From Candidatus Howiella intestinavium (lineage in GTDB: Bacteria > Bacillota > Clostridia > Oscillospirales > Acutalibacteraceae): a stretch of DNA of 64,000 nt. Where the stretch lies: contig CAJFVX010000024.1 of NCBI GenBank assembly GCA_904420585.1, positions 1-64,000 on the forward strand, in the 5' to 3' direction. The position numbers and the translations under genes are program-made. This document shows, piece after piece, positions 1 through 64,000 of the stretch. How positions within the stretch are numbered: the stretch's first letter is position 1; each line of letters opens with the position of its first letter. A model generated the notes under the pieces. The model saw only the letters and a program-made list of their open reading frames with translations. It searched no databases and was not told where the DNA came from.

Positions 1-85
1 AGAAGGAGGGACTCGAACCCTCGCGCCGGTTGCCCGACCTACGCCCTTAGCAGGGGCGCCTCGTCACCAACTTGAGTACTTCTCC
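1..85 (-). tRNA. tRNA-Ser(GCT), 3' end cut by window edge
   Basis: Read on the minus strand, the 7-nt acceptor 5' strand GGAGAAG (85-79) would pair with CTTCTCC, of which only part is present before the window begins. The anticodon loop is CTGCTAA, giving anticodon GCT for AGC/AGU serine codons. A long variable arm, typical of tRNA-Ser, and the T-loop GGTTCGAGTCC are visible. It lies 43 nt downstream of tRNA-Ser(TGA) and is probably co-transcribed with it. Confidence 0.9.
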
Positions 86-128
86 GTGTTGTAACGTCTA
101 TAAAAAATATGCAGTTTGTTGGAGAGAT

Positions 129-215
129 TGGCGGAGAGAGAGGGATTCGAACCCCCGGCCCTTGCGGGTCACTGGTTTTCAAGACCAGCTCCATAAACCA
201 CTCGGACATCTCTCC
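129..215 (-). tRNA. tRNA-Ser(TGA)
   Basis: The minus strand folds with acceptor GGAGAGA/TCTCTCC, anticodon loop CTTGAAA (anticodon TGA, UCA/UCG codons), a long variable arm and T-loop GGTTCGAATCC. The 3' CCA is encoded (131-129) after discriminator G. It is the first of two tandem tRNA-Ser genes. Confidence 0.95.
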
Positions 216-231
216 GAAAAGCGGCCTCATT

Positions 232-260
232 ATTGTAGCACAGGCCACCGCCTTTGTCAA
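232..260 (-). promoter_or_regulatory. Promoter of the tRNA-Ser pair
   Basis: On the minus strand TTGACA (260-255), a 17-nt spacer and TACAAT (237-232) form a near-consensus vegetative promoter 16 nt upstream of the tRNA-Ser(TGA) 5' end. Confidence 0.8.
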
Positions 261-386
261 CTTCTTTTTTGGGAAAATCGACGGGTTTTCTCCGGGCTTT
301 AAAGTTTCAACACTGTCTTTTCCCGGAAAAATTCGGACTCCAATGGATCGGCAGAGTGGATTTTTGCCGGAAAGACCGGAAAACAG

Positions 387-415
387 TTGCGCCCCGGGGG
401 AATTTCAGTTAAAAT
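387..415 (+). promoter_or_regulatory. Candidate promoter of the metF operon
   Basis: TTGCGC (387-392), a 17-nt spacer and TAAAAT (410-415) precede metF by about 70 nt. No S-box or other recognised riboswitch is seen between it and the start codon. Confidence 0.5.
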
Positions 416-487
416 ATAAGAATACTTTGGCCTGGGCGCGGCGGTATGGATCCCGCCAGCGGCAGAAAGCCGGAAAGAAGGGATATT

Positions 488-1375
488 ATGCGTATTGCAG
501 ACTTATATAAGCAAAAGCGGCCGGTGGTGTCGCTGGAAATTTTTCCACCCAAGAAGGACCAGGGGCCTGAGAGCATCCTGGATACCCTGGAGGCCATGAC
601 CGACCTGCGCCCGGACTTTATCAGCGTGACCTACAGCGCCGGCGGCAGCGGCGGCAGCGATATCACCCTGGATATCGCCGGTATCATCAAGGAGCGCTAC
701 GGCGTGGAGGCTCTGCCCCATTTGACCTGTATCCAGTCCACGCCCCAGGCGGTGGAAGAACGATTGGACAAGCTGCTGAGCAAGGGACTTCAAAATGTCA
801 TGGCCCTGCGGGGCGATCTGCCGGCCGACGGCAGCCTTCCGCCCGAGGGGGCCTATACCTACGCCAAGGATCTGATCGCCGCCATCAAGGCCCGGCATCC
901 CGAACTCTGCATAGGCGGGGCGGCCTATGCGGAAGGGCATATCACCTGCGACAGCATGGAGGAAAACCTGTCCCACCTGCGGCAGAAGGAGGAGGCGGGG
1001 GCCGACTTCTTTGTCACCCAGCTCTTTTTTGACAACGAGATGTTCTACCGCTTCCACGAGGCCGCCCGGAAGGCGGGGATAAAGGCGCCCATTTCGGCCG
1101 GCGTCATGCCCATCCTGGGACGCAGCCAGATTCAGAAGATGATTTTTATGTGCGGCGCGTCCCTGCCATCCCGCATTATCCGCATCCTCAATAAATATGA
1201 AAACGACCCCGACGGCCTGGTCAAGGCGGGCATCGAATACTCCAGCGAGCAGCTCCAGGGCCTGGCGGCCCATGGGGCCGACGGGCTGCATATCTACTCC
1301 ATGAACCGGCCGGCCATCGCCCGGGGCAACCTGGCCGCCATCCGGCAGGGGGGAGCGGAGGCCGCCCGTGTATAG
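488..1375 (+). CDS. metF: Methylenetetrahydrofolate reductase
   Basis: This 295-residue flavoprotein reduces 5,10-methylene-THF to 5-methyl-THF, the methyl donor for methionine synthase. The N-terminal VSLEIFPPK carries the family's catalytic Glu (Glu17), and the (beta/alpha)8 core includes FVTQLFFDNEMFYRF and SAGVMPI, both typical of MetF. The length matches bacterial MetF without a regulatory domain. ATG 488 was chosen over an in-frame ATG at 446 because it has a purine-rich site (GAAAGAAGGG) at proper distance and begins at the conserved N terminus. The 3' end overlaps the next gene by 8 nt, so it heads a three-gene operon that delivers methyl groups directly to MetH. Confidence 0.95.
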   Translation: MRIADLYKQKRPVVSLEIFPPKKDQGPESILDTLEAMTDLRPDFISVTYSAGGSGGSDITLDIAGIIKERYGVEALPHLTCIQSTPQAVEERLDKLLSKGLQNVMALRGDLPADGSLPPEGAYTYAKDLIAAIKARHPELCIGGAAYAEGHITCDSMEENLSHLRQKEEAGADFFVTQLFFDNEMFYRFHEAARKAGIKAPISAGVMPILGRSQIQKMIFMCGASLPSRIIRILNKYENDPDGLVKAGIEYSSEQLQGLAAHGADGLHIYSMNRPAIARGNLAAIRQGGAEAARV

Positions 1376-2057
1376 GATTGACCGGGCAGAGGCGCTGCGG
1401 TATCTGGGCTACCGGGGACAGGCTATAGAGCCCCAACTGGACGCCCTGATTGACGACTGTATGGAAGAATGCCTGCAGATCGCCCGGCCCCGTTCGGTCT
1501 GGCGGCGGTTTGAGGTGTCCTTTCCCGAAGGGGAGGCGGATGTGACCCTGCCGGCGGCCGGTTTTGCCCTGCCGGGGCGGGATATCCGGGCTCATCTGTC
1601 CGGCTGCGGGGCCTGTTATCTTCTGGCCGCCACCCTGGGGGTGGAAATCGACGCCGCCATTCGGCGGTACGAAGCGGGAGATTTGACCCGTTCCCTGATT
1701 CTGGACGCCTGCGCCACCTGCCTTATCGAATCGGTCTGTGACGAGGCCGAGACCGCCATCCGCAGCCAGGCCGCTAAAGCGGGGAAGGGACTGACAAGCC
1801 GGTACAGCCCGGGCTACGGCGACTTGCCCATAGAAATCCAGCCCCGCTTTACGGCTCTGCTGGATACCCCCCGCCGCATCGGCCTCTATTGCAGCGGCAG
1901 CTACATTCTCATGCCCCGCAAGTCGGTGACAGCCGTCCTGGGCCTGCGGGACGAACCTGCCGGCCGTACAGAAGAGCGGCGGGGCTGCGGCCGCCGGTGT
2001 GTCGACTGCCGCCTAAAAGACTGCTTATACCGGAAGGAGGATGCGCCTTGCGCATAA
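1368..2057 (+). CDS. Methionine synthase reactivation-domain protein (stand-alone)
   Basis: The 229-residue product resembles the C-terminal activation domain of cobalamin-dependent MetH, which binds AdoMet and re-methylates cob(II)alamin. Visible family features are RYSPGYGDLPI (central AdoMet-binding strand), the SGCGACYLLAATLG and DACATCLIESVCDEAE helices, and GLYCSGSYILMPRKSV. The C terminus carries a Cys cluster, CGRRCVDCRLKDC, that may bind a metal. The start is GTG 1368, inside the end of metF, and the stop overlaps metH by 10 nt. Its separation from the catalytic subunit fits the missing fourth module of the downstream MetH. It must act in trans, presumably with a flavodoxin or ferredoxin partner. 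Confidence 0.88.
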   Translation: MYRIDRAEALRYLGYRGQAIEPQLDALIDDCMEECLQIARPRSVWRRFEVSFPEGEADVTLPAAGFALPGRDIRAHLSGCGACYLLAATLGVEIDAAIRRYEAGDLTRSLILDACATCLIESVCDEAETAIRSQAAKAGKGLTSRYSPGYGDLPIEIQPRFTALLDTPRRIGLYCSGSYILMPRKSVTAVLGLRDEPAGRTEERRGCGRRCVDCRLKDCLYRKEDAPCA

Positions 2058-4456
2058 CTGAACAGATAAAAGATGGCTTTCTGCTTTTTGACGGGGCTAT
2101 GGGTACCATGCTCCAGCGGGCGGGGGTGGCGCCGGGCCAGCTTCCCGAGCTTTTGAACCTGACCGACCCCGGCCTGATTACAAGCATCCACAAGGCCTAT
2201 GTGGAGGCCGGCTGCCAGGTGGCATCGGCCAATACCTTCGGGGCCAACAGCCTGAAGCTTGCCGGCAGCGGACACACGGTGGAAGAGGTGGTAAAGGCGG
2301 GCATCGCCTGTGCCAAGGCGTCGGGCGCCCGCTGGACGGCCCTGGACTTAGGCCCCACCGGGCAGCTTCTGGAGCCCATGGGCACCCTTTCCTTTGAAAA
2401 GGCCTACGACCTCTATGCCGAGCAGATAAAGGCCGGCGCCGCCGCAGGGGCCGACCTCATTCTCATAGAAACCATTTCGGATTTATATGAGGCCAAGGCC
2501 GCCATACTGGCCGCCCGGGAACTGACCGACCTGCCGGTATTCTGCACCCTGACCTTTGAAGAAGGCCAGCGTACCTTTATCGGCGCCGACCCCCTGACCG
2601 CCGCCGTGGCCCTGAACGCCTGGGGGGTGGACGCCCTGGGGGTCAACTGCTCCCTGGGGCCGAAGGAGCTGCTGCCGGTGGTGGAAACCCTGCTTACCTA
2701 CGCCAAGGTGCCGGTGATGGTGCAGGCCAACGCCGGGCTGCCCCGGGAAGAGAATGGCCGCACGGTTTACGACATCGGGCCGGAGGACTACGCCGCCGCC
2801 GTGGAGCTTATGCTGGAAAAGGGCGTGCACATTGTGGGGGGCTGCTGCGGCACCGACCCGACCTACATGGCCCGCCTGCACAGCCTGCTGGAGGGCCGCC
2901 GGCCGGTGGAGACCCATCCCCGGACGGTCACGGCCGCCTGTTCGGGCACCACGACCTGCCTGCTGGACGGCCGGGTGTCGGTCATCGGGGAGCGCATCAA
3001 CCCCACCGGCAAGAAGCGGCTGAAGGAGGCCCTGCGGGAGGGGCGGATGGATTATATCATCGGGGAGGCCATCGACCAGACCAACGCCGGGGCCGACCTG
3101 CTGGACGTCAACGTAGGGCTGCCTGAGCTGGACGAGCCGGCTATGCTGGCAAAGGTTATCCGGGAGGTGCAGGGGGTCACCGCCCTGCCGCTGCAAATCG
3201 ACAGCTCCGACCCCGCCGCCATCGAGGCGGGAGTGCGGTGCTATTGCGGCAAGCCCATTATCAATTCGGTCAATGGCAAGAAAGAGACCATGGAACAGAT
3301 TTTCCCCATTGTCAAGAAGTACGGGGCCCTGGTCATCGGCCTGACGCTGGATGAAAAGGGCATCCCCCCCACAGCCGAGGAGCGGCTGGCTATAGCGGCC
3401 CGGATTCTGGAAACGGCCGAAAGCTACGGCATCCCCCGGGAGGATCTGCTCATCGACTGTTTGGTGCTGACCGCTTCGGCCCAGCAGGAGCAGGTGCTGG
3501 AGACCCTGAAGGCCATCAAGCTGGTCAAGAGCCGGCTGGGACTCAAGACGGTGCTGGGGGTCAGCAACGTATCCTTCGGCCTGCCCAATCGGCCCCTGCT
3601 CAACAGCACCTACCTGGCCGCCGCCTTTGGAGCGGGGCTGGACGCGCCGATTATCAATCCCATGTCGGCCGAAATCATGCGGGTGGTGGATACCTTCCGG
3701 GTGCTGGACAACGAGGACAAGGACGCCGCCGCCTATATCGCCAAGTATACCGGTACCGAAACGGCCGCAGCCGCTGCGCCTGTCCCACCGGCCGGCCAGG
3801 CGGGAGCGCCGGCTGTCCCACCGGCCGCCGAGACCCTGACCCTCTACGACTGCATCGTCCAGGGGCGCAGGGAGGAGGCGGTGCGCAAGACCACCGCCCT
3901 GCTGGAGAGCGGGGACGCCCTGGAGATTATCGACGGGCAGTTTGTGCCTGCGTTGGACTATGTGGGGGATCGGTTCGAGAAGGGAAAGCTGTTCCTGCCC
4001 CAGCTGATGCAGTCGGCCCAGGCGGTGAAGGCGGCCTTCTCGGTCATCAAGGCCCACAACGACGCGGCGGGCCGGCAGGGGGAAGCCCGGGGAAAAATCC
4101 TGCTGGCCACCGTCCAGGGGGACATTCACGACATCGGCAAAAATATAGTAAAGATGATGCTGGAAAACTACGGCTACGACGTGGTGGACCTGGGCAAGGA
4201 CGTGCCGGTGGAGCAGGTGGTGGAAGAGACCCTGAAGCAGCAAATCCCCCTGGTGGGCCTCAGTGCCCTGATGACCACTACGGTAAAAAGCATGCAGGAA
4301 ACCATCGAGGCCCTGCGGGCCGCCGGGGCGGCCTGCAGGGTGATGGTGGGCGGCGCGGTGCTCAACGAGGAGTACGCCGCCATGGTGGGCGCCGACTACT
4401 ACGCCAAGGATGCCCAGGCCAGCGTCCGCATCGCCAACGAATTTTTCGGCGGATAG
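2048..4456 (+). CDS. metH: Cobalamin-dependent methionine synthase lacking the activation domain
   Basis: This 802-residue protein transfers methyl from 5-methyl-THF through cobalamin to homocysteine. Modules in order: homocysteine/zinc domain (about 1-290, ligands Cys201 in VNCSLGP and Cys266/Cys267 in GGCCGT); pterin-binding domain (about 310-590, IGERINPTGKK, DVNVGLPE); helical cap (about 620-680); B12 Rossmann domain with DIHDIGKN, where His694 is the lower axial cobalt ligand. Full MetH is about 1,200 residues; the AdoMet activation module is absent here and encoded just upstream. Start TTG 2048 has GGAGG 7 nt away and opens the conserved N terminus; a longer ATG-started frame from 1889 is antecedent read-through. 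A Pro/Ala-rich linker lies near residues 578-605. Confidence 0.94.
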   Translation: MRITEQIKDGFLLFDGAMGTMLQRAGVAPGQLPELLNLTDPGLITSIHKAYVEAGCQVASANTFGANSLKLAGSGHTVEEVVKAGIACAKASGARWTALDLGPTGQLLEPMGTLSFEKAYDLYAEQIKAGAAAGADLILIETISDLYEAKAAILAARELTDLPVFCTLTFEEGQRTFIGADPLTAAVALNAWGVDALGVNCSLGPKELLPVVETLLTYAKVPVMVQANAGLPREENGRTVYDIGPEDYAAAVELMLEKGVHIVGGCCGTDPTYMARLHSLLEGRRPVETHPRTVTAACSGTTTCLLDGRVSVIGERINPTGKKRLKEALREGRMDYIIGEAIDQTNAGADLLDVNVGLPELDEPAMLAKVIREVQGVTALPLQIDSSDPAAIEAGVRCYCGKPIINSVNGKKETMEQIFPIVKKYGALVIGLTLDEKGIPPTAEERLAIAARILETAESYGIPREDLLIDCLVLTASAQQEQVLETLKAIKLVKSRLGLKTVLGVSNVSFGLPNRPLLNSTYLAAAFGAGLDAPIINPMSAEIMRVVDTFRVLDNEDKDAAAYIAKYTGTETAAAAAPVPPAGQAGAPAVPPAAETLTLYDCIVQGRREEAVRKTTALLESGDALEIIDGQFVPALDYVGDRFEKGKLFLPQLMQSAQAVKAAFSVIKAHNDAAGRQGEARGKILLATVQGDIHDIGKNIVKMMLENYGYDVVDLGKDVPVEQVVEETLKQQIPLVGLSALMTTTVKSMQETIEALRAAGAACRVMVGGAVLNEEYAAMVGADYYAKDAQASVRIANEFFGG

Positions 4457-4502
4457 GCAAAAAAGAAGGAGCCGCCTTATCATAAACGCAGGACCGCTTT
4501 TT

Positions 4503-4631
4503 ATGAACAAGAACGGTTCCCCTTTAAAATGCTTCAGATGCGGCGGCTCTGTCAGGATGCACAGGTACCCAAAGAAAAAGCTGCGCCCTTTTGCCTGCGG
4601 GGGTTATATCAAGGCGGACTGGAGTGCTTAA
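4503..4631 (+). CDS. Possible 42-residue Cys-motif peptide
   Basis: An ATG at 4503 opens a 42-codon frame with CFRCGG and a later FACGGY, ending one base before the terminator stem at 4632. It may be a tiny zinc-binding peptide, but there is no clear ribosome site and I recognise no family. Chance reading in the metH 3' region is at least as likely. Confidence 0.2.
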   Translation: MNKNGSPLKCFRCGGSVRMHRYPKKKLRPFACGGYIKADWSA

Positions 4632-4678
4632 GGGACAGCCCGATCACAGCAGATGTGGTCGGGCTGTCCCTATTTTTA
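4632..4678 (+). terminator. Intrinsic terminator of the met operon
   Basis: A 17-bp stem (4632-4648 with 4654-4670, one G-T pair) with a 5-nt loop is followed by TATTTTTA. It closes the metF-metH operon. From 4679 to 4998 I see no convincing gene; the 85-codon frame at 4745-5002 has no coding character. Confidence 0.9.
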
Positions 4679-4998
4679 TGATTGCCGCAGCCAAGATTTT
4701 TTCAAACAGCTGAATAAGGTATAGCGCCAGGCGGAGCCAAACAGATGGGAACGGCTGTAAATGCAATATATAAAAGGGATGAAGGGGAGAAATGGCGGCA
4801 TACTAGGAAAGGTTTAAGCCCATACATATCAAATATGCGTGCAGTAAAAACTTCCAAAAACAAATTTCCAGCCCCGGCGGCTTCGGGCTTTGGAAACGCA
4901 ATGCGCCAGCATGTTCCGCCCAAAGGGATAATTCCCTTTATAGCCGGCGGATTTCGAGGCAGATTAAATAAGGCAAGCTGTTTTTGGGAGTGTAAACA

Positions 4999-6249
4999 AT
5001 GAAACTGACAGCAAAAAAAATCATCAAACCTATATTTACAGCCGCCAGCCTGCTTTCCACGGCCGTGCTGACGTTAGCCTATCTTTTCGGCAACCATCTT
5101 CCCGACCATTTCCAGGTTGTGGAGGGCAGCAGCCTGACCTTTCAGCATATGCCCGTCCGGGCTGTCTACAACGACAGCGCCCTCTCCCAGGCTGAACTGG
5201 GGGACACCGCCCTGGCCGGCAGCGAATACAGCGTGGACCTAAAGCTGTTCGGGATTATCCCCGTCAAGGAAGCCCAGGTGGACGTGGTGGGCCAGATGTA
5301 TGTGGTGCCGTCGGGGACCACCTTCGGCATCAAAATCTTTACCGAGGGCGTGCTGGTGGTGGGGATGAGCGATGTGGACGGAAAAGAGGGCCTGAGCAAC
5401 CCCGCCAAGAACGCCGGTATTAAGGAAGGGGATATTATTCTGTCCATCGACGGCCAGACGGTCAGCAGCAATGAAGACGTGGCGGCCGTCATCGAAAAAA
5501 GCGAGGGCCGTTCCCTGCGCATGGAGCTCCAGCGGGACAATATGACCTTTACGGTGGCCTTTACCCCCGTTTTGTCGGCTACGGAAGATAAGTACAAGGC
5601 CGGCTTATGGGTGCGGGACAGCTCGGCCGGCATCGGCACCCTTACCTTCTATGACCCGGCCACCGGCATTGCAGCCGGTCTGGGACACGGCATCTGCGAT
5701 GTGGATACTGGTGACCTGCTGCTCTTGAGTTCAGGAGAACTGGTTGGGGCGAAAATCCATAATGTGGTGAAGGGAAAAGCGGGCTCGCCGGGCGAGCTGC
5801 GGGGGCAGTTTACCGACGGTACTCTGGGGAACCTGCTGATGAACGGGGAAACCGGCGTATACGGCCGCACGGCCGATTTGTCTGCCAGCGGCCAATGGAT
5901 GAAAATCGCCATGAAACAGGAGGTCGAAACAGGGCCGGCGCAGATTCTGACAACCATCGACGACGGAGAGCCCCGGCTTTACGACTGCGAAATCGAAAAA
6001 GTGCATTTTAACGACGAGAGCCTGACGCAGAATATGGTAATCCGCGTCACCGACCCGGAACTTTTGGAGGCCACCGGCGGCATTGTACAGGGCATGAGCG
6101 GCAGCCCCATTATTCAAAATGACTGTTTGGCAGGGGCCGTAACCCATGTTTTTGTCAATGACCCCACCAAGGGATATGGCATTTTCGCCGAGAACATGTA
6201 TAATTCCGCAAAATCCGTGGCGGGCGCGTCAGCCCAAAAAGCGTCCTGA
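4999..6249 (+). CDS. spoIVB: SpoIVB, PDZ-containing S55 signalling peptidase
   Basis: This 416-residue serine protease is made in the forespore and secreted into the intermembrane space, where in Bacillus it cleaves SpoIVFA to trigger pro-sigma-K processing. An uncleaved signal/TM segment covers about 9-31, a PDZ domain about 105-190 (NAGIKEGDIILSIDGQ), and the S55 domain follows with GLGHGICDVDTG (His230) and GMSGSPIIQ (Ser367/Ser369). Length and motifs match SpoIVB. It lies directly upstream of spo0A, the conserved Firmicute arrangement. Together with the SpoIVFA/FB-like pair at 13.8-15.4 kb, the window encodes most of the Bacillus-style sigma-K checkpoint. A possible forespore -10 box CATACTA sits at 4799-4805, without a clear -35. 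Confidence 0.96.
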   Translation: MKLTAKKIIKPIFTAASLLSTAVLTLAYLFGNHLPDHFQVVEGSSLTFQHMPVRAVYNDSALSQAELGDTALAGSEYSVDLKLFGIIPVKEAQVDVVGQMYVVPSGTTFGIKIFTEGVLVVGMSDVDGKEGLSNPAKNAGIKEGDIILSIDGQTVSSNEDVAAVIEKSEGRSLRMELQRDNMTFTVAFTPVLSATEDKYKAGLWVRDSSAGIGTLTFYDPATGIAAGLGHGICDVDTGDLLLLSSGELVGAKIHNVVKGKAGSPGELRGQFTDGTLGNLLMNGETGVYGRTADLSASGQWMKIAMKQEVETGPAQILTTIDDGEPRLYDCEIEKVHFNDESLTQNMVIRVTDPELLEATGGIVQGMSGSPIIQNDCLAGAVTHVFVNDPTKGYGIFAENMYNSAKSVAGASAQKAS

Positions 6250-6312
6250 GCATACCTTCTGTTAAATTCTTACAAACTTGGTAATATTTTCAAGTTTATA
6301 CCGCGCGGCTAC

Positions 6313-6341
6313 TTGAAAGCCGTCTAAATATATGGTAAATT
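6313..6341 (+). promoter_or_regulatory. Candidate spo0A promoter
   Basis: TTGAAA (6313-6318), a 17-nt spacer and TAAATT (6336-6341) lie 36 nt before the spo0A start. A 7-bp dyad AAACTTG (6274-6280)/CAAGTTT (6291-6297) sits just upstream and could be an operator or a weak hairpin. No clear 0A box (TGTCGAA) was found. Confidence 0.45.
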
Positions 6342-6376
6342 ATTCCATGCAATCAAAGGAAACGGAGGAAGAATGC

Positions 6377-7150
6377 ATGGAAAAGAAGTTAAAGGTGCTC
6401 ATTGCGGATGATACCACGGGATTTGGTCAGATTTGCGCGAATGTGCTGAAAACCTACGGGATGGAGGTCAGCCTCTGCCCCAAGGACGGCATGGCTGTGC
6501 TGGAGGAGATAAAGACCCAGCATCCCGACGTGGTGCTGGCCGATGTGTTTATGCCAGGCCTGGATGTGCTGGGGGTGCTGCGGGGGCTGGAGAGCATGGA
6601 CAAAAAGAGCCGGCCCATGGTCATGGCCATGTCCAGCTATGACAACGCCCGTCTGGAAATCGAGACCCTTTCGGCCGGGGCCAGCTACTATTTTCTCAAG
6701 CCCTTTGACATGAACGTGCTGGCCGAGCGGATTATCCAGCTCTCGGGCTGGAAGAACGAGCCGGCGGAACTGCCCGGCAAAACGGTTTCCTCCGAACCGG
6801 ATTTGGAACTGATGGTGACCGAAATCATCCATCAAATCGGCGTGCCCGCCCACATCAAGGGGTATCATTATCTGCGGGAGGCCATTATGCTGGCCGTCAA
6901 GGATTCGGAGATCATCAATTCAGTGACCAAGCAGCTCTATCCCACCGTGGCCAAAATGCACGATACCACCTCCTCCCGCGTGGAGCGGGCCATCCGGCAT
7001 GCCATCGAAGTGGCCTGGGACAGGGGGGATGTGGATGTGCTCAATTCCTATTTCGGCTACACCATCCACAACGGCCGGGGCAAGCCCACCAACAGCGAGT
7101 TTATCGCCATGATTGCGGATAAACTCCGCCTGCGGCTGAAAATCAGCTGA
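6377..7150 (+). CDS. spo0A: Sporulation master response regulator Spo0A
   Basis: The 257-residue product has an N-terminal receiver (acid pair Asp11/Asp12, phospho-acceptor Asp56 in [10 protein letters not shown], Ser86, Lys108 in FLKPF) and the C-terminal Spo0A DNA-binding domain ([52 protein letters not shown]). Phosphorylated Spo0A switches cells into sporulation and represses growth-phase genes. The start is ATG 6377 with GGAGG about 8 nt upstream; an in-frame ATG at 6332 precedes the ribosome site and is less likely. It follows spoIVB after 127 nt with its own candidate promoter. Confidence 0.98.
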
Positions 7151-7221
7151 CGGAAAAATCACGGCGGACGGCGCCGCTGATTCCGCCGAAAAAGCAGGGA
7201 AATGAATATGAGGAAAAAGGG

Positions 7222-7275
7222 AAAGACGCCCGGATGCGGCCGTTAAACATACGGCAGACCGGGCGTCTTTATTGT
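7222..7275. terminator. Bidirectional terminator between spo0A and the DUF4364 gene
   Basis: AAAGACGCCCGG (7222-7233) pairs with CCGGGCGTCTTT (7259-7270). The A-rich left and T-rich right flanks let the stem terminate both converging transcripts. Confidence 0.85.
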
Positions 7276-7286
7276 TTTATCCCTGC

Positions 7287-7871
7287 CTAAAAGGAGATTT
7301 CCTCCGGCTCATAGGGCATTTCGTCATGGGTCATGAGTTCCACAACGCCGGTGTAAATGGCCGATGGGTCATCCAGAAAAATATTTTTCACGGTCTGAGC
7401 CTGCATTTCATCGGCCACCATCAGACGGATGGTCATAAGTTCGGCCCCCCGATCCATGACCGAGCAGCTGATGCAGTAGCCCCTTTCGGCCTTGGTGATT
7501 TCCACCTTGTTTTCCCGTTCCCGGCGCAGGCGGGTCAGCAGCTTGATGGCCGACTTGACCGCCTTCTCCCGCACGGTGACGGGCAGATCCCGCTGGAGGG
7601 TCTCCACAATGGCGCAGCCTGCGTCGGTGATTTCGTAGGCGTCCGCATCCCCGTCTGCAGGACGGATATTCCCTTGTTCGGTCAAATCCTGTATGGCCTG
7701 GCCCACCTCAAAATAGTTGGCCAGACCCTCGTAATGGAACAGTTCCTGAATCAGCTGGCCGGATATGGGCTGCCGGATGCTTCTCAGAATATAGCAGACC
7801 AGCAGGCGGATTTCGGTGCGGTTGATAAGCCCGCCGGGCTCCACGCCCGCGCGGAATGCGTCGAATTCCAT
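7287..7871 (-). CDS. DUF4364 family protein
   Basis: The 194-residue protein matches the clostridial DUF4364 family: an N-terminal winged-helix-like part (INRTEIRLLVCYILRS ... ALTDLTEQG-like helix, YEITDAGCAIVETL) followed by a beta-rich C-terminal half. The HTH-like start suggests a regulatory role, but no function is established. It is the last gene of a leftward set, 38 nt after the flavodoxin-family gene, and meets spo0A tail to tail. Confidence 0.8.
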   Translation of the reverse strand: MEFDAFRAGVEPGGLINRTEIRLLVCYILRSIRQPISGQLIQELFHYEGLANYFEVGQAIQDLTEQGNIRPADGDADAYEITDAGCAIVETLQRDLPVTVREKAVKSAIKLLTRLRRERENKVEITKAERGYCISCSVMDRGAELMTIRLMVADEMQAQTVKNIFLDDPSAIYTGVVELMTHDEMPYEPEEISF

Positions 7872-7909
7872 ATGTCACAATCCTTTCTGCCGTATAAAGC
7901 CCAGCCGTC

Positions 7910-8491
7910 TTACGCGTCCAACAGGGGCGGAATATCCGCCAGGGCCTGCTTCAGCCGCTCTGCCCGGTGGGCGGGGGAGAGGGGATGCCTGTCCAGGTTC
8001 CCCAGCAGGGCCGCGCCCTGGAACTTGCAGTTGGTCACCGTGAACATGGGGGCCAATTGCTCCAGCAGCAGGGAGCGGAAGTCCTTATCCGAACCGGCGG
8101 TAAAGAGCAATACCGCCTTTTTGGGCCGGGCGATGGGCGGCCGCATCTGTCGGTGAAACCGGGCGTTGAAGTAGACCTGGGTGCGGTCAATCATGGCCTT
8201 TAAGGGGGCGGGCAGGCCGGCGTTGTATACCGGCGCGGCCAGAATGAGCAGCCCGGTTTCCTCAAAGGCGGCGTAAAATTCTTTTAAATCGGGCAGGCGG
8301 CAGTCCGGGTTGGCTTTGCACCAGCCGCAGTCCACACAGGGGAGGGGGCGGAGACTGTAGGCGCTCAGCCGGCCGCAGTCTTCCATAGACAGCTTCTCTC
8401 TTTCCAAAAAGGCCTGCACAAGGGCTGCCGTAGGGCCGTCCGCATGGGGGGAGCCGAAGAGGATAAGGGGCCGCGCCGCGATGTTATCCAT
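7910..8491 (-). CDS. Flavodoxin-family NAD(P)H-dependent FMN oxidoreductase-like protein
   Basis: A 193-residue protein with a flavodoxin-like fold: LILFGSPHADGPT at the N terminus (FMN phosphate loop), the CVDCGWCKANPDC cysteine segment at about 52-64 seen in iron-sulfur flavoproteins, and LLILAAPVYNAGLPAPLKAMIDR (third strand and dimer helix). It probably binds FMN and moves electrons in the cytosol. The gene starts 3 nt after the pyrB stop, so it is translated from the pyrB transcript; the functional link to pyrimidine synthesis is not obvious. The Cys motif could hold a 4Fe-4S cluster. Confidence 0.8.
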   Translation of the reverse strand: MDNIAARPLILFGSPHADGPTAALVQAFLEREKLSMEDCGRLSAYSLRPLPCVDCGWCKANPDCRLPDLKEFYAAFEETGLLILAAPVYNAGLPAPLKAMIDRTQVYFNARFHRQMRPPIARPKKAVLLFTAGSDKDFRSLLLEQLAPMFTVTNCKFQGAALLGNLDRHPLSPAHRAERLKQALADIPPLLDA

Positions 8492-8494
8492 CTC

Positions 8495-9586
8495 TCAGCG
8501 TCCTTCCTCCCCGCCGCCGGCCGGCTGGGCCGCGTCGCAGTATTCACAGAAGAGGCCGCCGTCGGTCTTTTTAAACAGCCGGGGCAGGTAGCTTTCGGTG
8601 CTGGTGATGCAGCGGGGATTGGCACAGCGATGGGGTGTGTTGGACTCCGGCCGGGCATCCAGCTGCTTTTTGCTGCCGTCCAGCATGTGGAGGATAAGGG
8701 CCATGCGGGCGAACATGCCGTATTCGGTCTGCTCAAAGTAGACGGCCCTGGGGTCGTCGTCCACGGCGTAGTCGATTTCATCCACCCGGGGCAGAGGATG
8801 GAGGATTTTCAGACCGTACCGGGCCCGCTTCAGGGTCTCGGTATCCAGCACAAAGGCCCCCTTCTGCTTTTCGTATTCTTCCCTGGAGGCGAACCGCTCC
8901 TGCTGGATGCGGGTCATGTACAGCACATCCACATCCCCGATGGCGTCGTACAAACTGGCGCACTCGGTATAGTCGCAGCCGGCCGCCCGCACCAGGTCTT
9001 TCAGATAGTCCGGCAGGGCCAGTTCGGGGGTGGATATCAGGATAAAGCGGCTGCCGGGATAGCGGATGAGGGTTTTAATCAGGGAATGTACCGTCCGTCC
9101 GTTTTTCAAATCACCGCAGAAGCCCACGGCCAGATGGTCCAGCCGGCCCTTGGTGTTGAGCAGGGTAAACAGGTCGGTCAGGGTCTGGGTGGGGTGGAGG
9201 TGCCCGCCGTCGCCGGCGTTGATGACCGGCGCCCGGGAGAACATGCCGGCGGCCTTGGCCGTCCCCTCCTTGGGGTGGCGGATAACCACCACATCGGCAT
9301 AGTTGCTGACCACCCGGACGGTGTCCTTTAAACTCTCCCCCTTGGATACGGAGGAATTGCCGGGGTTGTCGAAGCCGATGACCTGTCCCCCCAGTTTTAG
9401 CATGGCCGACTGGAAGGACATCTGGGTGCGGGTGGAGGGTTCGTAGAATAAGGTGGCCATCAATTTCCCGTGACAGCTGTCCAGGTAATAGGGGGGATGG
9501 GCCATAATGACCTTGGCCAGGTCGAGAATCTGGTTGATTTCGTCTAAGGACAGGTCGTCCAAATCGATGAGATGCCGGGTTTTCAT
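8495..9586 (-). CDS. pyrB: Aspartate carbamoyltransferase with a fused PyrI-like zinc-binding tail
   Basis: This 363-residue enzyme joins carbamoyl phosphate to aspartate, the committed pyrimidine step. Catalytic motifs are intact: FYEPSTRTQMSF (51-58), SVSKGES (79-85), HPTQTLTD (131-138) and HPLPRVDE (263-270). ATCase catalytic chains end near residue 305; here about 55 extra residues hold Cys321, Cys326, Cys347 and Cys350 in a CxxxxC...CxxC arrangement (CANPRC, CEYC) that closely resembles the zinc domain of the regulatory chain PyrI (CPNSNC, CKYC in E. coli). The nucleotide-binding part of PyrI is missing. ATG 9586 has GAGGATGATG upstream and a good promoter further out. Confidence 0.94.
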   Translation of the reverse strand: MKTRHLIDLDDLSLDEINQILDLAKVIMAHPPYYLDSCHGKLMATLFYEPSTRTQMSFQSAMLKLGGQVIGFDNPGNSSVSKGESLKDTVRVVSNYADVVVIRHPKEGTAKAAGMFSRAPVINAGDGGHLHPTQTLTDLFTLLNTKGRLDHLAVGFCGDLKNGRTVHSLIKTLIRYPGSRFILISTPELALPDYLKDLVRAAGCDYTECASLYDAIGDVDVLYMTRIQQERFASREEYEKQKGAFVLDTETLKRARYGLKILHPLPRVDEIDYAVDDDPRAVYFEQTEYGMFARMALILHMLDGSKKQLDARPESNTPHRCANPRCITSTESYLPRLFKKTDGGLFCEYCDAAQPAGGGEEGR

Positions 9587-9661
9587 ATGCCATCATCCTC
9601 TTAAAGCAGGTTGGTTTGCAAAAGGGAAGAGGGAGGGGAACTCCCTTTCTGTATCCTGTTT

Positions 9662-9690
9662 ATTATAATATCTGGAGAAATTCTTGTAAA
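9662..9690 (-). promoter_or_regulatory. pyrB promoter
   Basis: On the minus strand TTTACA (9690-9685), 17 nt and TATAAT (9667-9662). The short leader to pyrB has a GGGAG/CTCCC hairpin near 9631-9645 but I see no recognisable PyrR-type attenuator. Confidence 0.75.
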
Positions 9691-9713
9691 GCGAAAAGGG
9701 CAAAAAAGCAGGC

Positions 9714-9750
9714 CGGAAAAAAGCCCGGGCTTCGGTGAGGAAGCCGGGCT
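9714..9750 (-). terminator. Terminator of the 9.8-kb lipoprotein gene
   Basis: On the minus strand AGCCCGGCTTC pairs with GAAGCCCGGGCT (9750-9722, one bulge) and runs into TTTTTT. It separates this transcript from the pyrB promoter. Confidence 0.8.
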
Positions 9751-9757
9751 ATGGGCC

Positions 9758-10612
9758 TTAAGACCAGAGGGAATCGACGGTTTGGGCGTCCGTCAGGGAA
9801 ATGGTGTCGGCCGGCGTAATGTCCAAATCAGTCCCCAAATCCGAGAAGGTCAGCCGGATGGTCATGGTAAAGCTCATGACCTGTCCGTCGGCGCTGCCGG
9901 CCACTTCGGCGGTGGCCGTGACGCCCGAAAGCTGGCTGTCCTCTGTGATTTCGGCCGTAATATCCATACTGACCGTCTGATAGGGAGTGCCGAATACGTC
10001 GGAAAAGTTTTCCGAAATGGAGGTAAGGGTCTCGTCGTCCAGGGTGAGCTGGACGGTATAGCCTTCCTCGGTCTGCGAGACGCTCTGGCTTTCGGCTGCG
10101 GCGTCGGCCGGGTCGATGAGGCCGTAGCTGTAGGAGCGGATAAGGCGGCCCAGCCGCTCCTCCGCGTCGGCATTCAGGGCCTGCTTGCGGGTGACGCCGT
10201 CCACGGCGGTGTAGACGTGGGCGCCGTCGCAGTACCAGTCGGAGGCCAGGCTGCTAAGGCCGGTTTCGGTGGCCGTCTGGTTGGAAAAGCGAAAGCCGTC
10301 GGCGTGGGATACGGCCATAACGCCGGTGGTGGCGATGGTATAGGCGCCGCTGTCGTTCTCCACCGAATACCCGCAGCGGAAGGAGCCGTTTTCCACCTGC
10401 TCCGCAAGTCCCGCCACGGCGGTTTGATAGAGGGCGAAGCCGTCCACCGAATCGGTTACGTCCACGCCGGCCTGAGAGGTGTTTTCCTCGGAGGCAAGGG
10501 CATCCGAGGACAAAACGGATACGGAAGAGTCCGTCCCTTCCGCACCGCCGCCGCAGGACGCAAGGGACAGGGCCAGGAGGCCGGACAGAGCAAGCAGGGC
10601 GTATTTTTTCAC
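9758..10612 (-). CDS. Lipoprotein of unknown function
   Basis: This 284-residue protein begins with a lipoprotein signal: charged KK, hydrophobic stretch LLALSGLLALSLA and lipobox LASC, then a Gly/Ser-rich linker. The rest is beta-strand-rich with no motif I recognise (segments such as YTVQLTLDDETL and VSMDITAEITEDSQL suggest an LolA/DUF-type beta sheet fold around a hydrophobic groove, but this is inference). GTG 10612 is the chosen start because GGGAGG lies 10 nt upstream and the signal peptide follows at once; the open frame continues 47 codons upstream without signal character. It stands alone between its own terminator and the divergent small lipoprotein gene. Confidence 0.7.
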   Translation of the reverse strand: MKKYALLALSGLLALSLASCGGGAEGTDSSVSVLSSDALASEENTSQAGVDVTDSVDGFALYQTAVAGLAEQVENGSFRCGYSVENDSGAYTIATTGVMAVSHADGFRFSNQTATETGLSSLASDWYCDGAHVYTAVDGVTRKQALNADAEERLGRLIRSYSYGLIDPADAAAESQSVSQTEEGYTVQLTLDDETLTSISENFSDVFGTPYQTVSMDITAEITEDSQLSGVTATAEVAGSADGQVMSFTMTIRLTFSDLGTDLDITPADTISLTDAQTVDSLWS

Positions 10613-10752
10613 AGGTGTATCGCCTCCCGATGGGTCAGCGGGGCAGCTTTGTCCCCGGTATATTTTGCCGGCAGGAAGGGACGGCAAGCCGGACATACTA
10701 AAAAGACAAGCGTCTGCGGAAGGCCCGCAGGGGAAGGGAGAAATGCGGAACA

Positions 10753-10878
10753 ATGAGAAAGAAGCTGATAATCCTTTTTGCCCTGACGCTGGCGTTGTTC
10801 CTCACCGCCTGCAGCGAGACCATCGAAATGGGCCAGGCCAGGGAGGTGCGGGTGACGGCGACCAATCCGTCCCCTTAG
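10753..10878 (+). CDS. Very small lipoprotein (41 residues)
   Basis: ATG 10753 opens a 41-codon frame whose product is almost entirely a lipoprotein leader: MRKK, hydrophobic core [15 protein letters not shown], lipobox LTAC, then about 20 residues rich in Thr and Val. AAGGGAG lies about 12 nt upstream. The mature peptide would be only about 22 residues, like entericidin-type membrane lipopeptides, but I can assign no role. Its stop overlaps the stop of the converging PFL gene. It may be a remnant; the textbook lipobox argues for a real product. Confidence 0.5.
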
Positions 10879-12233
10879 TTCTTGAGGCTCTGCAAAGGAG
10901 CGGGAATCCGGCCGCCCCGGTGGATAAAGACGGAGGGGGAAGCAGTGTTGACCCGCATGACCGGGCCGCCGCCCAGCAATCCCCCGAAGGACAGCTCATC
11001 CCCCACCTGCTTGCCGATGGCGGGGATTAAGCGCACGGCGGTGGTCTTGGAATTGACCATGCCGATGGCCGCCTCGTCGGCGATGATGGCCGAGATGACC
11101 TCCGGCGTGGTGTCGCCGGGGATGTTGATCATATCCAGTCCCACCGAGCAGACGGCGGTCATGGCCTCCAGCTTCTCAATAATCAGGGTGCCGCTGCGGG
11201 CCGCGTCGATCATGCCCGCGTCCTCGGTGACCGGGATAAAGGCGCCGGACAGGCCGCCCACGTGGGAGGAGGCCATGACCCCGCCCTTTTTCACCGCGTC
11301 GTTGAGCAGGGCCAGGCAGGCAGTGGTGCCGCAGGCCCCGCAGGTTTCCAGCCCCATTTCCTCCAGAATGTGGGCCACCGAGTCGCCCACGGCGGGGGTG
11401 GGGGCCAGGGACAGGTCCACAATGCCGGCGGGTACGCAGAGGCGGCGGGAGGCCTCTCTGGCCACCAGCTGCCCCATGCGGGTGATTTTAAAGGCGGTGC
11501 GCTTGATAAGGTCGGCCACGCCGGTGATATCCAGCCCCTTGGACTTGGCCAGTGCGGCCCGCACCACGCCGGGGCCGGATACGCCCACGTTGATTTCACA
11601 GTCGGGTTCGCCCACGCCGTGGAAGGCGCCGGCCATAAAGGGGTTGTCCTCCGGCGCGTTGCAGAAGATCACCAGCTTGGCCGCGCCGATGCAGTCCCGG
11701 TCGGCCGTGCGCTGGGCCGTCTGCTTGACGATGCGGCCCATCATCTCCACCGCGTCCATATTGATGCCGGCCTTGGTGGAGCCGATGTTCACCGACGCGC
11801 AGACGTGCTCGGTGATGTCCAAAGCCTCGGGGATGCTCTCGATTAAGGCGTAGTCCCCGGCGGCAAAGCCCTTTTGCACCAAAGCCGAATAGCCGCCGAT
11901 GAAGTTGACGCCCACCGTCCTAGCCGCCCGTTCCAGGGCTTCGGCGAATTTTACAATCCGGCTGGTCTGGCAGGCGGCGGCCAGCATGGCGATGGGGGTC
12001 ACGGCGATGCGCTTATTGATGATGGGGATGCCGTATTCCTTTTCAATGGCCTCGCAGACCGGCACCAGGTCGGAGGCCATGCGTACAATTTTATCGTATA
12101 CCTTCCCGCAGGCGGCGTCGATGTCGCTGTCGATGCAGTCCAGCAGGGAAATGCCCATGGTGACGGTGCGGATGTCCAGGTTCTCGTCCTGGATCATGGT
12201 AATGGTTTCCAGTATATCGTGCGTATCAAACAT
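10875..12233 (-). CDS. PFL family protein (UPF0210)
   Basis: The 452-residue sequence matches the UPF0210/PFL family along its length, including [51 protein letters not shown] (written here in part) and the hallmark C terminus [16 protein letters not shown]. The fold is related to glycyl-radical enzymes but no Gly-radical loop is evident and the function is unknown. It follows the ACT-domain gene by 12 nt; this ACT-PFL pair is widely conserved, so the ACT protein probably regulates it. Confidence 0.92.
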
Positions 12234-12245
12234 CGGCCCGGCCTC

Positions 12246-12515
12246 CTAAATCCTGTGCATGGAATTGAAGATGTCCTCGTGCATGACGTGGACGGAAAGG
12301 CCCATGTCCTTGCCCAAATCGCTGAGTTTGTCGGCAAAGCTGCCGAAGTCGATGGAAATATTCGTGATGTCGCACATCATAATCATGCAGAACATATCCT
12401 GCAGGACGGTCTGGGACACCTCGCTGACATTGACGTTGCATTCCGCGCAGGCGCCGGAGACCTTGGCCAGAATGCCCACCGTATCCTTACCTACAACCGT
12501 AATAACCGCTCGCAT
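12246..12515 (-). CDS. ACT domain protein (UPF0237)
   Basis: An 89-residue protein made of one ACT domain with the start MRAVITVVGKDTVGILAKVS and a second beta-alpha unit ending DIFNSMHRI. ACT domains bind small effectors, usually amino acids; the ligand is unknown for UPF0237. ATG 12515 follows GGAGG at 8-9 nt; a longer frame to 12575 lacks this. It is the first gene of the ACT-PFL operon. Confidence 0.92.
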   Translation of the reverse strand: MRAVITVVGKDTVGILAKVSGACAECNVNVSEVSQTVLQDMFCMIMMCDITNISIDFGSFADKLSDLGKDMGLSVHVMHEDIFNSMHRI

Positions 12516-12641
12516 ATAGCGAAACCTCCGTTCCTTTTGCTCATTTGTACCTACCATCATAGCACATTTTTTCAAAAAAGGGAACGAAAAATTGCGGCGG
12601 CCGGCCCTTCCGGGCGGTTTGTACAGGATTCCCCCGCAAAT

Positions 12642-13649
12642 CTAAGGACGGGCTGTGCAGTCCTGCGGTCCTTCGGGCCAGAGATCCCGCAGCTGTTCCT
12701 CGGTCAGCCGGCCGGCAAATTCCTTTTTGGCCCGCAGAAGGTAGATAAGATCCCGGACGATTTGGTAGAGCAGGGCCCGGGCCTCAAACTCCTCCCTTGT
12801 GGCGGGCAGGGGAGCGGTGCGGAAGGCGGCCCGCCGGCCTTCCAGCTCCTCCAAGAGGCTGCCGGCGTTGTCCAGCCGGTGGAAGGAGGCGGCCACATCC
12901 CGCAGCAAAGCGGCGGTGGCGGCGGCCTGCTCGGGCAGAAAGGAAAGGCCGTCGGCCGCCTCCCACATGTTTTCCAGCAGGGCGCACTGGTTCCGCCGCA
13001 GGGCGGCGTATTCGCTGTAGTAGCGGGTTTCCTTTCGCAGCCGGTTGTCCTCGTGGGCCCTGGAGCGGGCCAGGGTGTCCTTCAGATGCGCCCGCAGCGG
13101 GGAAAATTCCATATGGGGCCGCGGCGGCCGTCCCTCCAGCCGGTCGGAAAGGGCCAGCAGGAGATTGCGCAGGGATTCATCGATAAAGGCCTGATCCTGC
13201 CGGATGCGGCCGGATATGTCCCGCATATAGGTGTTGACCAGGATGCCCAGCCCCACGCCGATGACCAGCAGGGCCAGCTCGTTTAAAACCAGCCGGGGGG
13301 TTAAGGCGCCGGCAATCCAGTAGTGGCTGGCCAGGACCACGTTGGAGGAAAGCCCTTCCTCGGAAGAAAGGAGATAGCAAAGGAGGGTGAAGAGAAAAAG
13401 GAAGACGCCGAAGGCCAGGACGCCGTAGCGCAGGGACGGGAAGGTCAGCAGCGCAAGTCCCAGGGCCAGGAAGAAGTCCAGGAATCGCTTGCCGGCCACC
13501 CGGAAGGTGTCCCGCCGGGTGTCCTGGATGCTCAGCAGGGTGATGACCCCGGCCGAGGTGCCGTGCTCCAGCCCCAGGAGCCGGGCGATGAGAATGGCGG
13601 CGGAACAGCCCACGGCAATCTTCAGGGCCTTTAAAAGACGTGGCGGCAT
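12642..13649 (-). CDS. Aromatic acid exporter-like (ArAE/DUF939) membrane protein
   Basis: The 335-residue protein has four closely spaced N-terminal TM helices (about 8-26, 55-75, 78-95, 118-138) with the family motif GTSAGVITLLSIQDTRRDT between the first two, and then a long helical cytosolic domain (about 145-335) rich in Arg, Glu and Leu. This is the half-size architecture of Gram-positive DUF939/FUSC-like proteins, which may export aromatic or weak acids. It is monocistronic; 12576-12641 and 13650-13837 hold no gene I can support. Confidence 0.8.
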   Translation of the reverse strand: MPPRLLKALKIAVGCSAAILIARLLGLEHGTSAGVITLLSIQDTRRDTFRVAGKRFLDFFLALGLALLTFPSLRYGVLAFGVFLFLFTLLCYLLSSEEGLSSNVVLASHYWIAGALTPRLVLNELALLVIGVGLGILVNTYMRDISGRIRQDQAFIDESLRNLLLALSDRLEGRPPRPHMEFSPLRAHLKDTLARSRAHEDNRLRKETRYYSEYAALRRNQCALLENMWEAADGLSFLPEQAAATAALLRDVAASFHRLDNAGSLLEELEGRRAAFRTAPLPATREEFEARALLYQIVRDLIYLLRAKKEFAGRLTEEQLRDLWPEGPQDCTARP

Positions 13650-13837
13650 GGATTCACCTCCTGCAGCGTATTGCCAAAGCCCGCCGGCTTCCGGAATATT
13701 TTGCCCCCTTGCCCGGCTTTCTATAAGTTTTCCCTTTCCCGTCCCGCCGCCCGCCGGAAAAAATCCCGCATGTTTCCGGACAGGTTGGCATATACAAAAA
13801 ACATAGGCGGAACACGCCGGGATAGGGGGATGCGGGT

Positions 13838-14821
13838 ATGCGCGAAGACGATTTTCTTTTGGACGACCTTCCGCCGGCCGAGGGGGAGAAAAAGAAGAAA
13901 AAGGACCCCAAGCTGGATTTTTTGCTGCTGCAGGTCACGGCCTGCGCCGTGCTGCTGCTGGCTGCCCTTGTCATCAAGCTGGCCGGCGGCAGCTTTTACG
14001 CCGAGGCCCGGGAAAAGTACATAGAGCTCTTTGAGGACGAAACCTCCCTGTCGGAGGTTATGGAGACCATGACCGGCGTCTTTCAGATGACCCCGGCCGA
14101 CGGCGCTTCCGACCCGGCCGGTACGTCGGAAACATCCGCCCCGGCTTCCCTGCCTGCCGACAGCAGCCTTCCGGCGGCCGGCGGGGAGTCTTCCGTCTCC
14201 TCCGGCGGGGAAGAGGGAACCGCCTCCGATCCCGCCTCCGACCCGGCCGCCGGGGCGGATACCACCACTTCCGGCGGCACGGTGCAGACCGACGCCCCGC
14301 CGGTGGCCGAGGGGAGCAGCACAGCCAGGCTCAAGCAGGGAGAAGAGGAGGACGACGTCACCAATTACCTCTTTGATTTGGTCCAGGTGCAGACGGTGCT
14401 CAAATCCCCCGGCAGCAGCGGCAACCAGCTGCTGGCCCCGGTATCCGGCACGGTTTCCTCCCGCTTCGGCTATCGGATACATCCCATCACCGGCAAGTAT
14501 TCCATGCACGGCGGGCTGGATTTGGCCGCCGACGAGGGCACGGAAATCCAAGCCTCCATGGACGGCGTGGTCAAGACGGTGGCCCAAAGCGACAGCTACG
14601 GCATGTATGTGGTCATCGACCATCAAAACGGGTTTGAGACCTGGTACGCCCACTGCAGCAAGCTGCTGGCGGAGGAGGGGGAGGCCGTCCGGCAGGGGGA
14701 CGTGATTGCGCTGGTAGGGCAGACCGGCTACGCCACAGGGCCCCACTGTCATTTTGAGGTGCGGGTCCAGGGCTGCAAGCTGAACCCCGAATGGCTCTTA
14801 AAGCTGCCGGAGGCCGCATGA
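13838..14821 (+). CDS. M23 peptidase, SpoIVFA-like
   Basis: The 327-residue protein has a charged cytosolic N terminus (KKKKKD), one TM helix (about 33-49), a long Ser/Ala/Pro-rich low-complexity linker (about 85-170) and a C-terminal LytM/M23 domain (about 200-327). The zinc residues are complete: HGGLD (HxxxD) and HCHFEV (HxH). SpoIVFA has the same TM-plus-LytM layout, and the very next gene, overlapping by 4 nt, is an M50 protease like SpoIVFB. I infer it is the partner/inhibitor of that protease, cleaved by SpoIVB. Unlike typical SpoIVFA, the peptidase site looks active, so a cell-wall hydrolase role is also possible. Confidence 0.78.
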   Translation: MREDDFLLDDLPPAEGEKKKKKDPKLDFLLLQVTACAVLLLAALVIKLAGGSFYAEAREKYIELFEDETSLSEVMETMTGVFQMTPADGASDPAGTSETSAPASLPADSSLPAAGGESSVSSGGEEGTASDPASDPAAGADTTTSGGTVQTDAPPVAEGSSTARLKQGEEEDDVTNYLFDLVQVQTVLKSPGSSGNQLLAPVSGTVSSRFGYRIHPITGKYSMHGGLDLAADEGTEIQASMDGVVKTVAQSDSYGMYVVIDHQNGFETWYAHCSKLLAEEGEAVRQGDVIALVGQTGYATGPHCHFEVRVQGCKLNPEWLLKLPEAA

Positions 14822-15417
14822 GCTTCCGCCTGTTTGGCATCCGCTTTACCATCACGGTGCCCTTCTGCCTGCTGCTTGTCTTTATGCTGCTGGTGGATCG
14901 CACCGGGCTGATGGGCTGGATGCTGCTGGCCGTCCTGCTGCACGAGGGCGGCCATCTTGTGTGTATGGCCGCTGCGTCGGCCCGGCCCCGGGCCATCCGG
15001 CTGCAGGCGGGGGCCATCCGCATCGAAAAATCCGGCCGGCTGCTGACCCGCCGGGAGGAATTGCGGATTGCCGCCGGCGGCCCCCTGACCAACCTTTTCT
15101 GCGCCGGGGGCGGGTATATCCTGTACAGCTGTACCGGTATGCCGGCCGCCGCCCTTTTTTTCGCCGTTCATCTGCTGTACGGCCTTTTTAACCTCCTGCC
15201 GCTGCTGGGGCTGGACGGCGGAACCATATGCTACCTCTTTCTCAGCCGCCGGATGGGGGAGGAGCGGGCCGGACGCTGCTGCAAATGCCTCTCCCGGTTT
15301 TTATCGGCCTTTATCCTGCTTGCGGGAGGTTTTCTGGTTACAAAAGGCAATCCCGCCCTATTATTTACCGGTGTATATCTCATCTTCATGCAGGCTTTAA
15401 AGGGCGGCGGTCTCTGA
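14818..15417 (+). CDS. spoIVFB: SpoIVFB-like M50 intramembrane metalloprotease
   Basis: This 199-residue polytopic protein starts FGIRFTITVPFCLLL, as SpoIVFB does, has the zinc motif HEGGH (HExxH) in the second TM segment at about 41-45, GGPLTNL, and LLGLDGG as the second metal site (NPxDG region, about 131-137). SpoIVFB cleaves pro-sigma-K in the mother cell. It is shorter than Bacillus SpoIVFB (288 residues) because the C-terminal CBS domain is absent, as is common for clostridial forms. Its ATG overlaps the M23 gene stop (ATGA). No pro-sigma-K gene is in this window. Confidence 0.82.
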   Translation: MSFRLFGIRFTITVPFCLLLVFMLLVDRTGLMGWMLLAVLLHEGGHLVCMAAASARPRAIRLQAGAIRIEKSGRLLTRREELRIAAGGPLTNLFCAGGGYILYSCTGMPAAALFFAVHLLYGLFNLLPLLGLDGGTICYLFLSRRMGEERAGRCCKCLSRFLSAFILLAGGFLVTKGNPALLFTGVYLIFMQALKGGGL

Positions 15418-15422
15418 AAAGC

Positions 15423-15800
15423 TGTAGGATTAATGATGTGTAACAGAAAAGAGAAAGAGGAAAGGAGAGCGCCAATTTAAGGGACGGACAGGGAAATGGT
15501 TGTAAGCCCGTTGGCGAACAGCTAACTGAGCTTTGAAATCATCGAAGGAGCAGAAGCGGAAACGGCTGTTTAGGGTTGGGCAGTTTTACCGCCATAGCAC
15601 CACGTTTCCACAGCTTGACCCAGAATACAACGATTCCGGCATTCGGATTCCTGCGGCGCATACGGTGTGTTGATTTGGATGGCTGCGGGGACGATGGGAC
15701 AAGCGTTCCGTCATAGCGCTTTCTCCAACGATAGATATACTGCCGGTTCAGACAATACCGGTTTTATTCCCCTCTGTTACACATCATTGTAACTCCTACA
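15423..15800 (-). mobile_element. Internally deleted IS481-like element
   Basis: The 378-bp unit starts TGT and ends ACA and has a perfect 16-bp inverted repeat just inside each end (15432-15447 and 15773-15788), with TGTAGGA/TCCTACA outside it. On the minus strand an N-terminal transposase fragment (YIYRWRKRYDGT, MRRRNPNAGIVVFWVKL) is joined to a C-terminal one (SFDDFKAQLAVRQRAYNHF, RPLNWRSP). The DDE catalytic core between them is gone, so the element is dead but could be mobilised in trans. It fills the gap between spoIVFB and the AraC gene. Confidence 0.82.
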
Positions 15801-15802
15801 CG

Positions 15803-15824
15803 CAGAGATAATTTTTCACAGCCA
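15803..15824 (+). repeat. 22-bp repeat, left copy
   Basis: A 22-nt sequence starting CAGAGATAATTT, 2 nt outside the first IS remnant, is repeated exactly but inverted at 21034-21055, 2 nt outside the second remnant. Confidence 0.9.
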
Positions 15825-15895
15825 TCTTCGTTGATTCCATCCGGCATCCATGTTAAAATTACGGTATGCAGTCCACATAGGGGAGGTGTGTTTCC

Positions 15896-16717
15896 ATAAC
15901 GGCTTACTATGAAATCCGGCCCGATAAAATATTTGCCTTTAAAAGCGACAATCCCTATTTTCCCCCTCATATGCACATGCAGCTGGAGATGATGCTGGTG
16001 CTGGAAGGCAGCCTGTATGCCTATATAGACGGGCAGAAGCATCTGCTGGAAACGGGGGATATGACCTTTGTCTTTCCCAACTGTATACACGGGCGCGCCT
16101 CGGTGGGCCAACAGCCGGCCCGCGTGGCCATAGCGGCCGTTGTCCCCCAGCTGACCGGGCAGTTCAGCCAGACCGTGCTGCACTTCCGGCCGCAGACGCC
16201 TATACTCTCTGCCGGGGATGTCACGCCGGCGGTTCTGCACGCATTTGACCAGTTGCTGGAGCTGAGCCGGGAGGTCAATCAGGGCCAATATGCCGAAATT
16301 TTAATCCAGTCCTATATGCAGATTATCCTGGGGTGGACCCTTCCCCGTTTTCAGTTGGTTCAGAAGGAAAACAAGGGCTTCAGCAGCATCCAGAAGGCCG
16401 TGGATTACATTTTAAAAAATTACACCCAGCCCATCACCCTGGAATCGGCCGCAGAGGCGGCCGGCGTGGGGAAAAATCATTTGTCCGCCGCCTTTTCCAA
16501 GCATATGGGCATGAGTTTCAATCAGTATGTAAACAACATCCGGCTGCACAGCGCCAGAGAGACCCTGCAGTATACGGATAAGAGCATCACCGAAATCGCC
16601 TACGCATGCGGATTCGGCAGCCTGCGCACCTTTAACCGCCTTTTCTCCGACCGTTTCCAGCAGACCCCCAGCGCCTATCGCTGCTCCCTTTTGGAAGAAA
16701 GGGCAAACAAAGAGTGA
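15896..16717 (+). CDS. AraC family regulator with non-canonical start
   Basis: The roughly 273-residue product has an N-terminal cupin sensor domain (HMHMQLEMMLVLEGSLY) and a C-terminal double HTH (ITLESAAEAAGVGKNHLS and ITEIAYACGFGSLRTFNRLF). Homology-like sequence (YYEIRPDKIFAFKSDNPYF) begins upstream of the first ATG (15971) and runs back to an in-frame stop at 15878-15880. The only start at correct distance from GGGGAGG (15880-15886) is ATA at 15896. Either translation uses AUA, or an ATG was lost and a shortened product starts at 15971, which would remove the first cupin strands. It lies right after the IS remnant and 22-bp repeat. Its target is unknown. Confidence 0.75.
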   Translation: MTAYYEIRPDKIFAFKSDNPYFPPHMHMQLEMMLVLEGSLYAYIDGQKHLLETGDMTFVFPNCIHGRASVGQQPARVAIAAVVPQLTGQFSQTVLHFRPQTPILSAGDVTPAVLHAFDQLLELSREVNQGQYAEILIQSYMQIILGWTLPRFQLVQKENKGFSSIQKAVDYILKNYTQPITLESAAEAAGVGKNHLSAAFSKHMGMSFNQYVNNIRLHSARETLQYTDKSITEIAYACGFGSLRTFNRLFSDRFQQTPSAYRCSLLEERANKE

Positions 16718-16824
16718 ATGCGGCCAGCCACGCCGCTGCCTGCCGGCGTCGGATGTGTTGTTGGCACCGGTTCCCCTGACTGCGCCCGATTTGAGGCTGC
16801 AAGGGAATTTTCCAGCGTCCTTTC

Positions 16825-16853
16825 TTGCGTCCGGGTCCTTGTTGTGGTAGAAT
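16825..16853 (+). promoter_or_regulatory. Promoter of the DAHP synthase gene
   Basis: TTGCGT (16825-16830), 17 nt, TAGAAT (16848-16853), about 110 nt before the start. I see no T-box or other attenuator in the leader. Confidence 0.6.
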
Positions 16854-16964
16854 AATAATCCGTGGCGAACGATTGCAGAAAGCGCCGCGCTATATCGGAT
16901 GTGGATAAACGGCCGCCCCTCAAAATGCGGGCGGGACGTTGAGATAAGAAAGGGTTGGAATTTC

Positions 16965-17996
16965 ATGAGTTTTACATTTTTAAAAGCGCTGCCCACCCCT
17001 GCGGAGATACGGGAGCGGTATCCGCTTTCTCCCAAAGGCCGGCAGGTCAAGCAGGAGCGGGACAAGGCTATACGGGAGATTATCACGGGGCAGTCGGATA
17101 AATTTCTCGTTATTATCGGCCCCTGCTCGGCCGACAACGAAAAGGCCGTATGCGATTATGTGAGCCGCCTGGCCCGGGTACAGGAAAAGGTGGCGGATCG
17201 CCTGGTGCTGGTGCCCCGGATTTACACCTACAAGCCCCGGACCAACGGGGACGGCTACAAGGGGCTGGCCTTCCAGCCCAATCCCAATGAACAGCCGGAT
17301 TTGACGGCCGGCCTCATCGCCATGCGCAAGCTGCACATGCGCTCTATTGAGGAATTCGGCCTGCCGCCGGCAGATGAAATGCTCTACCCGGAGAACTGGG
17401 GATATGTGGAGGACTTGCTCTCCTATGTGGCCATCGGCGCCCGTTCGGTGGAGGACCAGCACCATCGCCAAACGGCCAGCGGCTTCGATGTGGCCACCGG
17501 CATGAAGAACCCCACCAGCGGGGACTTCTCGGTCATGCTCAACTCCATCTATGCGGCGCAGCACCCCCAGCATTACGCCTACAGCGGCTTTGAGGTGGAG
17601 ACCTCGGGCAACGACCTGGCCCACGCCATCCTGCGGGGCGGCGTCAACAAGCGGGGGGTCAGCCAGCCCAACTACCATTATGAGGACATCAAGCGTCTGC
17701 TGGGCATGTATCTGAAAATGGGCCTTCAGAATCCGGCTGTGATTGTGGACGCCAACCACTCCAATTCGGACAAGCAGTACGAAGAGCAGGTGCGGATTGT
17801 CAAGGAGGTCATGCACAACCGGCAGCTGGCAAGCGATATCCGGCAGCTGGTAAAGGGCGTTATGATCGAAAGCTATATCGAGCCCGGCCGGCAGGATGTG
17901 ACCGGCCAGGTTTACGGGAAGTCCATCACCGACCCCTGTTTGGGATGGGATGCCTCGGAACGGCTTATCTGTGAAATTGCGGAGATGAACCAATAA
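16965..17996 (+). CDS. aroF: 3-deoxy-7-phosphoheptulonate (DAHP) synthase, class I
   Basis: The 343-residue enzyme condenses PEP and erythrose 4-phosphate, the first shikimate step. Class I signatures present are VIIGPCSADN (metal Cys), RIYTYKPRT, ENWGYVEDLLSYVAIGARSVEDQ-type core (GARSVEDQHHR), KNPTSGDFSVMLNSI and VDANHSNSDKQYEEQ. Length fits AroF/G/H enzymes. ATG 16965 was chosen because it opens the conserved N terminus; an upstream ATG at 16899 adds unrelated residues. It is monocistronic with its own promoter and terminator. The sub-type (Phe, Tyr or Trp sensitive) cannot be read from the sequence by eye, so the symbol is approximate. Confidence 0.94.
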   Translation: MSFTFLKALPTPAEIRERYPLSPKGRQVKQERDKAIREIITGQSDKFLVIIGPCSADNEKAVCDYVSRLARVQEKVADRLVLVPRIYTYKPRTNGDGYKGLAFQPNPNEQPDLTAGLIAMRKLHMRSIEEFGLPPADEMLYPENWGYVEDLLSYVAIGARSVEDQHHRQTASGFDVATGMKNPTSGDFSVMLNSIYAAQHPQHYAYSGFEVETSGNDLAHAILRGGVNKRGVSQPNYHYEDIKRLLGMYLKMGLQNPAVIVDANHSNSDKQYEEQVRIVKEVMHNRQLASDIRQLVKGVMIESYIEPGRQDVTGQVYGKSITDPCLGWDASERLICEIAEMNQ

Positions 17997-18004
17997 ATAA
18001 GCAG

Positions 18005-18056
18005 GGCCGGATAAGGAACGGTATAACCCCGCCTTATCCGGCCTGTTATTTTTTAT
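18005..18056 (+). terminator. Terminator of the DAHP synthase gene
   Basis: GGCCGGATAAGG (18005-18016) pairs with CCTTATCCGGCC (18032-18043), followed by TGTTATTTTTT. Confidence 0.9.
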
Positions 18057-18087
18057 TCTTTTGTACGGCTAAAGCCGCCCGGAGCCT

Positions 18088-19454
18088 TTACCGCGGGCAG
18101 CATTCAAAATCCGTGTCGATATAGTGGGAGATGAAGCGGGCGCGGAAGCTTCTTATCCCGCACAGGGAGTTGGGGGTGCCGTCCGATACATCCAAATCCT
18201 CCGGCAGGACAAACTTGATGCACTTGACCAGCACGTCCCGGCAGGCGGGGAAATGATGGGCGGGCACGGTGACGGTTTTCAGTCCGCGGGAATACTCGTT
18301 GCCCTGTCTGTCCACCTCGGTCAGCAGGATGGCCAAGGCCACCCGCTTGTTCGGACAGACGTTTTTCAGGTTTACATCCAGCTGCAGAATCCGTCCCTGG
18401 GATTCCAAGTAGACGTCGCCTGCGTCGAACAGCACCGAATCCCGGCAGCTCCCCATGGAGATTTCCACCGGTTCCGGAGAGGGCTCCGGCTGTGCGCCGC
18501 CGCAGTCCACCTGCACGGTGGGGGCGGGGAAGGTGGCCTGGTTGTTTTCCGCATCCGTATAGGTGATGGATTCATTGACCAGCTTGTTCCCCGACGTGCC
18601 GGCGGTATGCCGGATGAAGAATTCCAGCGTGGCGCCCTCGTTGGCCGTGGTCCCCAGCTCGTCGATGGTCCACTTCAGGGTGGTGGTATTGATCATGGTG
18701 GCGGTGCCCTTGGTAGGCATACGGATGTCCGTAATGACGAAATCGGGGTTTACCACCTCATCGATGACAATGTCGGTGGCGCCCGGTTTGGAGATGTTGG
18801 CCGCCAGGTCGGCGAACAGGTCTTCCAGCTCGGCGTCGTCCGGGTGATGGCCACGTGGGAGGCATCCGGATCGGTGGCCCATTCATTCAGGACATTGGGG
18901 TCAATGCCGTCTGCGCCCACCAGGCCGATACAGTAGATGATGACGCCGGAGGCCCGGGCGGCTGCGGCCACGGGGGTGGGGTCGGGACCGGCGGTGGTCT
19001 TCCCGTCGGTAAACATGACGATGACCTTGGCGTTGGAGGAGGCCGGGTCGAAGAGGGCCGTGGCCTTCTCGAAGGCGTCGGCGTGGTTGGTGCTGCCGCC
19101 GGCGGTTAAGCTGTCCACCGCCGCCTTCAGGTCGGCTGTGGATGTGATAAGCTGGGTATCCTGGACAGCGGTTTCCGCAAAGCTGACAATCCCGATGCGG
19201 CTGCCGGAACCGATGTTGCCGTCCTGGGTGCCGTCGGTGGCCTCATCGATAATATCGATGAAGGCCTTGGCGCCGGCTTTCATGTTGCTAAGGGGGCTCC
19301 CCGCCATGCTGCCGGAACGGTCCAGGACCAGGACAATGTCCGTAGGGTTGCTGCTGATGTCCGGCGAAGCGGCCAGCGCCAGCGTAACCATCAGCGAACC
19401 GTCACACTCTATCCGGTCGGTGCTGATAATTTTATTAGAATTATTTAATCCCAT
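18088..19454 (-). pseudogene. von Willebrand factor A protein, broken by a 1-base frameshift
   Basis: Two overlapping minus-strand frames together encode one protein of about 455 residues. The first (from ATG 19454, ribosome site GGAAAGGAG) holds a vWA domain with MIDAS residues DRSGSMAGS (Asp45, Ser47, Ser49), the Thr of GGSTNHADAF and the Asp of FTDGKTT. It loses frame near 18841-18844, within a run of G on the plus strand; the other frame continues with LEDLFADLAANIS, an immunoglobulin-like domain and a Cys-rich C-terminal domain. One extra G restores the protein. There is no signal peptide. Either a sequencing error in a G homopolymer or a real inactivation. Confidence 0.8.
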
Positions 19455-19576
19455 GCTGTTTGCTCCTTTCCATATTTGGGCGCGCAGGACGCCCTGTCAC
19501 ATCTTATGCCGGATATGGGACTTGGATGTGGACTTGCCCTGTCTTTGTTTTGAAGCAGCCTGGCATTATTACGATA

Positions 19577-19620
19577 AAAAAGCCCAAGCCGGCAGTATAT
19601 ACCGTCGGCTTGGGCTTCTA
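19577..19620 (-). terminator. Terminator downstream of the MATE remnant
   Basis: AGCCCAAGCCG (19581-19591) pairs with CGGCTTGGGCT (19606-19616); read leftward the stem ends in TTTTTTA. Confidence 0.85.
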
Positions 19621-19638
19621 TTGTATTTGCGGGCCAAG

Positions 19639-20575
19639 TTACGCGCTTGTTCCGGCCCCTTCCGGCTGCGCCGGCCGGTCTTTCAGCGCTTTTGTATACC
19701 GCACCATCATGCACACCACAAAGACGGCCACTACCGTCTCGGTAATCGGCATGGTAAACCAGATGGAATCCGCGCCGAAAAGGACGGGAAGCAGGAAGAT
19801 GAGGCAGCCGCTGATGACAATACCCCTGGCCACCGAGACAATAAAGGCTGTGCCGGGCTTCATCAGCGCCTGGAAGTAGTAGGTGGAGAAAATATTCAGA
19901 GGCAGCAGCAAAAAGGAAATGCCGTAGACCCGGAAAATGGCCGGGGCTATCTGCAGGACTTCGGCCGTCGGGGCCATAAAAATGCGGATAAACAGGTTGG
20001 GTAGTCCAAGGCTCAAAGCCGTCCAAAGCAGGGCGAAAAAGGCCACTGCACCCAGAGCGTATTTCAAAGTCTGCCGGATGCGCGTACCCGCGCCCGCGCC
20101 GTAGTTGGTGGAGATAATGGGCTGGGCCGCCTGTCCCACGCTGTAGGCGCAGCACTGGGCAAAGGTGCTGATATTGACAATGACGCCGTAAACCGCCAGG
20201 GCGTTGGTGCCAAGCCAGGTCACAATCTGCCGGTTGAACAGGATGGTCAAAAGCCCCATGGCCACATCGATAAAGAAGGTGGAAAAGCCCGTTACCCCTA
20301 TCTCCCGCAGCTTGCGGAACAGCCGGGCGGGCCGGACCAGCCGCAGGGTATTCTTCTTCAAAAGGAAATGGGACAGCATCACCACAAAGGTGATGAAAGA
20401 GCCGATGGCGGTGGCCAGTCCCGCGCCGTAGGCCCCCGTATCGCAGGCAAAGACGAAAAAGTAATCGCCGAATATATTGAAAATACCGCCGGCCAGCACC
20501 CCGCCGGTGGCCAGGGCGGGGTTTTTGTCGTTGCGCAGATAGGCCGCCAGCATCTGGTTGAAGAGGAACAGCGGA
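19639..20575 (-). pseudogene. MATE efflux transporter, 5' end removed by an IS remnant
   Basis: About 312 codons encode the C-terminal two thirds of a MATE-family multidrug/Na+ antiporter: FLFNQMLAAYLRNDKNPALA (the mid-N-lobe motif), FGDYFFVF, GLATAIGSF, GQAAQPIISTNYGAG in the second lobe, and further TM helices to the C terminus. Full MATE proteins have about 450 residues; roughly the first 130 are missing and coding sequence continues upstream right up to the TGT end of the IS481-like remnant at 20576. No start or 5' part is found beyond the element. An internal ATG (20553) exists but a protein lacking four TM helices is unlikely to work. Confidence 0.85.
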
Positions 20576-21031
20576 TGTAACGATACAATAGAAGTGAGAC
20601 CAAGAGGATAGAAAAAAGCGATTGAGAACGTTAGAATAAAGCTGCCACACCCAAACTAACGAAAGGACTCAATCGCCATGGATATTGTAGCACAGGAAAA
20701 GGGAAAGAACAAGCGGTATTTGCCCCATACGATGAGCACGAAGGAGGGCGCAGTGAAGCTATACCGGCAGACAAAGGATATAGACGCAGTTTTATAATTA
20801 CCTGAAGTTCTATTCTTATGAAGACCTACAGATGCAGATGAAGCGATATTTTCAGTCAGCCAACCGTATTTCTATGGCCATCCTTAACTATTGCAGAAAC
20901 GGCGGGAACTGGTAGCTGCCCGTCTTTTCTGACACAGGGTGGACCAAGCCTGTGGGGTCTCTGCGAAATCGTTCTCCTAATTCTTAAAACTCTCTCGCCT
21001 TTTTCAGTCGCACATCATTGACAAACCTACA
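20576..21031 (+). mobile_element. Second internally deleted IS481-like element
   Basis: The 456-bp unit starts TGTAACGATACAA and ends AACCTACA; its right end resembles that of the element at 15.4 kb (shared TGTAGG and CAATGATGTG on the complementary strand). On the plus strand an N-terminal transposase fragment starts at ATG 20678 (KNKRYLPHTMSTKEGA, then a stop), followed by a C-terminal fragment (LKFYSYEDLQMQMKRYF). The catalytic core is deleted. It has replaced the 5' end of the MATE gene. Confidence 0.75.
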
Positions 21032-21033
21032 GC

Positions 21034-21055
21034 TGGCTGTGAAAAATTATCTCTG
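21034..21055 (-). repeat. 22-bp repeat, right copy (inverted)
   Basis: Exact reverse complement of 15803-15824, placed 2 nt beyond the second IS remnant. From 21056 to 21317 I see no gene, only the leader of the GH2 gene with its ribosome site AAAGGAG. Confidence 0.9.
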
Positions 21056-21317
21056 ATTCACGAAAAATCTATACTGCAGGAACATAAAATCGTAAAAAAT
21101 GGCTGGAAACAGAGCCGCTTTGTCGAGCAATTGCAGGTAAAAAGAGATATAGTATCTGTAGGCGCAATGTCCGCAGACCGGCAAACCTTTGCCGATGCGG
21201 GGCAGAGCAGATGTATTTTCCCGGAATCGGCGCACAGAGAGCCGGTATTGCAGAACTTGGGGCCGGAAAAGACGGGAAAACCGGCTGTTTTACAACCGAA
21301 AGGAGATGCTGTAAGTT

Positions 21318-24300
21318 ATGCACGGAAAACGATTTGGCGCGCTTTTGACGGCGGGCTGTATTCTATTATCCGCCCTTCCCCTGTCCGCCGGGGCGCAGGA
21401 GGAAGCGTGGGACGGGCAGGCGGCCGACCAGTCGTGGTATACCGATGCCGCCGAGCTGCATCTGGATACGGCGGCCGAACTGGCCGGGCTGGCCAAGCTG
21501 GTCAATGCGGGGACGGATTTCAGCGGCCAGACGGTGTATCTGGATGCGGACGTAGACCTGGGCGGCCACGACTGGACCCCCATCGGGCAGGTGACGGCCC
21601 TGGCCAAAGATTCCATACAGGGCAGCGCCTTTGCCGGGGTATTTGACGGGCAGGGCCATACCGTCCACGGCCTGTCCTTAAAGTTTGCTGAAGGGAATTT
21701 GGGCTATGGGCTTTTCGGATACAGCACGGGTTCCATAAGCGATGTATCGGTGGCTTCCGACGGGGTTATAGACCTGAGCGGCGTCACCGCCGACCTGACT
21801 CCCTTTGGCGCCATTGTGGGCTTTAATAACGGGGGAACCGTTTCCCGCTGTACCTCGGCGGCCCGGATTACCGACGACGGCACCGAAACCGATACCCGCC
21901 GCTCTCTCAATGTGGGCGGCATCGTAGGCATCAACGACTACGGGGGCGTGGTGGAATACTGCGTAAACCTGGGTAGTATCCATCTGCCCAGCGTCAAGGC
22001 CAGAATCGGCGGTGTCGTCGGTTCCAGCTGCTTTTCCAGCAACGCCACCACAACGACTATACAGTACTGTGTCAATTACGGCGGCATAACGGCCGGCCTG
22101 TGTGACAATATAGGCGGCATATGCAGCTTCAGCCGCCGGGGCGTCATCCGCTACTGCTACAACAGGGGTAACCTGCAGCTGGAAAGCGGGGAAGGCGCGG
22201 TCGGCGGCATAGCCGGCGTCATCAACCATCAAAGCCTGACCTGCTGTTATAACACCGGGACCATGCAGAGCACCTCCCGCAATACCAGGAGCATTGTGGG
22301 TTCGGGCAACGACCCCAGCACCGCCACCTGCTTTGGCTTAAGCGGCACCCTTTCGGCTGACGACGCCTGGTGTGTCGACAGTGAAACCCTAAAGGCCGGC
22401 GTGCTGGCCCTGGACGCCGCCGACGACGGAAACGCCTACGTGGAGGACAGCCAGGGCATAAACGACGGGTATCCGGTGCTGAGCTGGCAGCTGGACAACG
22501 GGGAAGCCGCCGACCAGGCCGCCGCCGACCGGGTGAGCGCCATCATCGCCGCCCTGCCGGCTCTGGAGCAATTGACCGTGGATGACCAGGCGGCGATAAA
22601 AGAAGCCCGGGAGGCCTATGAAGCCCTGCGCGCAGCGCAAAAGGAACTGGTGACCAATCTGGATGTGCTGGAGCAGGCGGAGGAAAGGCTGGCCGAACTT
22701 TTGGAAGCCCTAAAGGAAAAAAACCTTGCCCTGGGCAAGCCCGCCGAGGCAACCTATGAGCAGATGGACGGGGAGTACCAGGCCTATGCCGCCAACGCGG
22801 TGGACGGGGACTACCATTCCAGATGGTCCACCTTTGGCGCTCCTTCTTTGCCGGGGGCTATCCAGGTGGATCTGCGGGCTGTCTGCGAAGTGGAGAGCGT
22901 GGCCACCTACTGGTTCGGAGTGGGACGCACCTATACCTATTCCATCTATCTGACCGATGAACCCATGATTGTCGATGGTGTCCTGCAGACAACCGGGGAA
23001 CCGGTGGCCGCCGATCTGACCGGCCAGGGGAGCGGTACGGCCAACTCCTCCACATCCGCCGGCACACCCGGCAGCCTGCGCACCGAATACACCTTCCCGG
23101 AGAAAGTGACCGGGCGGTATCTGACCATTGTATGCACCGATGTTGCAGGCGGCAATGCCGCCGTATTATGGGAACTGGAGGTAAACGGCGTGCAGGTTGG
23201 CGAAACAGTACAGGCGGCCATTGCATCCATCTCCGGCATGACCGGGAGAAGGGTTGCCTTTGGAACGGAAATGCAGGATATTGTCCTGCCGGACAAAGCC
23301 ACCGTATCCCTGGATAACGGGCAGAAGGGGGAGGTATCCCTCCGGTGGGCCTGCGCTGATTACAATTCCCAGCAGCCGGGGACATATACCTTTGTGGGCA
23401 CGCCGGTGCTGGATGAGGAGGGCGAAATAACCAACCCGGCCGGCATCACCGCATCCCTGCCGGTGACCGTCTGCGAGGAGGAGGCCGACCTTTCCGGCCG
23501 ACAGGTGGTGTCCATCTCTAACGACTGGACCTTCATGCAGGGTACCCTGGCCGGCGCAGAGGCCCCGGCCTATAACGACGCCGCCTGGGAGCAGCTGGAC
23601 CTTCCTCATACCTGGAACGCCCAGGACGGCCAGGACGGGGGCAATAACTACTACCGGGGAGACGGCTGGTACCGCAAGGTGCTGGACTGGAACCCCGACT
23701 ACGCCGGCAAGCGAATCGATATCGAGTTTTTAGGTGCCTGCCTGCAGGCCGACGTCTATGTAAACGGGCAGTTTATGGGCAACCATAAGGGTGGCTATAC
23801 CGCCTTCCGGTTTGACATCACCGACGCCCTGATTCCCGGCCAGGAGAATATCATCGCCGTCCGGGTCAACAACCAGCAAACCCAGGACATCGCGCCTTTG
23901 TCGGGGGACTTCACCGTCTTCGGCGGCATCTACCGGGAGGTATCCCTGGTGCTGACCGACAGCGTACATATCGATACGGCCGACTACGGTTCCTCCGGCC
24001 TCTATCTGACCCAGACCAACGTCTCCGAGGAAAGCGCCGATTTGGAAATCCGTTCCAATATCGTAAACGACGGGGAAGAGGAAAAGACGGTGACCGTCCG
24101 GGCGACCTTACGGCATCCGGATGCATTTGAAGAAATCGACACCATCCCCAACCCGGCCTTTGACCCGGCGGATATGGTGGGCGGCGGTATTGTAGAGAGT
24201 TACGAAACCCAGCTGACCATCCCGGCCGGGGAATCCGCCGCCTTTGTCCACGACCTCACGGTGGAGGCCCCCCATCTGTGGAACGGCCGGGAAGACCCCT

Positions 24301-26711
24301 ACCGCTACCAGGTGGATTTGGAGGTCTTCCAGGAGGGGGAGCGGGCGGATAACCAAACCGGCTATGTGGGCTTCCGCTACTACACCGTGGATTATGATGA
24401 AGGCTTTTTCTTAAACGGCGAATCCTACCCCCTGCGGGGCGTCAGCCGCCATCAGGACTGGGAGGACATGGGCACCGCCCTGACCCAGCGGGAGCACAAC
24501 ATCGACTTCGGCCTGATTTACGAGATAGGCGCCAACGCCGTGCGATTGGCCCACTATCCCCAGGCCCCCTATTTCTACGAGCTGTGCGACAAGTACGGCA
24601 TTGTGGTGTGGGCCGAAATCCCCTTTGTGAACAACGTGGGCGGTTCGGGCACCTATGAGAACCCTGACGCCGACCGCCAGGCCTTTTTCCAGGTGACCAA
24701 GCAGCAGCTCATCGAGCTTATCCGCCAGCAGTACAACCGGCCGTCCATCTGCTTCTGGGGATTGCAGAACGAGGTGCTGGAGTACGCAGAGTGCATGCCG
24801 GAATTCATGGCCGAGCTCAACGACCTGGCCCACAAGGAAGACCCCACCCGCCTGACCACCCAGGCCACCGACAAGGACGCCGCCAAAAACTGGGCCAGCG
24901 ACCTGATTGCCTGGAACCGGTATCCCGGCTGGTACTTCGGCACCAAAGAGGACATGGGCGCGGATCTGGATAAAAACCACGCCGGGGATGACCGTCCCTT
25001 CGGCATATCGGAATACGGCATCGGCTCCAATATCGAGATCCATGTGGATAAGGCCACCAACGCCGACAAGAGCCTGGGGGCGGTGCAGCCGGAGGAATAC
25101 CAGAACATCTGCCACGAGAGTTTTATCCCGCAGATAAACGAGCGTTCCTATCTCTGGGCGACCTTCAACTGGAACATGTTCGACTTTTCCTCCGATATGC
25201 GGGCCGAAGGGGGACTTACCGGCGTCAACACCAAGGGCCTTGTGACCCGCGACCGGGAGGTGAAAAAGGACAGCTTCTACCTCTACAAAGCCAACTGGAG
25301 CGACGAGCCCTTTGTATACATCACCAGCCGCCGCAACGATGTGCGGCAGAACTCTCCTGTGGAGATTAAAGGCTACTCCAACTGCGACAGCGTGGAGCTG
25401 ACGGTCAACGGCCAGGTGATAGGCCGCCTCAGCCAGGAGGACTTAGCCCAGGAAACCGTCTTTGTGTGGGAGGATGTCCCTCTGGCCAACGGGGAAAATA
25501 CCATTGTGATGACGGCCGAGAAGGATGGGGAAACCTATACCGACACGGTGGTGTGGGAAAAGCAGGAAAGCGCGGACACCAGCCTGTGGTCGGATGCCCT
25601 GCTGGTGGACAACGCGGCGAGAACCATCTCTTTGACCGCCGATGTACAGGCCGAGGACCTGCAGGAGGTCATACACAGCTACGGCGCGCTGCTGGAACTG
25701 TTCAGCGAGACCGGCCGGCGGGTCACGTCCGGGCCCATCCGCGCGGGCATGATTTTGCAGGTCATCTCCGAGGACGAAAGCGAGACGGCTCTCTATATCT
25801 TTGTGAATCCCTGCCTGACCCAGGATAAGCCCATAGAGGCCAGCTCCTATCAGGACAACCAGAATGGGAACAATCCGCCGGAATATATGAACGACGGCGA
25901 CGACACCACCCGCTGGGCCGCCGGCCTGACGGAAGACGGCGGCAATACCAGCTATCCCCAGTGGGTGGAAATCGACCTGGGGGATCTGTATGCGCTGGAT
26001 CGGATTGACGTTTCCTGGTTCCAGGGTTCCTCCTCCAAGCGGGCCTATACCTATACGGTTTCGGTCAGCGAGGACGGGGAGGATTACCGGCAGGCAGTCG
26101 ACCGTTCGGAGAACACGGTTGTGGGCGTGGTCAGCGATTCCCTGGACGGCGTGAAAGCCCGATACATCCGGCTGGATATAACCGGCAACAGCGAATGGTC
26201 GGGCAGCGGCTCCGCGGCGGCCTCCATTTATGAAATCCGGGCCTATGGGGAGAAGACAGCGGCAGTCGAGCCGGCGGACAAAGAGGCGCTGCAAAAGCTG
26301 TATGACCAGCACAAGGGGGATACCCAGGGGACATACACCGATGAAAGCTGGCAGGCCTTCTTAGAAAAGTTGGATGCGGCGGAAAAGGTGCTGGAAAATC
26401 CCGACGCCACCCAGGCTGAGATAGACCAGGCGCTGCAGGCGCTTACAGAGGCCATAGCCGGCCGGAAGGAGGAGATCCCCGACCCCACCCTTATTCCCGG
26501 CGATATGGACGGGAACGGCAAGGTGACCATCACCGATGTGATGCAGGCCTGCCGGGTGCTGGCCCGGAAAAACACCGGGGAGCGACCCACGCCGGAGGAA
26601 ATCCGGATAGGAGACCTGGACGGGGATAAAGACATTACCATAACCGATATAATGGGAATCTGCAGGATTCTGGCCCGGGGAGAAAACGGTGCTGATACGC
26701 AGAGGCTGTAA
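21318..26711 (+). CDS. Secreted multidomain GH2 glycosidase with dockerin
   Basis: The 1,797-residue protein has: signal peptide (1-26); GLUG/adhesin-like beta repeats (about 60-380); a FIVAR-like helical segment (about 400-470); a CBM32/F5-8C-like domain (about 470-630); an Ig-like domain (about 640-725); the GH2 sandwich and TIM barrel (about 730-1,330) with acid/base Glu1152 in FWGLQNEV and nucleophile Glu1232 in GISEYGIG; a Big/Ig C-terminal part; a second F5/8C domain (about 1,500-1,650); FIVAR; and a two-repeat type I dockerin (about 1,725-1,790, GDMDGNGKVTITD and GDLDGDKDITITD). It probably removes beta-galactosyl or similar residues from complex host or plant glycans at the cell surface, docked to a cohesin. 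Start ATG 21318 has AAAGGAG. Confidence 0.92.
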   Translation: MHGKRFGALLTAGCILLSALPLSAGAQEEAWDGQAADQSWYTDAAELHLDTAAELAGLAKLVNAGTDFSGQTVYLDADVDLGGHDWTPIGQVTALAKDSIQGSAFAGVFDGQGHTVHGLSLKFAEGNLGYGLFGYSTGSISDVSVASDGVIDLSGVTADLTPFGAIVGFNNGGTVSRCTSAARITDDGTETDTRRSLNVGGIVGINDYGGVVEYCVNLGSIHLPSVKARIGGVVGSSCFSSNATTTTIQYCVNYGGITAGLCDNIGGICSFSRRGVIRYCYNRGNLQLESGEGAVGGIAGVINHQSLTCCYNTGTMQSTSRNTRSIVGSGNDPSTATCFGLSGTLSADDAWCVDSETLKAGVLALDAADDGNAYVEDSQGINDGYPVLSWQLDNGEAADQAAADRVSAIIAALPALEQLTVDDQAAIKEAREAYEALRAAQKELVTNLDVLEQAEERLAELLEALKEKNLALGKPAEATYEQMDGEYQAYAANAVDGDYHSRWSTFGAPSLPGAIQVDLRAVCEVESVATYWFGVGRTYTYSIYLTDEPMIVDGVLQTTGEPVAADLTGQGSGTANSSTSAGTPGSLRTEYTFPEKVTGRYLTIVCTDVAGGNAAVLWELEVNGVQVGETVQAAIASISGMTGRRVAFGTEMQDIVLPDKATVSLDNGQKGEVSLRWACADYNSQQPGTYTFVGTPVLDEEGEITNPAGITASLPVTVCEEEADLSGRQVVSISNDWTFMQGTLAGAEAPAYNDAAWEQLDLPHTWNAQDGQDGGNNYYRGDGWYRKVLDWNPDYAGKRIDIEFLGACLQADVYVNGQFMGNHKGGYTAFRFDITDALIPGQENIIAVRVNNQQTQDIAPLSGDFTVFGGIYREVSLVLTDSVHIDTADYGSSGLYLTQTNVSEESADLEIRSNIVNDGEEEKTVTVRATLRHPDAFEEIDTIPNPAFDPADMVGGGIVESYETQLTIPAGESAAFVHDLTVEAPHLWNGREDPYRYQVDLEVFQEGERADNQTGYVGFRYYTVDYDEGFFLNGESYPLRGVSRHQDWEDMGTALTQREHNIDFGLIYEIGANAVRLAHYPQAPYFYELCDKYGIVVWAEIPFVNNVGGSGTYENPDADRQAFFQVTKQQLIELIRQQYNRPSICFWGLQNEVLEYAECMPEFMAELNDLAHKEDPTRLTTQATDKDAAKNWASDLIAWNRYPGWYFGTKEDMGADLDKNHAGDDRPFGISEYGIGSNIEIHVDKATNADKSLGAVQPEEYQNICHESFIPQINERSYLWATFNWNMFDFSSDMRAEGGLTGVNTKGLVTRDREVKKDSFYLYKANWSDEPFVYITSRRNDVRQNSPVEIKGYSNCDSVELTVNGQVIGRLSQEDLAQETVFVWEDVPLANGENTIVMTAEKDGETYTDTVVWEKQESADTSLWSDALLVDNAARTISLTADVQAEDLQEVIHSYGALLELFSETGRRVTSGPIRAGMILQVISEDESETALYIFVNPCLTQDKPIEASSYQDNQNGNNPPEYMNDGDDTTRWAAGLTEDGGNTSYPQWVEIDLGDLYALDRIDVSWFQGSSSKRAYTYTVSVSEDGEDYRQAVDRSENTVVGVVSDSLDGVKARYIRLDITGNSEWSGSGSAAASIYEIRAYGEKTAAVEPADKEALQKLYDQHKGDTQGTYTDESWQAFLEKLDAAEKVLENPDATQAEIDQALQALTEAIAGRKEEIPDPTLIPGDMDGNGKVTITDVMQACRVLARKNTGERPTPEEIRIGDLDGDKDITITDIMGICRILARGENGADTQRL

Positions 26712-26737
26712 AACCCAGCCGGAAGGAGGTTTCGAGT

Positions 26738-29716
26738 ATGTTCAAAAGGTTATTGTCCTGGGTCGTATCGGCCGCCCTGCTGGGCGGCTGCCTGTGGGGG
26801 CTTCCCATCCCGTCCTGTGCAGAGGACGGGACGGCCTCCCCCGCAGAGGTGAACGCCATGATTGAAGCGCTGTTTCCCGTGACCCATAAGACCGCCGTAC
26901 CGCTGAAGGGGGCCGTGCAGGCCTATGAAGCCTTATCGCCTGCAGAACAGGAACAGGTGACCGGCTATTCCAGAATTGCCGAGGCCGAAGCCCAGCTGCA
27001 GGCCCTGCACGATGCATTTTCCGTGTCGGTTTCGGGATGGCCGGCCTCTCTCGACAGCTCCACCACCAGCTGGATGGGGAAGTGCACTACAGAGGAAAAG
27101 GCGCTGACCCGGCAGGCGATGGCGGAGGAAATCCGACGGCTGTACGTGGAGGAGGGATACCAGGCCGGGGAAACCGAGGATCTGGCCCTGGTGGATACCT
27201 GGTCCCCCACCTGGACGCCGGCGGGTGTTCTCATCAATCTGGACGCTGCCGACAGCGACAACATCGGCAGGATCCACGGTGAAAATTGGGGATTTAACAA
27301 AATCGGCACCATTATCTCGGCGCCCTATGCGGGCATGGCCTTTTCCCAAATCCGCTACATGTCCCAGGACTATGTGGCCAACGGCTGGACGCCCCTGCTG
27401 TCGAATACCTTTTTGTATGACGGCAGGTACTATTCGGTCACCTGGGATAAGGTGAAATCCTATGACAGCGGGATTCCCGAGGAGCGGGGAAGGGTTCTGA
27501 CCGCCGAAGAACTGACCTATACGGATCAGTATCCGGGCCGGGGCCTTATAAACGACGGAAACAACACCTTCCGGTACGCTTTGGCCCGGTATAACCAAAC
27601 GCATAAATCCGACAGCCGGGTGCTGGGTATCCCCATTGCCAACGCCCGGCTGACCGACGGCGTCGCCTATCAGACCTTCCGCGGCCCGGACGGCGATGCC
27701 TATATAGCCGGCGACCCCGTTGCGATTACGGCTGCGGCCGCCACCCCCGAGAAGCCGGAGGGGGCCTATGCCATCGCAGGGGAAATGGCCCGGGCCTTCC
27801 AGTCCCTGGGCGAGACCGACAATGCGCGTTTTGCCGTCACCGGCGCGCCCTTGGGCGAGCAGTATGAGGCGGAAGGGATGCTCTGCCAGGACTTCCAGCT
27901 TCTCACCCTGGCGGTAGATCTGGAGACCGGCGCGGTTACCCAGACCTCCAACGACACGGCCCTTATGGACTTTTCCATAGAGGGTGGCCAGCTTCTGGAT
28001 AATCTGGGAACGGACATCAACATCCTGGTTCCGGCCGGCACGGATATAACCCAAATCACGCCGGACTTTTCCATCCATCCCCATTCCACGGTTACACCCG
28101 CCGAAGGCCCCCAGGACTTTACCGACGCCGTGACCTATACCGTCACATCCCAGCTGGGGGTTTCCGAAAGCTATGTGGTGACGGTCATAGTGGACGGCCC
28201 GGGCAGCCCGGCGGATACGGCCGCGGCGGAACAGGTGCGTCGGGCCATTGACCATCTGCCGGCCGAAATCTCGCTGCAGGAGACGGCGCAGGTGCAGCTG
28301 GTTCAAAAACAGTACGATGCGCTGTCGCCCCGGCAGAAGTATTTGGTGGACAATGTCGCGAAATTGGAGGACGCCCTGGAGCAGGCGGAGACCTTAAGCC
28401 AGGGAAAAATCAAGGTGGCCTGCATCGGCGACAGCATTACCGAAGGGGACGTCAGCGGCGGCGTCGTACAGCCGGCCTCGTATCCTTCCCAGCTGCAGGA
28501 GATGCTGGGCGACCGATACGAAATCCGGAACTTTGGCAAATGCGGCATCTGTATGTCCAAAAATTCTCATTACCCCTATTGGGGCCTGAGCGAATTCGCT
28601 GAAAGCCAGGCCTACCAGCCGGATATCGTCATCATCATGCTGGGCACAAACGACGCTTCCACCCGCAACTGGTCTACGGTACAGGGCAACTTTGAAAGCG
28701 ATTACACCGAGTTTGTCAATATATACAAGAACCTGGAATCCAAGCCCCAAATCTATTTGACCAAGGTCAGCGGCGTCCATCAGGCCGCCCAAATCGGGAT
28801 AGAGGAAGTCAACGAAATCGTGGAGCGGATCGCGGAAAATACCGGCTCGCAGCTGGCCGATATGTACACCTGGGAGTACAATCTCTCAGACAGCGATAAG
28901 GCCAAGTATTTCGACGACAGCCTGCATCCCAACGCGGAAGGGTATACCCTCATGGCCCGGCAGTTTAAGCAGCAGATATTCGAGCCTTTGGAGGACAGCA
29001 CCCTGAAAAGCATCGAGATTGACGGCCGGCCCCTGGAGGGCTTTCAGCCTGACCAGACCGAATACACCCTGGAAATCGGCCGGGATGACCCCCTGCCTGT
29101 CGTTACGGCTGTGACAAACGCGGAGGCCGCCGCGGTGCACATTACCCAGGCCCAGGAGGATTATCCCGTGGCGACCCTGAACATATCCGCCGGCAATCCC
29201 TATTTCAGCAGGGCCTATACCATAACCCTGAAGCGGGCAGGCGGGGAGTCTGTATTGGAGCAGGCGCTGGCCGCTGCCGAGGAGGCGCTGGACGGTCTGC
29301 ATCCGACCAACGAAACTACGGCGGACGAGGTTCTGGATACCGCTGTGAAAGCCGTGAATCATGCGCAGGTGGCCATTTCATGGAAAGAGCCCTTTACCAT
29401 AAAAATGGCCACGGCCGACACAGCCGGTTCCATTACGGGGACCCTGGAATTCAGCTTTGAGGGAAGAAGTCTGGTTTTGCAGCTGGAGTTTTCCATCGAA
29501 CCGCTGGGCGGAACCGGTATCCTGGCCGGTGATATGGATGAGGACGGCGAAGTGACCATAACCGATATAATGGAAGCCTGCAGAGTCTTGGCCCGGAAGG
29601 CGGCGGATATCGTCCCCACACCGGACGAGATCGCCATTGGCGACCTGAATACAGACGGGGATATGACCATAATCGATGTAATGATGATCTGCAGAATTTT
29701 GGCCCGCAAGAACTGA
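26738..29716 (+). CDS. Secreted SGNH/GDSL esterase with LGFP-like region and dockerin
   Basis: The 992-residue protein has a signal peptide (1-28), a helical linker, an LGFP-repeat-like region (about 100-390; SRVLGIPIANARL, GVAYQTFRGPDGDAYIAG), a beta-sandwich (about 405-490), an SGNH hydrolase domain (about 560-750) with Ser566 in GDSITEG, GTND, and Asp727/His730 in DDSLHPN, a cadherin-like sandwich and a type I dockerin at the C terminus (GDMDEDGEVTITD, GDLNTDGDMTIID). It probably deacetylates glycans. It follows the GH2 gene after 26 nt with GGAAGGAGG, so the two form an operon, and the dockerins are very alike, which implies a shared cohesin. Confidence 0.88.
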   Translation: MFKRLLSWVVSAALLGGCLWGLPIPSCAEDGTASPAEVNAMIEALFPVTHKTAVPLKGAVQAYEALSPAEQEQVTGYSRIAEAEAQLQALHDAFSVSVSGWPASLDSSTTSWMGKCTTEEKALTRQAMAEEIRRLYVEEGYQAGETEDLALVDTWSPTWTPAGVLINLDAADSDNIGRIHGENWGFNKIGTIISAPYAGMAFSQIRYMSQDYVANGWTPLLSNTFLYDGRYYSVTWDKVKSYDSGIPEERGRVLTAEELTYTDQYPGRGLINDGNNTFRYALARYNQTHKSDSRVLGIPIANARLTDGVAYQTFRGPDGDAYIAGDPVAITAAAATPEKPEGAYAIAGEMARAFQSLGETDNARFAVTGAPLGEQYEAEGMLCQDFQLLTLAVDLETGAVTQTSNDTALMDFSIEGGQLLDNLGTDINILVPAGTDITQITPDFSIHPHSTVTPAEGPQDFTDAVTYTVTSQLGVSESYVVTVIVDGPGSPADTAAAEQVRRAIDHLPAEISLQETAQVQLVQKQYDALSPRQKYLVDNVAKLEDALEQAETLSQGKIKVACIGDSITEGDVSGGVVQPASYPSQLQEMLGDRYEIRNFGKCGICMSKNSHYPYWGLSEFAESQAYQPDIVIIMLGTNDASTRNWSTVQGNFESDYTEFVNIYKNLESKPQIYLTKVSGVHQAAQIGIEEVNEIVERIAENTGSQLADMYTWEYNLSDSDKAKYFDDSLHPNAEGYTLMARQFKQQIFEPLEDSTLKSIEIDGRPLEGFQPDQTEYTLEIGRDDPLPVVTAVTNAEAAAVHITQAQEDYPVATLNISAGNPYFSRAYTITLKRAGGESVLEQALAAAEEALDGLHPTNETTADEVLDTAVKAVNHAQVAISWKEPFTIKMATADTAGSITGTLEFSFEGRSLVLQLEFSIEPLGGTGILAGDMDEDGEVTITDIMEACRVLARKAADIVPTPDEIAIGDLNTDGDMTIIDVMMICRILARKN

Positions 29717-29718
29717 GC

Positions 29719-29766
29719 AAGCGCTGTCCCGGCAGAGGATAAACTGCCGGGACAGCGCTTTGTTTG
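29719..29766 (+). terminator. Terminator of the dockerin operon
   Basis: A perfect 17-bp stem (29719-29735 with 29744-29760), 8-nt loop, followed by TGTTTGG. Confidence 0.85.
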
Positions 29767-29777
29767 GACCTGCATGC

Positions 29778-29812
29778 AAAAAAGCCCGCACAAACAAAAC
29801 GTTTGTGCGGGC
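29778..29812 (-). terminator. Terminator of tRNA-Thr
   Basis: GCCCGCACAAAC (29784-29795) pairs with GTTTGTGCGGGC (29801-29812); read leftward the stem is followed by TTTTTTGC. Confidence 0.85.
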
Positions 29813-29825
29813 TTCTGCCATTTGA

Positions 29826-29901
29826 TGGAGCTGCTAACCAGATTCGAACTGGTGACCTCATCCTTACCAAGGATGTGCTCTACCACCTGAGCCATAGCAG
29901 C
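29826..29901 (-). tRNA. tRNA-Thr(GGT)
   Basis: On the minus strand: acceptor GCTGCTA/TAGCAGC, anticodon loop TTGGTAA (anticodon GGT, ACC/ACU codons), T-loop GGTTCGAATCC-type (AGTTCGAATCT), encoded CCA at 29828-29826. 76 nt, own terminator directly downstream. Confidence 0.95.
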
Positions 29902-30046
29902 GTATCTCTGTCAAACCTCTTACCGGCGACGAAAAATATTATACGATATAGGCTGGCATTTGTCAAGAACTAATTTTTCTGTTTTCCGCAAATCTTTGAC
30001 GGGATTCTTACGTTTTTCTTTCATAGGGGCAGGAAATGAAAATGTG

Positions 30047-30055
30047 TGGTATAAT
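30047..30055 (+). promoter_or_regulatory. Extended -10 promoter of the VanRS-like pair
   Basis: TGGTATAAT (30047-30055) is a perfect extended -10 without a clear -35. It lies within the longest open frame and so supports the downstream TTG start of the regulator at 30114. Confidence 0.6.
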
Positions 30056-30113
30056 AGCCCCAGCAGATCCGCTGGGGCGGCTGCAGTGTATAGAGGAAGG
30101 GGAGGGGACGGCA

Positions 30114-30818
30114 TTGACCGGGGAAGGGAAGGCACCCCGCGTCCTTGTGGTGGACGACGAGCGGGAAATCGCGGATTTGGTGACGCTGTATCTGAAAAAC
30201 GAGGGCTGCCGGGTATATACCTGCTGCGACGGGGCGGAGGCCCTGCGGTGGATTCAGACCGAGGAGCTGGATCTGGCCATTCTGGACGTTATGCTGCCGG
30301 GGGTGAATGGCTTTGAGCTGTGCCGGCGCATCCGGGAGAGCCACACCTACCCGGTTATTATGCTGACGGCCCGGGTGGAGGATATGGATAAAATCAACGG
30401 CCTTACCATCGGCGCGGACGATTACATCACCAAGCCCTTTAACCCGCTGGAACTGGTGGCCCGGGCCAAGGCGCAGCTGCGGCGGTACCTGCGGTACGGA
30501 GCGCCCCCCGACCGGGAGGAGGATTTTCTGGAATTTTCCGGCCTGACCATCAACCGGGCCACCCACGGCTGCACCCTGTACGGGAAAGCGGTAAACCTGA
30601 CGCCTATCGAGTTCGATATCCTCTGGTGCCTGGCCGAAAACCGGGGCCGGGTGGTGAGCCAGGAGGCCCTTTTTGAACGGGTCTGGGGGGAGAAGTACCT
30701 GGATTCCAACAATACGGTTATGGTGCATATCCGCCGGCTGCGGGAAAAGCTGAAGGAGCCGCCCCGCAATCCGAAAATCATCAAGACAGTGTGGGGAGTG
30801 GGATACAAAATTGAGTAG
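30114..30818 (+). CDS. OmpR/PhoB-type response regulator (VanR-like)
   Basis: The 234-residue regulator has a receiver domain (VVDDE at 13-17, phospho-acceptor Asp58 in LAILDVMLPG, TKPF lysine) and a C-terminal winged helix (LTPIEFDILWCLAENRGRVVS, VHIRRLREKL, VWGVGYKIE). The set of motifs is closest to the VanR branch. TTG 30114 is preferred: GGAGG lies 8 nt upstream and a promoter -10 lies at 30050-30055, upstream of it; the alternative ATG 30036 would precede the promoter. The gene overlaps its kinase by 8 nt. No van resistance or other obvious target gene is nearby, so the regulon is unknown. Confidence 0.9.
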   Translation: MTGEGKAPRVLVVDDEREIADLVTLYLKNEGCRVYTCCDGAEALRWIQTEELDLAILDVMLPGVNGFELCRRIRESHTYPVIMLTARVEDMDKINGLTIGADDYITKPFNPLELVARAKAQLRRYLRYGAPPDREEDFLEFSGLTINRATHGCTLYGKAVNLTPIEFDILWCLAENRGRVVSQEALFERVWGEKYLDSNNTVMVHIRRLREKLKEPPRNPKIIKTVWGVGYKIE

Positions 30819-31956
30819 CAAGGGAACGGCGAGATTTAAACGGAGGCTATTCCTCCGGATTCTTCTGGGCGTGGCGCTGAGCATGCTTCTGCTGCTTTTT
30901 CTGCTGTTTCTGGCCGACGGCATTCTGAACAACCTGCTGGCCGACGTCATGTCCACGGTGAATCATTCCATGTATATATTCCTGCGGAGCCACAAGACCG
31001 AGGTCATCCTGGCGGCTTTCGTGGTGGTGGCGATTTTTTCCATCTGGATTGCCGTGTCGGCGGCCACCCGGTATATCGATATGCTTGTGGAGTCCATCGG
31101 GAAGGTATTCCAGAAGGACGACGGCCTCATCAAGCTGCCGAGAGACTTTGAGGATATCGGGGATCAGCTGAATACCATTAAATACAACGCCCTGCGCAGC
31201 GAGCAGGTGGCGAAGGAAGCGGAGCAGCGGAAAAACGACCTGGTGGTCTATCTGGCCCATGATTTAAAGACGCCGCTTACATCGGTCATCGGCTACCTGA
31301 CCCTGCTGCGGGACGAAAAGGACATTTCCCCGGCACTGCGGGAAAAATACCAGGCGGTGGCCCTGGAAAAGGCCGAGAGGCTGGAGAGCCTTATCAACGA
31401 GTTCTTTGAAATCACCCGCTTCAATCTCCAGAGCATTACCCTGGAGAAAGGCCAGGTGCAGCTTTCGGTGATGCTCCAGCAGCTGGCGGATGAATTCCAG
31501 CCGCTGTTTGCCCCCAAAGGCCTTACCTGTGAATCCCATATCACGCCGGGGCTGGTGATAAACGGAGACGCCGACAAGCTGGCCCGGGTGTTTGACAACC
31601 TGTTGAAAAACGCCGTCAGCTACAGCTGTGCAAACAGCGTCATCCGCATATATGCCGCGCCCTACAGCCAGCCCTTCCAGCGGCCGGACGGCAGCGCGGC
31701 GGGGAGTCGGCCGGGGGTGCTGCTGCAGTTTCAGAACGAGGGAGATCCCATCCCGCCCCATAAGCTGCAAAGCATATTTGAAAAGTTTTATCGGCTGGAT
31801 ACCACCCGTTCCAGCAGTTCGGGAGGCGCCGGCCTGGGCCTGGCCATCGCCAAGGAGATTGTGGAGCTGCACGGCGGGGCTATTTGGGCCTCCAGCACAG
31901 GTCCTGCCTCCGGCAGCAGGGGGCGGACGGAGTTTACAGTATTCCTGCCATTGTAA
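30811..31956 (+). CDS. Sensor histidine kinase (VanS-like)
   Basis: The 381-residue membrane kinase has two TM helices (about 13-37 and 64-84) with a short 25-residue extracellular loop, a HAMP-like linker, an HisKA dimerisation domain with phospho-acceptor His150 in HDLKTPLTSVIGYL, and an HATPase domain (N box NLLKNAVSY, F box FEKFYRL, G box GGAGLGLAIAKEIV). The tiny sensor loop suggests intramembrane or cell-envelope sensing. The start is TTG 30811 overlapping the regulator stop, which couples translation. The pair presumably responds to envelope stress; the specific signal cannot be told. Confidence 0.9.
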   Translation: MSSKGTARFKRRLFLRILLGVALSMLLLLFLLFLADGILNNLLADVMSTVNHSMYIFLRSHKTEVILAAFVVVAIFSIWIAVSAATRYIDMLVESIGKVFQKDDGLIKLPRDFEDIGDQLNTIKYNALRSEQVAKEAEQRKNDLVVYLAHDLKTPLTSVIGYLTLLRDEKDISPALREKYQAVALEKAERLESLINEFFEITRFNLQSITLEKGQVQLSVMLQQLADEFQPLFAPKGLTCESHITPGLVINGDADKLARVFDNLLKNAVSYSCANSVIRIYAAPYSQPFQRPDGSAAGSRPGVLLQFQNEGDPIPPHKLQSIFEKFYRLDTTRSSSSGGAGLGLAIAKEIVELHGGAIWASSTGPASGSRGRTEFTVFLPL

Positions 31957-31964
31957 GGTTTTCC

Positions 31965-32009
31965 GCCCGCCGGAGAAAGGGGAAAGAGGCCGGCGGGCGG
32001 GCTTTTTTT
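31965..32009 (+). terminator. Terminator of the VanRS-like pair
   Basis: GCCCGCCGG (31965-31973) pairs with CCGGCGGGC (31990-31998), followed by GGGCTTTTTTT. Confidence 0.8.
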
Positions 32010-32023
32010 CGGTTGGACAAGGA

Positions 32024-32072
32024 ACCGGCCCGGCAAAGCTTCATAGAATGGTAGTGAAGTAAAACGCTTCAC
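32024..32072 (+). promoter_or_regulatory. Leader of the Cys-rich protein: sigma-K-like boxes and a hairpin
   Basis: AC (32024-32025), a 16-nt gap and CATAGAAT (32042-32049) resemble the mother-cell sigma-K pattern AC-N16/17-CATAnnnT. A small dyad GTGAAG (32054-32059)/CTTCAC (32067-32072) follows before the AGGAGG site. The promoter call rests on short motifs only. Confidence 0.3.
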
Positions 32073-32097
32073 ACTATTACCATAGGAGGCTTTGTAT

Positions 32098-32946
32098 ATG
32101 GCAGAGTTAAACAGCGGTTTTAAAGCGCCTGGCAGCTTTAAAGAAGCGGTCTGCATAGACGGCGGCAGGGTATATGACTCCTGTTGCGACAGGGATTGCC
32201 TGGAAGACCTGCGCTGCTTCTTTACGGCCCGGGGCCAGGAGATCATCCAGCAGGCGCTGAACGTCCGCATCCGTTCGGCCGAGATCATCAACGTCTTCAT
32301 CGACGTGGAGCCGGTCAACTTCAACCGGGGCTACTACGCCTGTGACCTGACCTTCTTCTTCCTTGTCAAGTTCGACGTGTTCTGCTCCCCCCATTCCAAG
32401 CCGGTACCCGTCCGGGGCGTCTGCTTCTTTGACAAGAAGGCCATTCTGTACGGCAGCGAGGGCAATGTGAAAATCTTCTCCAACGAATTTTCCCAGGAGG
32501 GGGCCGACGATCACCAGGTGCGCCCCACCAACAACCTGCCCAAATGCGTGGTGCAGTGCGTGGATCCCGTGCCCCTGGCCGCCCGCGTCTGTGAAATCCG
32601 GGACTGCTATGAGAATGTGCGCTGCATGCCGTCCTGTGTCTGCAACCGGCTGGGCGGGGAGGTCTGCACCAGCCTGTCCAACGGCGACAAGACGGTGTAT
32701 GCCACCATCGGCTTGTTTTCCATCATCCAGCTTATCCGCAATGTGCAGATGCTGATTCCGGTATACGATTTCTGCATCCCGGAGAAGCAGTGCAGCTGCG
32801 ACGAGCCCACCGAGTGCGCCTGCGACATCTTCAAGAAAATCAAGTTCCCCACCGACGACTTTTTCCCGCCCCAGCCGGCTTCCGACTGCGGCTGCAGCCA
32901 GCCCGTGGCAGCCTGCGATGCAGAGGATGAGGAAGAGGAGATCTGA
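32098..32946 (+). CDS. Cysteine-rich protein of unknown function
   Basis: This 282-residue protein has no signal peptide or TM helix. It carries more than 25 cysteines, in clusters such as CCDRDC, CIPEKQCSCDEPTECACD and CGCSQPVAACD, and ends in an acidic EDEEEEI tail. The middle is rich in aromatic beta strands (GYYACDLTFFFLVKFDVF, GVCFFDKKAILYGSEG). ATG 32098 is chosen over TTG 32092 because AGGAGG (32085-32090) is optimally spaced. I recognise no named domain. The composition, the sporulating host and a sigma-K-like promoter suggest a spore coat or mother-cell protein, but this is inference. It is monocistronic. Confidence 0.75.
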   Translation: MAELNSGFKAPGSFKEAVCIDGGRVYDSCCDRDCLEDLRCFFTARGQEIIQQALNVRIRSAEIINVFIDVEPVNFNRGYYACDLTFFFLVKFDVFCSPHSKPVPVRGVCFFDKKAILYGSEGNVKIFSNEFSQEGADDHQVRPTNNLPKCVVQCVDPVPLAARVCEIRDCYENVRCMPSCVCNRLGGEVCTSLSNGDKTVYATIGLFSIIQLIRNVQMLIPVYDFCIPEKQCSCDEPTECACDIFKKIKFPTDDFFPPQPASDCGCSQPVAACDAEDEEEEI

Positions 32947-32978
32947 CCGGCCTGTCCTGCGGCAGGGCTACATAGGAA

Positions 32979-33008
32979 ATCCCCCGCCGCAAAACCGCGG
33001 CGGGGGAT
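32979..33008 (+). terminator. GC-rich hairpin after the Cys-rich gene
   Basis: ATCCCCCGCCGC (32979-32990) pairs perfectly with GCGGCGGGGGAT (32997-33008). There is no T run downstream, so it may be a weak terminator or an mRNA 3'-end protector. Confidence 0.5.
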
Positions 33009-33027
33009 GCAGGCCGTATCCAGGCCA

Positions 33028-33061
33028 AAACGAGCGGCGCCGCCCATGTGGACGGCGCCGC
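33028..33061 (-). terminator. Terminator of the ThuA-like gene
   Basis: GCGGCGCCG (33034-33042) pairs with CGGCGCCGC (33053-33061); read leftward it continues CTCGTTTTGG. Confidence 0.6.
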
Positions 33062-33065
33062 AAAC

Positions 33066-33818
33066 TTATTTCTCCTCTTTGGGCTTTGCGATACCCTTCC
33101 GGATGTCCTCCAGAGTGGGGTCGATGTGGGCAGACCAGAGCTCGGTGCGGCTGGCGGTGGGGGCGGCCCAGCGGCAGGCGTTCCGGATAATCTGCTGCAC
33201 ATAAGGGTTGTGGAAGGACTGGTTGGTTTCATGCCCGGGCTGGAAGTAGAAGATTTTGCCATAGCCCCGGTGCCAGGTGCAGCCGGCCCGGAAGGCCTCG
33301 CCGATATCGAACCAGCCCAAGAAAATCAGCTCGTCCGGCTCGGGGATGTCGAAGAATTCGGCGTAGCACTCCTCCACCCCGATTTCAAAGTGCTCGGGAA
33401 GCCCCTGGGCGATGGGATGGGAGGGCATGCAGCACAGCATGCGCTCGTAGGTATCGTCCCGCCAGCGCAGGCGGCAGGTGGTGCCCATAAGCTTCTGGAA
33501 AATTTTGGACTCGTGGCCGGAGTGCAGGACGATAAGGCCCATGCCCTGCAGCACCCGCTTGTAAATCCGGTCCACCACCTCATCGGGCACCCGGCCGTGG
33601 GCGCAGTGGCCCCACCAGATGAGCACGTCGGTGTCGTTCAGCACCTCGTCGGGCAGGCCGCAGTCCGGGTCGTCCAGGGTAGCCGTGCGCAGCTTCCCTT
33701 CGCCGACCTCGGCCTTCACCACATCGGCCAGGAATACATGCAGGCCGCCGGGATAGACTTCGGTGACCCGGGGGATTTCCTTCTCGTGTACGTTTTCATT
33801 CCAAACGGTAATATTCAT
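33066..33818 (-). CDS. ThuA domain (trehalose utilisation-like) protein
   Basis: The 250-residue protein has the ThuA/glutamine-amidotransferase-like fold: ITVWNENVHEK at the N terminus, DVLIWWGHCAHGRV, GLIVLHSGHESKIF, a DELIFLGWFD-type strand and FYFQPGHETNQSFHNPYVQQ at the C terminus, all typical of bacterial ThuA proteins of about 240 residues. ThuA is linked to trehalose and related disaccharide use but the reaction is not firmly known. ATG 33818 follows GGAGG; a longer frame to 33893 lacks a site. Monocistronic. Confidence 0.9.
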   Translation of the reverse strand: MNITVWNENVHEKEIPRVTEVYPGGLHVFLADVVKAEVGEGKLRTATLDDPDCGLPDEVLNDTDVLIWWGHCAHGRVPDEVVDRIYKRVLQGMGLIVLHSGHESKIFQKLMGTTCRLRWRDDTYERMLCCMPSHPIAQGLPEHFEIGVEECYAEFFDIPEPDELIFLGWFDIGEAFRAGCTWHRGYGKIFYFQPGHETNQSFHNPYVQQIIRNACRWAAPTASRTELWSAHIDPTLEDIRKGIAKPKEEK

Positions 33819-33966
33819 CGAATTTGCCTCCAGTCGGGGCGGGGCCCCATCTATTTTCCAACTGCCATTATAGCAATAACCGCACGCCCCCACAAGGAAG
33901 TTTTTTGCGGAAGCTGCGCCATATATTGACCAATCCCGTAGAGATGGGCCAATATGGGCACAAAAA

Positions 33967-33997
33967 ACGGGCCGGGATTGTCTCCCGGCCCGTTTTC
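33967..33997. terminator. Bidirectional hairpin after the 34.0-kb gene
   Basis: ACGGGCCGGGA (33967-33977) pairs with TCCCGGCCCGT (33983-33993) in a 5-nt loop; T run TTTT on the right and AAAAAA on the left (TTTTTT when read leftward), so it terminates the leftward gene ending at 34006. Confidence 0.85.
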
Positions 33998-34005
33998 TGC
34001 AAAAA

Positions 34006-34299
34006 TTATTCGTTCAGCGCCCGCTCCAGCCAGATGGAGCCGATATCCATGGCATTATACAGCCCCTGCTTCTCGCTTTTCTTGACTACCCGATCCCGGG
34101 TGCGCAGATCGGGGTCGGTGTACATAAGCTGTACCACGACTTTATCCGCGATTTCCATCTTATCCGTCTTTTTGGTGCTCATGATCTGCAGCATGACCAC
34201 ATATTTATCCGACATGTTGCCGTAATAAATGGTATTGCCCTTGCGAACCAGCGGTTTGCCCTTATAAGTTAAATACGCCGGCTTTTTGCTTTCTGCCAA
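34006..34299 (-). CDS. Conserved small protein of unknown function
   Basis: A 97-residue soluble protein (AESKKPAYLTYKGKPLVRKG at the start, then YYGNMSDKYVVMLQI, MEIADKVVVQLMYTD, MDIGSIWLERALNE at the end). Even amino-acid composition and regular secondary structure argue for a real gene; it resembles clostridial hypothetical proteins but I can name no family. TTG 34299 is preferred (GGAGG 10 nt upstream); GTG 34308 is only 1 nt from that site. It follows the ThuA gene side by side on the minus strand, with a terminator between. Confidence 0.7.
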   Translation of the reverse strand: MAESKKPAYLTYKGKPLVRKGNTIYYGNMSDKYVVMLQIMSTKKTDKMEIADKVVVQLMYTDPDLRTRDRVVKKSEKQGLYNAMDIGSIWLERALNE

Positions 34300-34372
34300 T
34301 GCCGTCACACCTCCAGCTGAAAATTCCTGTCTTATTAGTTTACCATATGGGGCGCCTTTTGTAAAGAGCAGC

Positions 34373-35557
34373 CTACATGCCGCAAAGGGCCTTCAGCCGG
34401 CCGGCCCGGGAGACGTCCTCCCAGGGCAGGTCCAAATCCATCCGGCCCATATGGCCGTAGGCGGCCAGCTGCCGGTAGATGGGCCGGCGCAGGTTCAGAT
34501 CATGGATGATGGCGGCCGGCCGCAGGTCAAAGGTTTCGGCTACAGCCGCAGCGATGGTTTCGTCGGCCACGGCGCCGGTGCCGAAGGTATCCACCAGCAC
34601 CGAAACGGGATGGGCTACGCCGATGGCGTAGGCCAGCTGAACCTCACAGCGCTTGGCCAGGCCGGCGGCCACGATGTTCTTGGCCACCCACCGGGCGGCG
34701 TAGGCCGCCGAACGGTCTACCTTGGTGGGATCCTTGCCCGAGAAAGCGCCGCCGCCGTGGCGGGCAAAGCCGCCGTAGGTGTCCACGATGATTTTCCGCC
34801 CGGTAAGCCCCGTGTCCCCCTGAGGGCCGCCGGTTACAAATCGGCCGGTGGGGTTGACATAAACCTTTGTATCTTCATCAAACAGGCCTGCGGGCAGGAC
34901 GGGCTTGATGACCTTTTCGAGAATATCCCGGCGGATGTCCTCCAGTTCCACATCGGGGCTGTGCTGGGAGGAGACCACCACCGTGTCCACCCGGACAGGG
35001 CGGTCGCCGTCGTACTCCACGGTGACCTGGGTCTTGCCGTCCGGCCGCAGGTAGGGCAATTCTCCCGACTTGCGGACGGCGGTCAGCTGCCGGGCCATGG
35101 CGTGGGCCAGGGAGATGGGCAGGGGCATGAGCTCGGGGGTGTCGTCGCAGGCGTAGCCGAACATCATGCCCTGGTCGCCGGCGCCGTTCTGGTTCAGGGG
35201 GTCGGTTTCGCCGCTCTTTTCCTCCAAAGAAGCGTCCACCCCCATGGCGATGTCGGGGGACTGCTCATCGATGGAGGTGAGGACGGCGCAGGTGTGGCCG
35301 TCAAACCCCTTGGAATAGTGATCGTAGCCGATGCCGTTGACCACCTCCCGGGCAATGTGGGGAATGTCCACATAGGCCTTGGTGGTGATTTCCCCCATGA
35401 CGGTGACCACGCCGGTGGTGCAGAAGGTTTCGCAGGCCACCCGGGCGTCGGGATCCTCCGCCAGGATCGCATCCAGGACGGCGTCGGAAATCTGGTCGCA
35501 GATTTTGTCGGGATGTCCCTCGGTGACCGATTCGGATGTGAATAAACGTTTTGCCAT
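34373..35557 (-). CDS. metK: S-adenosylmethionine synthetase
   Basis: The 394-residue enzyme makes AdoMet from methionine and ATP. Signatures are complete: [20 protein letters not shown] at the start (His of GHPDK), [12 protein letters not shown] (methionine-binding hexapeptide region), [19 protein letters not shown] and a C-terminal DLPWE. Length is standard (380-400). ATG 35557 has AGGAGG 7 nt upstream. The transcript leader carries a SAM-I riboswitch and terminator, so product AdoMet shuts the gene off. It supplies AdoMet that also reactivates the MetH system at the other end of the window. Confidence 0.98.
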
Positions 35558-35607
35558 TATGGTTCCTCCTGTGATTTTGAAAGACCTTCCCCTTGGTAAA
35601 GACGAAA

Positions 35608-35743
35608 AAACGCTCCGCCGGCGGGCCGGACAGAGCGTTTTGTATCCACCTCATCTTCCGGATATACCGCAGGATTTGGCACCTTGGCAAACGCCAGGTT
35701 GCCGGGCATCGCAGGGCCTGTTCCCTCCGCCGCTCTTGATAAG
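35608..35743 (-). promoter_or_regulatory. SAM-I riboswitch (S-box) with terminator controlling metK
   Basis: On the minus strand the aptamer spans about 35743-35650 with S-box elements CTTATCAAGAG, GGAGGGA, GCCCGGCAACC, AAGGTGCCAAATCC and the closing AAGATGAG. It is followed by a terminator, AAACGCTC (35608-35615 on the plus strand) pairing with GAGCGTTT (35633-35640), and TTTTTT. AdoMet binding should favour the terminator (OFF switch). Confidence 0.95.
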
Positions 35744-35785
35744 GAAAATCATTCAATTGTCTGGGGAGCCGGACAGGCTCCGGAT

Positions 35786-35816
35786 ACTATAGTACCACAT
35801 TATGGGACTTTGTCAA
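35786..35816 (-). promoter_or_regulatory. metK promoter
   Basis: On the minus strand TTGACA (35816-35811) and TATAGT (35791-35786) with a 19-nt spacer; TACTAT offers a 16-nt alternative. It lies about 45 nt before the S-box aptamer. Confidence 0.6.
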
Positions 35817-35853
35817 CTATCTTTTGCAAGTCCGGGCTGTCAGGGAGCGATTA

Positions 35854-36417
35854 TTACGCCGTTTTTCCCAGCAGCCGGCCGTTTTTGCGCAGGAAGGGGG
35901 TCAGAGCCTTGAAAAGAATCCCGGTGAGGACGCTGTTGATACCGGCTTTCAGAAGGTTAAAGGGAAGGATGGCCGGAAGCAGAAGGTCGATAACGGCTTC
36001 CCGGGGCGCTCCCATATATAAGGGGGTCAGCCAGAGGTTCATGGGAATCATAACCAGGGCCATACCGACGGTGCCGAGAACCATGCCCAGAATGGCGTGG
36101 GTGAACTTGCCCTTCCGGCGGTAAAGGGCGCTGACCAGGATGACCAGCACACTGGAGGCCACCACATGCATCACCAGCCCATACCAGCCGTTCCCACCCA
36201 ACAGGAAGGCCTGCACCAAGGATACCACCAGCAGGATAAGCAGGCCGGGGACGGTGCCGTAGAGCATACTGCCCAAAAGGATGGGTACGTCGGCCATGTC
36301 GTACTCTAAGAAGCTGGCGGCCGGAATCAGGGGAAAGTGGATCAGCATGACCAGCACAACCGATATGGCGGCCAGCATAGCCATTTGAGCCAGACGGATA
36401 ACGTTTTCTTTTTTCAT
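35854..36417 (-). CDS. ribU: Riboflavin ECF transporter S component RibU
   Basis: The 187-residue membrane protein has six predicted helices and RibU-type segments: AMLAAISVVLVMLIHFPLIP, FLEYDMADVPILLGSMLYG (riboflavin-binding loop region), and ILPFNLLKAGINS near the C terminus. As the substrate-binding S component it imports riboflavin together with a shared EcfA/A'/T module not seen in this window. An FMN riboswitch lies in its leader, which confirms the substrate. ATG 36417 has AAGGAG upstream. Confidence 0.96.
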   Translation of the reverse strand: MKKENVIRLAQMAMLAAISVVLVMLIHFPLIPAASFLEYDMADVPILLGSMLYGTVPGLLILLVVSLVQAFLLGGNGWYGLVMHVVASSVLVILVSALYRRKGKFTHAILGMVLGTVGMALVMIPMNLWLTPLYMGAPREAVIDLLLPAILPFNLLKAGINSVLTGILFKALTPFLRKNGRLLGKTA

Positions 36418-36454
36418 ACAATCGACTCCTTATCCGCTATCTTTGGACGCAAAA

Positions 36455-36657
36455 AGCCCCGCAGATAAAACATCTGCGGGGCTGGAACGTACGCAATCGG
36501 CCTGATGGGAAATGAGGGGAACTGCGCGCGCCTTCTTCCATCCGGACTGTAACCGTCGGCTCCGGAATCACACCGGAATCAGCTGTGCAATACACAGGTC
36601 GCGGGCTCGCCGGCCAAGGCCGGATTACCGCCGGTGGGGAATTGCACCCCGCCCCGA
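36455..36657 (-). promoter_or_regulatory. FMN riboswitch (RFN element) with terminator controlling ribU
   Basis: On the minus strand the aptamer covers about 36657-36532: GGGGCGGGGTGCAATTCCCC, ACCGGCGGTAAT, AGCCCGCGACC, GATTCCGGTGTGATTCCGG, GCCGACGGTTACAGTCCGG and ATGGAAGAAGG. The expression platform is a perfect terminator (36455-36466 with 36472-36483) followed by TTTTTGC. FMN should switch ribU off. Confidence 0.96.
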
Positions 36658-36679
36658 AGACAGCAATAAATTTGTTATT

Positions 36680-36708
36680 ATAATATGCCCATCCGACCGG
36701 TTTGTCAA
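36680..36708 (-). promoter_or_regulatory. ribU promoter
   Basis: On the minus strand TTGACA (36708-36703), exactly 17 nt, TATTAT (36685-36680), directly upstream of the RFN element. Confidence 0.8.
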
Positions 36709-36736
36709 GAGGCCGCCGGCGATAAATTGAAAAAGG

Positions 36737-39700
36737 CTACTGCTGGATGCTTTTGAGGTAGTCCACAATCCCCTGCACCGTAGCGTCGGCGCTGGCCTCG
36801 TTAAAGGCGTCGGTGACTAAGAGGCTGTATTCGTCGGCGTTGCTGACAAAGCCGTTTTCGGTGAGAATGGCCGGGCAGTCGGAGACCCGCATGACGTAGA
36901 AATTCCCCCACTTATTCCCCCGCTGGTCCAGATACAGCCCGGCATTCCGGTTGTAGACCGCCCGGGACAAGGGCTCGGAAAAGGGGTTGAAATAGTAGCT
37001 TTCATACCCCTTGCTGGACGTGGAGGTGCTGGAGTTGCGGTGGAAGGAGATAAAGAGGTCGGGTTTTACCGATTTCACCGTCCGCACCCTGGGGTCAAGC
37101 CCCACCCGGTCGCTGTCGTTTTTGGTCAGGGTAACCTCCGCCCCCAGGGCTATCAGGCGATCCCGCGCCTTATAGGTGAGGGTGCTGTTCAAAATGGCCT
37201 CGGTATAGCGGGGATCCGACCCCACCGCCCCGGGGTCGCTGCCGCCGTGGCCGGGGTCCAGGACAATTTTTACCCCCTCCAGGGATACGCCGTATTGGTT
37301 GTCCGCCGCTTTCAGCTGCACCGGCTTTAAAAAGCTGAAAACCAGCTGTCCGTCGCTGTTGTACTCGGCGTTCCAGCCGTACAGCCCGCCGGTTTTCTTC
37401 AAATACAGCCGCAGGGTGTAGTCGGCCTCGTTCTTTATCCATTCGGCGCCGGAAAAGATGGGGTTGTCGGCCGGCAGGTCGATTTTCCCCTGGGCGGTGC
37501 CGGCGTAGCAGAAGGTGATGTCCACATGGTCGAAGGTGGGGGAGGAGATGGAATAGTTGGGCGCGCCGCCGGAGGGGTAGGGATTCTGATACCCCTGGGG
37601 CGCCAGCTTAAACCGGAAGGGGGCCTTCCAGTCCACGTCGAAGGTCATGTATAAGAAACGGTCGTCCTCCCGTACGCCGGCGGCCGTCACATTGTTGGTC
37701 TCGGGGAGGGTGCCCTCGTAGACCTTGATGTTGTCCCCCTTCTCCTCGGTGGAGGTATAGACCCGCTTGCCGTACCGGAGCACCCGGTAGGTGAATCCCG
37801 ACCCGGCGTCCATGACCGTGGAGCGGGAGCAGTAGTCCACCGTGCCGGCGGGCAGATAGTTGTTGGTGGGGCGGGAACGGTCATCGATGATGTTGCCGTC
37901 GAAGGTTTCGATCTGGTAGGAGACCGCCTCGGCAATGAGGCCGGTGCCCACGTTGATGTAATTCTCGCTGCCGTCGCCGGTTTCCTGGAAGGGGGGCAGG
38001 CCGGGGTCGTTCGGATTCCCCGCCCGGACGGTGATAACGCCCCCGGTCATGGACTCGCTCTGGCCGCCGTAGTGGGCTGTAAAGGAGATTTGCCCCATGC
38101 GGGTGTCGGACGACAGGTTGGAGGGCATGGAGAAGGTGCCCAGATAGGTAATGAAGTCTCCGCCCGTATCCTCGGGATTGTCGCTGATTTGGGGATCCAG
38201 GGCAATGGATGTATCCCCCAGGCTGGCGGTGACGGTGCTGCCCTTCCGGGCCACCGCCTTGACCATGATGACCGCGCCGCCGTCCAGGGTAAGATCCCCC
38301 GCCGGGGCGATTTCTTTCAGCAGCACCTGCCGGTAGGTGACGGTGTAGGTAAGGGTCTGTCCTTTGTGCTGGAAGGTGAAGGTGTTGGCGCCTGTCTGCA
38401 AATCCATCTGCAAGGAGAAGTAGCCGGCGTCGGTGCGGGTGACCTCCTGCCCGTTTAGGAGCAGGGGAAACTGGGTGTCGGAAGCCCCCACAAAGCCGAT
38501 GCTGGATTCGGTGGTGGTCAGATTCCGGCTGGCCGGGCTGCTGATGCGCAGGTCGGCGGGCTGGTACCCCTCCGGCAGCTGGCCGGTGAGATATTTCTGC
38601 AGCACCGCCGCGCCGCCGCTGGTATCCTCGGTCAGGTCGGCCAGGGTGTAAAAGGCCGAGCCGGCCGAAGCGAAACCCTTCAGCGCTGCCACTTGTTTGA
38701 CCAGCTGGTCGGGACTTTCGTAGCCCTCTGCAGCCGCCAGGGCCTTGTCGGCGGCGTGGCGGAAACAGAGGCCGAAATGTCCCTCGGCCTTTTGATTCCA
38801 CCAGGCGGCCACGGTTTCAAAGGGGGCTGCCCCATCGCCGGTTGCGGTGGCCGAGACCATGGCCCAGTCAAAATATCCCGCCTGGAGCCAGCCCAGGGTA
38901 TCCGCCCCGGCCGCGTAGGATTCCGCCGCCGCGGTCTCCAGCTCTATGCCGCCCTGGACCGTGGCCGCCTTCGCCCATACAGGGTCGGCCGCTACCCCCA
39001 GATATAAGCTGCCGTTTGCTTCCCGGATGGCCTGGGAAGCCTGCCGCACGGCGGCGGTAAGCCGGTCCCGGCGGAAGGCGTCGTAGCCCATGCCGCCGCC
39101 CTCCGCCATGTAATCGGCATAGGAGCCGCCGGATGTCCCGTAGGCGCAGCCCTCCAGCAGCAGGCCGTCCAGCCCCTGGATTCCCGCTATGGCTGCCGCC
39201 CCCTCGACGGCCGCAGCGGCATCCTCTGACCGGGATAAATCCAGCTGCTGCCCCTCCGACAGGTCGTAGACGGCGTACAGGGCCATCCCTTTGGCATGGG
39301 CCGTATCAATGGCCAAATCCAAATAACTGCCCCCGGACGGGGCTGCCGCCTGGGTTTTATCATTTACGGGAAACAGGATGGTGTTGCAGCCGTATGTCCC
39401 GGCTGCGTCCATAGCCGTTTCCAGGGATGCGGCGGCCTGTACGCCGTCCTGTCCCTGGGTCAGAAATTCCCGCCCGGCCGTTATGTATGTCCCGACGATG
39501 CGGTCGGAGCGGGTTACGGCCAGCGTGGTTCCCGAGGAGGTGGAACCGGCCAGGGCCTGTCCGCTGTCCGCCGGCCGGGAAACTTCGGCGGCTGAAGGGT
39601 CGGCTTCAGGCGTGCGGAACAGCCCCGAAAGGGCCAGGCCGCCGCCCACAAGGGCCAGGGCCACGAGGCAGGCGCCGCCGATGAGGAGGGCTCGCAGGCG

Positions 39701-40321
39701 GCTTTTTCTGCCGCCTTTTTGAACTGTCGGCATATCGTCTGCTAAACCGTATTCCAGCCCTTCCTGGTTTGCATAAGCCCCGGCAACCGCCTCGTCTTCC
39801 ACCGGGGAAGGGCCGGTGCCCGGTGCGAAATCTCCTGCATCGGAAGAGGCCTCCATCTCATCTGCGGAAAGAGCGGCGTCCGGCTCCGGATAAGCCGGTT
39901 CCGTCTCGCCGCCGCCATCCGGCCTGTCAGAGTTATCGGCCATAGAACTCGCTTCATCGTCCGCCGGAAGAATCCCAGTATCCGGTGCAGGCTTGGATGG
40001 ATTGGCAAGGGCGTCTGTATCTTCGGCGGAACTGGCTTCGGTCCTTTCGGCAGCAACCGGCATGGCTCCATAGCTTCCGGTATCCTCCCCCTGTCCGATA
40101 GCTTTCCCGCGCAGTCTTACCCGGCCGGCAGCCCGTCCGCTGTCTGTACGGCTTATATGATACAAAGGCGAGCCGGCATCCGCCGGGCAATCCGCGTTTA
40201 ATCTGTCTTCCGTATGGGCGGCATCGCGGAAAGCCGCCGGCCGCCGTGTGATTTTATCTTTCTTTCTCCGGCTGGCGGCGTGCTGGGCCGGCCGGAAAAA
40301 TCCTTTTTTCTTATCCCCCAT
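36737..40321 (-). CDS. Membrane-anchored N-acetylmuramoyl-L-alanine amidase with a degenerate GHL10-like module
   Basis: The 1,194-residue protein has a long, acidic, low-complexity cytosolic N terminus (about 1-205), one TM helix (about 212-232, LLIGGACLVALALVGGGLAL), an extracellular module of about 270-610 that resembles a diverged family-10-like TIM barrel (GTYITAGREFL, TILFPVNDK), beta domains (about 620-960), and a C-terminal Amidase_3 domain (about 1,010-1,190). Amidase zinc and catalytic residues are visible: VLDPGHGGSDPG (His), TEAIL (Glu), LFISFHRNS (His) and AILTENGFVSN (Glu). It cuts the sugar-peptide bond in peptidoglycan. It is downstream of the GHL10 lipoprotein gene by 11 nt and co-transcribed. 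Confidence 0.88.
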   Translation of the reverse strand: MGDKKKGFFRPAQHAASRRKKDKITRRPAAFRDAAHTEDRLNADCPADAGSPLYHISRTDSGRAAGRVRLRGKAIGQGEDTGSYGAMPVAAERTEASSAEDTDALANPSKPAPDTGILPADDEASSMADNSDRPDGGGETEPAYPEPDAALSADEMEASSDAGDFAPGTGPSPVEDEAVAGAYANQEGLEYGLADDMPTVQKGGRKSRLRALLIGGACLVALALVGGGLALSGLFRTPEADPSAAEVSRPADSGQALAGSTSSGTTLAVTRSDRIVGTYITAGREFLTQGQDGVQAAASLETAMDAAGTYGCNTILFPVNDKTQAAAPSGGSYLDLAIDTAHAKGMALYAVYDLSEGQQLDLSRSEDAAAAVEGAAAIAGIQGLDGLLLEGCAYGTSGGSYADYMAEGGGMGYDAFRRDRLTAAVRQASQAIREANGSLYLGVAADPVWAKAATVQGGIELETAAAESYAAGADTLGWLQAGYFDWAMVSATATGDGAAPFETVAAWWNQKAEGHFGLCFRHAADKALAAAEGYESPDQLVKQVAALKGFASAGSAFYTLADLTEDTSGGAAVLQKYLTGQLPEGYQPADLRISSPASRNLTTTESSIGFVGASDTQFPLLLNGQEVTRTDAGYFSLQMDLQTGANTFTFQHKGQTLTYTVTYRQVLLKEIAPAGDLTLDGGAVIMVKAVARKGSTVTASLGDTSIALDPQISDNPEDTGGDFITYLGTFSMPSNLSSDTRMGQISFTAHYGGQSESMTGGVITVRAGNPNDPGLPPFQETGDGSENYINVGTGLIAEAVSYQIETFDGNIIDDRSRPTNNYLPAGTVDYCSRSTVMDAGSGFTYRVLRYGKRVYTSTEEKGDNIKVYEGTLPETNNVTAAGVREDDRFLYMTFDVDWKAPFRFKLAPQGYQNPYPSGGAPNYSISSPTFDHVDITFCYAGTAQGKIDLPADNPIFSGAEWIKNEADYTLRLYLKKTGGLYGWNAEYNSDGQLVFSFLKPVQLKAADNQYGVSLEGVKIVLDPGHGGSDPGAVGSDPRYTEAILNSTLTYKARDRLIALGAEVTLTKNDSDRVGLDPRVRTVKSVKPDLFISFHRNSSTSTSSKGYESYYFNPFSEPLSRAVYNRNAGLYLDQRGNKWGNFYVMRVSDCPAILTENGFVSNADEYSLLVTDAFNEASADATVQGIVDYLKSIQQ

Positions 40322-40332
40322 GGATATCCTCC

Positions 40333-41784
40333 TTACGATTGCAAAACATCCTCAAAAGCCTGCATATGGGCCTGGTTTAAGGCCGCGCTGCTGACGATGG
40401 AGCCGTAGGAATACAGCATAAAACCATCGGCCCCCGCCTGCCGCAGCAGGGAAAGCTGCCGGCTTAAAATATCCTCCGACTCCTGCCATTCGGTGCTGCC
40501 GGCATCCTCTGTGCCGATTTTATAGGCCGCCAGCCCCACATAGAGCCGCACGCCCTCTGCCCGGGGCAGGGACAGCCACTGGTTCAAAAGATTGTCAAAC
40601 CGGAAATCCGCTTTTGGGTACTGGAAGCCGAAATACAGCTGGGGGGTTATGTAGTGGGCGTAGCCGCCCTCCCGCATCCATAAGGCTATATCGGCGTAGA
40701 GTTCCTGATAATTCCGGTCGCTGCCGTCGTTCGAAATATGGGCCGAGGGGCTGATGCCAAAGGGCACGCCCCGGCTGTCGGCCAGCCGGTAGACCGCCTG
40801 CATCAGGCTGTTTACATTGGCCCGCCGCCAGTCCCCCAGTGACAGGGCGTTATTTCCCGCCTTTTCCGCATAGGCCGTATAGGTGGCGGCGTCAAAGGCC
40901 GGGTCGGAGGTGGGGTAGAAGTAGTCGTCAAAATGGATGCCGTCCACATCATAATTGTCCAGGATTTCCCGGACGCCGTCCAGAATCAGCTTCTGCATCT
41001 CCACCACGCCGGGGTTGTAGTACATCCCGCCGTCCCAGGGGATGGCCCAGCTGTCGTTGGATGGGTCGCCGTCGGTCAGACAGACCCGGGCCGGATTGTT
41101 TTCGGCCAGTTCCATTGGGTCGTCGGTCTTGTTGGATACCCGGTAAGGGTTCAGCCAGGCGTGAAAGGCAAGGCCCCGGTCGTGGGCCGCCTCAATAAGG
41201 ATGTTCAAGGGGTCATAGCCGGGATTTTGCCCCTGCTGCCCGGCGGCATACTCGCTCCAGGGAAAGTAGGACGAAGGATAGAATGCGTCCGAGTTGGCCC
41301 GTACATGCACCACCACGGTGTTCAGCCCCATGCCCTTTATTTTGTCAAACATGCCGCCAATCATATCCGCAAACTGGTCTGCGGTTTTTCCCCGGCCGTC
41401 CAGCTCATAGTAGGAAATCCAGACCGCCCGCATTTCCCCCTCCTGCACCACCGGCTTGGCTGCCGGCAGCTGCGGCGTGACGGTTTCTGTTTGCCCGGAT
41501 GGTGCCGCCGAAGAATCCACCGGGGCGGATACGCCGGACGAGGCTGCCGGCGACATGGCCCCGCCTGAAGAGGGTGCGGCCTCATCCACGGATGTCACAG
41601 GCGCCGATGAACCGGCGGAAACCGCAGACGAAGGGGCCACAGAAAAGGCAGACGATTGTATCGAAGCCGGTTTGGAGGAGGGAAATACGGCGTCGGCCTT
41701 GGTACAGCCGGCCAAAAGCAGCAGGCTGAGCAGCAGGGCCAGCAGCAGATAGGGGCGGAAAGGGCGTGGGAAATGCATAGGCAA
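40333..41784 (-). CDS. GHL10 (DUF187) family glycosyl hydrolase-like lipoprotein
   Basis: The 483-residue protein has a lipoprotein signal (LLLALLLSLLLLAGC, lipobox at about 23-27), a Ser/Ala/Pro-rich linker to about 110 and a TIM-barrel domain of the family-10-like group: EMRAVWISYYELDG, GLNTVVVHVRANSDAFYPSS, DVDGIHFDDYFYP (likely catalytic acid region) and GVPFGISPSAHISND. Homologues such as Bacillus YngK are secreted and act on cell-wall or related glycans; the substrate is not settled. It has its own promoter and leads the amidase gene, which suggests joint work on peptidoglycan. Confidence 0.9.
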   Translation of the reverse strand: MPMHFPRPFRPYLLLALLLSLLLLAGCTKADAVFPSSKPASIQSSAFSVAPSSAVSAGSSAPVTSVDEAAPSSGGAMSPAASSGVSAPVDSSAAPSGQTETVTPQLPAAKPVVQEGEMRAVWISYYELDGRGKTADQFADMIGGMFDKIKGMGLNTVVVHVRANSDAFYPSSYFPWSEYAAGQQGQNPGYDPLNILIEAAHDRGLAFHAWLNPYRVSNKTDDPMELAENNPARVCLTDGDPSNDSWAIPWDGGMYYNPGVVEMQKLILDGVREILDNYDVDGIHFDDYFYPTSDPAFDAATYTAYAEKAGNNALSLGDWRRANVNSLMQAVYRLADSRGVPFGISPSAHISNDGSDRNYQELYADIALWMREGGYAHYITPQLYFGFQYPKADFRFDNLLNQWLSLPRAEGVRLYVGLAAYKIGTEDAGSTEWQESEDILSRQLSLLRQAGADGFMLYSYGSIVSSAALNQAHMQAFEDVLQS

Positions 41785-41807
41785 CCTCCTGGAATTATAT
41801 ATAGAAC

Positions 41808-41836
41808 ATTGTACTTCTTTTGTGCGGCCTGGTCAA
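41808..41836 (-). promoter_or_regulatory. Promoter of the GHL10-amidase operon
   Basis: On the minus strand TTGACC (41836-41831), 17 nt, TACAAT (41813-41808), 24 nt before the ATG. Confidence 0.7.
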
Positions 41837-41897
41837 CAAAAATACGGGGAGTTCGACAAAAATCCGGCGGGGAAATCCTGGTAATATCCCATAGAAT

Positions 41898-41907
41898 GTG
41901 GTATACT
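41898..41907 (+). promoter_or_regulatory. Extended -10 promoter of the zinc-ribbon/DUF1294/MGMT operon
   Basis: TGTGGTATACT includes the extended -10 TGGTATACT (41899-41907), 26 nt before the first gene; the -35 region is poor. Confidence 0.45.
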
Positions 41908-41932
41908 TTTAAAAAGAAAGCGGGGTGCAGGT

Positions 41933-42205
41933 ATGGCCATACTGGACGTTAAGTCCCGGCTTGAGTATGTGGGGGACTGCTGTTATCCCTGTCCGAACTG
42001 CGGCGGGCCGGCGGCCCTTGCAGTCTACCGGCTGGACAGCCGCCCCAAGGTGCTGGGCCTGCCGGCTGCTCGTCTGCGCAGACGGTATCTGGGAATATGC
42101 AGCGGCTGCGGAGCGCGGTACAGCCTGCCTGAGGACAAGGGGCGGGCCATGGAGAAGGGCGGCCCGGTGACCCTGTTTATCTCGGACATATCCCCCTGGG
42201 AATGA
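41933..42205 (+). CDS. Zinc-ribbon protein of unknown function
   Basis: A 90-residue protein with four paired cysteines: CPNC at about 20-23 and CSGC at about 56-59, separated by a basic stretch (RRRY), which is the layout of a treble-clef or zinc-ribbon fold. It ends ISDISPWE. A GGGGTGCAGGT site precedes ATG 41933. It opens a three-gene operon with DUF1294 and MGMT genes; no function is known. Confidence 0.75.
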   Translation: MAILDVKSRLEYVGDCCYPCPNCGGPAALAVYRLDSRPKVLGLPAARLRRRYLGICSGCGARYSLPEDKGRAMEKGGPVTLFISDISPWE

Positions 42206-42217
42206 GAAAGGGCGTTT

Positions 42218-42520
42218 ATGGATTTTTTTATAACCCGCATACTACCAGTATATTGTCTGGTCATCGGACTTATCTCTGTTTTTGTGACCATTCTGGACAA
42301 GAGGGCGGCCCGCCGCCATACTCATCGGGTGCCTGAACGCCGGCTTATGCTGCTGGCCTTTGCAGGCGGGGCGCTGCCCATGTATACCGTCATGCTGCTT
42401 ATCCGGCATAAAACCCTGCATAAAAAATTTATGATTGGCCTGCCGGTGTTTATCCTGCTGCATATTTTTCTGCTGGCCGCCCTGCTGTACGGCAGCGGCC
42501 TGCTGCAGCTCCCCATCTGA
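42218..42520 (+). CDS. DUF1294 family membrane protein
   Basis: The 100-residue protein has three TM helices (about 7-25, 43-63, 72-95) and the DUF1294 core DKRAARRHTHRVPERRLMLL, FAGGALPMYTVM and HKTLHKKFMIGLPVF. Its function is unknown. It begins 12 nt after the zinc-ribbon gene and ends 13 nt before the MGMT gene, in an operon. Confidence 0.88.
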   Translation: MDFFITRILPVYCLVIGLISVFVTILDKRAARRHTHRVPERRLMLLAFAGGALPMYTVMLLIRHKTLHKKFMIGLPVFILLHIFLLAALLYGSGLLQLPI

Positions 42521-42533
42521 AAGGAGACGGAAG

Positions 42534-43004
42534 ATGGAAAGATATGCTTATTATCCAACAGAATTCGGATACATAAAAATCGGCTGTACCCCGGATGCGG
42601 TGACGGCGCTTACCTTCGTGCAGCACCCGGAAGGGGAAAGCAGGCCGACACCTCTTTCCGATGCCGCTTTCCGGCAGGTGCGGGATTACCTGGACGGTGG
42701 GCGGCAAAGTTTTGATTTTCCCTATATCCTGCGGGGGACGGCCTTTCAGCAGAAGGTCTGGAAGGCGCTGCTGGAAATTCCCTACGGTGAAACGAGAACC
42801 TACGGGGAAATCGCCGCAGCCATAGGCAGCCCCAAGGCCTGCCGGGCGGTAGGTATGGCCAACCGGCGGAACCCCATCTGGATTGTGGTGCCCTGCCACC
42901 GGGTGGTGGGCGCCGGCGGAAGCCTGACGGGCTATGCCGGGGGCCTTGCCATGAAGGAGGCACTTTTGCAGTTGGAGCGGAAAAATAGAACTGTCAAAAG
43001 ATAA
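42534..43004 (+). CDS. ogt: Methylated-DNA--protein-cysteine methyltransferase
   Basis: The 156-residue suicide enzyme removes methyl from O6-methylguanine. The helix-turn-helix and active site are intact: GTAFQQKVWKALLEIPYGETRTYGEIA, split here as VWKALLEIPYGETRTYGEIA, then RAVGMANRRNPIWIVVPCHRVVG with the acceptor Cys of PCHR, and GYAGGLAMKEALLQLE. ATG 42534 follows AAGGAG; upstream in-frame codons belong to the DUF1294 overlap. Last gene of the operon, with a terminator 8 nt further on. Confidence 0.95.
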   Translation: MERYAYYPTEFGYIKIGCTPDAVTALTFVQHPEGESRPTPLSDAAFRQVRDYLDGGRQSFDFPYILRGTAFQQKVWKALLEIPYGETRTYGEIAAAIGSPKACRAVGMANRRNPIWIVVPCHRVVGAGGSLTGYAGGLAMKEALLQLERKNRTVKR

Positions 43005-43011
43005 AGGAGAA

Positions 43012-43053
43012 CCCCGTACGGGCCGCAAGCGCGTGCCTTGTACGGGGATTTTT
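43012..43053 (+). terminator. Terminator after the MGMT gene
   Basis: CCCCGTAC (43012-43019) pairs with GTACGGGG (43040-43047), with further pairing inside the loop, followed by ATTTTTG. Confidence 0.8.
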
Positions 43054-43066
43054 GTCAGCGGAGGGG

Positions 43067-43843
43067 TTAGTCCGGCTGTCTATCCGTCCTGTCCTGCTTT
43101 TTCCCGGGACAGAGGCATTTTTCCAGCCGGTCGGTCAAACGACAGAGGGCGAACCCAAAGCCGCCGAAGAGGAAGATGCCCAAAAGCATGCGGTCATACT
43201 CCAGTCTGACCCACATGTCCATAATAAAAAAGCCCATGCCGTACCGGGTGCCGTAGGCCTCGGCCAAAAAGAGGATGGAGATGCCGGCGGCAAGGCCATT
43301 GCGCAGAACGGTAAACAGGGCGGGCAGGCAGGCGGGCAGGGCTATATCCAGGAGCATCCGCCAGCCGGACAGCCCGGCGGCCCGGTAAGGCGCAAAGAGG
43401 ACGGGCGGGATTTCCCGTAGGGCGTCCCGGACGGACAGAACCAGGGGAAAGAAGAGGATGAGGAAGACCAGAGCCGCCTTGGAACCCTCTCCCACGCCGA
43501 AGGCAAGCAGGAGCAGGGGCAGCAGGGCGGCCTTGGGTAAGGTCCCCAGCAGGTAGAGCAGGCCGGAAAGATACCGGTCAGACCTTGGAAAAAAGCCCAG
43601 AAGGAGGCCCAAAGGCAGCCCGATAAGCAGGGCCGGAAGGAGTCCTGCGGCCAGGCGGCCGGCGCTGAAAAGCAGATGCAGCCCAGGGGGCTGCCAGCAA
43701 TCTCTAAAGGAAAGCAGCACGGCGGCAGGGGAGGGAAAAAGGGGATGGCCGGCCAGCATGGCGGCTCCCTGCCAGGCTGAAAGGGCGCAGAAGGGGATAA
43801 GGCAGGGGCGCAGCCGCCGGAGCCATCCGGCCGCTTTGGACAT
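43067..43843 (-). CDS. ABC transporter permease (SsuC/TauC/ThiX type)
   Basis: The 258-residue inner-membrane permease has about six helices and the EAA-like loop (PVLFAPYRAAGLSGWRMLLDIALPACLPALF, here LSGWRMLLDIALPACLPA), which is the BPD_transp_1 signature of nitrate/sulfonate/taurine-type importers. It lies 93 nt after the ATPase gene, at the end of the leftward UbiD-to-permease run. A GGAGG site precedes ATG 43843. The substrate is unknown; see the cluster discussion. Confidence 0.88.
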   Translation of the reverse strand: MSKAAGWLRRLRPCLIPFCALSAWQGAAMLAGHPLFPSPAAVLLSFRDCWQPPGLHLLFSAGRLAAGLLPALLIGLPLGLLLGFFPRSDRYLSGLLYLLGTLPKAALLPLLLLAFGVGEGSKAALVFLILFFPLVLSVRDALREIPPVLFAPYRAAGLSGWRMLLDIALPACLPALFTVLRNGLAAGISILFLAEAYGTRYGMGFFIMDMWVRLEYDRMLLGIFLFGGFGFALCRLTDRLEKCLCPGKKQDRTDRQPD

Positions 43844-43936
43844 GGCAAACCTCCTTTCCGGACGCTATGCAGGTATAGGCTTTCCCGCCGGCAAAGAACC
43901 GGCGGACATATGTACAGAACGGTGGGACAGCCTCGT

Positions 43937-44629
43937 CTATACAATCCCATGATTCCCGGAAATCCAGGCCTGCCCCACCCTTTCAGGAACTTTGACCGTC
44001 GTTTGCCGGAAGTCTTCTGCCTGGCCTGCTGGGGAGCAAACCGGGTAAAATTTCATCTCCGCCAGGCCGGCCTCCTCGGCGTCATGGGATGTAAGGAGCA
44101 AAGCGGCGCCTGTGCGGGTCAAATAGGCGTCCAGAAGGTTCCGGACCAAGGCCCGGGCCGCTCCGTCCAGCCCGGTAAAGGGTTCGTCCAGCAGAAGAAG
44201 GCGGGGGGCGGCCGCCAGGGTGCGGGCCAGCATGGCCCGGCGGTATTGCCCGCCGCTGAGGGCGGCCGGATACCGTCCCTCCATCCCTTCCAGTCCCAGC
44301 CGGCGGCAGAGGAGCATCGCCTCTGCCGTCCCACCCTTCCGCCCCACGGCTCGTGCCATGCCGGTGATATTCTGCTCCACCGTCCGGAAGGGCAGCAGGC
44401 AGGGCTCCTGGGGCATGTACCCGATACGTACGCCCCCGCCTACCCGCCGCCGTCCCTCAAAGCAGGTGTGCAGGCCGGCGGCGACGCGCAGATAGGTGGA
44501 TTTCCCGCAGCCCGAGGGGCCGGTGAGCGCCGCCCCTTCCCCCGGCCCCAGCCGCAGCGCAAGGGGGCATCCCACAGGCCGGGGCGGGTTCCCCCCCTTC
44601 CCAGGGTAAAAAGCCCTTTCAATCCGCAA
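43937..44629 (-). CDS. ABC transporter ATP-binding protein (SsuB/TauB type)
   Basis: The 230-residue ATPase has Walker A GPSGCGKST (about 37-45), Q-loop PQEPCLLP, signature LSGGQ (about 123-127), Walker B LLLLDEP and H-loop TSHDAEE. It drives the importer formed with the permease and lipoprotein beside it. It begins at TTG 44629, overlapping the end of the binding-protein gene by 11 nt. The N-terminal beta-strand region is unusually Pro/Gly-rich compared with typical SsuB proteins. Confidence 0.9.
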   Translation of the reverse strand: MRIERAFYPGKGGNPPRPVGCPLALRLGPGEGAALTGPSGCGKSTYLRVAAGLHTCFEGRRRVGGGVRIGYMPQEPCLLPFRTVEQNITGMARAVGRKGGTAEAMLLCRRLGLEGMEGRYPAALSGGQYRRAMLARTLAAAPRLLLLDEPFTGLDGAARALVRNLLDAYLTRTGAALLLTSHDAEEAGLAEMKFYPVCSPAGQAEDFRQTTVKVPERVGQAWISGNHGIV

Positions 44630-45584
44630 TTCCAGCAGGCTTTCCAGAAGATACCTCCCCCTCTCCCGCCGGTACCTCCAAAAGGCTTTGGGGATCCATC
44701 GGATCGGAAACCAGTCCGGCGTCCATAAGCCATGCGGCGGCAGCCTCCATCTGTTCTATAGCGGGCCAGGCGGCCGGCCGGTAATCCGGCAGCAGGGCGC
44801 TGTCCAAGGCATTGGGAAGCCCCAGGGCTGCAGCGGCGGCGCCCACGTCGGCTTGCCCGCTGTTCAGCAGGTCTACAGCCTGGTTATAGCCCTCTGTCAG
44901 CGTCTGTAGCAACGCGCCTTTTTCCACAAAGGCCGCCTGGTTAAAAAGCAGCACCCCCGCGTCCAAAGACAGGTCGGCCGAGGAGGCCAGCAGCCGCCCG
45001 CCGGCTTCCAGGGCCGCTGCGGCGTAGGGCTCGGGCAAAACGGCAGCGTCCAGCTGCCCCGCCTTCAGCAATTCCAGCCGGGCGGGAATGGAGGGGACGG
45101 CCGTCTTCTCCACCTGTTCGGGGGGAAGGCCGCCGGCCGTAAGCATCCGGTCGCCGGCGTATTCGATGATGGTGTGCAGGCTCATCCCCACGTTTTTCCC
45201 GGCCAGCTGTTCCACTGCGGCAATGTCTCCGCCGGGGGCAGTCACCAGCTTATAGCAGCCGTCGGTGACGCTGAGGATCCGATAATCCCCCTCGTTTTCG
45301 GCGGCGAGAAAGGCGGCCAGCAGGTCGGATACCGCCCCGTCCAGATGGCCGCTGAAAAGGGCGCTGTCCCGGTCGGTGGGGCTTTTGTAAACCTCCAGGA
45401 CGATTTCCTCCGGCAGAAGCCCGGCAAGGGCCGCCGTCATCAGGGGGATGGAGTCCAAATCAGGCATGACCCCTATTCTAAGGACAGCTTTTTCCTCCCG
45501 CCCGCAGCCGGCGGCGGACAGGGCCAGACAAAGGCAGATGAGAAGCGCCAGCAGCCGGTGTGCTGTCCGTTTTATGTATGCCAA
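44619..45584 (-). CDS. ABC transporter substrate-binding lipoprotein (NMT1/SsuA-like)
   Basis: The 321-residue protein has a lipoprotein signal (LLALLICLCLALSAAGC) and a type II periplasmic-binding fold of the NMT1/SsuA class: VLRIGVMPDLDSIPLM, DGAVSDLLAAFLAA, LAGKNVGMSLHTIIEYAGDRML, GQLDAAVLPEPYAAAAL. This class binds sulfonates, thiamine precursors, riboflavin or aromatic acids, and shares its fold with the futalosine-pathway enzymes MqnA/MqnD. TTG 45584 is chosen because GGGAGG is 6 nt upstream; GTG 45599 overlaps the ribosome site. It directly follows ubiX, overlapping by 13 nt. Confidence 0.85.
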   Translation of the reverse strand: MAYIKRTAHRLLALLICLCLALSAAGCGREEKAVLRIGVMPDLDSIPLMTAALAGLLPEEIVLEVYKSPTDRDSALFSGHLDGAVSDLLAAFLAAENEGDYRILSVTDGCYKLVTAPGGDIAAVEQLAGKNVGMSLHTIIEYAGDRMLTAGGLPPEQVEKTAVPSIPARLELLKAGQLDAAVLPEPYAAAALEAGGRLLASSADLSLDAGVLLFNQAAFVEKGALLQTLTEGYNQAVDLLNSGQADVGAAAAALGLPNALDSALLPDYRPAAWPAIEQMEAAAAWLMDAGLVSDPMDPQSLLEVPAGEGEVSSGKPAGIAD

Positions 45585-46156
45585 GATTGTCCCTCCCACG
45601 GCCGGTACAGGGAATTTTCCACCCCGCCGGCCGCCAGAATCCGGCCGGCCAGATTGTCTATCAGCTGGTCGGGGCTGTCGAAGCGGTTGTAGAAGGCCGG
45701 CATGGGCGGGCAGATGACGCAGCCCGCCTCCCGCAGGGCCAGCAGGTTCCGCAGGTGGATGGCGCTTAAAGGGGTTTCCCGGGGGCTGAGCACCAGCCGG
45801 CGGCTCTCCTTGATGCAGACGTCGGCCGCCCGCAGCAGAAGGGTGTCCCCCATACCGGCGGCCAGGCGTCCGGCGGTGGACATGGAGCAGGGGACGATAA
45901 ACATGCCCGCCGCCGGGAAGGAGCCGCTGGCGATGGGGGAGAAGAGGTCGCGGTTATCCTCCAAAACAAGGGATTCGCCCCCCAAGGTGGTGAGAAAGGT
46001 TTCCAGCGCGAAGCCGGTTTCCTGCCGGAAGACCGCCCGTCCGGTATCGCTGGCTACCAGCCGCAGGGGATAGCCGGCGCCGCAGAGGTATTCCAGCATG
46101 CGCAGGGCAATCCGGCTGCCGCTGGCGCCGGTGATGCCGAAAATCCAGGGCCGCAT
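45572..46156 (-). CDS. ubiX: UbiX-like flavin prenyltransferase
   Basis: The 194-residue enzyme attaches dimethylallyl to FMN to make the prenyl-FMN cofactor of UbiD decarboxylases. Family features: FGITGASGSRIALRMLE (FMN loop), VASDTGRAVF, FIVPCSMSTAGRLAAGMGD, RRLVLSPRETPLSAIHLRNLL and CPPMPAFYNR. ATG 46156 has AAGGAGG upstream. It is placed between the UbiA-like and binding-protein genes in the operon, with its client UbiD two genes upstream. Confidence 0.94.
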   Translation of the reverse strand: MRPWIFGITGASGSRIALRMLEYLCGAGYPLRLVASDTGRAVFRQETGFALETFLTTLGGESLVLEDNRDLFSPIASGSFPAAGMFIVPCSMSTAGRLAAGMGDTLLLRAADVCIKESRRLVLSPRETPLSAIHLRNLLALREAGCVICPPMPAFYNRFDSPDQLIDNLAGRILAAGGVENSLYRPWEGQSWHT

Positions 46157-46178
46157 AGACTCCGCCTCCTTTTATCCA

Positions 46179-47072
46179 TTAGGACAGCAGCATATCCAAA
46201 AGGGCAAAGAAAAAGAAAACCAGGCTGACCATCTGGTTCAGATGGTAGGCCGCAAAGCGCATACGCCGGGGATTGCGGGGTTCCACATCCATATGCTCCA
46301 AAAGCAGCAGCAGGGACACGGCCAGCAGGCCGGCCCAGTAGAAGCCGCCCACCGGCCGGAATCCGCATACGGCGGCCAGCAGGCCCACCGCCAGGATATG
46401 GCAGCCGGCCGAGATAAGCAGGGCGGGGCGCTGGCCGAACCGGGCTGGAACGGAATGGAGCCTTTCCCGCCGGTCGAAGTCTATATCCTGTAAGGCGTAG
46501 AGGATGTCGAACCCGGCCACCCAGAAGAGCACCGCCCCGCCCAGCAGGAAGGAAAGCAGGGTAAAGCGCCCTTCCACAGCCAGGGCGGCCCCCACCGGCG
46601 CGCCGCCGCAGCAGAGTCCCAGAAAAAAGTGGCAGAGCCAGGTAAACCGCTTGGTATAGGAATACAGAAGAAAAAGCCCCACGGCCAGGGGAGAGAGCAG
46701 CAGGCAGAGCCGGTTCAGCTGCGCGGCCGCAAAAATAAGCAGGGCAAAGCAGGCGATGGTGAGAAGGACGGCTTCCCCAAGGCTTACCCGCCCGTCGGCC
46801 AGGGGGCGGCCGCTGGTGCGGGGGTTTTTCCGGTCAAAGCGCAAATCGGCGATGCGGTTGAAGGCGTTGGCCCCGTTGCGGGCCCCGATTAAGGCCAGCA
46901 GAATCCAGAAAAAGGTGGCGAAATCAGGGAGACCCTCAGCCGTCCAAAGCATGGACAGCAGGCCGAAGGGCAGGGAAAAGAGGGTGTGGGAAAAGAGCAC
47001 CAGCTCCCCATACCGCCGCAGCCGCCCTAAAGGGCCGGGTCTACTTTTGCCGCTTAAGGCTTCCGAAGCCAT
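46179..47072 (-). CDS. UbiA-family prenyltransferase (menaquinone/ubiquinone type)
   Basis: The 297-residue membrane enzyme has about eight helices and both Mg-prenyl-diphosphate motifs: NRIADLRFDRKNPRT (NxxxDxxxD, about 70-78) and DIDFDRRERLHSVPARFG (DxxxD, about 187-195). The sequence GARNGANAFNR is typical of the UbiA/MqnP branch that prenylates hydroxybenzoate or dihydroxynaphthoate. ATG 47072 overlaps the ubiD 3' end by 32 nt. Together with UbiD and UbiX it can prenylate and decarboxylate an aromatic acid head group. Confidence 0.9.
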   Translation of the reverse strand: MASEALSGKSRPGPLGRLRRYGELVLFSHTLFSLPFGLLSMLWTAEGLPDFATFFWILLALIGARNGANAFNRIADLRFDRKNPRTSGRPLADGRVSLGEAVLLTIACFALLIFAAAQLNRLCLLLSPLAVGLFLLYSYTKRFTWLCHFFLGLCCGGAPVGAALAVEGRFTLLSFLLGGAVLFWVAGFDILYALQDIDFDRRERLHSVPARFGQRPALLISAGCHILAVGLLAAVCGFRPVGGFYWAGLLAVSLLLLLEHMDVEPRNPRRMRFAAYHLNQMVSLVFFFFALLDMLLS

Positions 47073-48498
47073 ATTCCGCCCACCTTTCCCGCACCATCCG
47101 CCGGGTCTCCGGCGGCCGGATGAGATCCGCCGGCCAGGGCCTGGGATGGCCCTCCTCCGACAGCTTGCGGGTGGCGTCGATGCCCAGCCGGTTGCCGAAG
47201 TGCCGGGTGGGGGAGGCGTGATCCAGGGCGTCCAGGGGGCCGGGGGAAATCTGTAAATCCCGGACGGGGTCGATGTTGTTGAAGACCCGCCAGAGCACCT
47301 CCGAACGGTTGTGTGGATCCACGTCCTCGTCCACCACCACAATCATCTTTTGATACATCATTTGTCCCAGCCCCCACAAAGCGTGCATGACCTTGGCCGC
47401 CTGGCCGGGATACCGCTTGCGGATGGACACCACGGCGCAGTTGTGGAATACCCCCTCTATGGGTAAATCCAAATCCCGGATGTCCGGGCAGATAAGCTGT
47501 AAAAAGGGCAGGAAGATTCGCTCGGTGGCCTTGGCCAGGTAGCAGTCCTCCATGGGCGGCCGGCCCACCACGGTGGCCTGGTAGATGGGGTGGTCCCGGC
47601 GGTGGAGCCGCTTGAGATGGAAGACGGGGTAGGGGGCCTTTTCGGAGTAATAGCCGGTGTGGTCCCCAAAGGGCCCTTCCTCCCGGGTTTCCTCCAGATC
47701 CACATACCCCTCCAGCAGAAATTCGCAGTTGGCCGGTACCCGGATGTCGCTGCAGGTGGATTTGGCCAGGGGCACCGGCCGGCCCCGCAGAAACCCGGCC
47801 AGCAGCATCTCGTCGATGCCGGGGGGCAGGGGAGCCGTGGCGGCGTAGGTGACGGCCGGGTCGCAGCCGATGGCCACGGATACGGGCATGCGCCCGCCCA
47901 GCCGTTTGTACTTTTCGGCCAAGGCCCGGCCGTCCTTGTGCAGATGCCAGTGCATGCCGGCCGTCCGGCGGCCGTACACCTGCATCCGGTAGACGCCGTA
48001 GTTGTGGACGCCGGTTTCCGGATCCCGCAGGCAGACCACCGGCAGGGTGAGAAACCGGCCCCCGTCCTCCGGCCAGCAGTAAAGGGCGGGCAGGCGGGTG
48101 AGGTCGGGAACCTCCTCCGCCTCCTGCCACACGCCGGAGGAAACCGGCAGGGGCAGGGCGGCGGTCAGGCCGGCCAGGCGGGGGACGGCCTTCACCTTAT
48201 CGAGGAAGGTAAGGTAGTTTTCGCTGTGGATGAGCCGGCGGATTTTTTTCCCCAGGTCGTCCAGCCGGGGCGTATCCAGCGCCAGCTCCATGCGGTGGTA
48301 GGAGCCGAAGGCGTTGGTCAGCACGGGAAAGGCCGAACCCTTTACCCGGGTAAAAAGGAGCGCCGGCCCCAGCCGTTTGGAGACCCGGTCGGTAATCTCG
48401 GCGATTTCCAGATAGGAATCCACCTCCGCCTCCACCCGGTGCAGCTGCCCGGCCTTATCCAGCGCGGCGGCAAAGGCGTGCAAATCCTTATAGGCCAT
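47041..48498 (-). CDS. ubiD: UbiD-family prenyl-FMN-dependent decarboxylase
   Basis: The 485-residue enzyme matches UbiD proteins over its length: TRLPALYCWPEDGGRFLTLP, NYGVYRMQVYG, MHWHLHKDGR, VAIGCDPAVTYAATAPLP, EGPFGDHTGYYS (with the conserved Glu/Asp/His site), and VVVDEDVDPHNRSEVLWR (catalytic Glu-Arg-Glu region). It removes the carboxylate from a hydroxyaryl acid, as in ubiquinone and late futalosine-menaquinone steps. GGAGG precedes ATG 48498. First gene of a leftward six-gene run: ubiD, ubiA-like, ubiX, binding protein, ATPase, permease. Confidence 0.93.
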   Translation of the reverse strand: MAYKDLHAFAAALDKAGQLHRVEAEVDSYLEIAEITDRVSKRLGPALLFTRVKGSAFPVLTNAFGSYHRMELALDTPRLDDLGKKIRRLIHSENYLTFLDKVKAVPRLAGLTAALPLPVSSGVWQEAEEVPDLTRLPALYCWPEDGGRFLTLPVVCLRDPETGVHNYGVYRMQVYGRRTAGMHWHLHKDGRALAEKYKRLGGRMPVSVAIGCDPAVTYAATAPLPPGIDEMLLAGFLRGRPVPLAKSTCSDIRVPANCEFLLEGYVDLEETREEGPFGDHTGYYSEKAPYPVFHLKRLHRRDHPIYQATVVGRPPMEDCYLAKATERIFLPFLQLICPDIRDLDLPIEGVFHNCAVVSIRKRYPGQAAKVMHALWGLGQMMYQKMIVVVDEDVDPHNRSEVLWRVFNNIDPVRDLQISPGPLDALDHASPTRHFGNRLGIDATRKLSEEGHPRPWPADLIRPPETRRMVRERWAEYGFGSLKRQK

Positions 48499-48678
48499 GG
48501 AAATTCCTCCTTGGACGCCCCCGGCCGGCTCCCTTATATGTATGAGGCGGCGGCCCGGGGTATCCCAGTTTTATCCTGAATAGTATGGCCTTTTTTCCCA
48601 TTATTATGAATAAAGTGCGGTTATCCGGCGGGCGGCAGGGGAGGGAATGGCGTCTGAGGATATCATTCCACAGACGCA

Positions 48679-48712
48679 AAATGCCCCGGCGGCCATATCC
48701 GGCTGCCGGGGC
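48679..48712 (-). terminator. Terminator of the DtxR-family gene
   Basis: GCCCCGGC (48683-48690) pairs with GCCGGGGC (48705-48712), with inner GGCC pairs; read leftward it ends ATTTTGC. 48499-48678 holds the ubiD leader and no gene that I can support. Confidence 0.6.
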
Positions 48713-48735
48713 GATGATTTGATGATACAGAAGGC

Positions 48736-49113
48736 TTAAAGTTTCCCGCCGTATTTTTGCACATGGGCCTTGATGGCCGCAAAACTCTCAGCGCTGATGA
48801 CATGCTCCATCCGACAGGCATCCTCTGCGGCGACCTTGGGATCCACGCCTAGAGTGGTCAGCCAGTCGGAGAGAAGGGTATGGCGTTCGTAGATTTTTTC
48901 GGCGATGTCCCGCCCTTTGTCCAGCAGAGAGATATACCCATCCTTGTCCACTTCAATATATCCGTTTTCCCGCAGATTTTTCATGGCTACGCTGACGCTG
49001 GGCTTGGAGAAGGACAGCTCATTGGCGATATCAATGGAACGCACCATGCCGTTGCGGCCCTGCAGCATGAGGATGGTCTCCAGATAATTTTCAGCAGATT
49101 CCTGTATTTTCAC
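48736..49113 (-). CDS. DtxR/MntR-family metal-dependent repressor
   Basis: The 125-residue regulator has an N-terminal winged helix (ESAENYLETILMLQ, VRSIDIANELSFSKPSVSVAMKNL) and the dimerisation/metal domain with metal-site residues in the pattern HTLLSDWLTTLGV ... EDACRMEHVIS (Cys, Glu, His ligands as in MntR/IdeR). It lacks the SH3-like third domain, as MntR does. GTG 49113 is chosen since it opens the conserved N terminus. It is divergent from the feo operon, whose promoter carries DtxR-type palindromes, so Fe(II)-dependent repression of feoAAB is the likely role. Confidence 0.9.
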   Translation of the reverse strand: MKIQESAENYLETILMLQGRNGMVRSIDIANELSFSKPSVSVAMKNLRENGYIEVDKDGYISLLDKGRDIAEKIYERHTLLSDWLTTLGVDPKVAAEDACRMEHVISAESFAAIKAHVQKYGGKL

Positions 49114-49257
49114 TCTGTCACCAGCTTTTTTGCAAATTATTATACAATCGAATATTTGTAAAAAATAGTATAGCACAGGCGCGGTATTTTTTGCAAGGCT
49201 TAGCAGAAATACGGGGCGCCGCCTCCATAAATTCTTCCTGATTTTTGCGCAAATGGC

Positions 49258-49286
49258 TTGACAAACGAGTTAGGAAGTGCTAACAT
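49258..49286 (+). promoter_or_regulatory. feo operon promoter
   Basis: TTGACA (49258-49263), 17 nt, TAACAT (49281-49286). Operator GTTAG-N6-CTAAC at 49269-49284 covers the spacer and -10. Confidence 0.75.
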
Positions 49287-49344
49287 GCATGTGGTTAGAA
49301 AATGCTAACTGTGATTTTTTCTTGTTGAGTTAGCTTAAACTACC
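49269..49344. promoter_or_regulatory. Three DtxR-type operators before feoA
   Basis: Three copies of the palindrome GTTAG-N6-CTAAC: 49269-49284 and 49294-49309 (both exact arms) and 49329-49344 (right arm CTACC). They resemble the DtxR/IdeR consensus and overlap the promoter and early leader, so metal-bound repressor would block initiation. The first two centres are 25 bp apart. Confidence 0.75.
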
Positions 49345-49374
49345 CTTATGGGTGCAAAAAGGGGGATGCATAGG

Positions 49375-49584
49375 ATGCCGCTTACATTGGCAAAACCGGG
49401 GGAGGAAAACATCATCCGGCGGATCGGCGGGAATCCGGAGGTCCGGGCCCACCTGGAGAACCTGGGATTTGTGGCCGGCGGAAGCGTGACGGTTATCTCC
49501 ACCATCGGCGGGAACCTGATTGTGAACGTCAAGGAGTCCCGGGTGGCTATCAGCAAGGAGATGGCCGGGAAAATCATGGTATAG
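49375..49584 (+). CDS. feoA: FeoA domain protein (first copy)
   Basis: The 69-residue protein is one SH3-like FeoA domain (LENLGFVAGGSVTVIS, NLIVNVKESRVAISKEMAGKI). FeoA is a cytosolic partner that helps FeoB import ferrous iron. ATG 49375 is chosen because GGGGG at 49361-49365 is 9 nt away, while ATG 49366 and 49348 are too near or before it. It is first in the operon, under three DtxR-type operators. Confidence 0.92.
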   Translation: MPLTLAKPGEENIIRRIGGNPEVRAHLENLGFVAGGSVTVISTIGGNLIVNVKESRVAISKEMAGKIMV

Positions 49585-49624
49585 ATTATAATGGCGCAAG
49601 CCATTGGAAATAGGAGGAAACAGC

Positions 49625-49846
49625 ATGAAGACGTTGAGGCAGGTAAAGGTAGGCGATACGGTCCGGGTGGTGAAGCTCCACGGGGAAGGCGCGGTCAAGC
49701 GCCGGATCATGGATATGGGCATCACCAAGGGCGTAGAGGTGTTTGTGCGCAAGGTGGCGCCGCTGGGGGATCCGGTAGAGGTCACCGTCCGGGGTTATGA
49801 GCTCTCCCTGCGCAAGGCCGACGCGGAGATGATCGAGGTCGCCTAG
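49625..49846 (+). CDS. feoA: FeoA domain protein (second copy)
   Basis: The 73-residue second FeoA has the fuller family signature: VGDTVRVVKLHGEGAVKRRI, MGITKGVEVFVRKVAPLGDP, VEVTVRGYELSLRKADAEMI. AGGAGG precedes ATG 49625. The two FeoA copies differ strongly, so they are not a recent duplication; two FeoAs ahead of FeoB is common in Clostridia. Confidence 0.94.
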   Translation: MKTLRQVKVGDTVRVVKLHGEGAVKRRIMDMGITKGVEVFVRKVAPLGDPVEVTVRGYELSLRKADAEMIEVA

Positions 49847-49891
49847 AGCGCCCCGCGGGGCTCCCGATACCGGAGAGATCCCGGCCAATAG

Positions 49892-49907
49892 GTTAGTTTA
49901 AACTAAT
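49892..49907. promoter_or_regulatory. DtxR-type operator before feoB
   Basis: GTTAGTTTAAACTAAT with a perfect TTAGTTTAAACTAA palindrome, same GTTAG-N6-CTAA pattern as the three sites before feoA, 24 nt before the feoB start. It could act as a roadblock or control a feoB-only promoter. Confidence 0.65.
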
Positions 49908-49931
49908 TTCTGCTTGAAAGGAAGAAAGAGG

Positions 49932-52343
49932 ATGAACATTCGAATCGCCCTTGCGGGCAACCCGAACAGCGGTAAAACCACTCTGTTCAACGCGCTGACC
50001 GGTTCCAACCAGTTTGTGGGGAACTGGCCGGGCGTCACGGTGGAAAAAAAGGAAGGCAAGCTGAAAAAGCACAGCGACGTGACCATCATGGACCTTCCGG
50101 GCATTTATTCCCTGTCCCCCTACACGCTGGAAGAGGTTGTGGCGAGAAACTATCTGATTGACGACCGGCCGGACGCCATCCTGAACATTGTGGACGGCAC
50201 CAATCTGGAGCGCAACCTGTATCTCACCACCCAGCTGACCGAGCTGGGCATCCCGGTGGTGGTTGCGGTCAACATGATGGATGTGGTGAAGAAAAACGGG
50301 GACAAGATCAATATCGCCGAACTGTCCCGGCAGCTGGGCTGTAAGGTAGTGGAAATTTCGGCCCTGAAGGGCACCGGCATCATGGAGGCGGCCGAAGCGG
50401 CCGTGGAGGCCGCCGAGGGTACCAAGACGGTGCCCATGCACAGCTTCAGCGGCGTGGTGGAGCACGCCCTGGCCCACATTGAGGAGGCCGCCGTGCACAA
50501 CATGCCCGCCGAGCAGCAGCGGTGGTACGCCATCAAGATTTTCGAGCGGGATGAAAAGGTGCTGGAACGGCTGAAGCTGGATAAGAACGTCCTTGCCCAC
50601 ATCGGGGAGGACATCAAGGCGGCCGAGGCCGAGATGGACGACGACGCCGAAAGCATCATCACCAACGAGCGGTATGTCTACATAGCCTCCATCATCAAGG
50701 GCTGCTATAAGAAAAAGAACGCCGGCCAGCTTTCCATCTCGGATAAAATCGACAAGGTGGTGACCAACCGCTGGGCGGCCCTGCCCATCTTCGCGGTGGT
50801 CATGTTTATCGTCTACTATGTCTCGGTGACCACGGTGGGCACCTGGGCCACCGACTGGGCCAACGACGGGGTGTTCGGCGACGGCTGGCACCTGTTCGGC
50901 ATCGGCTCTTCCTCCTACAGCGAGGCGGCCGACGCCTATGTGGAGCCCGGGGCCATGGTGGAAGCCTTTGAGGCGGCGGCCGCCGAGGCCGGCCTGGATC
51001 CGGCCGAAGCTGCCGACCTTACCACCACCGCCTACCTCTACGATGACAACGGGAATGTGGAAGAAGAAATCCCCGTGGACTTTGCCGCCTATGAGGAAGC
51101 GGCGGCCATCGAAGAGCCTGACCCGGCTGATTACGGCGTCTGGGTGCCCGGCATCCCCGTCCTGGTGGGGAACGGGCTGAACGCCATCAACTGCGCCGAC
51201 TGGCTGCAGGGCCTCATCCTGGACGGTATCGTGGCCGGCGTGGGCGCCGTGCTGGGCTTTGTGCCCCAGATGCTGGTGCTCTTCCTCTTTCTGGCTTTCC
51301 TGGAAAGCTGCGGCTATATGGCCCGTATCGCCTTTGTCATGGACCGGATTTTCCGCAAGTTCGGCCTGTCGGGCAAATCCTTCATCCCCATGCTCATCGG
51401 TACCGGCTGCGGGGTGCCGGGCATCATGGCGTCGCGTACCATTGAAAACGACCGCGACCGCAAGATGACCATTATGACCACAACCTTCAGTCCCTGCGGC
51501 GCTAAGCTGCCCATTATCGCCCTGATAGCCGGCGCCCTCTTCGGCGGCGCCTGGTGGGTGGCCCCCAGCGCCTACTTTGTGGGCATTGCGGCCATCGTCA
51601 TCTCGGGTATCATGCTTAAAAAGACCCGCATGTTCGCCGGCGACCCGGCTCCCTTTGTCATGGAGCTGCCGGCCTACCACCTGCCCACCGTGGGCAACCT
51701 GCTCCGCTCCATGTGGGAGCGCGGCTGGTCCTTTATCAAGAAGGCCGGTACGGTTATCCTGCTGGCCACCATCTTAGTCTGGTTCACCTCCTCCTTCGGC
51801 TGGGCCGACGGCAGGTTTGGCATGGTGGACATGAACGACAGCATCCTGGCCATTGTGGGCAACGCCATCGCCTGGATCTTCGCGCCTCTGGGGTGGGGCA
51901 ACTGGCAGTCGGCCGTGGCCTGCGTCACCGGCCTTATCGCCAAGGAGAACGTGGTCGGCACCTTCGGCGTACTCTTCGGCGGCTTCGAGGAGGTTGCCGA
52001 AAACGGCTGGCAGGTCTGGGCCAATATGCGGGAAGCCTTCACGCCTCTGTCGGCCTACTCCTTCTTGGTCTTCAACCTGCTCTGCGCCCCCTGCTTCGCG
52101 GCCATCGGCGCCATCAAGCGGGAGATGAACTCGGCCAAGTGGACCTTCTTCGCCATCGGCTACCAGTGCGTATTCGCCTACGCCGCAGCCCTGGTTATCT
52201 ACCAGCTGGGCTCCCTCTTTACGGGTACCGGCAGCGTCATTGGCTCCATTGCAGCCTTCCTGATTGTGGCCTTTATCCTCTTCATGCTCTTCCGGCCCTA
52301 TAAGGAGAGCGGCAGCGTCCTGGGAGCCAAGGTTCGCGTCTAG
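49932..52343 (+). CDS. feoB: Ferrous iron transporter FeoB
   Basis: The 803-residue protein imports Fe(II). The N-terminal G domain shows G1 GNPNSGKTT, G3 DLPGIYS and G4 NMMD, followed by the GDI helical domain and the membrane core (GCGVPGIMASRT, FSPCGAKLPI, VGTFGVLFGG). An extra, Ala/Glu-rich extracytoplasmic segment of about 100 residues lies between the first and second TM helices (about 315-420), not found in the E. coli protein. ATG 49932 has GGAAGAAAGAGG. It is part of feoA-feoA-feoB with a Cys-rich accessory protein downstream. Confidence 0.97.
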   Translation: MNIRIALAGNPNSGKTTLFNALTGSNQFVGNWPGVTVEKKEGKLKKHSDVTIMDLPGIYSLSPYTLEEVVARNYLIDDRPDAILNIVDGTNLERNLYLTTQLTELGIPVVVAVNMMDVVKKNGDKINIAELSRQLGCKVVEISALKGTGIMEAAEAAVEAAEGTKTVPMHSFSGVVEHALAHIEEAAVHNMPAEQQRWYAIKIFERDEKVLERLKLDKNVLAHIGEDIKAAEAEMDDDAESIITNERYVYIASIIKGCYKKKNAGQLSISDKIDKVVTNRWAALPIFAVVMFIVYYVSVTTVGTWATDWANDGVFGDGWHLFGIGSSSYSEAADAYVEPGAMVEAFEAAAAEAGLDPAEAADLTTTAYLYDDNGNVEEEIPVDFAAYEEAAAIEEPDPADYGVWVPGIPVLVGNGLNAINCADWLQGLILDGIVAGVGAVLGFVPQMLVLFLFLAFLESCGYMARIAFVMDRIFRKFGLSGKSFIPMLIGTGCGVPGIMASRTIENDRDRKMTIMTTTFSPCGAKLPIIALIAGALFGGAWWVAPSAYFVGIAAIVISGIMLKKTRMFAGDPAPFVMELPAYHLPTVGNLLRSMWERGWSFIKKAGTVILLATILVWFTSSFGWADGRFGMVDMNDSILAIVGNAIAWIFAPLGWGNWQSAVACVTGLIAKENVVGTFGVLFGGFEEVAENGWQVWANMREAFTPLSAYSFLVFNLLCAPCFAAIGAIKREMNSAKWTFFAIGYQCVFAYAAALVIYQLGSLFTGTGSVIGSIAAFLIVAFILFMLFRPYKESGSVLGAKVRV

Positions 52344-52385
52344 GAACCGGCCCATCGGTATACATTTGAAAGGAGGAAAATCGGT

Positions 52386-52562
52386 ATGCTGCAATTCCTT
52401 GCCGCCAATTGGGGCACTCTGGTAATCGGCCTGGCCGTAGCGGCGGTTATTGTTCTGGTTATCTGCAAGCTGCGCCGGGATAAAAAAGGGGGAAAAGCGT
52501 CCTGCGGATGCGGCTGCAAGAATTGCCCCTCCGCCGGCGTGTGCCACAGCCATAAGGAATAA
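52386..52562 (+). CDS. FeoB-associated Cys-rich membrane protein
   Basis: A 58-residue protein with one TM helix (about 9-27, GTLVIGLAVAAVIVLVI), basic stop-transfer KLRRDKKGGK and a C-terminal cluster CGCGCKNCPSAGVCH. Small proteins of this form follow feoB in many Clostridia and Bacteroidia and probably handle Fe(II) on the cytosolic side. AAGGAGG precedes ATG 52386, 42 nt after feoB. Confidence 0.85.
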   Translation: MLQFLAANWGTLVIGLAVAAVIVLVICKLRRDKKGGKASCGCGCKNCPSAGVCHSHKE

Positions 52563-52677
52563 GAAGCGGGAGGGCGCCTGCGGACGTCCTCTCCAGCCCG
52601 CAAGCGGCGTGTGGCTAGTTGGCGCGCGCCGCTTGCTCTGCGTATGAGGTCGGCTTTGACTGGAAAGAAGGGATTTT

Positions 52678-53058
52678 GTGGAAGCGGAATTCTGGGGAAC
52701 GGCCCTTATCGTCGTCATCCTTGTCATCATCTGTGTCATCGGCGTGCGCAGCTATATCAAAAAGCTGGCCCACGGCTGCTGCGGCGGCGGGGACGGCGGC
52801 GTGAAGCGCATCCGGCCGGCCGACCGGGATGCGGCCCATTACCCCTACGTACACACCCTGGGCGTAGACGGCATGACCTGTAAAAACTGTGCGGCCCGAG
52901 TGGAAAACGCCTTTAACCGCCGGGACGGCTTTTGGGCGTCGGTGAATTTGAAAAAGGCAGCGATTGTAGTGCGCTCCAAGCAGCCGGTGACAGAAGAGGA
53001 GCTGGAGGCCATTGTCCTCCATACCGGCTATACCGTTCGTTCGATAGAGGCGAAATAG
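52678..53058 (+). CDS. Membrane-tethered heavy-metal-associated (HMA) domain protein
   Basis: The 126-residue protein has one N-terminal TM helix (about 7-24), a CC motif (HGCCGGG), and a CopZ-like HMA domain (about 58-126) with the metal site GMTCKNCAARVENAFNR. It may pass Cu(I) or another soft metal, or work with the Feo system it follows by 115 nt. GTG 52678 is the start, after AAAGAAGGG. The N-terminal anchor is unusual for a CopZ-like chaperone. Confidence 0.85.
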   Translation: MEAEFWGTALIVVILVIICVIGVRSYIKKLAHGCCGGGDGGVKRIRPADRDAAHYPYVHTLGVDGMTCKNCAARVENAFNRRDGFWASVNLKKAAIVVRSKQPVTEEELEAIVLHTGYTVRSIEAK

Positions 53059-53068
53059 AGAATGCGCA

Positions 53069-53110
53069 GGCCCGCACGGCAGTATGATATACGCCGTGCG
53101 GGCCTTTTTG
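53069..53110 (+). terminator. Terminator of the feo/HMA operon
   Basis: GGCCCGCACGGC (53069-53080) pairs with GCCGTGCGGGCC (53093-53104), followed by TTTTTG. Confidence 0.9.
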
Positions 53111-53132
53111 CTGCATGCGGAGTAAACTTAAC

Positions 53133-53162
53133 TTGACAGCCTGCAGGGCTTGCATATAGAAT
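53133..53162 (+). promoter_or_regulatory. Promoter of the ABC exporter pair
   Basis: TTGACA (53133-53138) with TATAGA (53155-53160, 16-nt spacer) or TAGAAT (53157-53162, 18-nt spacer), about 53 nt before the gene. Confidence 0.65.
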
Positions 53163-53214
53163 AGGGGCAGATGCGGCGGTGGGCCGCCGGCAAAACGCAA
53201 AAAGGAGAAAAACC

Positions 53215-53922
53215 ATGGAGCTTGTCATCGAGCACCTCAGCAAGCATTTTGAAAAGAAGGAAGTCCTGCGGGACATCGATTTTACCTTTACCAAAGGAAA
53301 GATATACGGTCTGCTGGGCCGCAACGGCGCGGGAAAGACCACCCTGTTCAACTGCCTGAACCGGGACTTGAAAAGCGATAGCGGCCGGTTTTACATACGG
53401 GAGCAGGCGGGGGAGCGGGAGGTAAAAGCCCAGGACATCGGCTATGTCCTCTCCACGCCTACAGTGCCCGAATTCCTGACCGGCAGGGAGTTTTTGAAGT
53501 TCTTCATGGATATCAACGAAAAGGAAATCCAGGATCCCCGCCCTCTGGACGCCTATTTCGACTATATGGGCATCGGCCCGGAGGACCGGGACAAACTGCT
53601 CAAGGACTATTCCCACGGCATGAAAAACAAAATGCAGATGCTTATCAACATCATCGCCCGGCCCAATATTCTGTTGTTGGACGAACCCCTGACCTCTTTA
53701 GACGTGGTGGTGGCCGAAGAGATGAAGCAGCTGCTGCGGAATCTGAAGGCCGGCCGGTGCATTATTTTCTCCACCCATATCCTGGAGCTGGCCCTGGATT
53801 TGTGCGACGAAATCGTCATCCTCAACCGTGGCCGGCTGGAAGAGGTGGATAAGGAGAACCTGGATACGGGCGGATTCAAGGAGAAGATCATCGACGCCTT
53901 GCGGGAGGAAGAACATGCTTAA
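53215..53922 (+). CDS. ABC-2 type exporter ATP-binding protein
   Basis: The 235-residue ATPase has Walker A GRNGAGKTT (about 37-45), a signature region YSHGMKNKMQML (degenerate: SHGMK in place of LSGGQ), Walker B ILLLDEPLTSLD and H-loop STHILE. It is of the drug/bacteriocin export class. ATG 53215 follows AAGGAG; the downstream permease overlaps its stop by 8 nt. Confidence 0.9.
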   Translation: MELVIEHLSKHFEKKEVLRDIDFTFTKGKIYGLLGRNGAGKTTLFNCLNRDLKSDSGRFYIREQAGEREVKAQDIGYVLSTPTVPEFLTGREFLKFFMDINEKEIQDPRPLDAYFDYMGIGPEDRDKLLKDYSHGMKNKMQMLINIIARPNILLLDEPLTSLDVVVAEEMKQLLRNLKAGRCIIFSTHILELALDLCDEIVILNRGRLEEVDKENLDTGGFKEKIIDALREEEHA

Positions 53923-55495
53923 AGCCTTTCGGATTTCCTTTGCCCTCAAAAATACCTACCGGGTCAACAGCATTCTCTACTCCCTCAAGCAGATACCTCT
54001 GGTTAAGCACCTGCTGCCCGACGCCTTGTATAAAAGCCGCGGCTTGAAGATTTTTGGAAATGTGCTGTCGGGGATATGGGAGGTGCTGTCCGCTTTTATC
54101 GGCAAGGCGCTCTATCTTTTCCTGATGGTGGCGGGCATCGGCGTGCTGTACGAACAGGCGCCGGCCGACGGAGTCTTTCTGCACATCTTGTTTTTCCTGA
54201 CCCTCATCGGGGCCTTTATGAATACCTATATGTTCAACCCCACCAACGATAAATACTACGCCATGATTCTCATGCGCATGGACGCGCGGGCGTATACCCT
54301 GTCCAACTATGCCTACACCATGGGAAAGACCCTTATCGGCTTTCTGCCCTTTACGATGCTTGTGGGCTGGCTGCGGGGCGTGCCTGTCTGGATAGGCCTT
54401 CTGCTGCCCCTTTTTATCGTGGGGACCAAGCTGTTTGCGGCCTGGCTCTTCCTGCTGCGCTACAAGCGCACCGGCAGGTGTACCAACGAGAACCTGCCGC
54501 CCAAGGTCCTCTGGCCCTTGGTGGGTATCCTGCTGGCCGCCGCCTATGTCCTGCCGGCGGTGGGCTGGGTTCTGCCGGTTCCGGCCGTGCTGGCGGCAGC
54601 GGGCCTGCTTACGGCGGCCGGCGTGTACGCGGCGGCGGGGATTGCCCGGTTTGATGCCTACGGGGAAATGTACCGCCTGCTGCTGGCCGAAAAGCGCAGC
54701 GGCCTGGATGTAAACCGCACGGTGGCCAAGGCCGTGGAGGAGCAGAGCCGGAAGGCCATCAGCCAGGAGGCGGGCATCACCAGCGGCCGAAAGGGTTTTG
54801 CCTATTTCAACGATCTGTTTGTCAAGCGGCACAAAAAAATCCTCTGGCGGCCGGCCAAGCGGGTGGCGGCCGTCTGCCTTGCCCTGCTGATAGGGATGCT
54901 GCTTTTGTTCCGCCTGCGGCCGTCGGTGATGGAAAGGACAAATGAGCTGCTGCTCAGCTTCCTGCCCTTTTTCACCTTTGTCATGTACTGCATCAACCGG
55001 GGTACGGCCTTTACCCAGGCCCTCTTTATGAACTGCGACCACAGCATGCTGACCTATTCCTTTTACAAAAAGCCCCGGTTTATCTTAAAGCTGTTCCAAA
55101 TCCGCCTGTGGGAAATCGTGAAAATCAACCTGCTGCCCGCTCTGGTCATCGGCCCAGGGCTTTCGCTTCTGCTGTTTTGCTCGGGCGGCACGGCCAATCC
55201 CCTGTACTATGCGGTTATGCCGGCGGCTGTCCTGTCCATGAGCGTGTTTTTCTCGGTGCACTATCTGACGATATACTATCTTCTGCAGCCCTACAACGCC
55301 GGCACCGAGATGAAAAGCGGCACCTACCGGGTGGTGACGGGGGTCACCTATTTCGTCTGCTTTGCCTTTATGCAGGTGCGGATGGAAACCCTGAGTTTCG
55401 GCCTCATCGCCATCGGCTTCTGCCTTGCCTACTGCCTGGTGGCCTGCCTGCTGGTATACAAGCTGGCCCCCACCACCTTCCGGCTGCGCAGCTGA
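53915..55495 (+). CDS. Large ABC exporter permease
   Basis: The 526-residue protein has about 12 hydrophobic helices in two blocks separated by a cytosolic loop (about 275-310, RSGLDVNRTVAKAVEEQS). It pairs with the ATPase immediately upstream. The sequence is conserved in shape but I cannot name a substrate; similar clostridial pairs are annotated only as ABC exporters. ATG 53915 overlaps the ATPase stop (translation coupling). Confidence 0.8.
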   Translation: MLKAFRISFALKNTYRVNSILYSLKQIPLVKHLLPDALYKSRGLKIFGNVLSGIWEVLSAFIGKALYLFLMVAGIGVLYEQAPADGVFLHILFFLTLIGAFMNTYMFNPTNDKYYAMILMRMDARAYTLSNYAYTMGKTLIGFLPFTMLVGWLRGVPVWIGLLLPLFIVGTKLFAAWLFLLRYKRTGRCTNENLPPKVLWPLVGILLAAAYVLPAVGWVLPVPAVLAAAGLLTAAGVYAAAGIARFDAYGEMYRLLLAEKRSGLDVNRTVAKAVEEQSRKAISQEAGITSGRKGFAYFNDLFVKRHKKILWRPAKRVAAVCLALLIGMLLLFRLRPSVMERTNELLLSFLPFFTFVMYCINRGTAFTQALFMNCDHSMLTYSFYKKPRFILKLFQIRLWEIVKINLLPALVIGPGLSLLLFCSGGTANPLYYAVMPAAVLSMSVFFSVHYLTIYYLLQPYNAGTEMKSGTYRVVTGVTYFVCFAFMQVRMETLSFGLIAIGFCLAYCLVACLLVYKLAPTTFRLRS

Positions 55496-55537
55496 CCGGC
55501 CGGGAGATATTTCCGGCGGCCGTCTGCAAGGTTTTGG

Positions 55538-55566
55538 TTGACAAAGGCCAGGTAAGATGATATAAT
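55538..55566 (+). promoter_or_regulatory. Consensus promoter of the pel operon
   Basis: TTGACA (55538-55543), exactly 17 nt, TATAAT (55561-55566): the best sigma-A promoter in the window. Transcription should start near 55573, so the leader before the first gene is about 350 nt and holds both riboswitch candidates. Confidence 0.88.
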
Positions 55567-55582
55567 CATCATACTAAAAAAG

Positions 55583-55684
55583 TACATAGGAAGCTGAGAA
55601 GGGTACCGTGTATCTGGACGCTTGCGGTATCTGGAGCTAGTAGCGTAACCGGCAAAAAGGAAGACTTTTTTGCCGGTTTTTTTG
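55583..55684 (+). promoter_or_regulatory. Candidate c-di-GMP-II riboswitch with terminator
   Basis: The core GGACGCTTG ... AGTAGCGTAACC (55615-55650) matches class II elements (C. difficile GGGCACUUG ... AGUAGUGCAACC): the ACGCT/AGCGT stem replaces GCACU/AGUGC by compensatory change while CUUG, AGUAG and AACC are kept. GGAAGC and AAGGGTACC stand where the 5' GGAAAC and GGGUU pieces lie. The inner hairpin is weak. The conserved AACC overlaps the left arm of an intrinsic terminator (CCGGCAAAAA 55649-55658 with TTTTTGCCGG 55667-55676, then eight U), so ligand binding should prevent termination (ON switch). Confidence 0.7.
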
Positions 55685-55694
55685 TTTTCAACTG

Positions 55695-55817
55695 CATCTG
55701 TTTGGCAAAGCTGGCGAAAGCCAGTGACGCAAAGCGTAGAGGCTACCGCGGCTGTTATCGGCCGCCATGCCCGTCTGGCTGCAAGAAGGTGGATTTCACC
55801 CTTTTTGCAGCTTTTTT
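55695..55817 (+). promoter_or_regulatory. c-di-GMP-I (GEMM-I) riboswitch with terminator
   Basis: The aptamer (about 55700-55785) has GGCAAA, a GAAA-capped hairpin CTGGC-GAAA-GCCAG, the invariant GACGCAAAGC (55726-55735), the second hairpin and the closing GCCATGCCCGTCTGGC. It is followed by a terminator, GCTGCAA (55778-55784) pairing with TTGCAGC (55805-55811), inner GAAGGTG/CACC pairs and TTTTTT. The terminator's left arm overlaps the aptamer 3' end, again predicting a c-di-GMP ON switch. Confidence 0.9.
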
Positions 55818-55924
55818 ATTTGCCCGCACATCTTCCGGGCGGGCGCATACAATTCAAATGTACCCGCTTGTCCGGCGGCGGCCGGCGCGGGCCCGCATAC
55901 CGAAAGAGAAGGGAAGGGGTTTTT

Positions 55925-56830
55925 ATGAAGAAAAGTTTGTTGGGCTACAACAAGCAGGCGGTGGACGAAACCATAGGGGATCTGGAAATCCGCAACACCC
56001 GGCTGGAGACCCAGCTCAAGCGCCTGCAGGCCGAGCTGGACGCCGCCCGCAAGGAGCTGGAGGCGGAAAGAGAACATCCGGAAGAAAGTGAAGCCGATAC
56101 CGAGGAACTGGAGCAGCTGCGGGCCGAAAACCAGGCGCTGCAGGCTGAGAATCAGGCGCTCCAGGCCGGGAAGGAGCAGCTGCGGCAGGAGCGGGATTCC
56201 CTGGCCCAGCGGCTTCAGGCGGCCGGAAGCGTGACGGCTTCCCGGGATCAGCTGGAACAGGTCACCGGCATCTGCCGGGAGGCCTATGAGGAAATGATGC
56301 ATGCCAAAGAGCAGACTCAGCAGGGCATCAGCGCCTATGTGGGCGCCTTCTGGGAGGAATGGAACGTCTGCCAGGCCCGGATGCTGCAGGCGGCCCAGGA
56401 TATGGAGCGTGCCCGGGATGAGGGCCGTGAGGCTTTCCTGAGCATTGCCGACGAAATTCTGGCCGGTTATGAGAAGCTGACCGAGGCGGACGCCCGGATG
56501 CAGCGGCAGCTGACGGAGATGGAGGAAACCCGTTCCCAGGTGGAGCGGCAGCTGGAGGCAACCATTCGTTCTTTGGACGCGGAAAGGGAAAAACCTGCTG
56601 ACGAGTCAGAGGAAGAGGAGACCGATGGCTATGCCGTTCTGCAGGCCCTGCGCCGCCGGGAAAAGAAAAACCGGCCGGCCGAAGAAGTGGCGGAAGTCAG
56701 CCAAGAGCCGGATACAAAGGAAACGGCCAGCCGGATTATACCGGTCAAGCCGGCGGCCCCTATGGGGGATATCGGCATTGCGGTGGGGATTGACGCCCGC
56801 AATATCATGAGCCGCCGCAAGGGCTCCTGA
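55925..56830 (+). CDS. Coiled-coil protein with DivIVA-like N terminus, first gene of the pel operon
   Basis: A 301-residue soluble protein. The first 20 residues (SLLGYNKQAVDETIGDLE) recall the DivIVA/GpsB membrane-curvature motif GY-x-x-x-x-VD. A long coiled coil follows (about 20-100 and 125-225, heptads of Leu/Ala/Glu, direct repeat AENQALQAENQALQA), then an acidic linker and a short conserved-looking C terminus (DIGIAVGIDARNIMSRRKGS). I know no function. It could place the Pel synthase at a membrane site. It starts at ATG 55925 after GGGAAGGGG, about 110 nt after the class I riboswitch terminator, and its stop overlaps the next start (TGATG). Confidence 0.75.
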   Translation: MKKSLLGYNKQAVDETIGDLEIRNTRLETQLKRLQAELDAARKELEAEREHPEESEADTEELEQLRAENQALQAENQALQAGKEQLRQERDSLAQRLQAAGSVTASRDQLEQVTGICREAYEEMMHAKEQTQQGISAYVGAFWEEWNVCQARMLQAAQDMERARDEGREAFLSIADEILAGYEKLTEADARMQRQLTEMEETRSQVERQLEATIRSLDAEREKPADESEEEETDGYAVLQALRRREKKNRPAEEVAEVSQEPDTKETASRIIPVKPAAPMGDIGIAVGIDARNIMSRRKGS

Positions 56831-58629
56831 TGATGGATAAGCCGGATGGCCGGACCGCCGCCTTTTCCTCCGGCCGCTATGGGCTGCTGCTGATTCTGCT
56901 GCTGCTCATAGCGGCAGCGGCCGCCTTTCTGCTCCAGCCTATGGGCGTATATACCCGTTCGGCCGGTACGCTGACCGAATGGGAATATACCGCCGGTTCG
57001 GGAGAAAAGGAGCTGGAAACCGCCGGAACCTGGGAGACGGCCGACGCCGCCCATCCGGTGCAGACGGCCGGGAAGGATTGTCTGATCCTTCGGAGAGAGC
57101 TGCCTCCTTCGTCCTGCGACGCCCTTTGGCTGCGGCTTTTTTACGGTTCGGTATCGGTGCGCCTGGATGGGGAAGAGGTGTACGACGGCCTGGTATTTGG
57201 CGGCCCCTTTGCCGCCTTGGGGTATATGGTTCCCATAGAGCCGGCCGACAGAACCCGGACTCTGGAAATAACCGTATACAGCCCCTTGGCCTTTTCCTTC
57301 CACGCCGGTGCCGCACAGGCGGATTCGCTGGCGGAAAAGGGGCGGATGGCCTATGCGGTGCAGTGGATATGGTGCGCTTTGAGCACCGCCCTTTCCTGTA
57401 TCATGTTTATTGTGGCCCGCCGGCGGCCTTCCGGCAGACGGAAGCTGTGCCTTGCGGCCGGCGCGCTGCTGTTGTGCGGTATCCTGTTTGCGGCGGCCCC
57501 ATTGGCCGGCTGGGGGATACTGCCTGCGGCCCTGGGCCTTCGTATAACCCTTTCCGGGCTGACCATGGCTGTTTGGATGGCGATAATGGCCGTGGCATTA
57601 AACCGGATGGAATGGAGTCCGGCGGCCGAAGTGTGGGCAGCGGCCCACTTTGTATACGCCATATGCCTGCTGTGCTGGCCATACACGGTGTTTTTCGACG
57701 CCGTGGCAAAGGCTGGGCTGCTTTTGCAGCTGGGCAGCGCCGTATTTATAACTGTGATGGCCCTGCTGGGAAAATTCCGGCTGGACACGATGGCCGCCGC
57801 GGCCGTAACCCTGCCGCTGGCGGCGGGACTGCTGTACTGGCTCTGCCTGTTCCTGCAGGCGGAGGCCGGCTTCATGTCCTTTTCCCCGGCTGCCCTGCTG
57901 GTGTTCTGTGCTTTCTGCTTTATCCTGTGGGTGCGGCGGATCCGCCGGACGCACAGGCAGCTGCCGGCACAAGATGAGAGTGTTATCCCGGCCGACCTGC
58001 CGGATACCCTGCTTTCGGACGGCTGGGAGACAGAGGCCGGCGCCCGCTTTTTTGCCCTGTTGGACGACCGGTGCGCCGGCCTGGGGCAGCACGCCCTACG
58101 GGTGGCCGACTATACCCGGCTGCTCTGCCGGCAGATGGGCATGGGACAGGAGCAGACGAAAGAAATTGCCGCCGCGGCCCTTTTCCACGACATCGGCAAG
58201 CTGGAAGTAAAGCGGGATACTTTGTACAAGACCGGGCGGCTGACCGCCGAGGAATTTGAGGAAATCCAGCGGCACACCCTGTACGGGTACCGTATGCTGG
58301 AGGGCGGCAGCCGGCCCTTTTCGCAGATGGCCGCCCGCGTAGCCTACGAGCATCACGAGCATGTGGACGGAAGCGGTTATATGGGCCTTGCGGGGGAGGA
58401 CATCAGCCTGCCGGCCCGGATTGTGGCGGTGGCCGATGTGTTCGACGCCCTGACTTCTCCCAGAGGCTATAAACAGGCCTGGAACTTTGAGCAGGCTTTT
58501 GCCTATGTCTGCGAGCAGGGGGGCGGCTACTTTGACAAAGAGGCCGTCCGGGCCTTTTGCAAGGCCCGCCCCCAGCTGCTGGAGGCCTACAGGCGGCATA
58601 AAAGGGAAGAAGACGGGAGTTCGGAGTAA
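56830..58629 (+). CDS. Membrane HD-GYP-like phosphodiesterase
   Basis: The 599-residue protein has an N-terminal TM (about 17-38), an extracellular beta domain of the 7TMR-DISM kind (about 45-170, LFYGSVSVRLDGEEVYDG), seven or so TM helices (about 178-370) and a cytosolic HD-GYP-like domain (about 395-580): HALRVADYTRLL, HDIGKLEVKRD (His453, Asp454), RHTLYGYRML, YEHHEHVDGSGYMG and VADVFDALTSPRGYK. The GYP motif reads GYM, but all metal ligands are visible. It probably hydrolyses c-di-GMP in answer to an outside or envelope signal. It starts inside the preceding stop (TGATG), so translation is coupled. Confidence 0.88.
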   Translation: MMDKPDGRTAAFSSGRYGLLLILLLLIAAAAAFLLQPMGVYTRSAGTLTEWEYTAGSGEKELETAGTWETADAAHPVQTAGKDCLILRRELPPSSCDALWLRLFYGSVSVRLDGEEVYDGLVFGGPFAALGYMVPIEPADRTRTLEITVYSPLAFSFHAGAAQADSLAEKGRMAYAVQWIWCALSTALSCIMFIVARRRPSGRRKLCLAAGALLLCGILFAAAPLAGWGILPAALGLRITLSGLTMAVWMAIMAVALNRMEWSPAAEVWAAAHFVYAICLLCWPYTVFFDAVAKAGLLLQLGSAVFITVMALLGKFRLDTMAAAAVTLPLAAGLLYWLCLFLQAEAGFMSFSPAALLVFCAFCFILWVRRIRRTHRQLPAQDESVIPADLPDTLLSDGWETEAGARFFALLDDRCAGLGQHALRVADYTRLLCRQMGMGQEQTKEIAAAALFHDIGKLEVKRDTLYKTGRLTAEEFEEIQRHTLYGYRMLEGGSRPFSQMAARVAYEHHEHVDGSGYMGLAGEDISLPARIVAVADVFDALTSPRGYKQAWNFEQAFAYVCEQGGGYFDKEAVRAFCKARPQLLEAYRRHKREEDGSSE

Positions 58630-58644
58630 GAAAAGAGGGAACTT

Positions 58645-60744
58645 GTGGATATTTTGGTGACGGGCAGGCTGGCATCCATAACCGGCCAGATAGGCGAAGC
58701 GCTGAAACGGCGGCACAAGGTGGTGTATGCGTCGGACGACCTGGTTTCCGACCGGCTGCCCAAGGGTATAACGCCCTTTTCCCTGGCGCCGGGCAGCCGG
58801 GAATTCGAGCGGATTTTCCATTCCTACCACTTTGACGTGGTTATCTTCTTTGCCCAGCCGGTCTTTGGCGGCGAGGAGTATTACGGGGAATACAAGGATT
58901 TGGAGAACTGCCTGCGCATCTGCGCCGACCGGGATGTGAACCGGTTTATCTATGTCCGCCCGGCCCTCCAGGGGGAGGGGCAGGCGCCGGAGCATGATTT
59001 GAACGTCCTGTTCGCTTCCTGCGATCTGCTCTGCGACTATTACCGCAGACGGCGGGGGATGTCCATCCTCGTCTGCCATACCCCCCTTCTCTATGGAATG
59101 GGAGAGAGCGCCTCCCTGCCGGGCGGGGCCCTGCGGCAGGCCAAGGACAGGGGTTCGGTGCAGTTCCGGGGCGGTGAGAAGGACCGGGTGGGCCTTTTGT
59201 ACCAAGCCGACCTGGGCGAGCTGCTGCTGCGGGTGGCTGAGGACTGGAACCCCGCTCTGACCGAGATGGAAGTGCCGGCCGGGGACGTCCTTTCCTTTCT
59301 GGAACTGGGCGCCCTTTTAAAAATGGAATACCCGGCCCTGCGGTTGTCTTACAAGCCGGCCGGCTACCGGACGGCCGAGGTGCTGACGGGCGAAGTACCC
59401 AAGCGGGAATACGATTGGGTGCCCGTTACCCAATTGACCGACCTGTTGCCCGGGCTTATCCGCGCCCTGGAGGGAGAGCAGGGACAGCGGGCCTCCTTCC
59501 TGCAAAAGTGCAGGGATTTTCTCAAACGGCACAAATTCATTGTCCGGCTGGTGGAACTGATTCTGGGGTTCCTGCTCATGGAGCTGCTCAACCGGGTTAC
59601 GGCCACCACCATCCAGTTTCAATATGTGGATTTCCGGCTGCTGTATATCGTCCTGCTGGGCACCCTCCACGGCATGAAAACAGGTCTGGCTGCAGCGGGT
59701 TTGGCCAGTATATCCCTGCTGGCCTCCATGATTGTCAACCAGCCCAACTGGTATGTCACGGCCTATGATATGGAGAACTGGCTGCCCTTTATCTTTTACT
59801 TTCTCATAGGCGGCGTCACGGGCTATGTCAAGGACCGGCTGCGCAACGACAACCGGTTTTTGTCCGAGGAAAAGGCCCTGCTGGAAGAGCGGTATGTGCT
59901 GCTCAACGAATTTTACATGAGCGCCCTGCAAAACAAAGACCAGTACAAAATGCAGATCATGTCCTATCGGGACAGCTTCGGCCGCCTGTTCGACATCACC
60001 CAGAACCTGGACAGCACCCTGGTGGACGAGGTCTTCAACGAGGCCCTGCATGCGCTGGAGGGCGTGCTGGACAATAAGTCGGTCTGCCTCTACAGCTGTG
60101 ATGAAAAATTGCTCTTCGGCCGTCTGGTGGCCTGTTCCCGGGAGATTCGCAGCACCACCGAAAAGTCGGTCAACCTGTCCAAGCTGGAGAAGATGACGGT
60201 TGATTTTGCAGACGGGGAGGTCTGGGTCAACCGGGAGCGGCTGCTGGGCTACCCCGAGTACGCCGTGCCCATCTACCGGGAGGGAAAACCCATCGCCCTT
60301 ATCTTCCTGTGGAAGGCCAGCTTCGAACAGCTGGCGGTCTACTATGAGAACCTGGTCAAAATCATATGCGGGCTGGTGAAAATGGCCCTGGTCCACGCCC
60401 TGGAATACACCGAGCAGACCGAGAAGGAAATCTATCTGGAGGGCACCCCCATCGTCCGCAACGAGTATTTCTCCCAGATTTTGCAGGTCAAGGAGGAGAT
60501 GGCCCAGGAGGGCACCTCCGAATACAGCCTGATCCAGTTCCATACCACGCCGGAAAACCGGAGCGAGGTGGCCGGGCGGATAGCCCAGGTCATCCGCTCC
60601 ACCGACATCCTGGGCATGGGTTCCGACGGGGAGCTGTATCTCTGCCTGTCCCAGACCAATCAGGACAGCCTGCCGGTGGTGCTGGAGCGGATAAAGGGGA
60701 CCCTTCTGCCCTTCCGGGAGATGCAGAAAGGGGAGGCCATATGA
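58645..60744 (+). CDS. pelD: PelD-like c-di-GMP receptor fused to an N-terminal epimerase-like domain
   Basis: The 699-residue protein has a Rossmann NAD-epimerase-like domain (about 1-285; MDILVTG start, FDVVIFF, RFIYVRPALQG), then the PelD architecture: four TM helices (about 298-400), a coiled link, a GAF domain (about 440-590) and a degenerate GGDEF domain (about 595-695). GGDEF reads SDGEL (660-664), so no cyclase activity, but the I-site RxxD is kept as Arg651-Asp654, at the standard five residues before. PelD binding of c-di-GMP switches on Pel synthesis in Pseudomonas. GTG 58645 has AAGAGGGA. The epimerase fold lacks an obvious YxxxK pair, so it may be non-catalytic. Confidence 0.9.
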   Translation: MDILVTGRLASITGQIGEALKRRHKVVYASDDLVSDRLPKGITPFSLAPGSREFERIFHSYHFDVVIFFAQPVFGGEEYYGEYKDLENCLRICADRDVNRFIYVRPALQGEGQAPEHDLNVLFASCDLLCDYYRRRRGMSILVCHTPLLYGMGESASLPGGALRQAKDRGSVQFRGGEKDRVGLLYQADLGELLLRVAEDWNPALTEMEVPAGDVLSFLELGALLKMEYPALRLSYKPAGYRTAEVLTGEVPKREYDWVPVTQLTDLLPGLIRALEGEQGQRASFLQKCRDFLKRHKFIVRLVELILGFLLMELLNRVTATTIQFQYVDFRLLYIVLLGTLHGMKTGLAAAGLASISLLASMIVNQPNWYVTAYDMENWLPFIFYFLIGGVTGYVKDRLRNDNRFLSEEKALLEERYVLLNEFYMSALQNKDQYKMQIMSYRDSFGRLFDITQNLDSTLVDEVFNEALHALEGVLDNKSVCLYSCDEKLLFGRLVACSREIRSTTEKSVNLSKLEKMTVDFADGEVWVNRERLLGYPEYAVPIYREGKPIALIFLWKASFEQLAVYYENLVKIICGLVKMALVHALEYTEQTEKEIYLEGTPIVRNEYFSQILQVKEEMAQEGTSEYSLIQFHTTPENRSEVAGRIAQVIRSTDILGMGSDGELYLCLSQTNQDSLPVVLERIKGTLLPFREMQKGEAI

Positions 60745-61658
60745 CTCTGCGCCTTATTATAATCCTGTATCTCATCCTCCATATCCTGCTCTGCATTCTC
60801 GTATATGTAGGCATCCGCACGCGGGTTTTAAAATTTTCCGAACAGCTTTTTCCCATCATCGCCATGGTGCCGGTGGCCGGCATGGCGGCGGCGGTGGCGG
60901 CCGAGATCATGTCCCGTTTCCGCAAAGGCGGCAAAAAGGAAATGAGCCTGGAGGAGCTGCACATGGCCGAGGACGTGCGGCTGCAGCGTTTGGAGGAGTC
61001 GGAAGGGGACAGCATGGTGGTGCCCCTGGAGGAAGCCCTTTCGGTCAACGACGCCAAGACCCGCCGGCAGCTTATGCTGGAAATCCTGCATCAGAATCCC
61101 GGCGCCTATGTGGAACTTCTCCAGCAGGCCCGCATGGACGACGACATCGAAGTGACCCACTACGCCTCCACGGCCATGATGGAGCTGCAGCGGGATTTTG
61201 AGATAAATCTGCAGCGGGCCGAGCAGGAATATGAAAAGCAGCCCGACCAGCCCGAAAAGCTGGACAGGTGCCTCTACTGCCTGCGAAAATACATCGACAG
61301 CGGGCTGATTGAGGAAAGTATATTGTTCGTCTACCGTACCCGGTACGCCGAACTGCTGCAGAAAAAGCTGGAGCAGGAGCCGGAGAATATGCAGGCCTGC
61401 CAGTACGCAGTGGACAATTACCTGGGCCTTTCCAACTACCGGGAGGCCAAGTTCCTGGCCGACCGGATGCAGAACCGGTGGCCCGACCGGGAGGAAAGCT
61501 GGCTTTCCACCCTGAAGGTCTGCCAGCAGATGAACGACGCCGAAGGCATCCGGCGGGTCCTGCGCAAGGTAAAGCGGGGAAATGTCTATCTGTCCCCGGC
61601 CGGCCGGGAGGCCATCGCATTCTGGGATACCGAGGAAAGGGGGAAGAATCATGAATAA
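60741..61658 (+). CDS. pelE: PelE-like membrane protein with TPR-type helices
   Basis: The 305-residue protein has two N-terminal TM helices (about 4-26 and 38-58) and a cytosolic all-helical region (about 95-290) with TPR/HEAT-like spacing (YASTAMMELQRDFEI, LDRCLYCLRKYIDSG, ACQYAVDNYLGLSNYREA). In Pel systems PelE links PelD to the synthase PelF. Position (ATGA overlap with pelD, before the deacetylase and pelF) and architecture support the call; sequence similarity to Pseudomonas PelE cannot be judged by eye. Confidence 0.82.
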   Translation: MTLRLIIILYLILHILLCILVYVGIRTRVLKFSEQLFPIIAMVPVAGMAAAVAAEIMSRFRKGGKKEMSLEELHMAEDVRLQRLEESEGDSMVVPLEEALSVNDAKTRRQLMLEILHQNPGAYVELLQQARMDDDIEVTHYASTAMMELQRDFEINLQRAEQEYEKQPDQPEKLDRCLYCLRKYIDSGLIEESILFVYRTRYAELLQKKLEQEPENMQACQYAVDNYLGLSNYREAKFLADRMQNRWPDREESWLSTLKVCQQMNDAEGIRRVLRKVKRGNVYLSPAGREAIAFWDTEERGKNHE

Positions 61659-63498
61659 GGGCGTCTTTAAGAAATTTGTGATCACCTGCGTGACCATGGT
61701 GGTGCTGGCCGCCCTTTCGGTTGTGCTGCTTGCCGACTATATGGGCATCAGCTATTCGGTGGCCCCCTTCCAGCTGACCGACCTGCCCGAATCGGCCCTT
61801 TCCCAGAAGGAGGAGCGGGAAAATGCGGAGGCCTCCTGCCTGGTTCTGCGGGACAGTTCCCAGGAAAACAACGATATTTTCACCGGGCATGTGGAGGAAG
61901 TCCTCCAGCAAATGCGGGTGGGGTATGATATAACCGACCTGGCCGGCGAATCCGTGCCGGATTTTTCCGCCTACTCCACCTGTATCGTGGTCTTCCAGCA
62001 TCTGGACGTCATGGGCCAGTCCATTGTGGACATGTGCAACTGGGTGGAACAAAACGGCGGCCGGGTGCTCATCTTCTGTTCTTCGGACGCCTCCCCGGCC
62101 TACCGGTATCTGTGCCCCTATATCGGCGTGGAGGAGGGCGGCCGGGCCTATTCCTCGGTAAACGGCATGTACCTTTCGGACGATTTCATGATAGGCTCCG
62201 AGGGCTTCCAGTTCCACTGGGATGAGCCCATGTCCACGGCCATCAACATCCGGCTGAATGATGGGGCTAAGGTCTACGCCTGGTCGGACGATGAGAGCCG
62301 GCTGCCCCTGGTCTGGTCCAACGATGTGGGCAGCGGCCGGTTCGTGGTCATGAATATCGGCCTGAGCGAGAAGACCACCCGGGGCTTTACCTGCGCCTGC
62401 TACAGCCTGCTGGAGGATACCTGTGTCTATCCGGTTATCAACGCTTCCTCCTTTTTTCTGGACGACTTCCCCTCGCCGGTTCCCATGGGAGACGGCCAGT
62501 ATATCCGCCAGACCTACAACCGGGATATCTCCAGCTTTTATTCCAATGTCTGGTGGCCGGATATGCTCCAGTTCTGCGACGACTACGGGGTGAAATACAC
62601 CGGTGTGGTCATCGAAACCTACGAGGAGGAAGTGGACGGCTCCTTCCCGAGGCAGCAGGAGCTGGAACGGTTTGAGCATTTCGGCGCGCTGCTGCTGGGT
62701 CACGGCGGGGAAATCGGTCTGCACGGCTATAACCACCTGCCCCTCTGCTTTAACGGTTTTGATTTTAAGGGAGAGGTGGACTACGAAACCTGGAACCGAC
62801 GGGAGGACGTCATCACCGCCGTGCAGGAACTTATCGACTTCACCTCCATGCTTTTTCCGGAAAACCAGCCGTCGGTCTATGTGCCGCCCTCCAACATCCT
62901 CTCGGAAGAGGGCCGGGCGCTTCTCAAGGAGGAATTTCCCCAGATTAAAACCATCAGCAGCGTTTATCTTTATGTGGATGGCCAGATTGAATACACCCAG
63001 GAGTTTGAGGTGGCCGAGGACGGCATCGTGGAATTCCCCCGGGTCATATCCGGCGCCCTGCTGGACCAGTACATGTATTGGGCGGCCATCAACACCCTGA
63101 ATATGTACTATGTCAACTCCCACTTCATCCATCCCGACGACGTGCTGGACGAAGACCGGGGCGCGGCCCTGGGCTGGGAGCAGCTCCACGAGAACCTGGG
63201 GAATTACATGGACTGGCTGTACACCTCCGCCCCCAACATCCGCAACCTGGTGGCCAGCGATTCGGCCCGGGCGGTGCAGCGGTACGACGCCCTTTCGGTG
63301 GAACGGTCCGACGACGAGGATGGGATCCATCTGCGGCTGACCGGCTTCTGGGATGAGGCCTACCTGATGGTGCGCTGCAACAAGGGAAAGCCGGGCCAGG
63401 TGGCCGGCGGTACCATCGAGCACATCGCGGGGGATTATTACCTTTTGCGGGCCACCGAAGCCCAGGTGGACATTTCCATAGAGGGGGAGACGGCATGA
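61651..63498 (+). CDS. pelA: PelA-type deacetylase (DUF2194 family)
   Basis: The 615-residue protein has an N-terminal TM anchor (about 9-29), a Rossmann-like domain with GRVLIFCSSDASP (about 145-157), and a polysaccharide deacetylase-like domain: FFLDDFPSP (Asp271/Asp272) and LHGYNH (His358, His362, metal Hx3H). This is the DUF2194 layout of Gram-positive PelA deacetylase proteins, which remove acetyl from the GalNAc-rich polymer outside the cell; the PelA hydrolase domain is not included. It starts at ATG 61651 after GGGGGAAG, overlapping pelE by 8 nt, and is followed by pelF with a 4-nt overlap. Confidence 0.88.
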   Translation: MNKGVFKKFVITCVTMVVLAALSVVLLADYMGISYSVAPFQLTDLPESALSQKEERENAEASCLVLRDSSQENNDIFTGHVEEVLQQMRVGYDITDLAGESVPDFSAYSTCIVVFQHLDVMGQSIVDMCNWVEQNGGRVLIFCSSDASPAYRYLCPYIGVEEGGRAYSSVNGMYLSDDFMIGSEGFQFHWDEPMSTAINIRLNDGAKVYAWSDDESRLPLVWSNDVGSGRFVVMNIGLSEKTTRGFTCACYSLLEDTCVYPVINASSFFLDDFPSPVPMGDGQYIRQTYNRDISSFYSNVWWPDMLQFCDDYGVKYTGVVIETYEEEVDGSFPRQQELERFEHFGALLLGHGGEIGLHGYNHLPLCFNGFDFKGEVDYETWNRREDVITAVQELIDFTSMLFPENQPSVYVPPSNILSEEGRALLKEEFPQIKTISSVYLYVDGQIEYTQEFEVAEDGIVEFPRVISGALLDQYMYWAAINTLNMYYVNSHFIHPDDVLDEDRGAALGWEQLHENLGNYMDWLYTSAPNIRNLVASDSARAVQRYDALSVERSDDEDGIHLRLTGFWDEAYLMVRCNKGKPGQVAGGTIEHIAGDYYLLRATEAQVDISIEGETA

Positions 63499-64000
63499 GG
63501 GTCTGCATGGTTCTGGAGGGATGCTATCCTTACGTCCGCGGCGGTGTATCCACCTGGACCCACTCCCTCATCACCTCCAACCCCCAGCACGAATACGTCC
63601 TCTGGCTCATCGGAGCCAAGGCGGAGGACAGGGGGAACTTCAAGTATGAAATACCGAAGAACGTGGTGGAAATCCATGAAATCTTTCTGGACGACGCCCT
63701 GCGCCTGCGGGGCAGCGCCCGGGACCGGTTTCACTTTAACCGGCAGCAGACGGCGGCTTTAAAAGAGCTGATACTCTGCGGCCGGCCGGACTGGGAAACC
63801 CTTTTTGACCTGTATCATACAAAGCGGGTCAGCGCCCTGTCCTTTCTCATGAGCGAGGATTTTTTGAAAATCCTCATCGAGGTCTGTGAGGAAAAGTACC
63901 CTTACATCTCCTTTGCCGACTTTTTCCACAGCATCCGCTCCATGTTCCTGCCTATACTCTACCTGCTGGGGCAGGAGGCGCCCGAGGCGGATGTCTACCA
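63495..64000 (+). CDS. pelF: PelF-like GT4 glycosyltransferase (cut by window end)
   Basis: The first 168 codons are visible. They begin MRVCMVLEGCYPYVRGGVS, nearly the signature of PelF (DUF3492 plus GT4) cytosolic glycosyltransferases, which polymerise UDP-HexNAc to Pel. WTHSLI, YVLWLIGA and the helical insertion KRVSALSFLMSEDFLKIL fit DUF3492. ATG 63495 overlaps the pelA stop (ATGA). pelG, the membrane export partner, would be expected next, beyond the window. Confidence 0.93.
   Translation, partial: MRVCMVLEGCYPYVRGGVSTWTHSLITSNPQHEYVLWLIGAKAEDRGNFKYEIPKNVVEIHEIFLDDALRLRGSARDRFHFNRQQTAALKELILCGRPDWETLFDLYHTKRVSALSFLMSEDFLKILIEVCEEKYPYISFADFFHSIRSMFLPILYLLGQEAPEADVY

Follow-up and report, generated by a model that had tools for sequence, protein, structure and literature searches.

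We identified, in Candidatus Howiella intestinavium, a pel operon in which the c-di-GMP receptor PelD is accompanied by riboswitches of two c-di-GMP classes (one of them probable) and by an HD-GYP phosphodiesterase gene that lies beside pelD and is fused to it in relatives. This operon context is what looks new and appears undescribed. The window, by which we mean the whole analyzed stretch of 64,000 nucleotides, was read on its forward strand, and all operon features given below lie on the plus strand. The overall explanation that we consider probable combines an SDR-PelD receptor, whose SDR domain would be a pseudoenzyme scaffold, with serial ON riboswitches, gating through the PelD I-site and local feedback from the HD-GYP protein.

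The pelD gene (58645-60744) encodes a 699-residue protein that its open reading frame, the alignment of relatives and an AlphaFold2 model resolve into SDR, transmembrane, GAF and degenerate GGDEF parts. It opens with a GTG start, preceded by GAGGGA at 58634-58639, and runs through 699 codons as a single intact frame without internal stop. AlphaFold2 modeled the whole chain with a mean pLDDT of 87.8 and placed transmembrane helices at residues about 297-400 (59533-59844), where there is also a weak DUF4118 match. A GAF-like domain follows at residues about 460-591 (60022-60417), as seen in the model and in GAF family matches to 10 of 24 relatives. The model and C-terminal family matches agree on the order of transmembrane helices, GAF and degenerate GGDEF. 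A frame error fusing two genes near 59.5 kb, which would have undermined the initial annotation, is ruled out by the intact frame and by recurrence of the architecture: when we aligned 33 PelD proteins (the window protein and 32 relatives), the SDR domain stood ahead of the transmembrane region in 28 of the 32 relatives. In two unrelated genomes, PelD (L076, 5420-7655; L086, 5308-7501) shows a GAF frame shift at nearly the same place. We rejected these split proteins as a natural GGDEF-less form, since the frames show GAF frame shifts that probably reflect mutation or assembly error.

Family profiles were of little help in recognizing this protein. Pfam and NCBIfam gave almost no matches to PelD itself, and phmmer against the PDB returned nothing useful. 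The Pfam family PF16963 (PelD_GGDEF) did not match the window PelD and matched only one of 24 relatives (E 0.11). The validated B. cereus PelD is likewise reported to miss PF16963 (PMC7112168), so this family is not required for a Gram-positive PelD. A contig search with query P0001 found only two Chloroflexi relatives. The genomes searched are samples (about 1,200), several of them incomplete, and PelD occurs in a few percent.

In the degenerate GGDEF domain (residues about 600-692, 60442-60720), SDGEL replaces GGDEF, and the initial annotation was right that the cyclase signature is lost. It had also called a kept I-site, Arg651-x-x-Asp654, five residues before SDGEL. The RSTD motif indeed occupies this position, and upon analysis of the 33-protein alignment we found that R651 (60595-60597) is invariant and that D654 (60604-60606) and a third arginine, R682 (60688-60690), are nearly invariant. 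These residues correspond to R363, D366 and R395 of B. cereus PelD, which are reported to matter for c-di-GMP binding, and B. cereus biofilm requires that binding (PMC7112168). Given this conservation and the B. cereus findings, the I-site of the window PelD is predicted to bind c-di-GMP. Judged by its sequence, the window PelD belongs to an already known kind of c-di-GMP receptor, the Gram-positive PelDs that carry an SDR, as a new member with a degenerate SDR and a kept GGDEF domain.

The front domain (residues ~1-280, 58645-59484) was recognized as a degenerate extended SDR by profile, Foldseek and alignment. Foldseek with residues 1-280 retrieved UDP-sugar epimerases and extended SDRs (E about 1e-13, target-normalised TM about 0.7), and the SDR family profile matches the UDP-glucose 4-epimerase 4zrm at 2e-44. 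Both results bear out the fold of the ~285-residue Rossmann/epimerase-like front part that had been proposed. The residues of an enzyme, by contrast, are gone. Relatives that keep GGYGFIG and YxxxK (L069, L070 and L078; also L075 and L076) served as the reference. Compared with these, the GGxGFIG position reads GRLASIT, leaving no GxxGxxG cofactor motif, and R105, L119 and F123 stand where the catalytic Ser, Tyr and Lys would be. The Gly motif and Ser/Tyr/Lys are replaced in most relatives too, and YxxxK is lost in every PelD that has HD-GYP next to it or fused to it, five of each. We reject an active epimerase for the window PelD and conclude from these replacements that the front domain is a predicted pseudoenzyme.

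The initial annotation had suggested that this domain could act on a nucleotide sugar, by binding or converting it, and so tie synthase activation to precursor supply; we weighed this for a UDP-sugar. Its fold is that of a UDP-sugar 4-epimerase, and the minority of relatives with GGxGFIG and YxxxK (L069, L070, L075, L076, L078) may be active, which implies that the domain probably began as an enzyme. For the window protein, the loss of the Gly motif and of all three catalytic residues, a loss that it shares with most relatives, leaves nucleotide-sugar conversion unsupported and very unlikely, and several other Epimerase-family proteins are encoded elsewhere in the genome; we regard the proposal as a whole as improbable. 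Binding of a nucleotide sugar without catalysis would be no more than a possibility. In two relatives, a separate GalE-type gene with intact motifs (L082, 3423-4469; L086, 4289-5338) lies directly before a PelD without the SDR YxxxK.

At the other extreme, the SDR domain could be a relic that has no function left and is decaying. No other part of PelD is less conserved: its identity between the window and its nearest relatives is 41-42%, versus 60-67% for GAF and TM. A streptococcal strain without the SDR is also reported to still form Pel-dependent biofilm (PMC7112168). Decay nevertheless fits poorly with a domain that has stayed full length and in frame across widely divergent lineages. Codon positions in the SDR domain differ between the window and L053 at 0.47, 0.34 and 0.66, and this concentration of changes at third positions indicates that the domain is still constrained. 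Clade-specific residues such as Y61, C130, Y133, P147 and W258 are also retained. We therefore give the relic reading very little credence. Most likely, the pseudoenzyme domain would give the Pel synthase complex a surface for docking or scaffolding.

The genes around pelD form an operon. Its first gene (55925-56830, an open reading frame) encodes a coiled-coil protein with an N-terminal GYxxxxxD motif, and its stop overlaps the start of the HD-GYP gene at 56830. Relatives of its N-terminal part precede HD-GYP also in L054, L055 and L056. The motif is DivIVA-like, and the protein could determine where in the cell the Pel complex sits. Downstream, pelD ends in TGATG, which overlaps the start of pelE (60744-61658), a gene assigned by its place and by relatives in pel loci, with no Pfam match above cut-off. 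It is followed by a deacetylase-type pelA gene (61651-63498; DUF2194, Pfam 1.1e-161) and by the start of the glycosyltransferase gene pelF (63495-64000, Pfam), which continues beyond the window; the starts of both overlap shortly with the preceding genes. The contig beyond the window (L008) continues after pelF with pelG, CotH, VTC, DUF4956 and DUF4832 genes. The operon, in which pelD is joined by pelE, pelA, pelF and pelG, is thus a complete pelDEA(DA)FG with the known CotH/VTC/DUF4956/DUF4832 extension, an accessory set of a type reported for streptococcal and clostridial pel clusters.

Analysis of the leader revealed two aptamers, each followed by a terminator. A sigma-70 type promoter at 55538-55566 (TTGACA-17-TATAAT, extended -10 TG) gives 12/12 matches, and 0.4 promoter-like sites are expected in shuffles of the region. 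The first aptamer, at 55590-55653, belongs to the c-di-GMP-II class (RF01786). It scored 52.1 bits, 1.4 below the gathering threshold of 53.5 (E 8.8e-11 in 431 bases), and we therefore call it probable. Support comes from ACGC/GCGU, which are the pseudoknot strands in this class: where the consensus has GCAC/GUGC, two pairs are changed in a compensatory way, as read from the alignment, in strands that the covariance model does not pair. Intrinsic terminator 1 (55647-55686, with its hairpin at 55647-55678 and a U run; -19.4 kcal/mol, z -4.5) shares 7 nt with the 3′ end of this aptamer. The second aptamer, a full-length c-di-GMP-I riboswitch at 55694-55786 (RF01051), scored 59.6 bits, above the gathering threshold of 35. 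Intrinsic terminator 2 (55777-55818, hairpin 55777-55812 plus U run; -20.6 kcal/mol, z -5.0) shares 10 nt with its 3′ strand.

Aptamers of the c-di-GMP-I type stand ahead of four further loci: L054 (70.3 bits), L055 (with the variant family c-di-GMP-I-GGC), L056 and L064. We found no riboswitch at L058, L105, L065 or L066, nor at L057 (L107), L067, L068, L002 or L003. For all six aptamers in these five loci, including the window, the 5′ arm of the following terminator takes bases of the aptamer 3′ strand; at L056 the hairpin from the scan was weaker and overlapped by 4 nt, and a longer hairpin was read by eye. The shared bases imply that a ligand-bound aptamer and its terminator should exclude each other, as in an ON arrangement. 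The two riboswitches would then be ON switches in series, with the expression platform judged from the overlap only. OFF-type c-di-GMP-I riboswitches do exist, and with the platform judged in this way one or both units could be OFF, so that high c-di-GMP shuts the operon. We find this highly improbable given the recurrent overlap of terminator 5′ arm and aptamer 3′ strand and given that an ON switch fits the activation of PelD by c-di-GMP. Elsewhere in the window, a SAM riboswitch and an FMN riboswitch lie about 0.8 kb apart on the minus strand (35648-35745 and 36526-36665).

The gene directly upstream of pelD (56830-58629) encodes a predicted 599-residue membrane HD-GYP c-di-GMP phosphodiesterase (Pfam HD_5, 5e-35) with a predicted beta-rich ectodomain, transmembrane helices and HD-GYP at residues about 410-571. 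The metal-ligand motifs H, HD, H, HH and D are all present. The HHExxDGxGYP motif reads HHEHVDGSGYM, with one residue missing after it, and these changes may alter activity; the HD-GYP of the fused relatives has a complete GYP. Foldseek related the protein model to PmGH (4mcw) and PA4781 (4r8z). The ectodomain gave a weak match to the RetS sensor domain (E 0.05), which is only a hint since the model is itself weak (pLDDT 65.6, built from four sequences), and a carbohydrate signal to the ectodomain would be a guess.

Among 36 pel loci with annotated neighborhoods, an HD-GYP gene stands directly upstream of pelD in five (the window, L053, L054, L055 and L056). In five others (L058, L060, L064, L065 and L066), HD-GYP is fused to the N terminus of SDR-PelD, in open frames of 929-952 aa. 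In L057, L067 and L068, which belong to the same PelD clade, we found no HD-GYP nearby, so PelD can do without this partner. The PelD tree supports the adjacent and the fused group each on its own (98/97 and 100/100). Both fall in a 13-row clade (98/94), which includes these three rows without HD-GYP. The tree of HD-GYP domains puts the fused group with a response-regulator HD-GYP encoded in the window genome and not with the adjacent group (98/94). Taken together, and keeping in mind the long branches, the two trees make two recruitments of HD-GYP likely. In one further locus (L063, 2640-5802), two PelD-like open reading frames lie side by side, one of them SDR-only at the contig end; an HD-GYP gene lies about 1.2 kb beyond the PelD frame, and this PelD has lost the I-site aspartate.

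Does the HD-GYP protein act on PelD locally, or is it a mere neighbor that lowers the global c-di-GMP pool with no physical or local coupling? The two are separate proteins in the window lineage, and the window genome has other c-di-GMP enzymes, as a mere neighbor would allow. Such a reading does not readily explain why adjacency is kept at PelD identities of only 37-52%, or why a sister lineage came to fuse the two, and phosphodiesterases do act at PelD elsewhere: in P. aeruginosa, the PelD complex is associated with RmcA and MorA (PMC7858071). Local action on an effector also has a precedent in DgcJ, which acts locally on NfrB in E. coli. We consider uncoupled action rather unlikely and, by adjacency, fusion and analogy with these precedents, favor c-di-GMP hydrolysis by HD-GYP close to PelD.

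The c-di-GMP inventory of the genomes gives this arrangement further context. G023 (99% complete), G272 (94%) and G243 (97%) each encode one HD-GYP protein, fused to or next to PelD, with GGDEF and EAL matches numbering 2 and 1, 2 and 1, and 1 and 0, respectively. These matches lie on the pel contig within about 17 kb, and all GGDEF, EAL and HD-GYP found in the three genomes are thus at the pel locus. In G023 and G272, the GGDEF/EAL genes come directly after DUF4956 and in the same orientation. A search for PilZ that gave matches in control genomes found none in ten genomes. The window genome itself encodes three GGDEF proteins, of which one also has EAL, and, away from pelD, a second HD-GYP; its c-di-GMP pool is therefore not private to Pel.

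The favored mechanism starts from the observed gene order, motifs, aptamers, overlapping terminators and fusion in relatives, and adds to them the probable ON direction, local hydrolysis and scaffold role. Rising c-di-GMP would relieve two terminators in series through the class II and class I riboswitches, and the operon would be read only after both are relieved. c-di-GMP would then have to occupy the PelD I-site before the synthase works and Pel is made. HD-GYP from the same transcript would hydrolyze c-di-GMP close to PelD, a negative feedback that would act locally and may be tuned by the membrane ectodomain. A sharper response is expected from the mixed riboswitch pair, and the SDR pseudoenzyme, kept by selection, would offer a docking or scaffold surface in the synthase complex. 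For the clade related to the window genome, we put forward with about equal confidence and doubt that Pel is a nearly self-contained c-di-GMP circuit. ON riboswitches (class II and class I in the window) would gate transcription and PelD would gate activity, while a dedicated HD-GYP would reset c-di-GMP at the receptor. This HD-GYP would have been recruited on two or more occasions, and its fusion to PelD in one lineage, HD-GYP-SDR-TM-GAF-GGDEF, would make up a PelD class that is so far undescribed. P. aeruginosa controls pel expression through the protein FleQ; here, if the circuit holds, pel expression would be under RNA sensors of c-di-GMP, among them a mixed-class, same-ligand riboswitch pair unlisted in survey tables. 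Whether a c-di-GMP effector relies on local enzymes of its own or draws on the global pool is a long-standing question. PelD-phosphodiesterase fusions, in genomes whose only GGDEF, EAL and HD-GYP found are at the same locus, make this question directly testable.

Part of this picture was known. The initial annotation had presented the SDR-PelD fusion as a departure, but Whitfield et al. 2020 already describe an N-terminal SDR in the PelDs of Brevibacillus, streptococci, clostridia and actinobacteria, and Brevibacillus is the only one of these in which it is not degenerate (PMC7112168). A 2025 paper refers to four classes of PelD, distinguished by GGDEF, SDR and degenerate SDR (PMC12345266). 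Of that annotation, the anatomy, the kept I-site and the lost cyclase signature stand, and the novelty of the fusion and sugar conversion do not; the riboswitches and the HD-GYP partner had been missed. With the published Gram-positive SDR-PelDs the window shares the SDR-TM-GAF-degenerate GGDEF order, the degenerate SDR and the kept I-site, and with Gram-positive pel operons it shares pelDEA(DA)FG with CotH, polyphosphate polymerase, DUF4956 and DUF4832 genes. It differs in the HD-GYP by or fused to pelD, the coiled-coil first gene and the riboswitch leader, which go unmentioned in the consulted portions of PMC7112168 and PMC12345266. Full-text searches within an open-access library (the supplementary figures of the 2020 paper excluded) returned no description of PelD with HD-GYP or with a riboswitch. 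RmcA and MorA are encoded apart from the pel operon and are not known to be fused to PelD. The likeness to them lies in a phosphodiesterase associating with the PelD complex (PMC7858071).

The leader resembles known tandem c-di-GMP riboswitches, in which two independent same-ligand aptamer-terminator units stand in series and a sharper response is expected (PMC4759541, PMC9481103). The survey tables of these papers list I+I and II+II and no II+I pair, and in the main tandem-riboswitch survey SAM is the only ligand with pairs of mixed class. Both c-di-GMP classes are treated as a single family in a 2025 study, whose data could therefore include a mixed pair without naming it.

The bifidobacterial pel operon, as described in PMC7112168, also has a c-di-GMP enzyme gene in the cluster, a dual DGC/PDE replacing DUF4832. 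That gene lies downstream, whereas in the window HD-GYP directly precedes pelD and is fused to it in relatives. L105 (3731-7428) and L106 (2885-6585), of the fused lineage, resemble the bifidobacterial operon in having GGDEF-EAL and GGDEF genes after DUF4956. Their pel operons continue with PAS-GGDEF-EAL and Cache-HAMP-GGDEF genes, so both arms of c-di-GMP turnover appear within one operon. In L109 (G490), a divergent gene next to pelD (3416-4492) gives GGDEF and partial EAL matches and is another c-di-GMP enzyme beside pelD.
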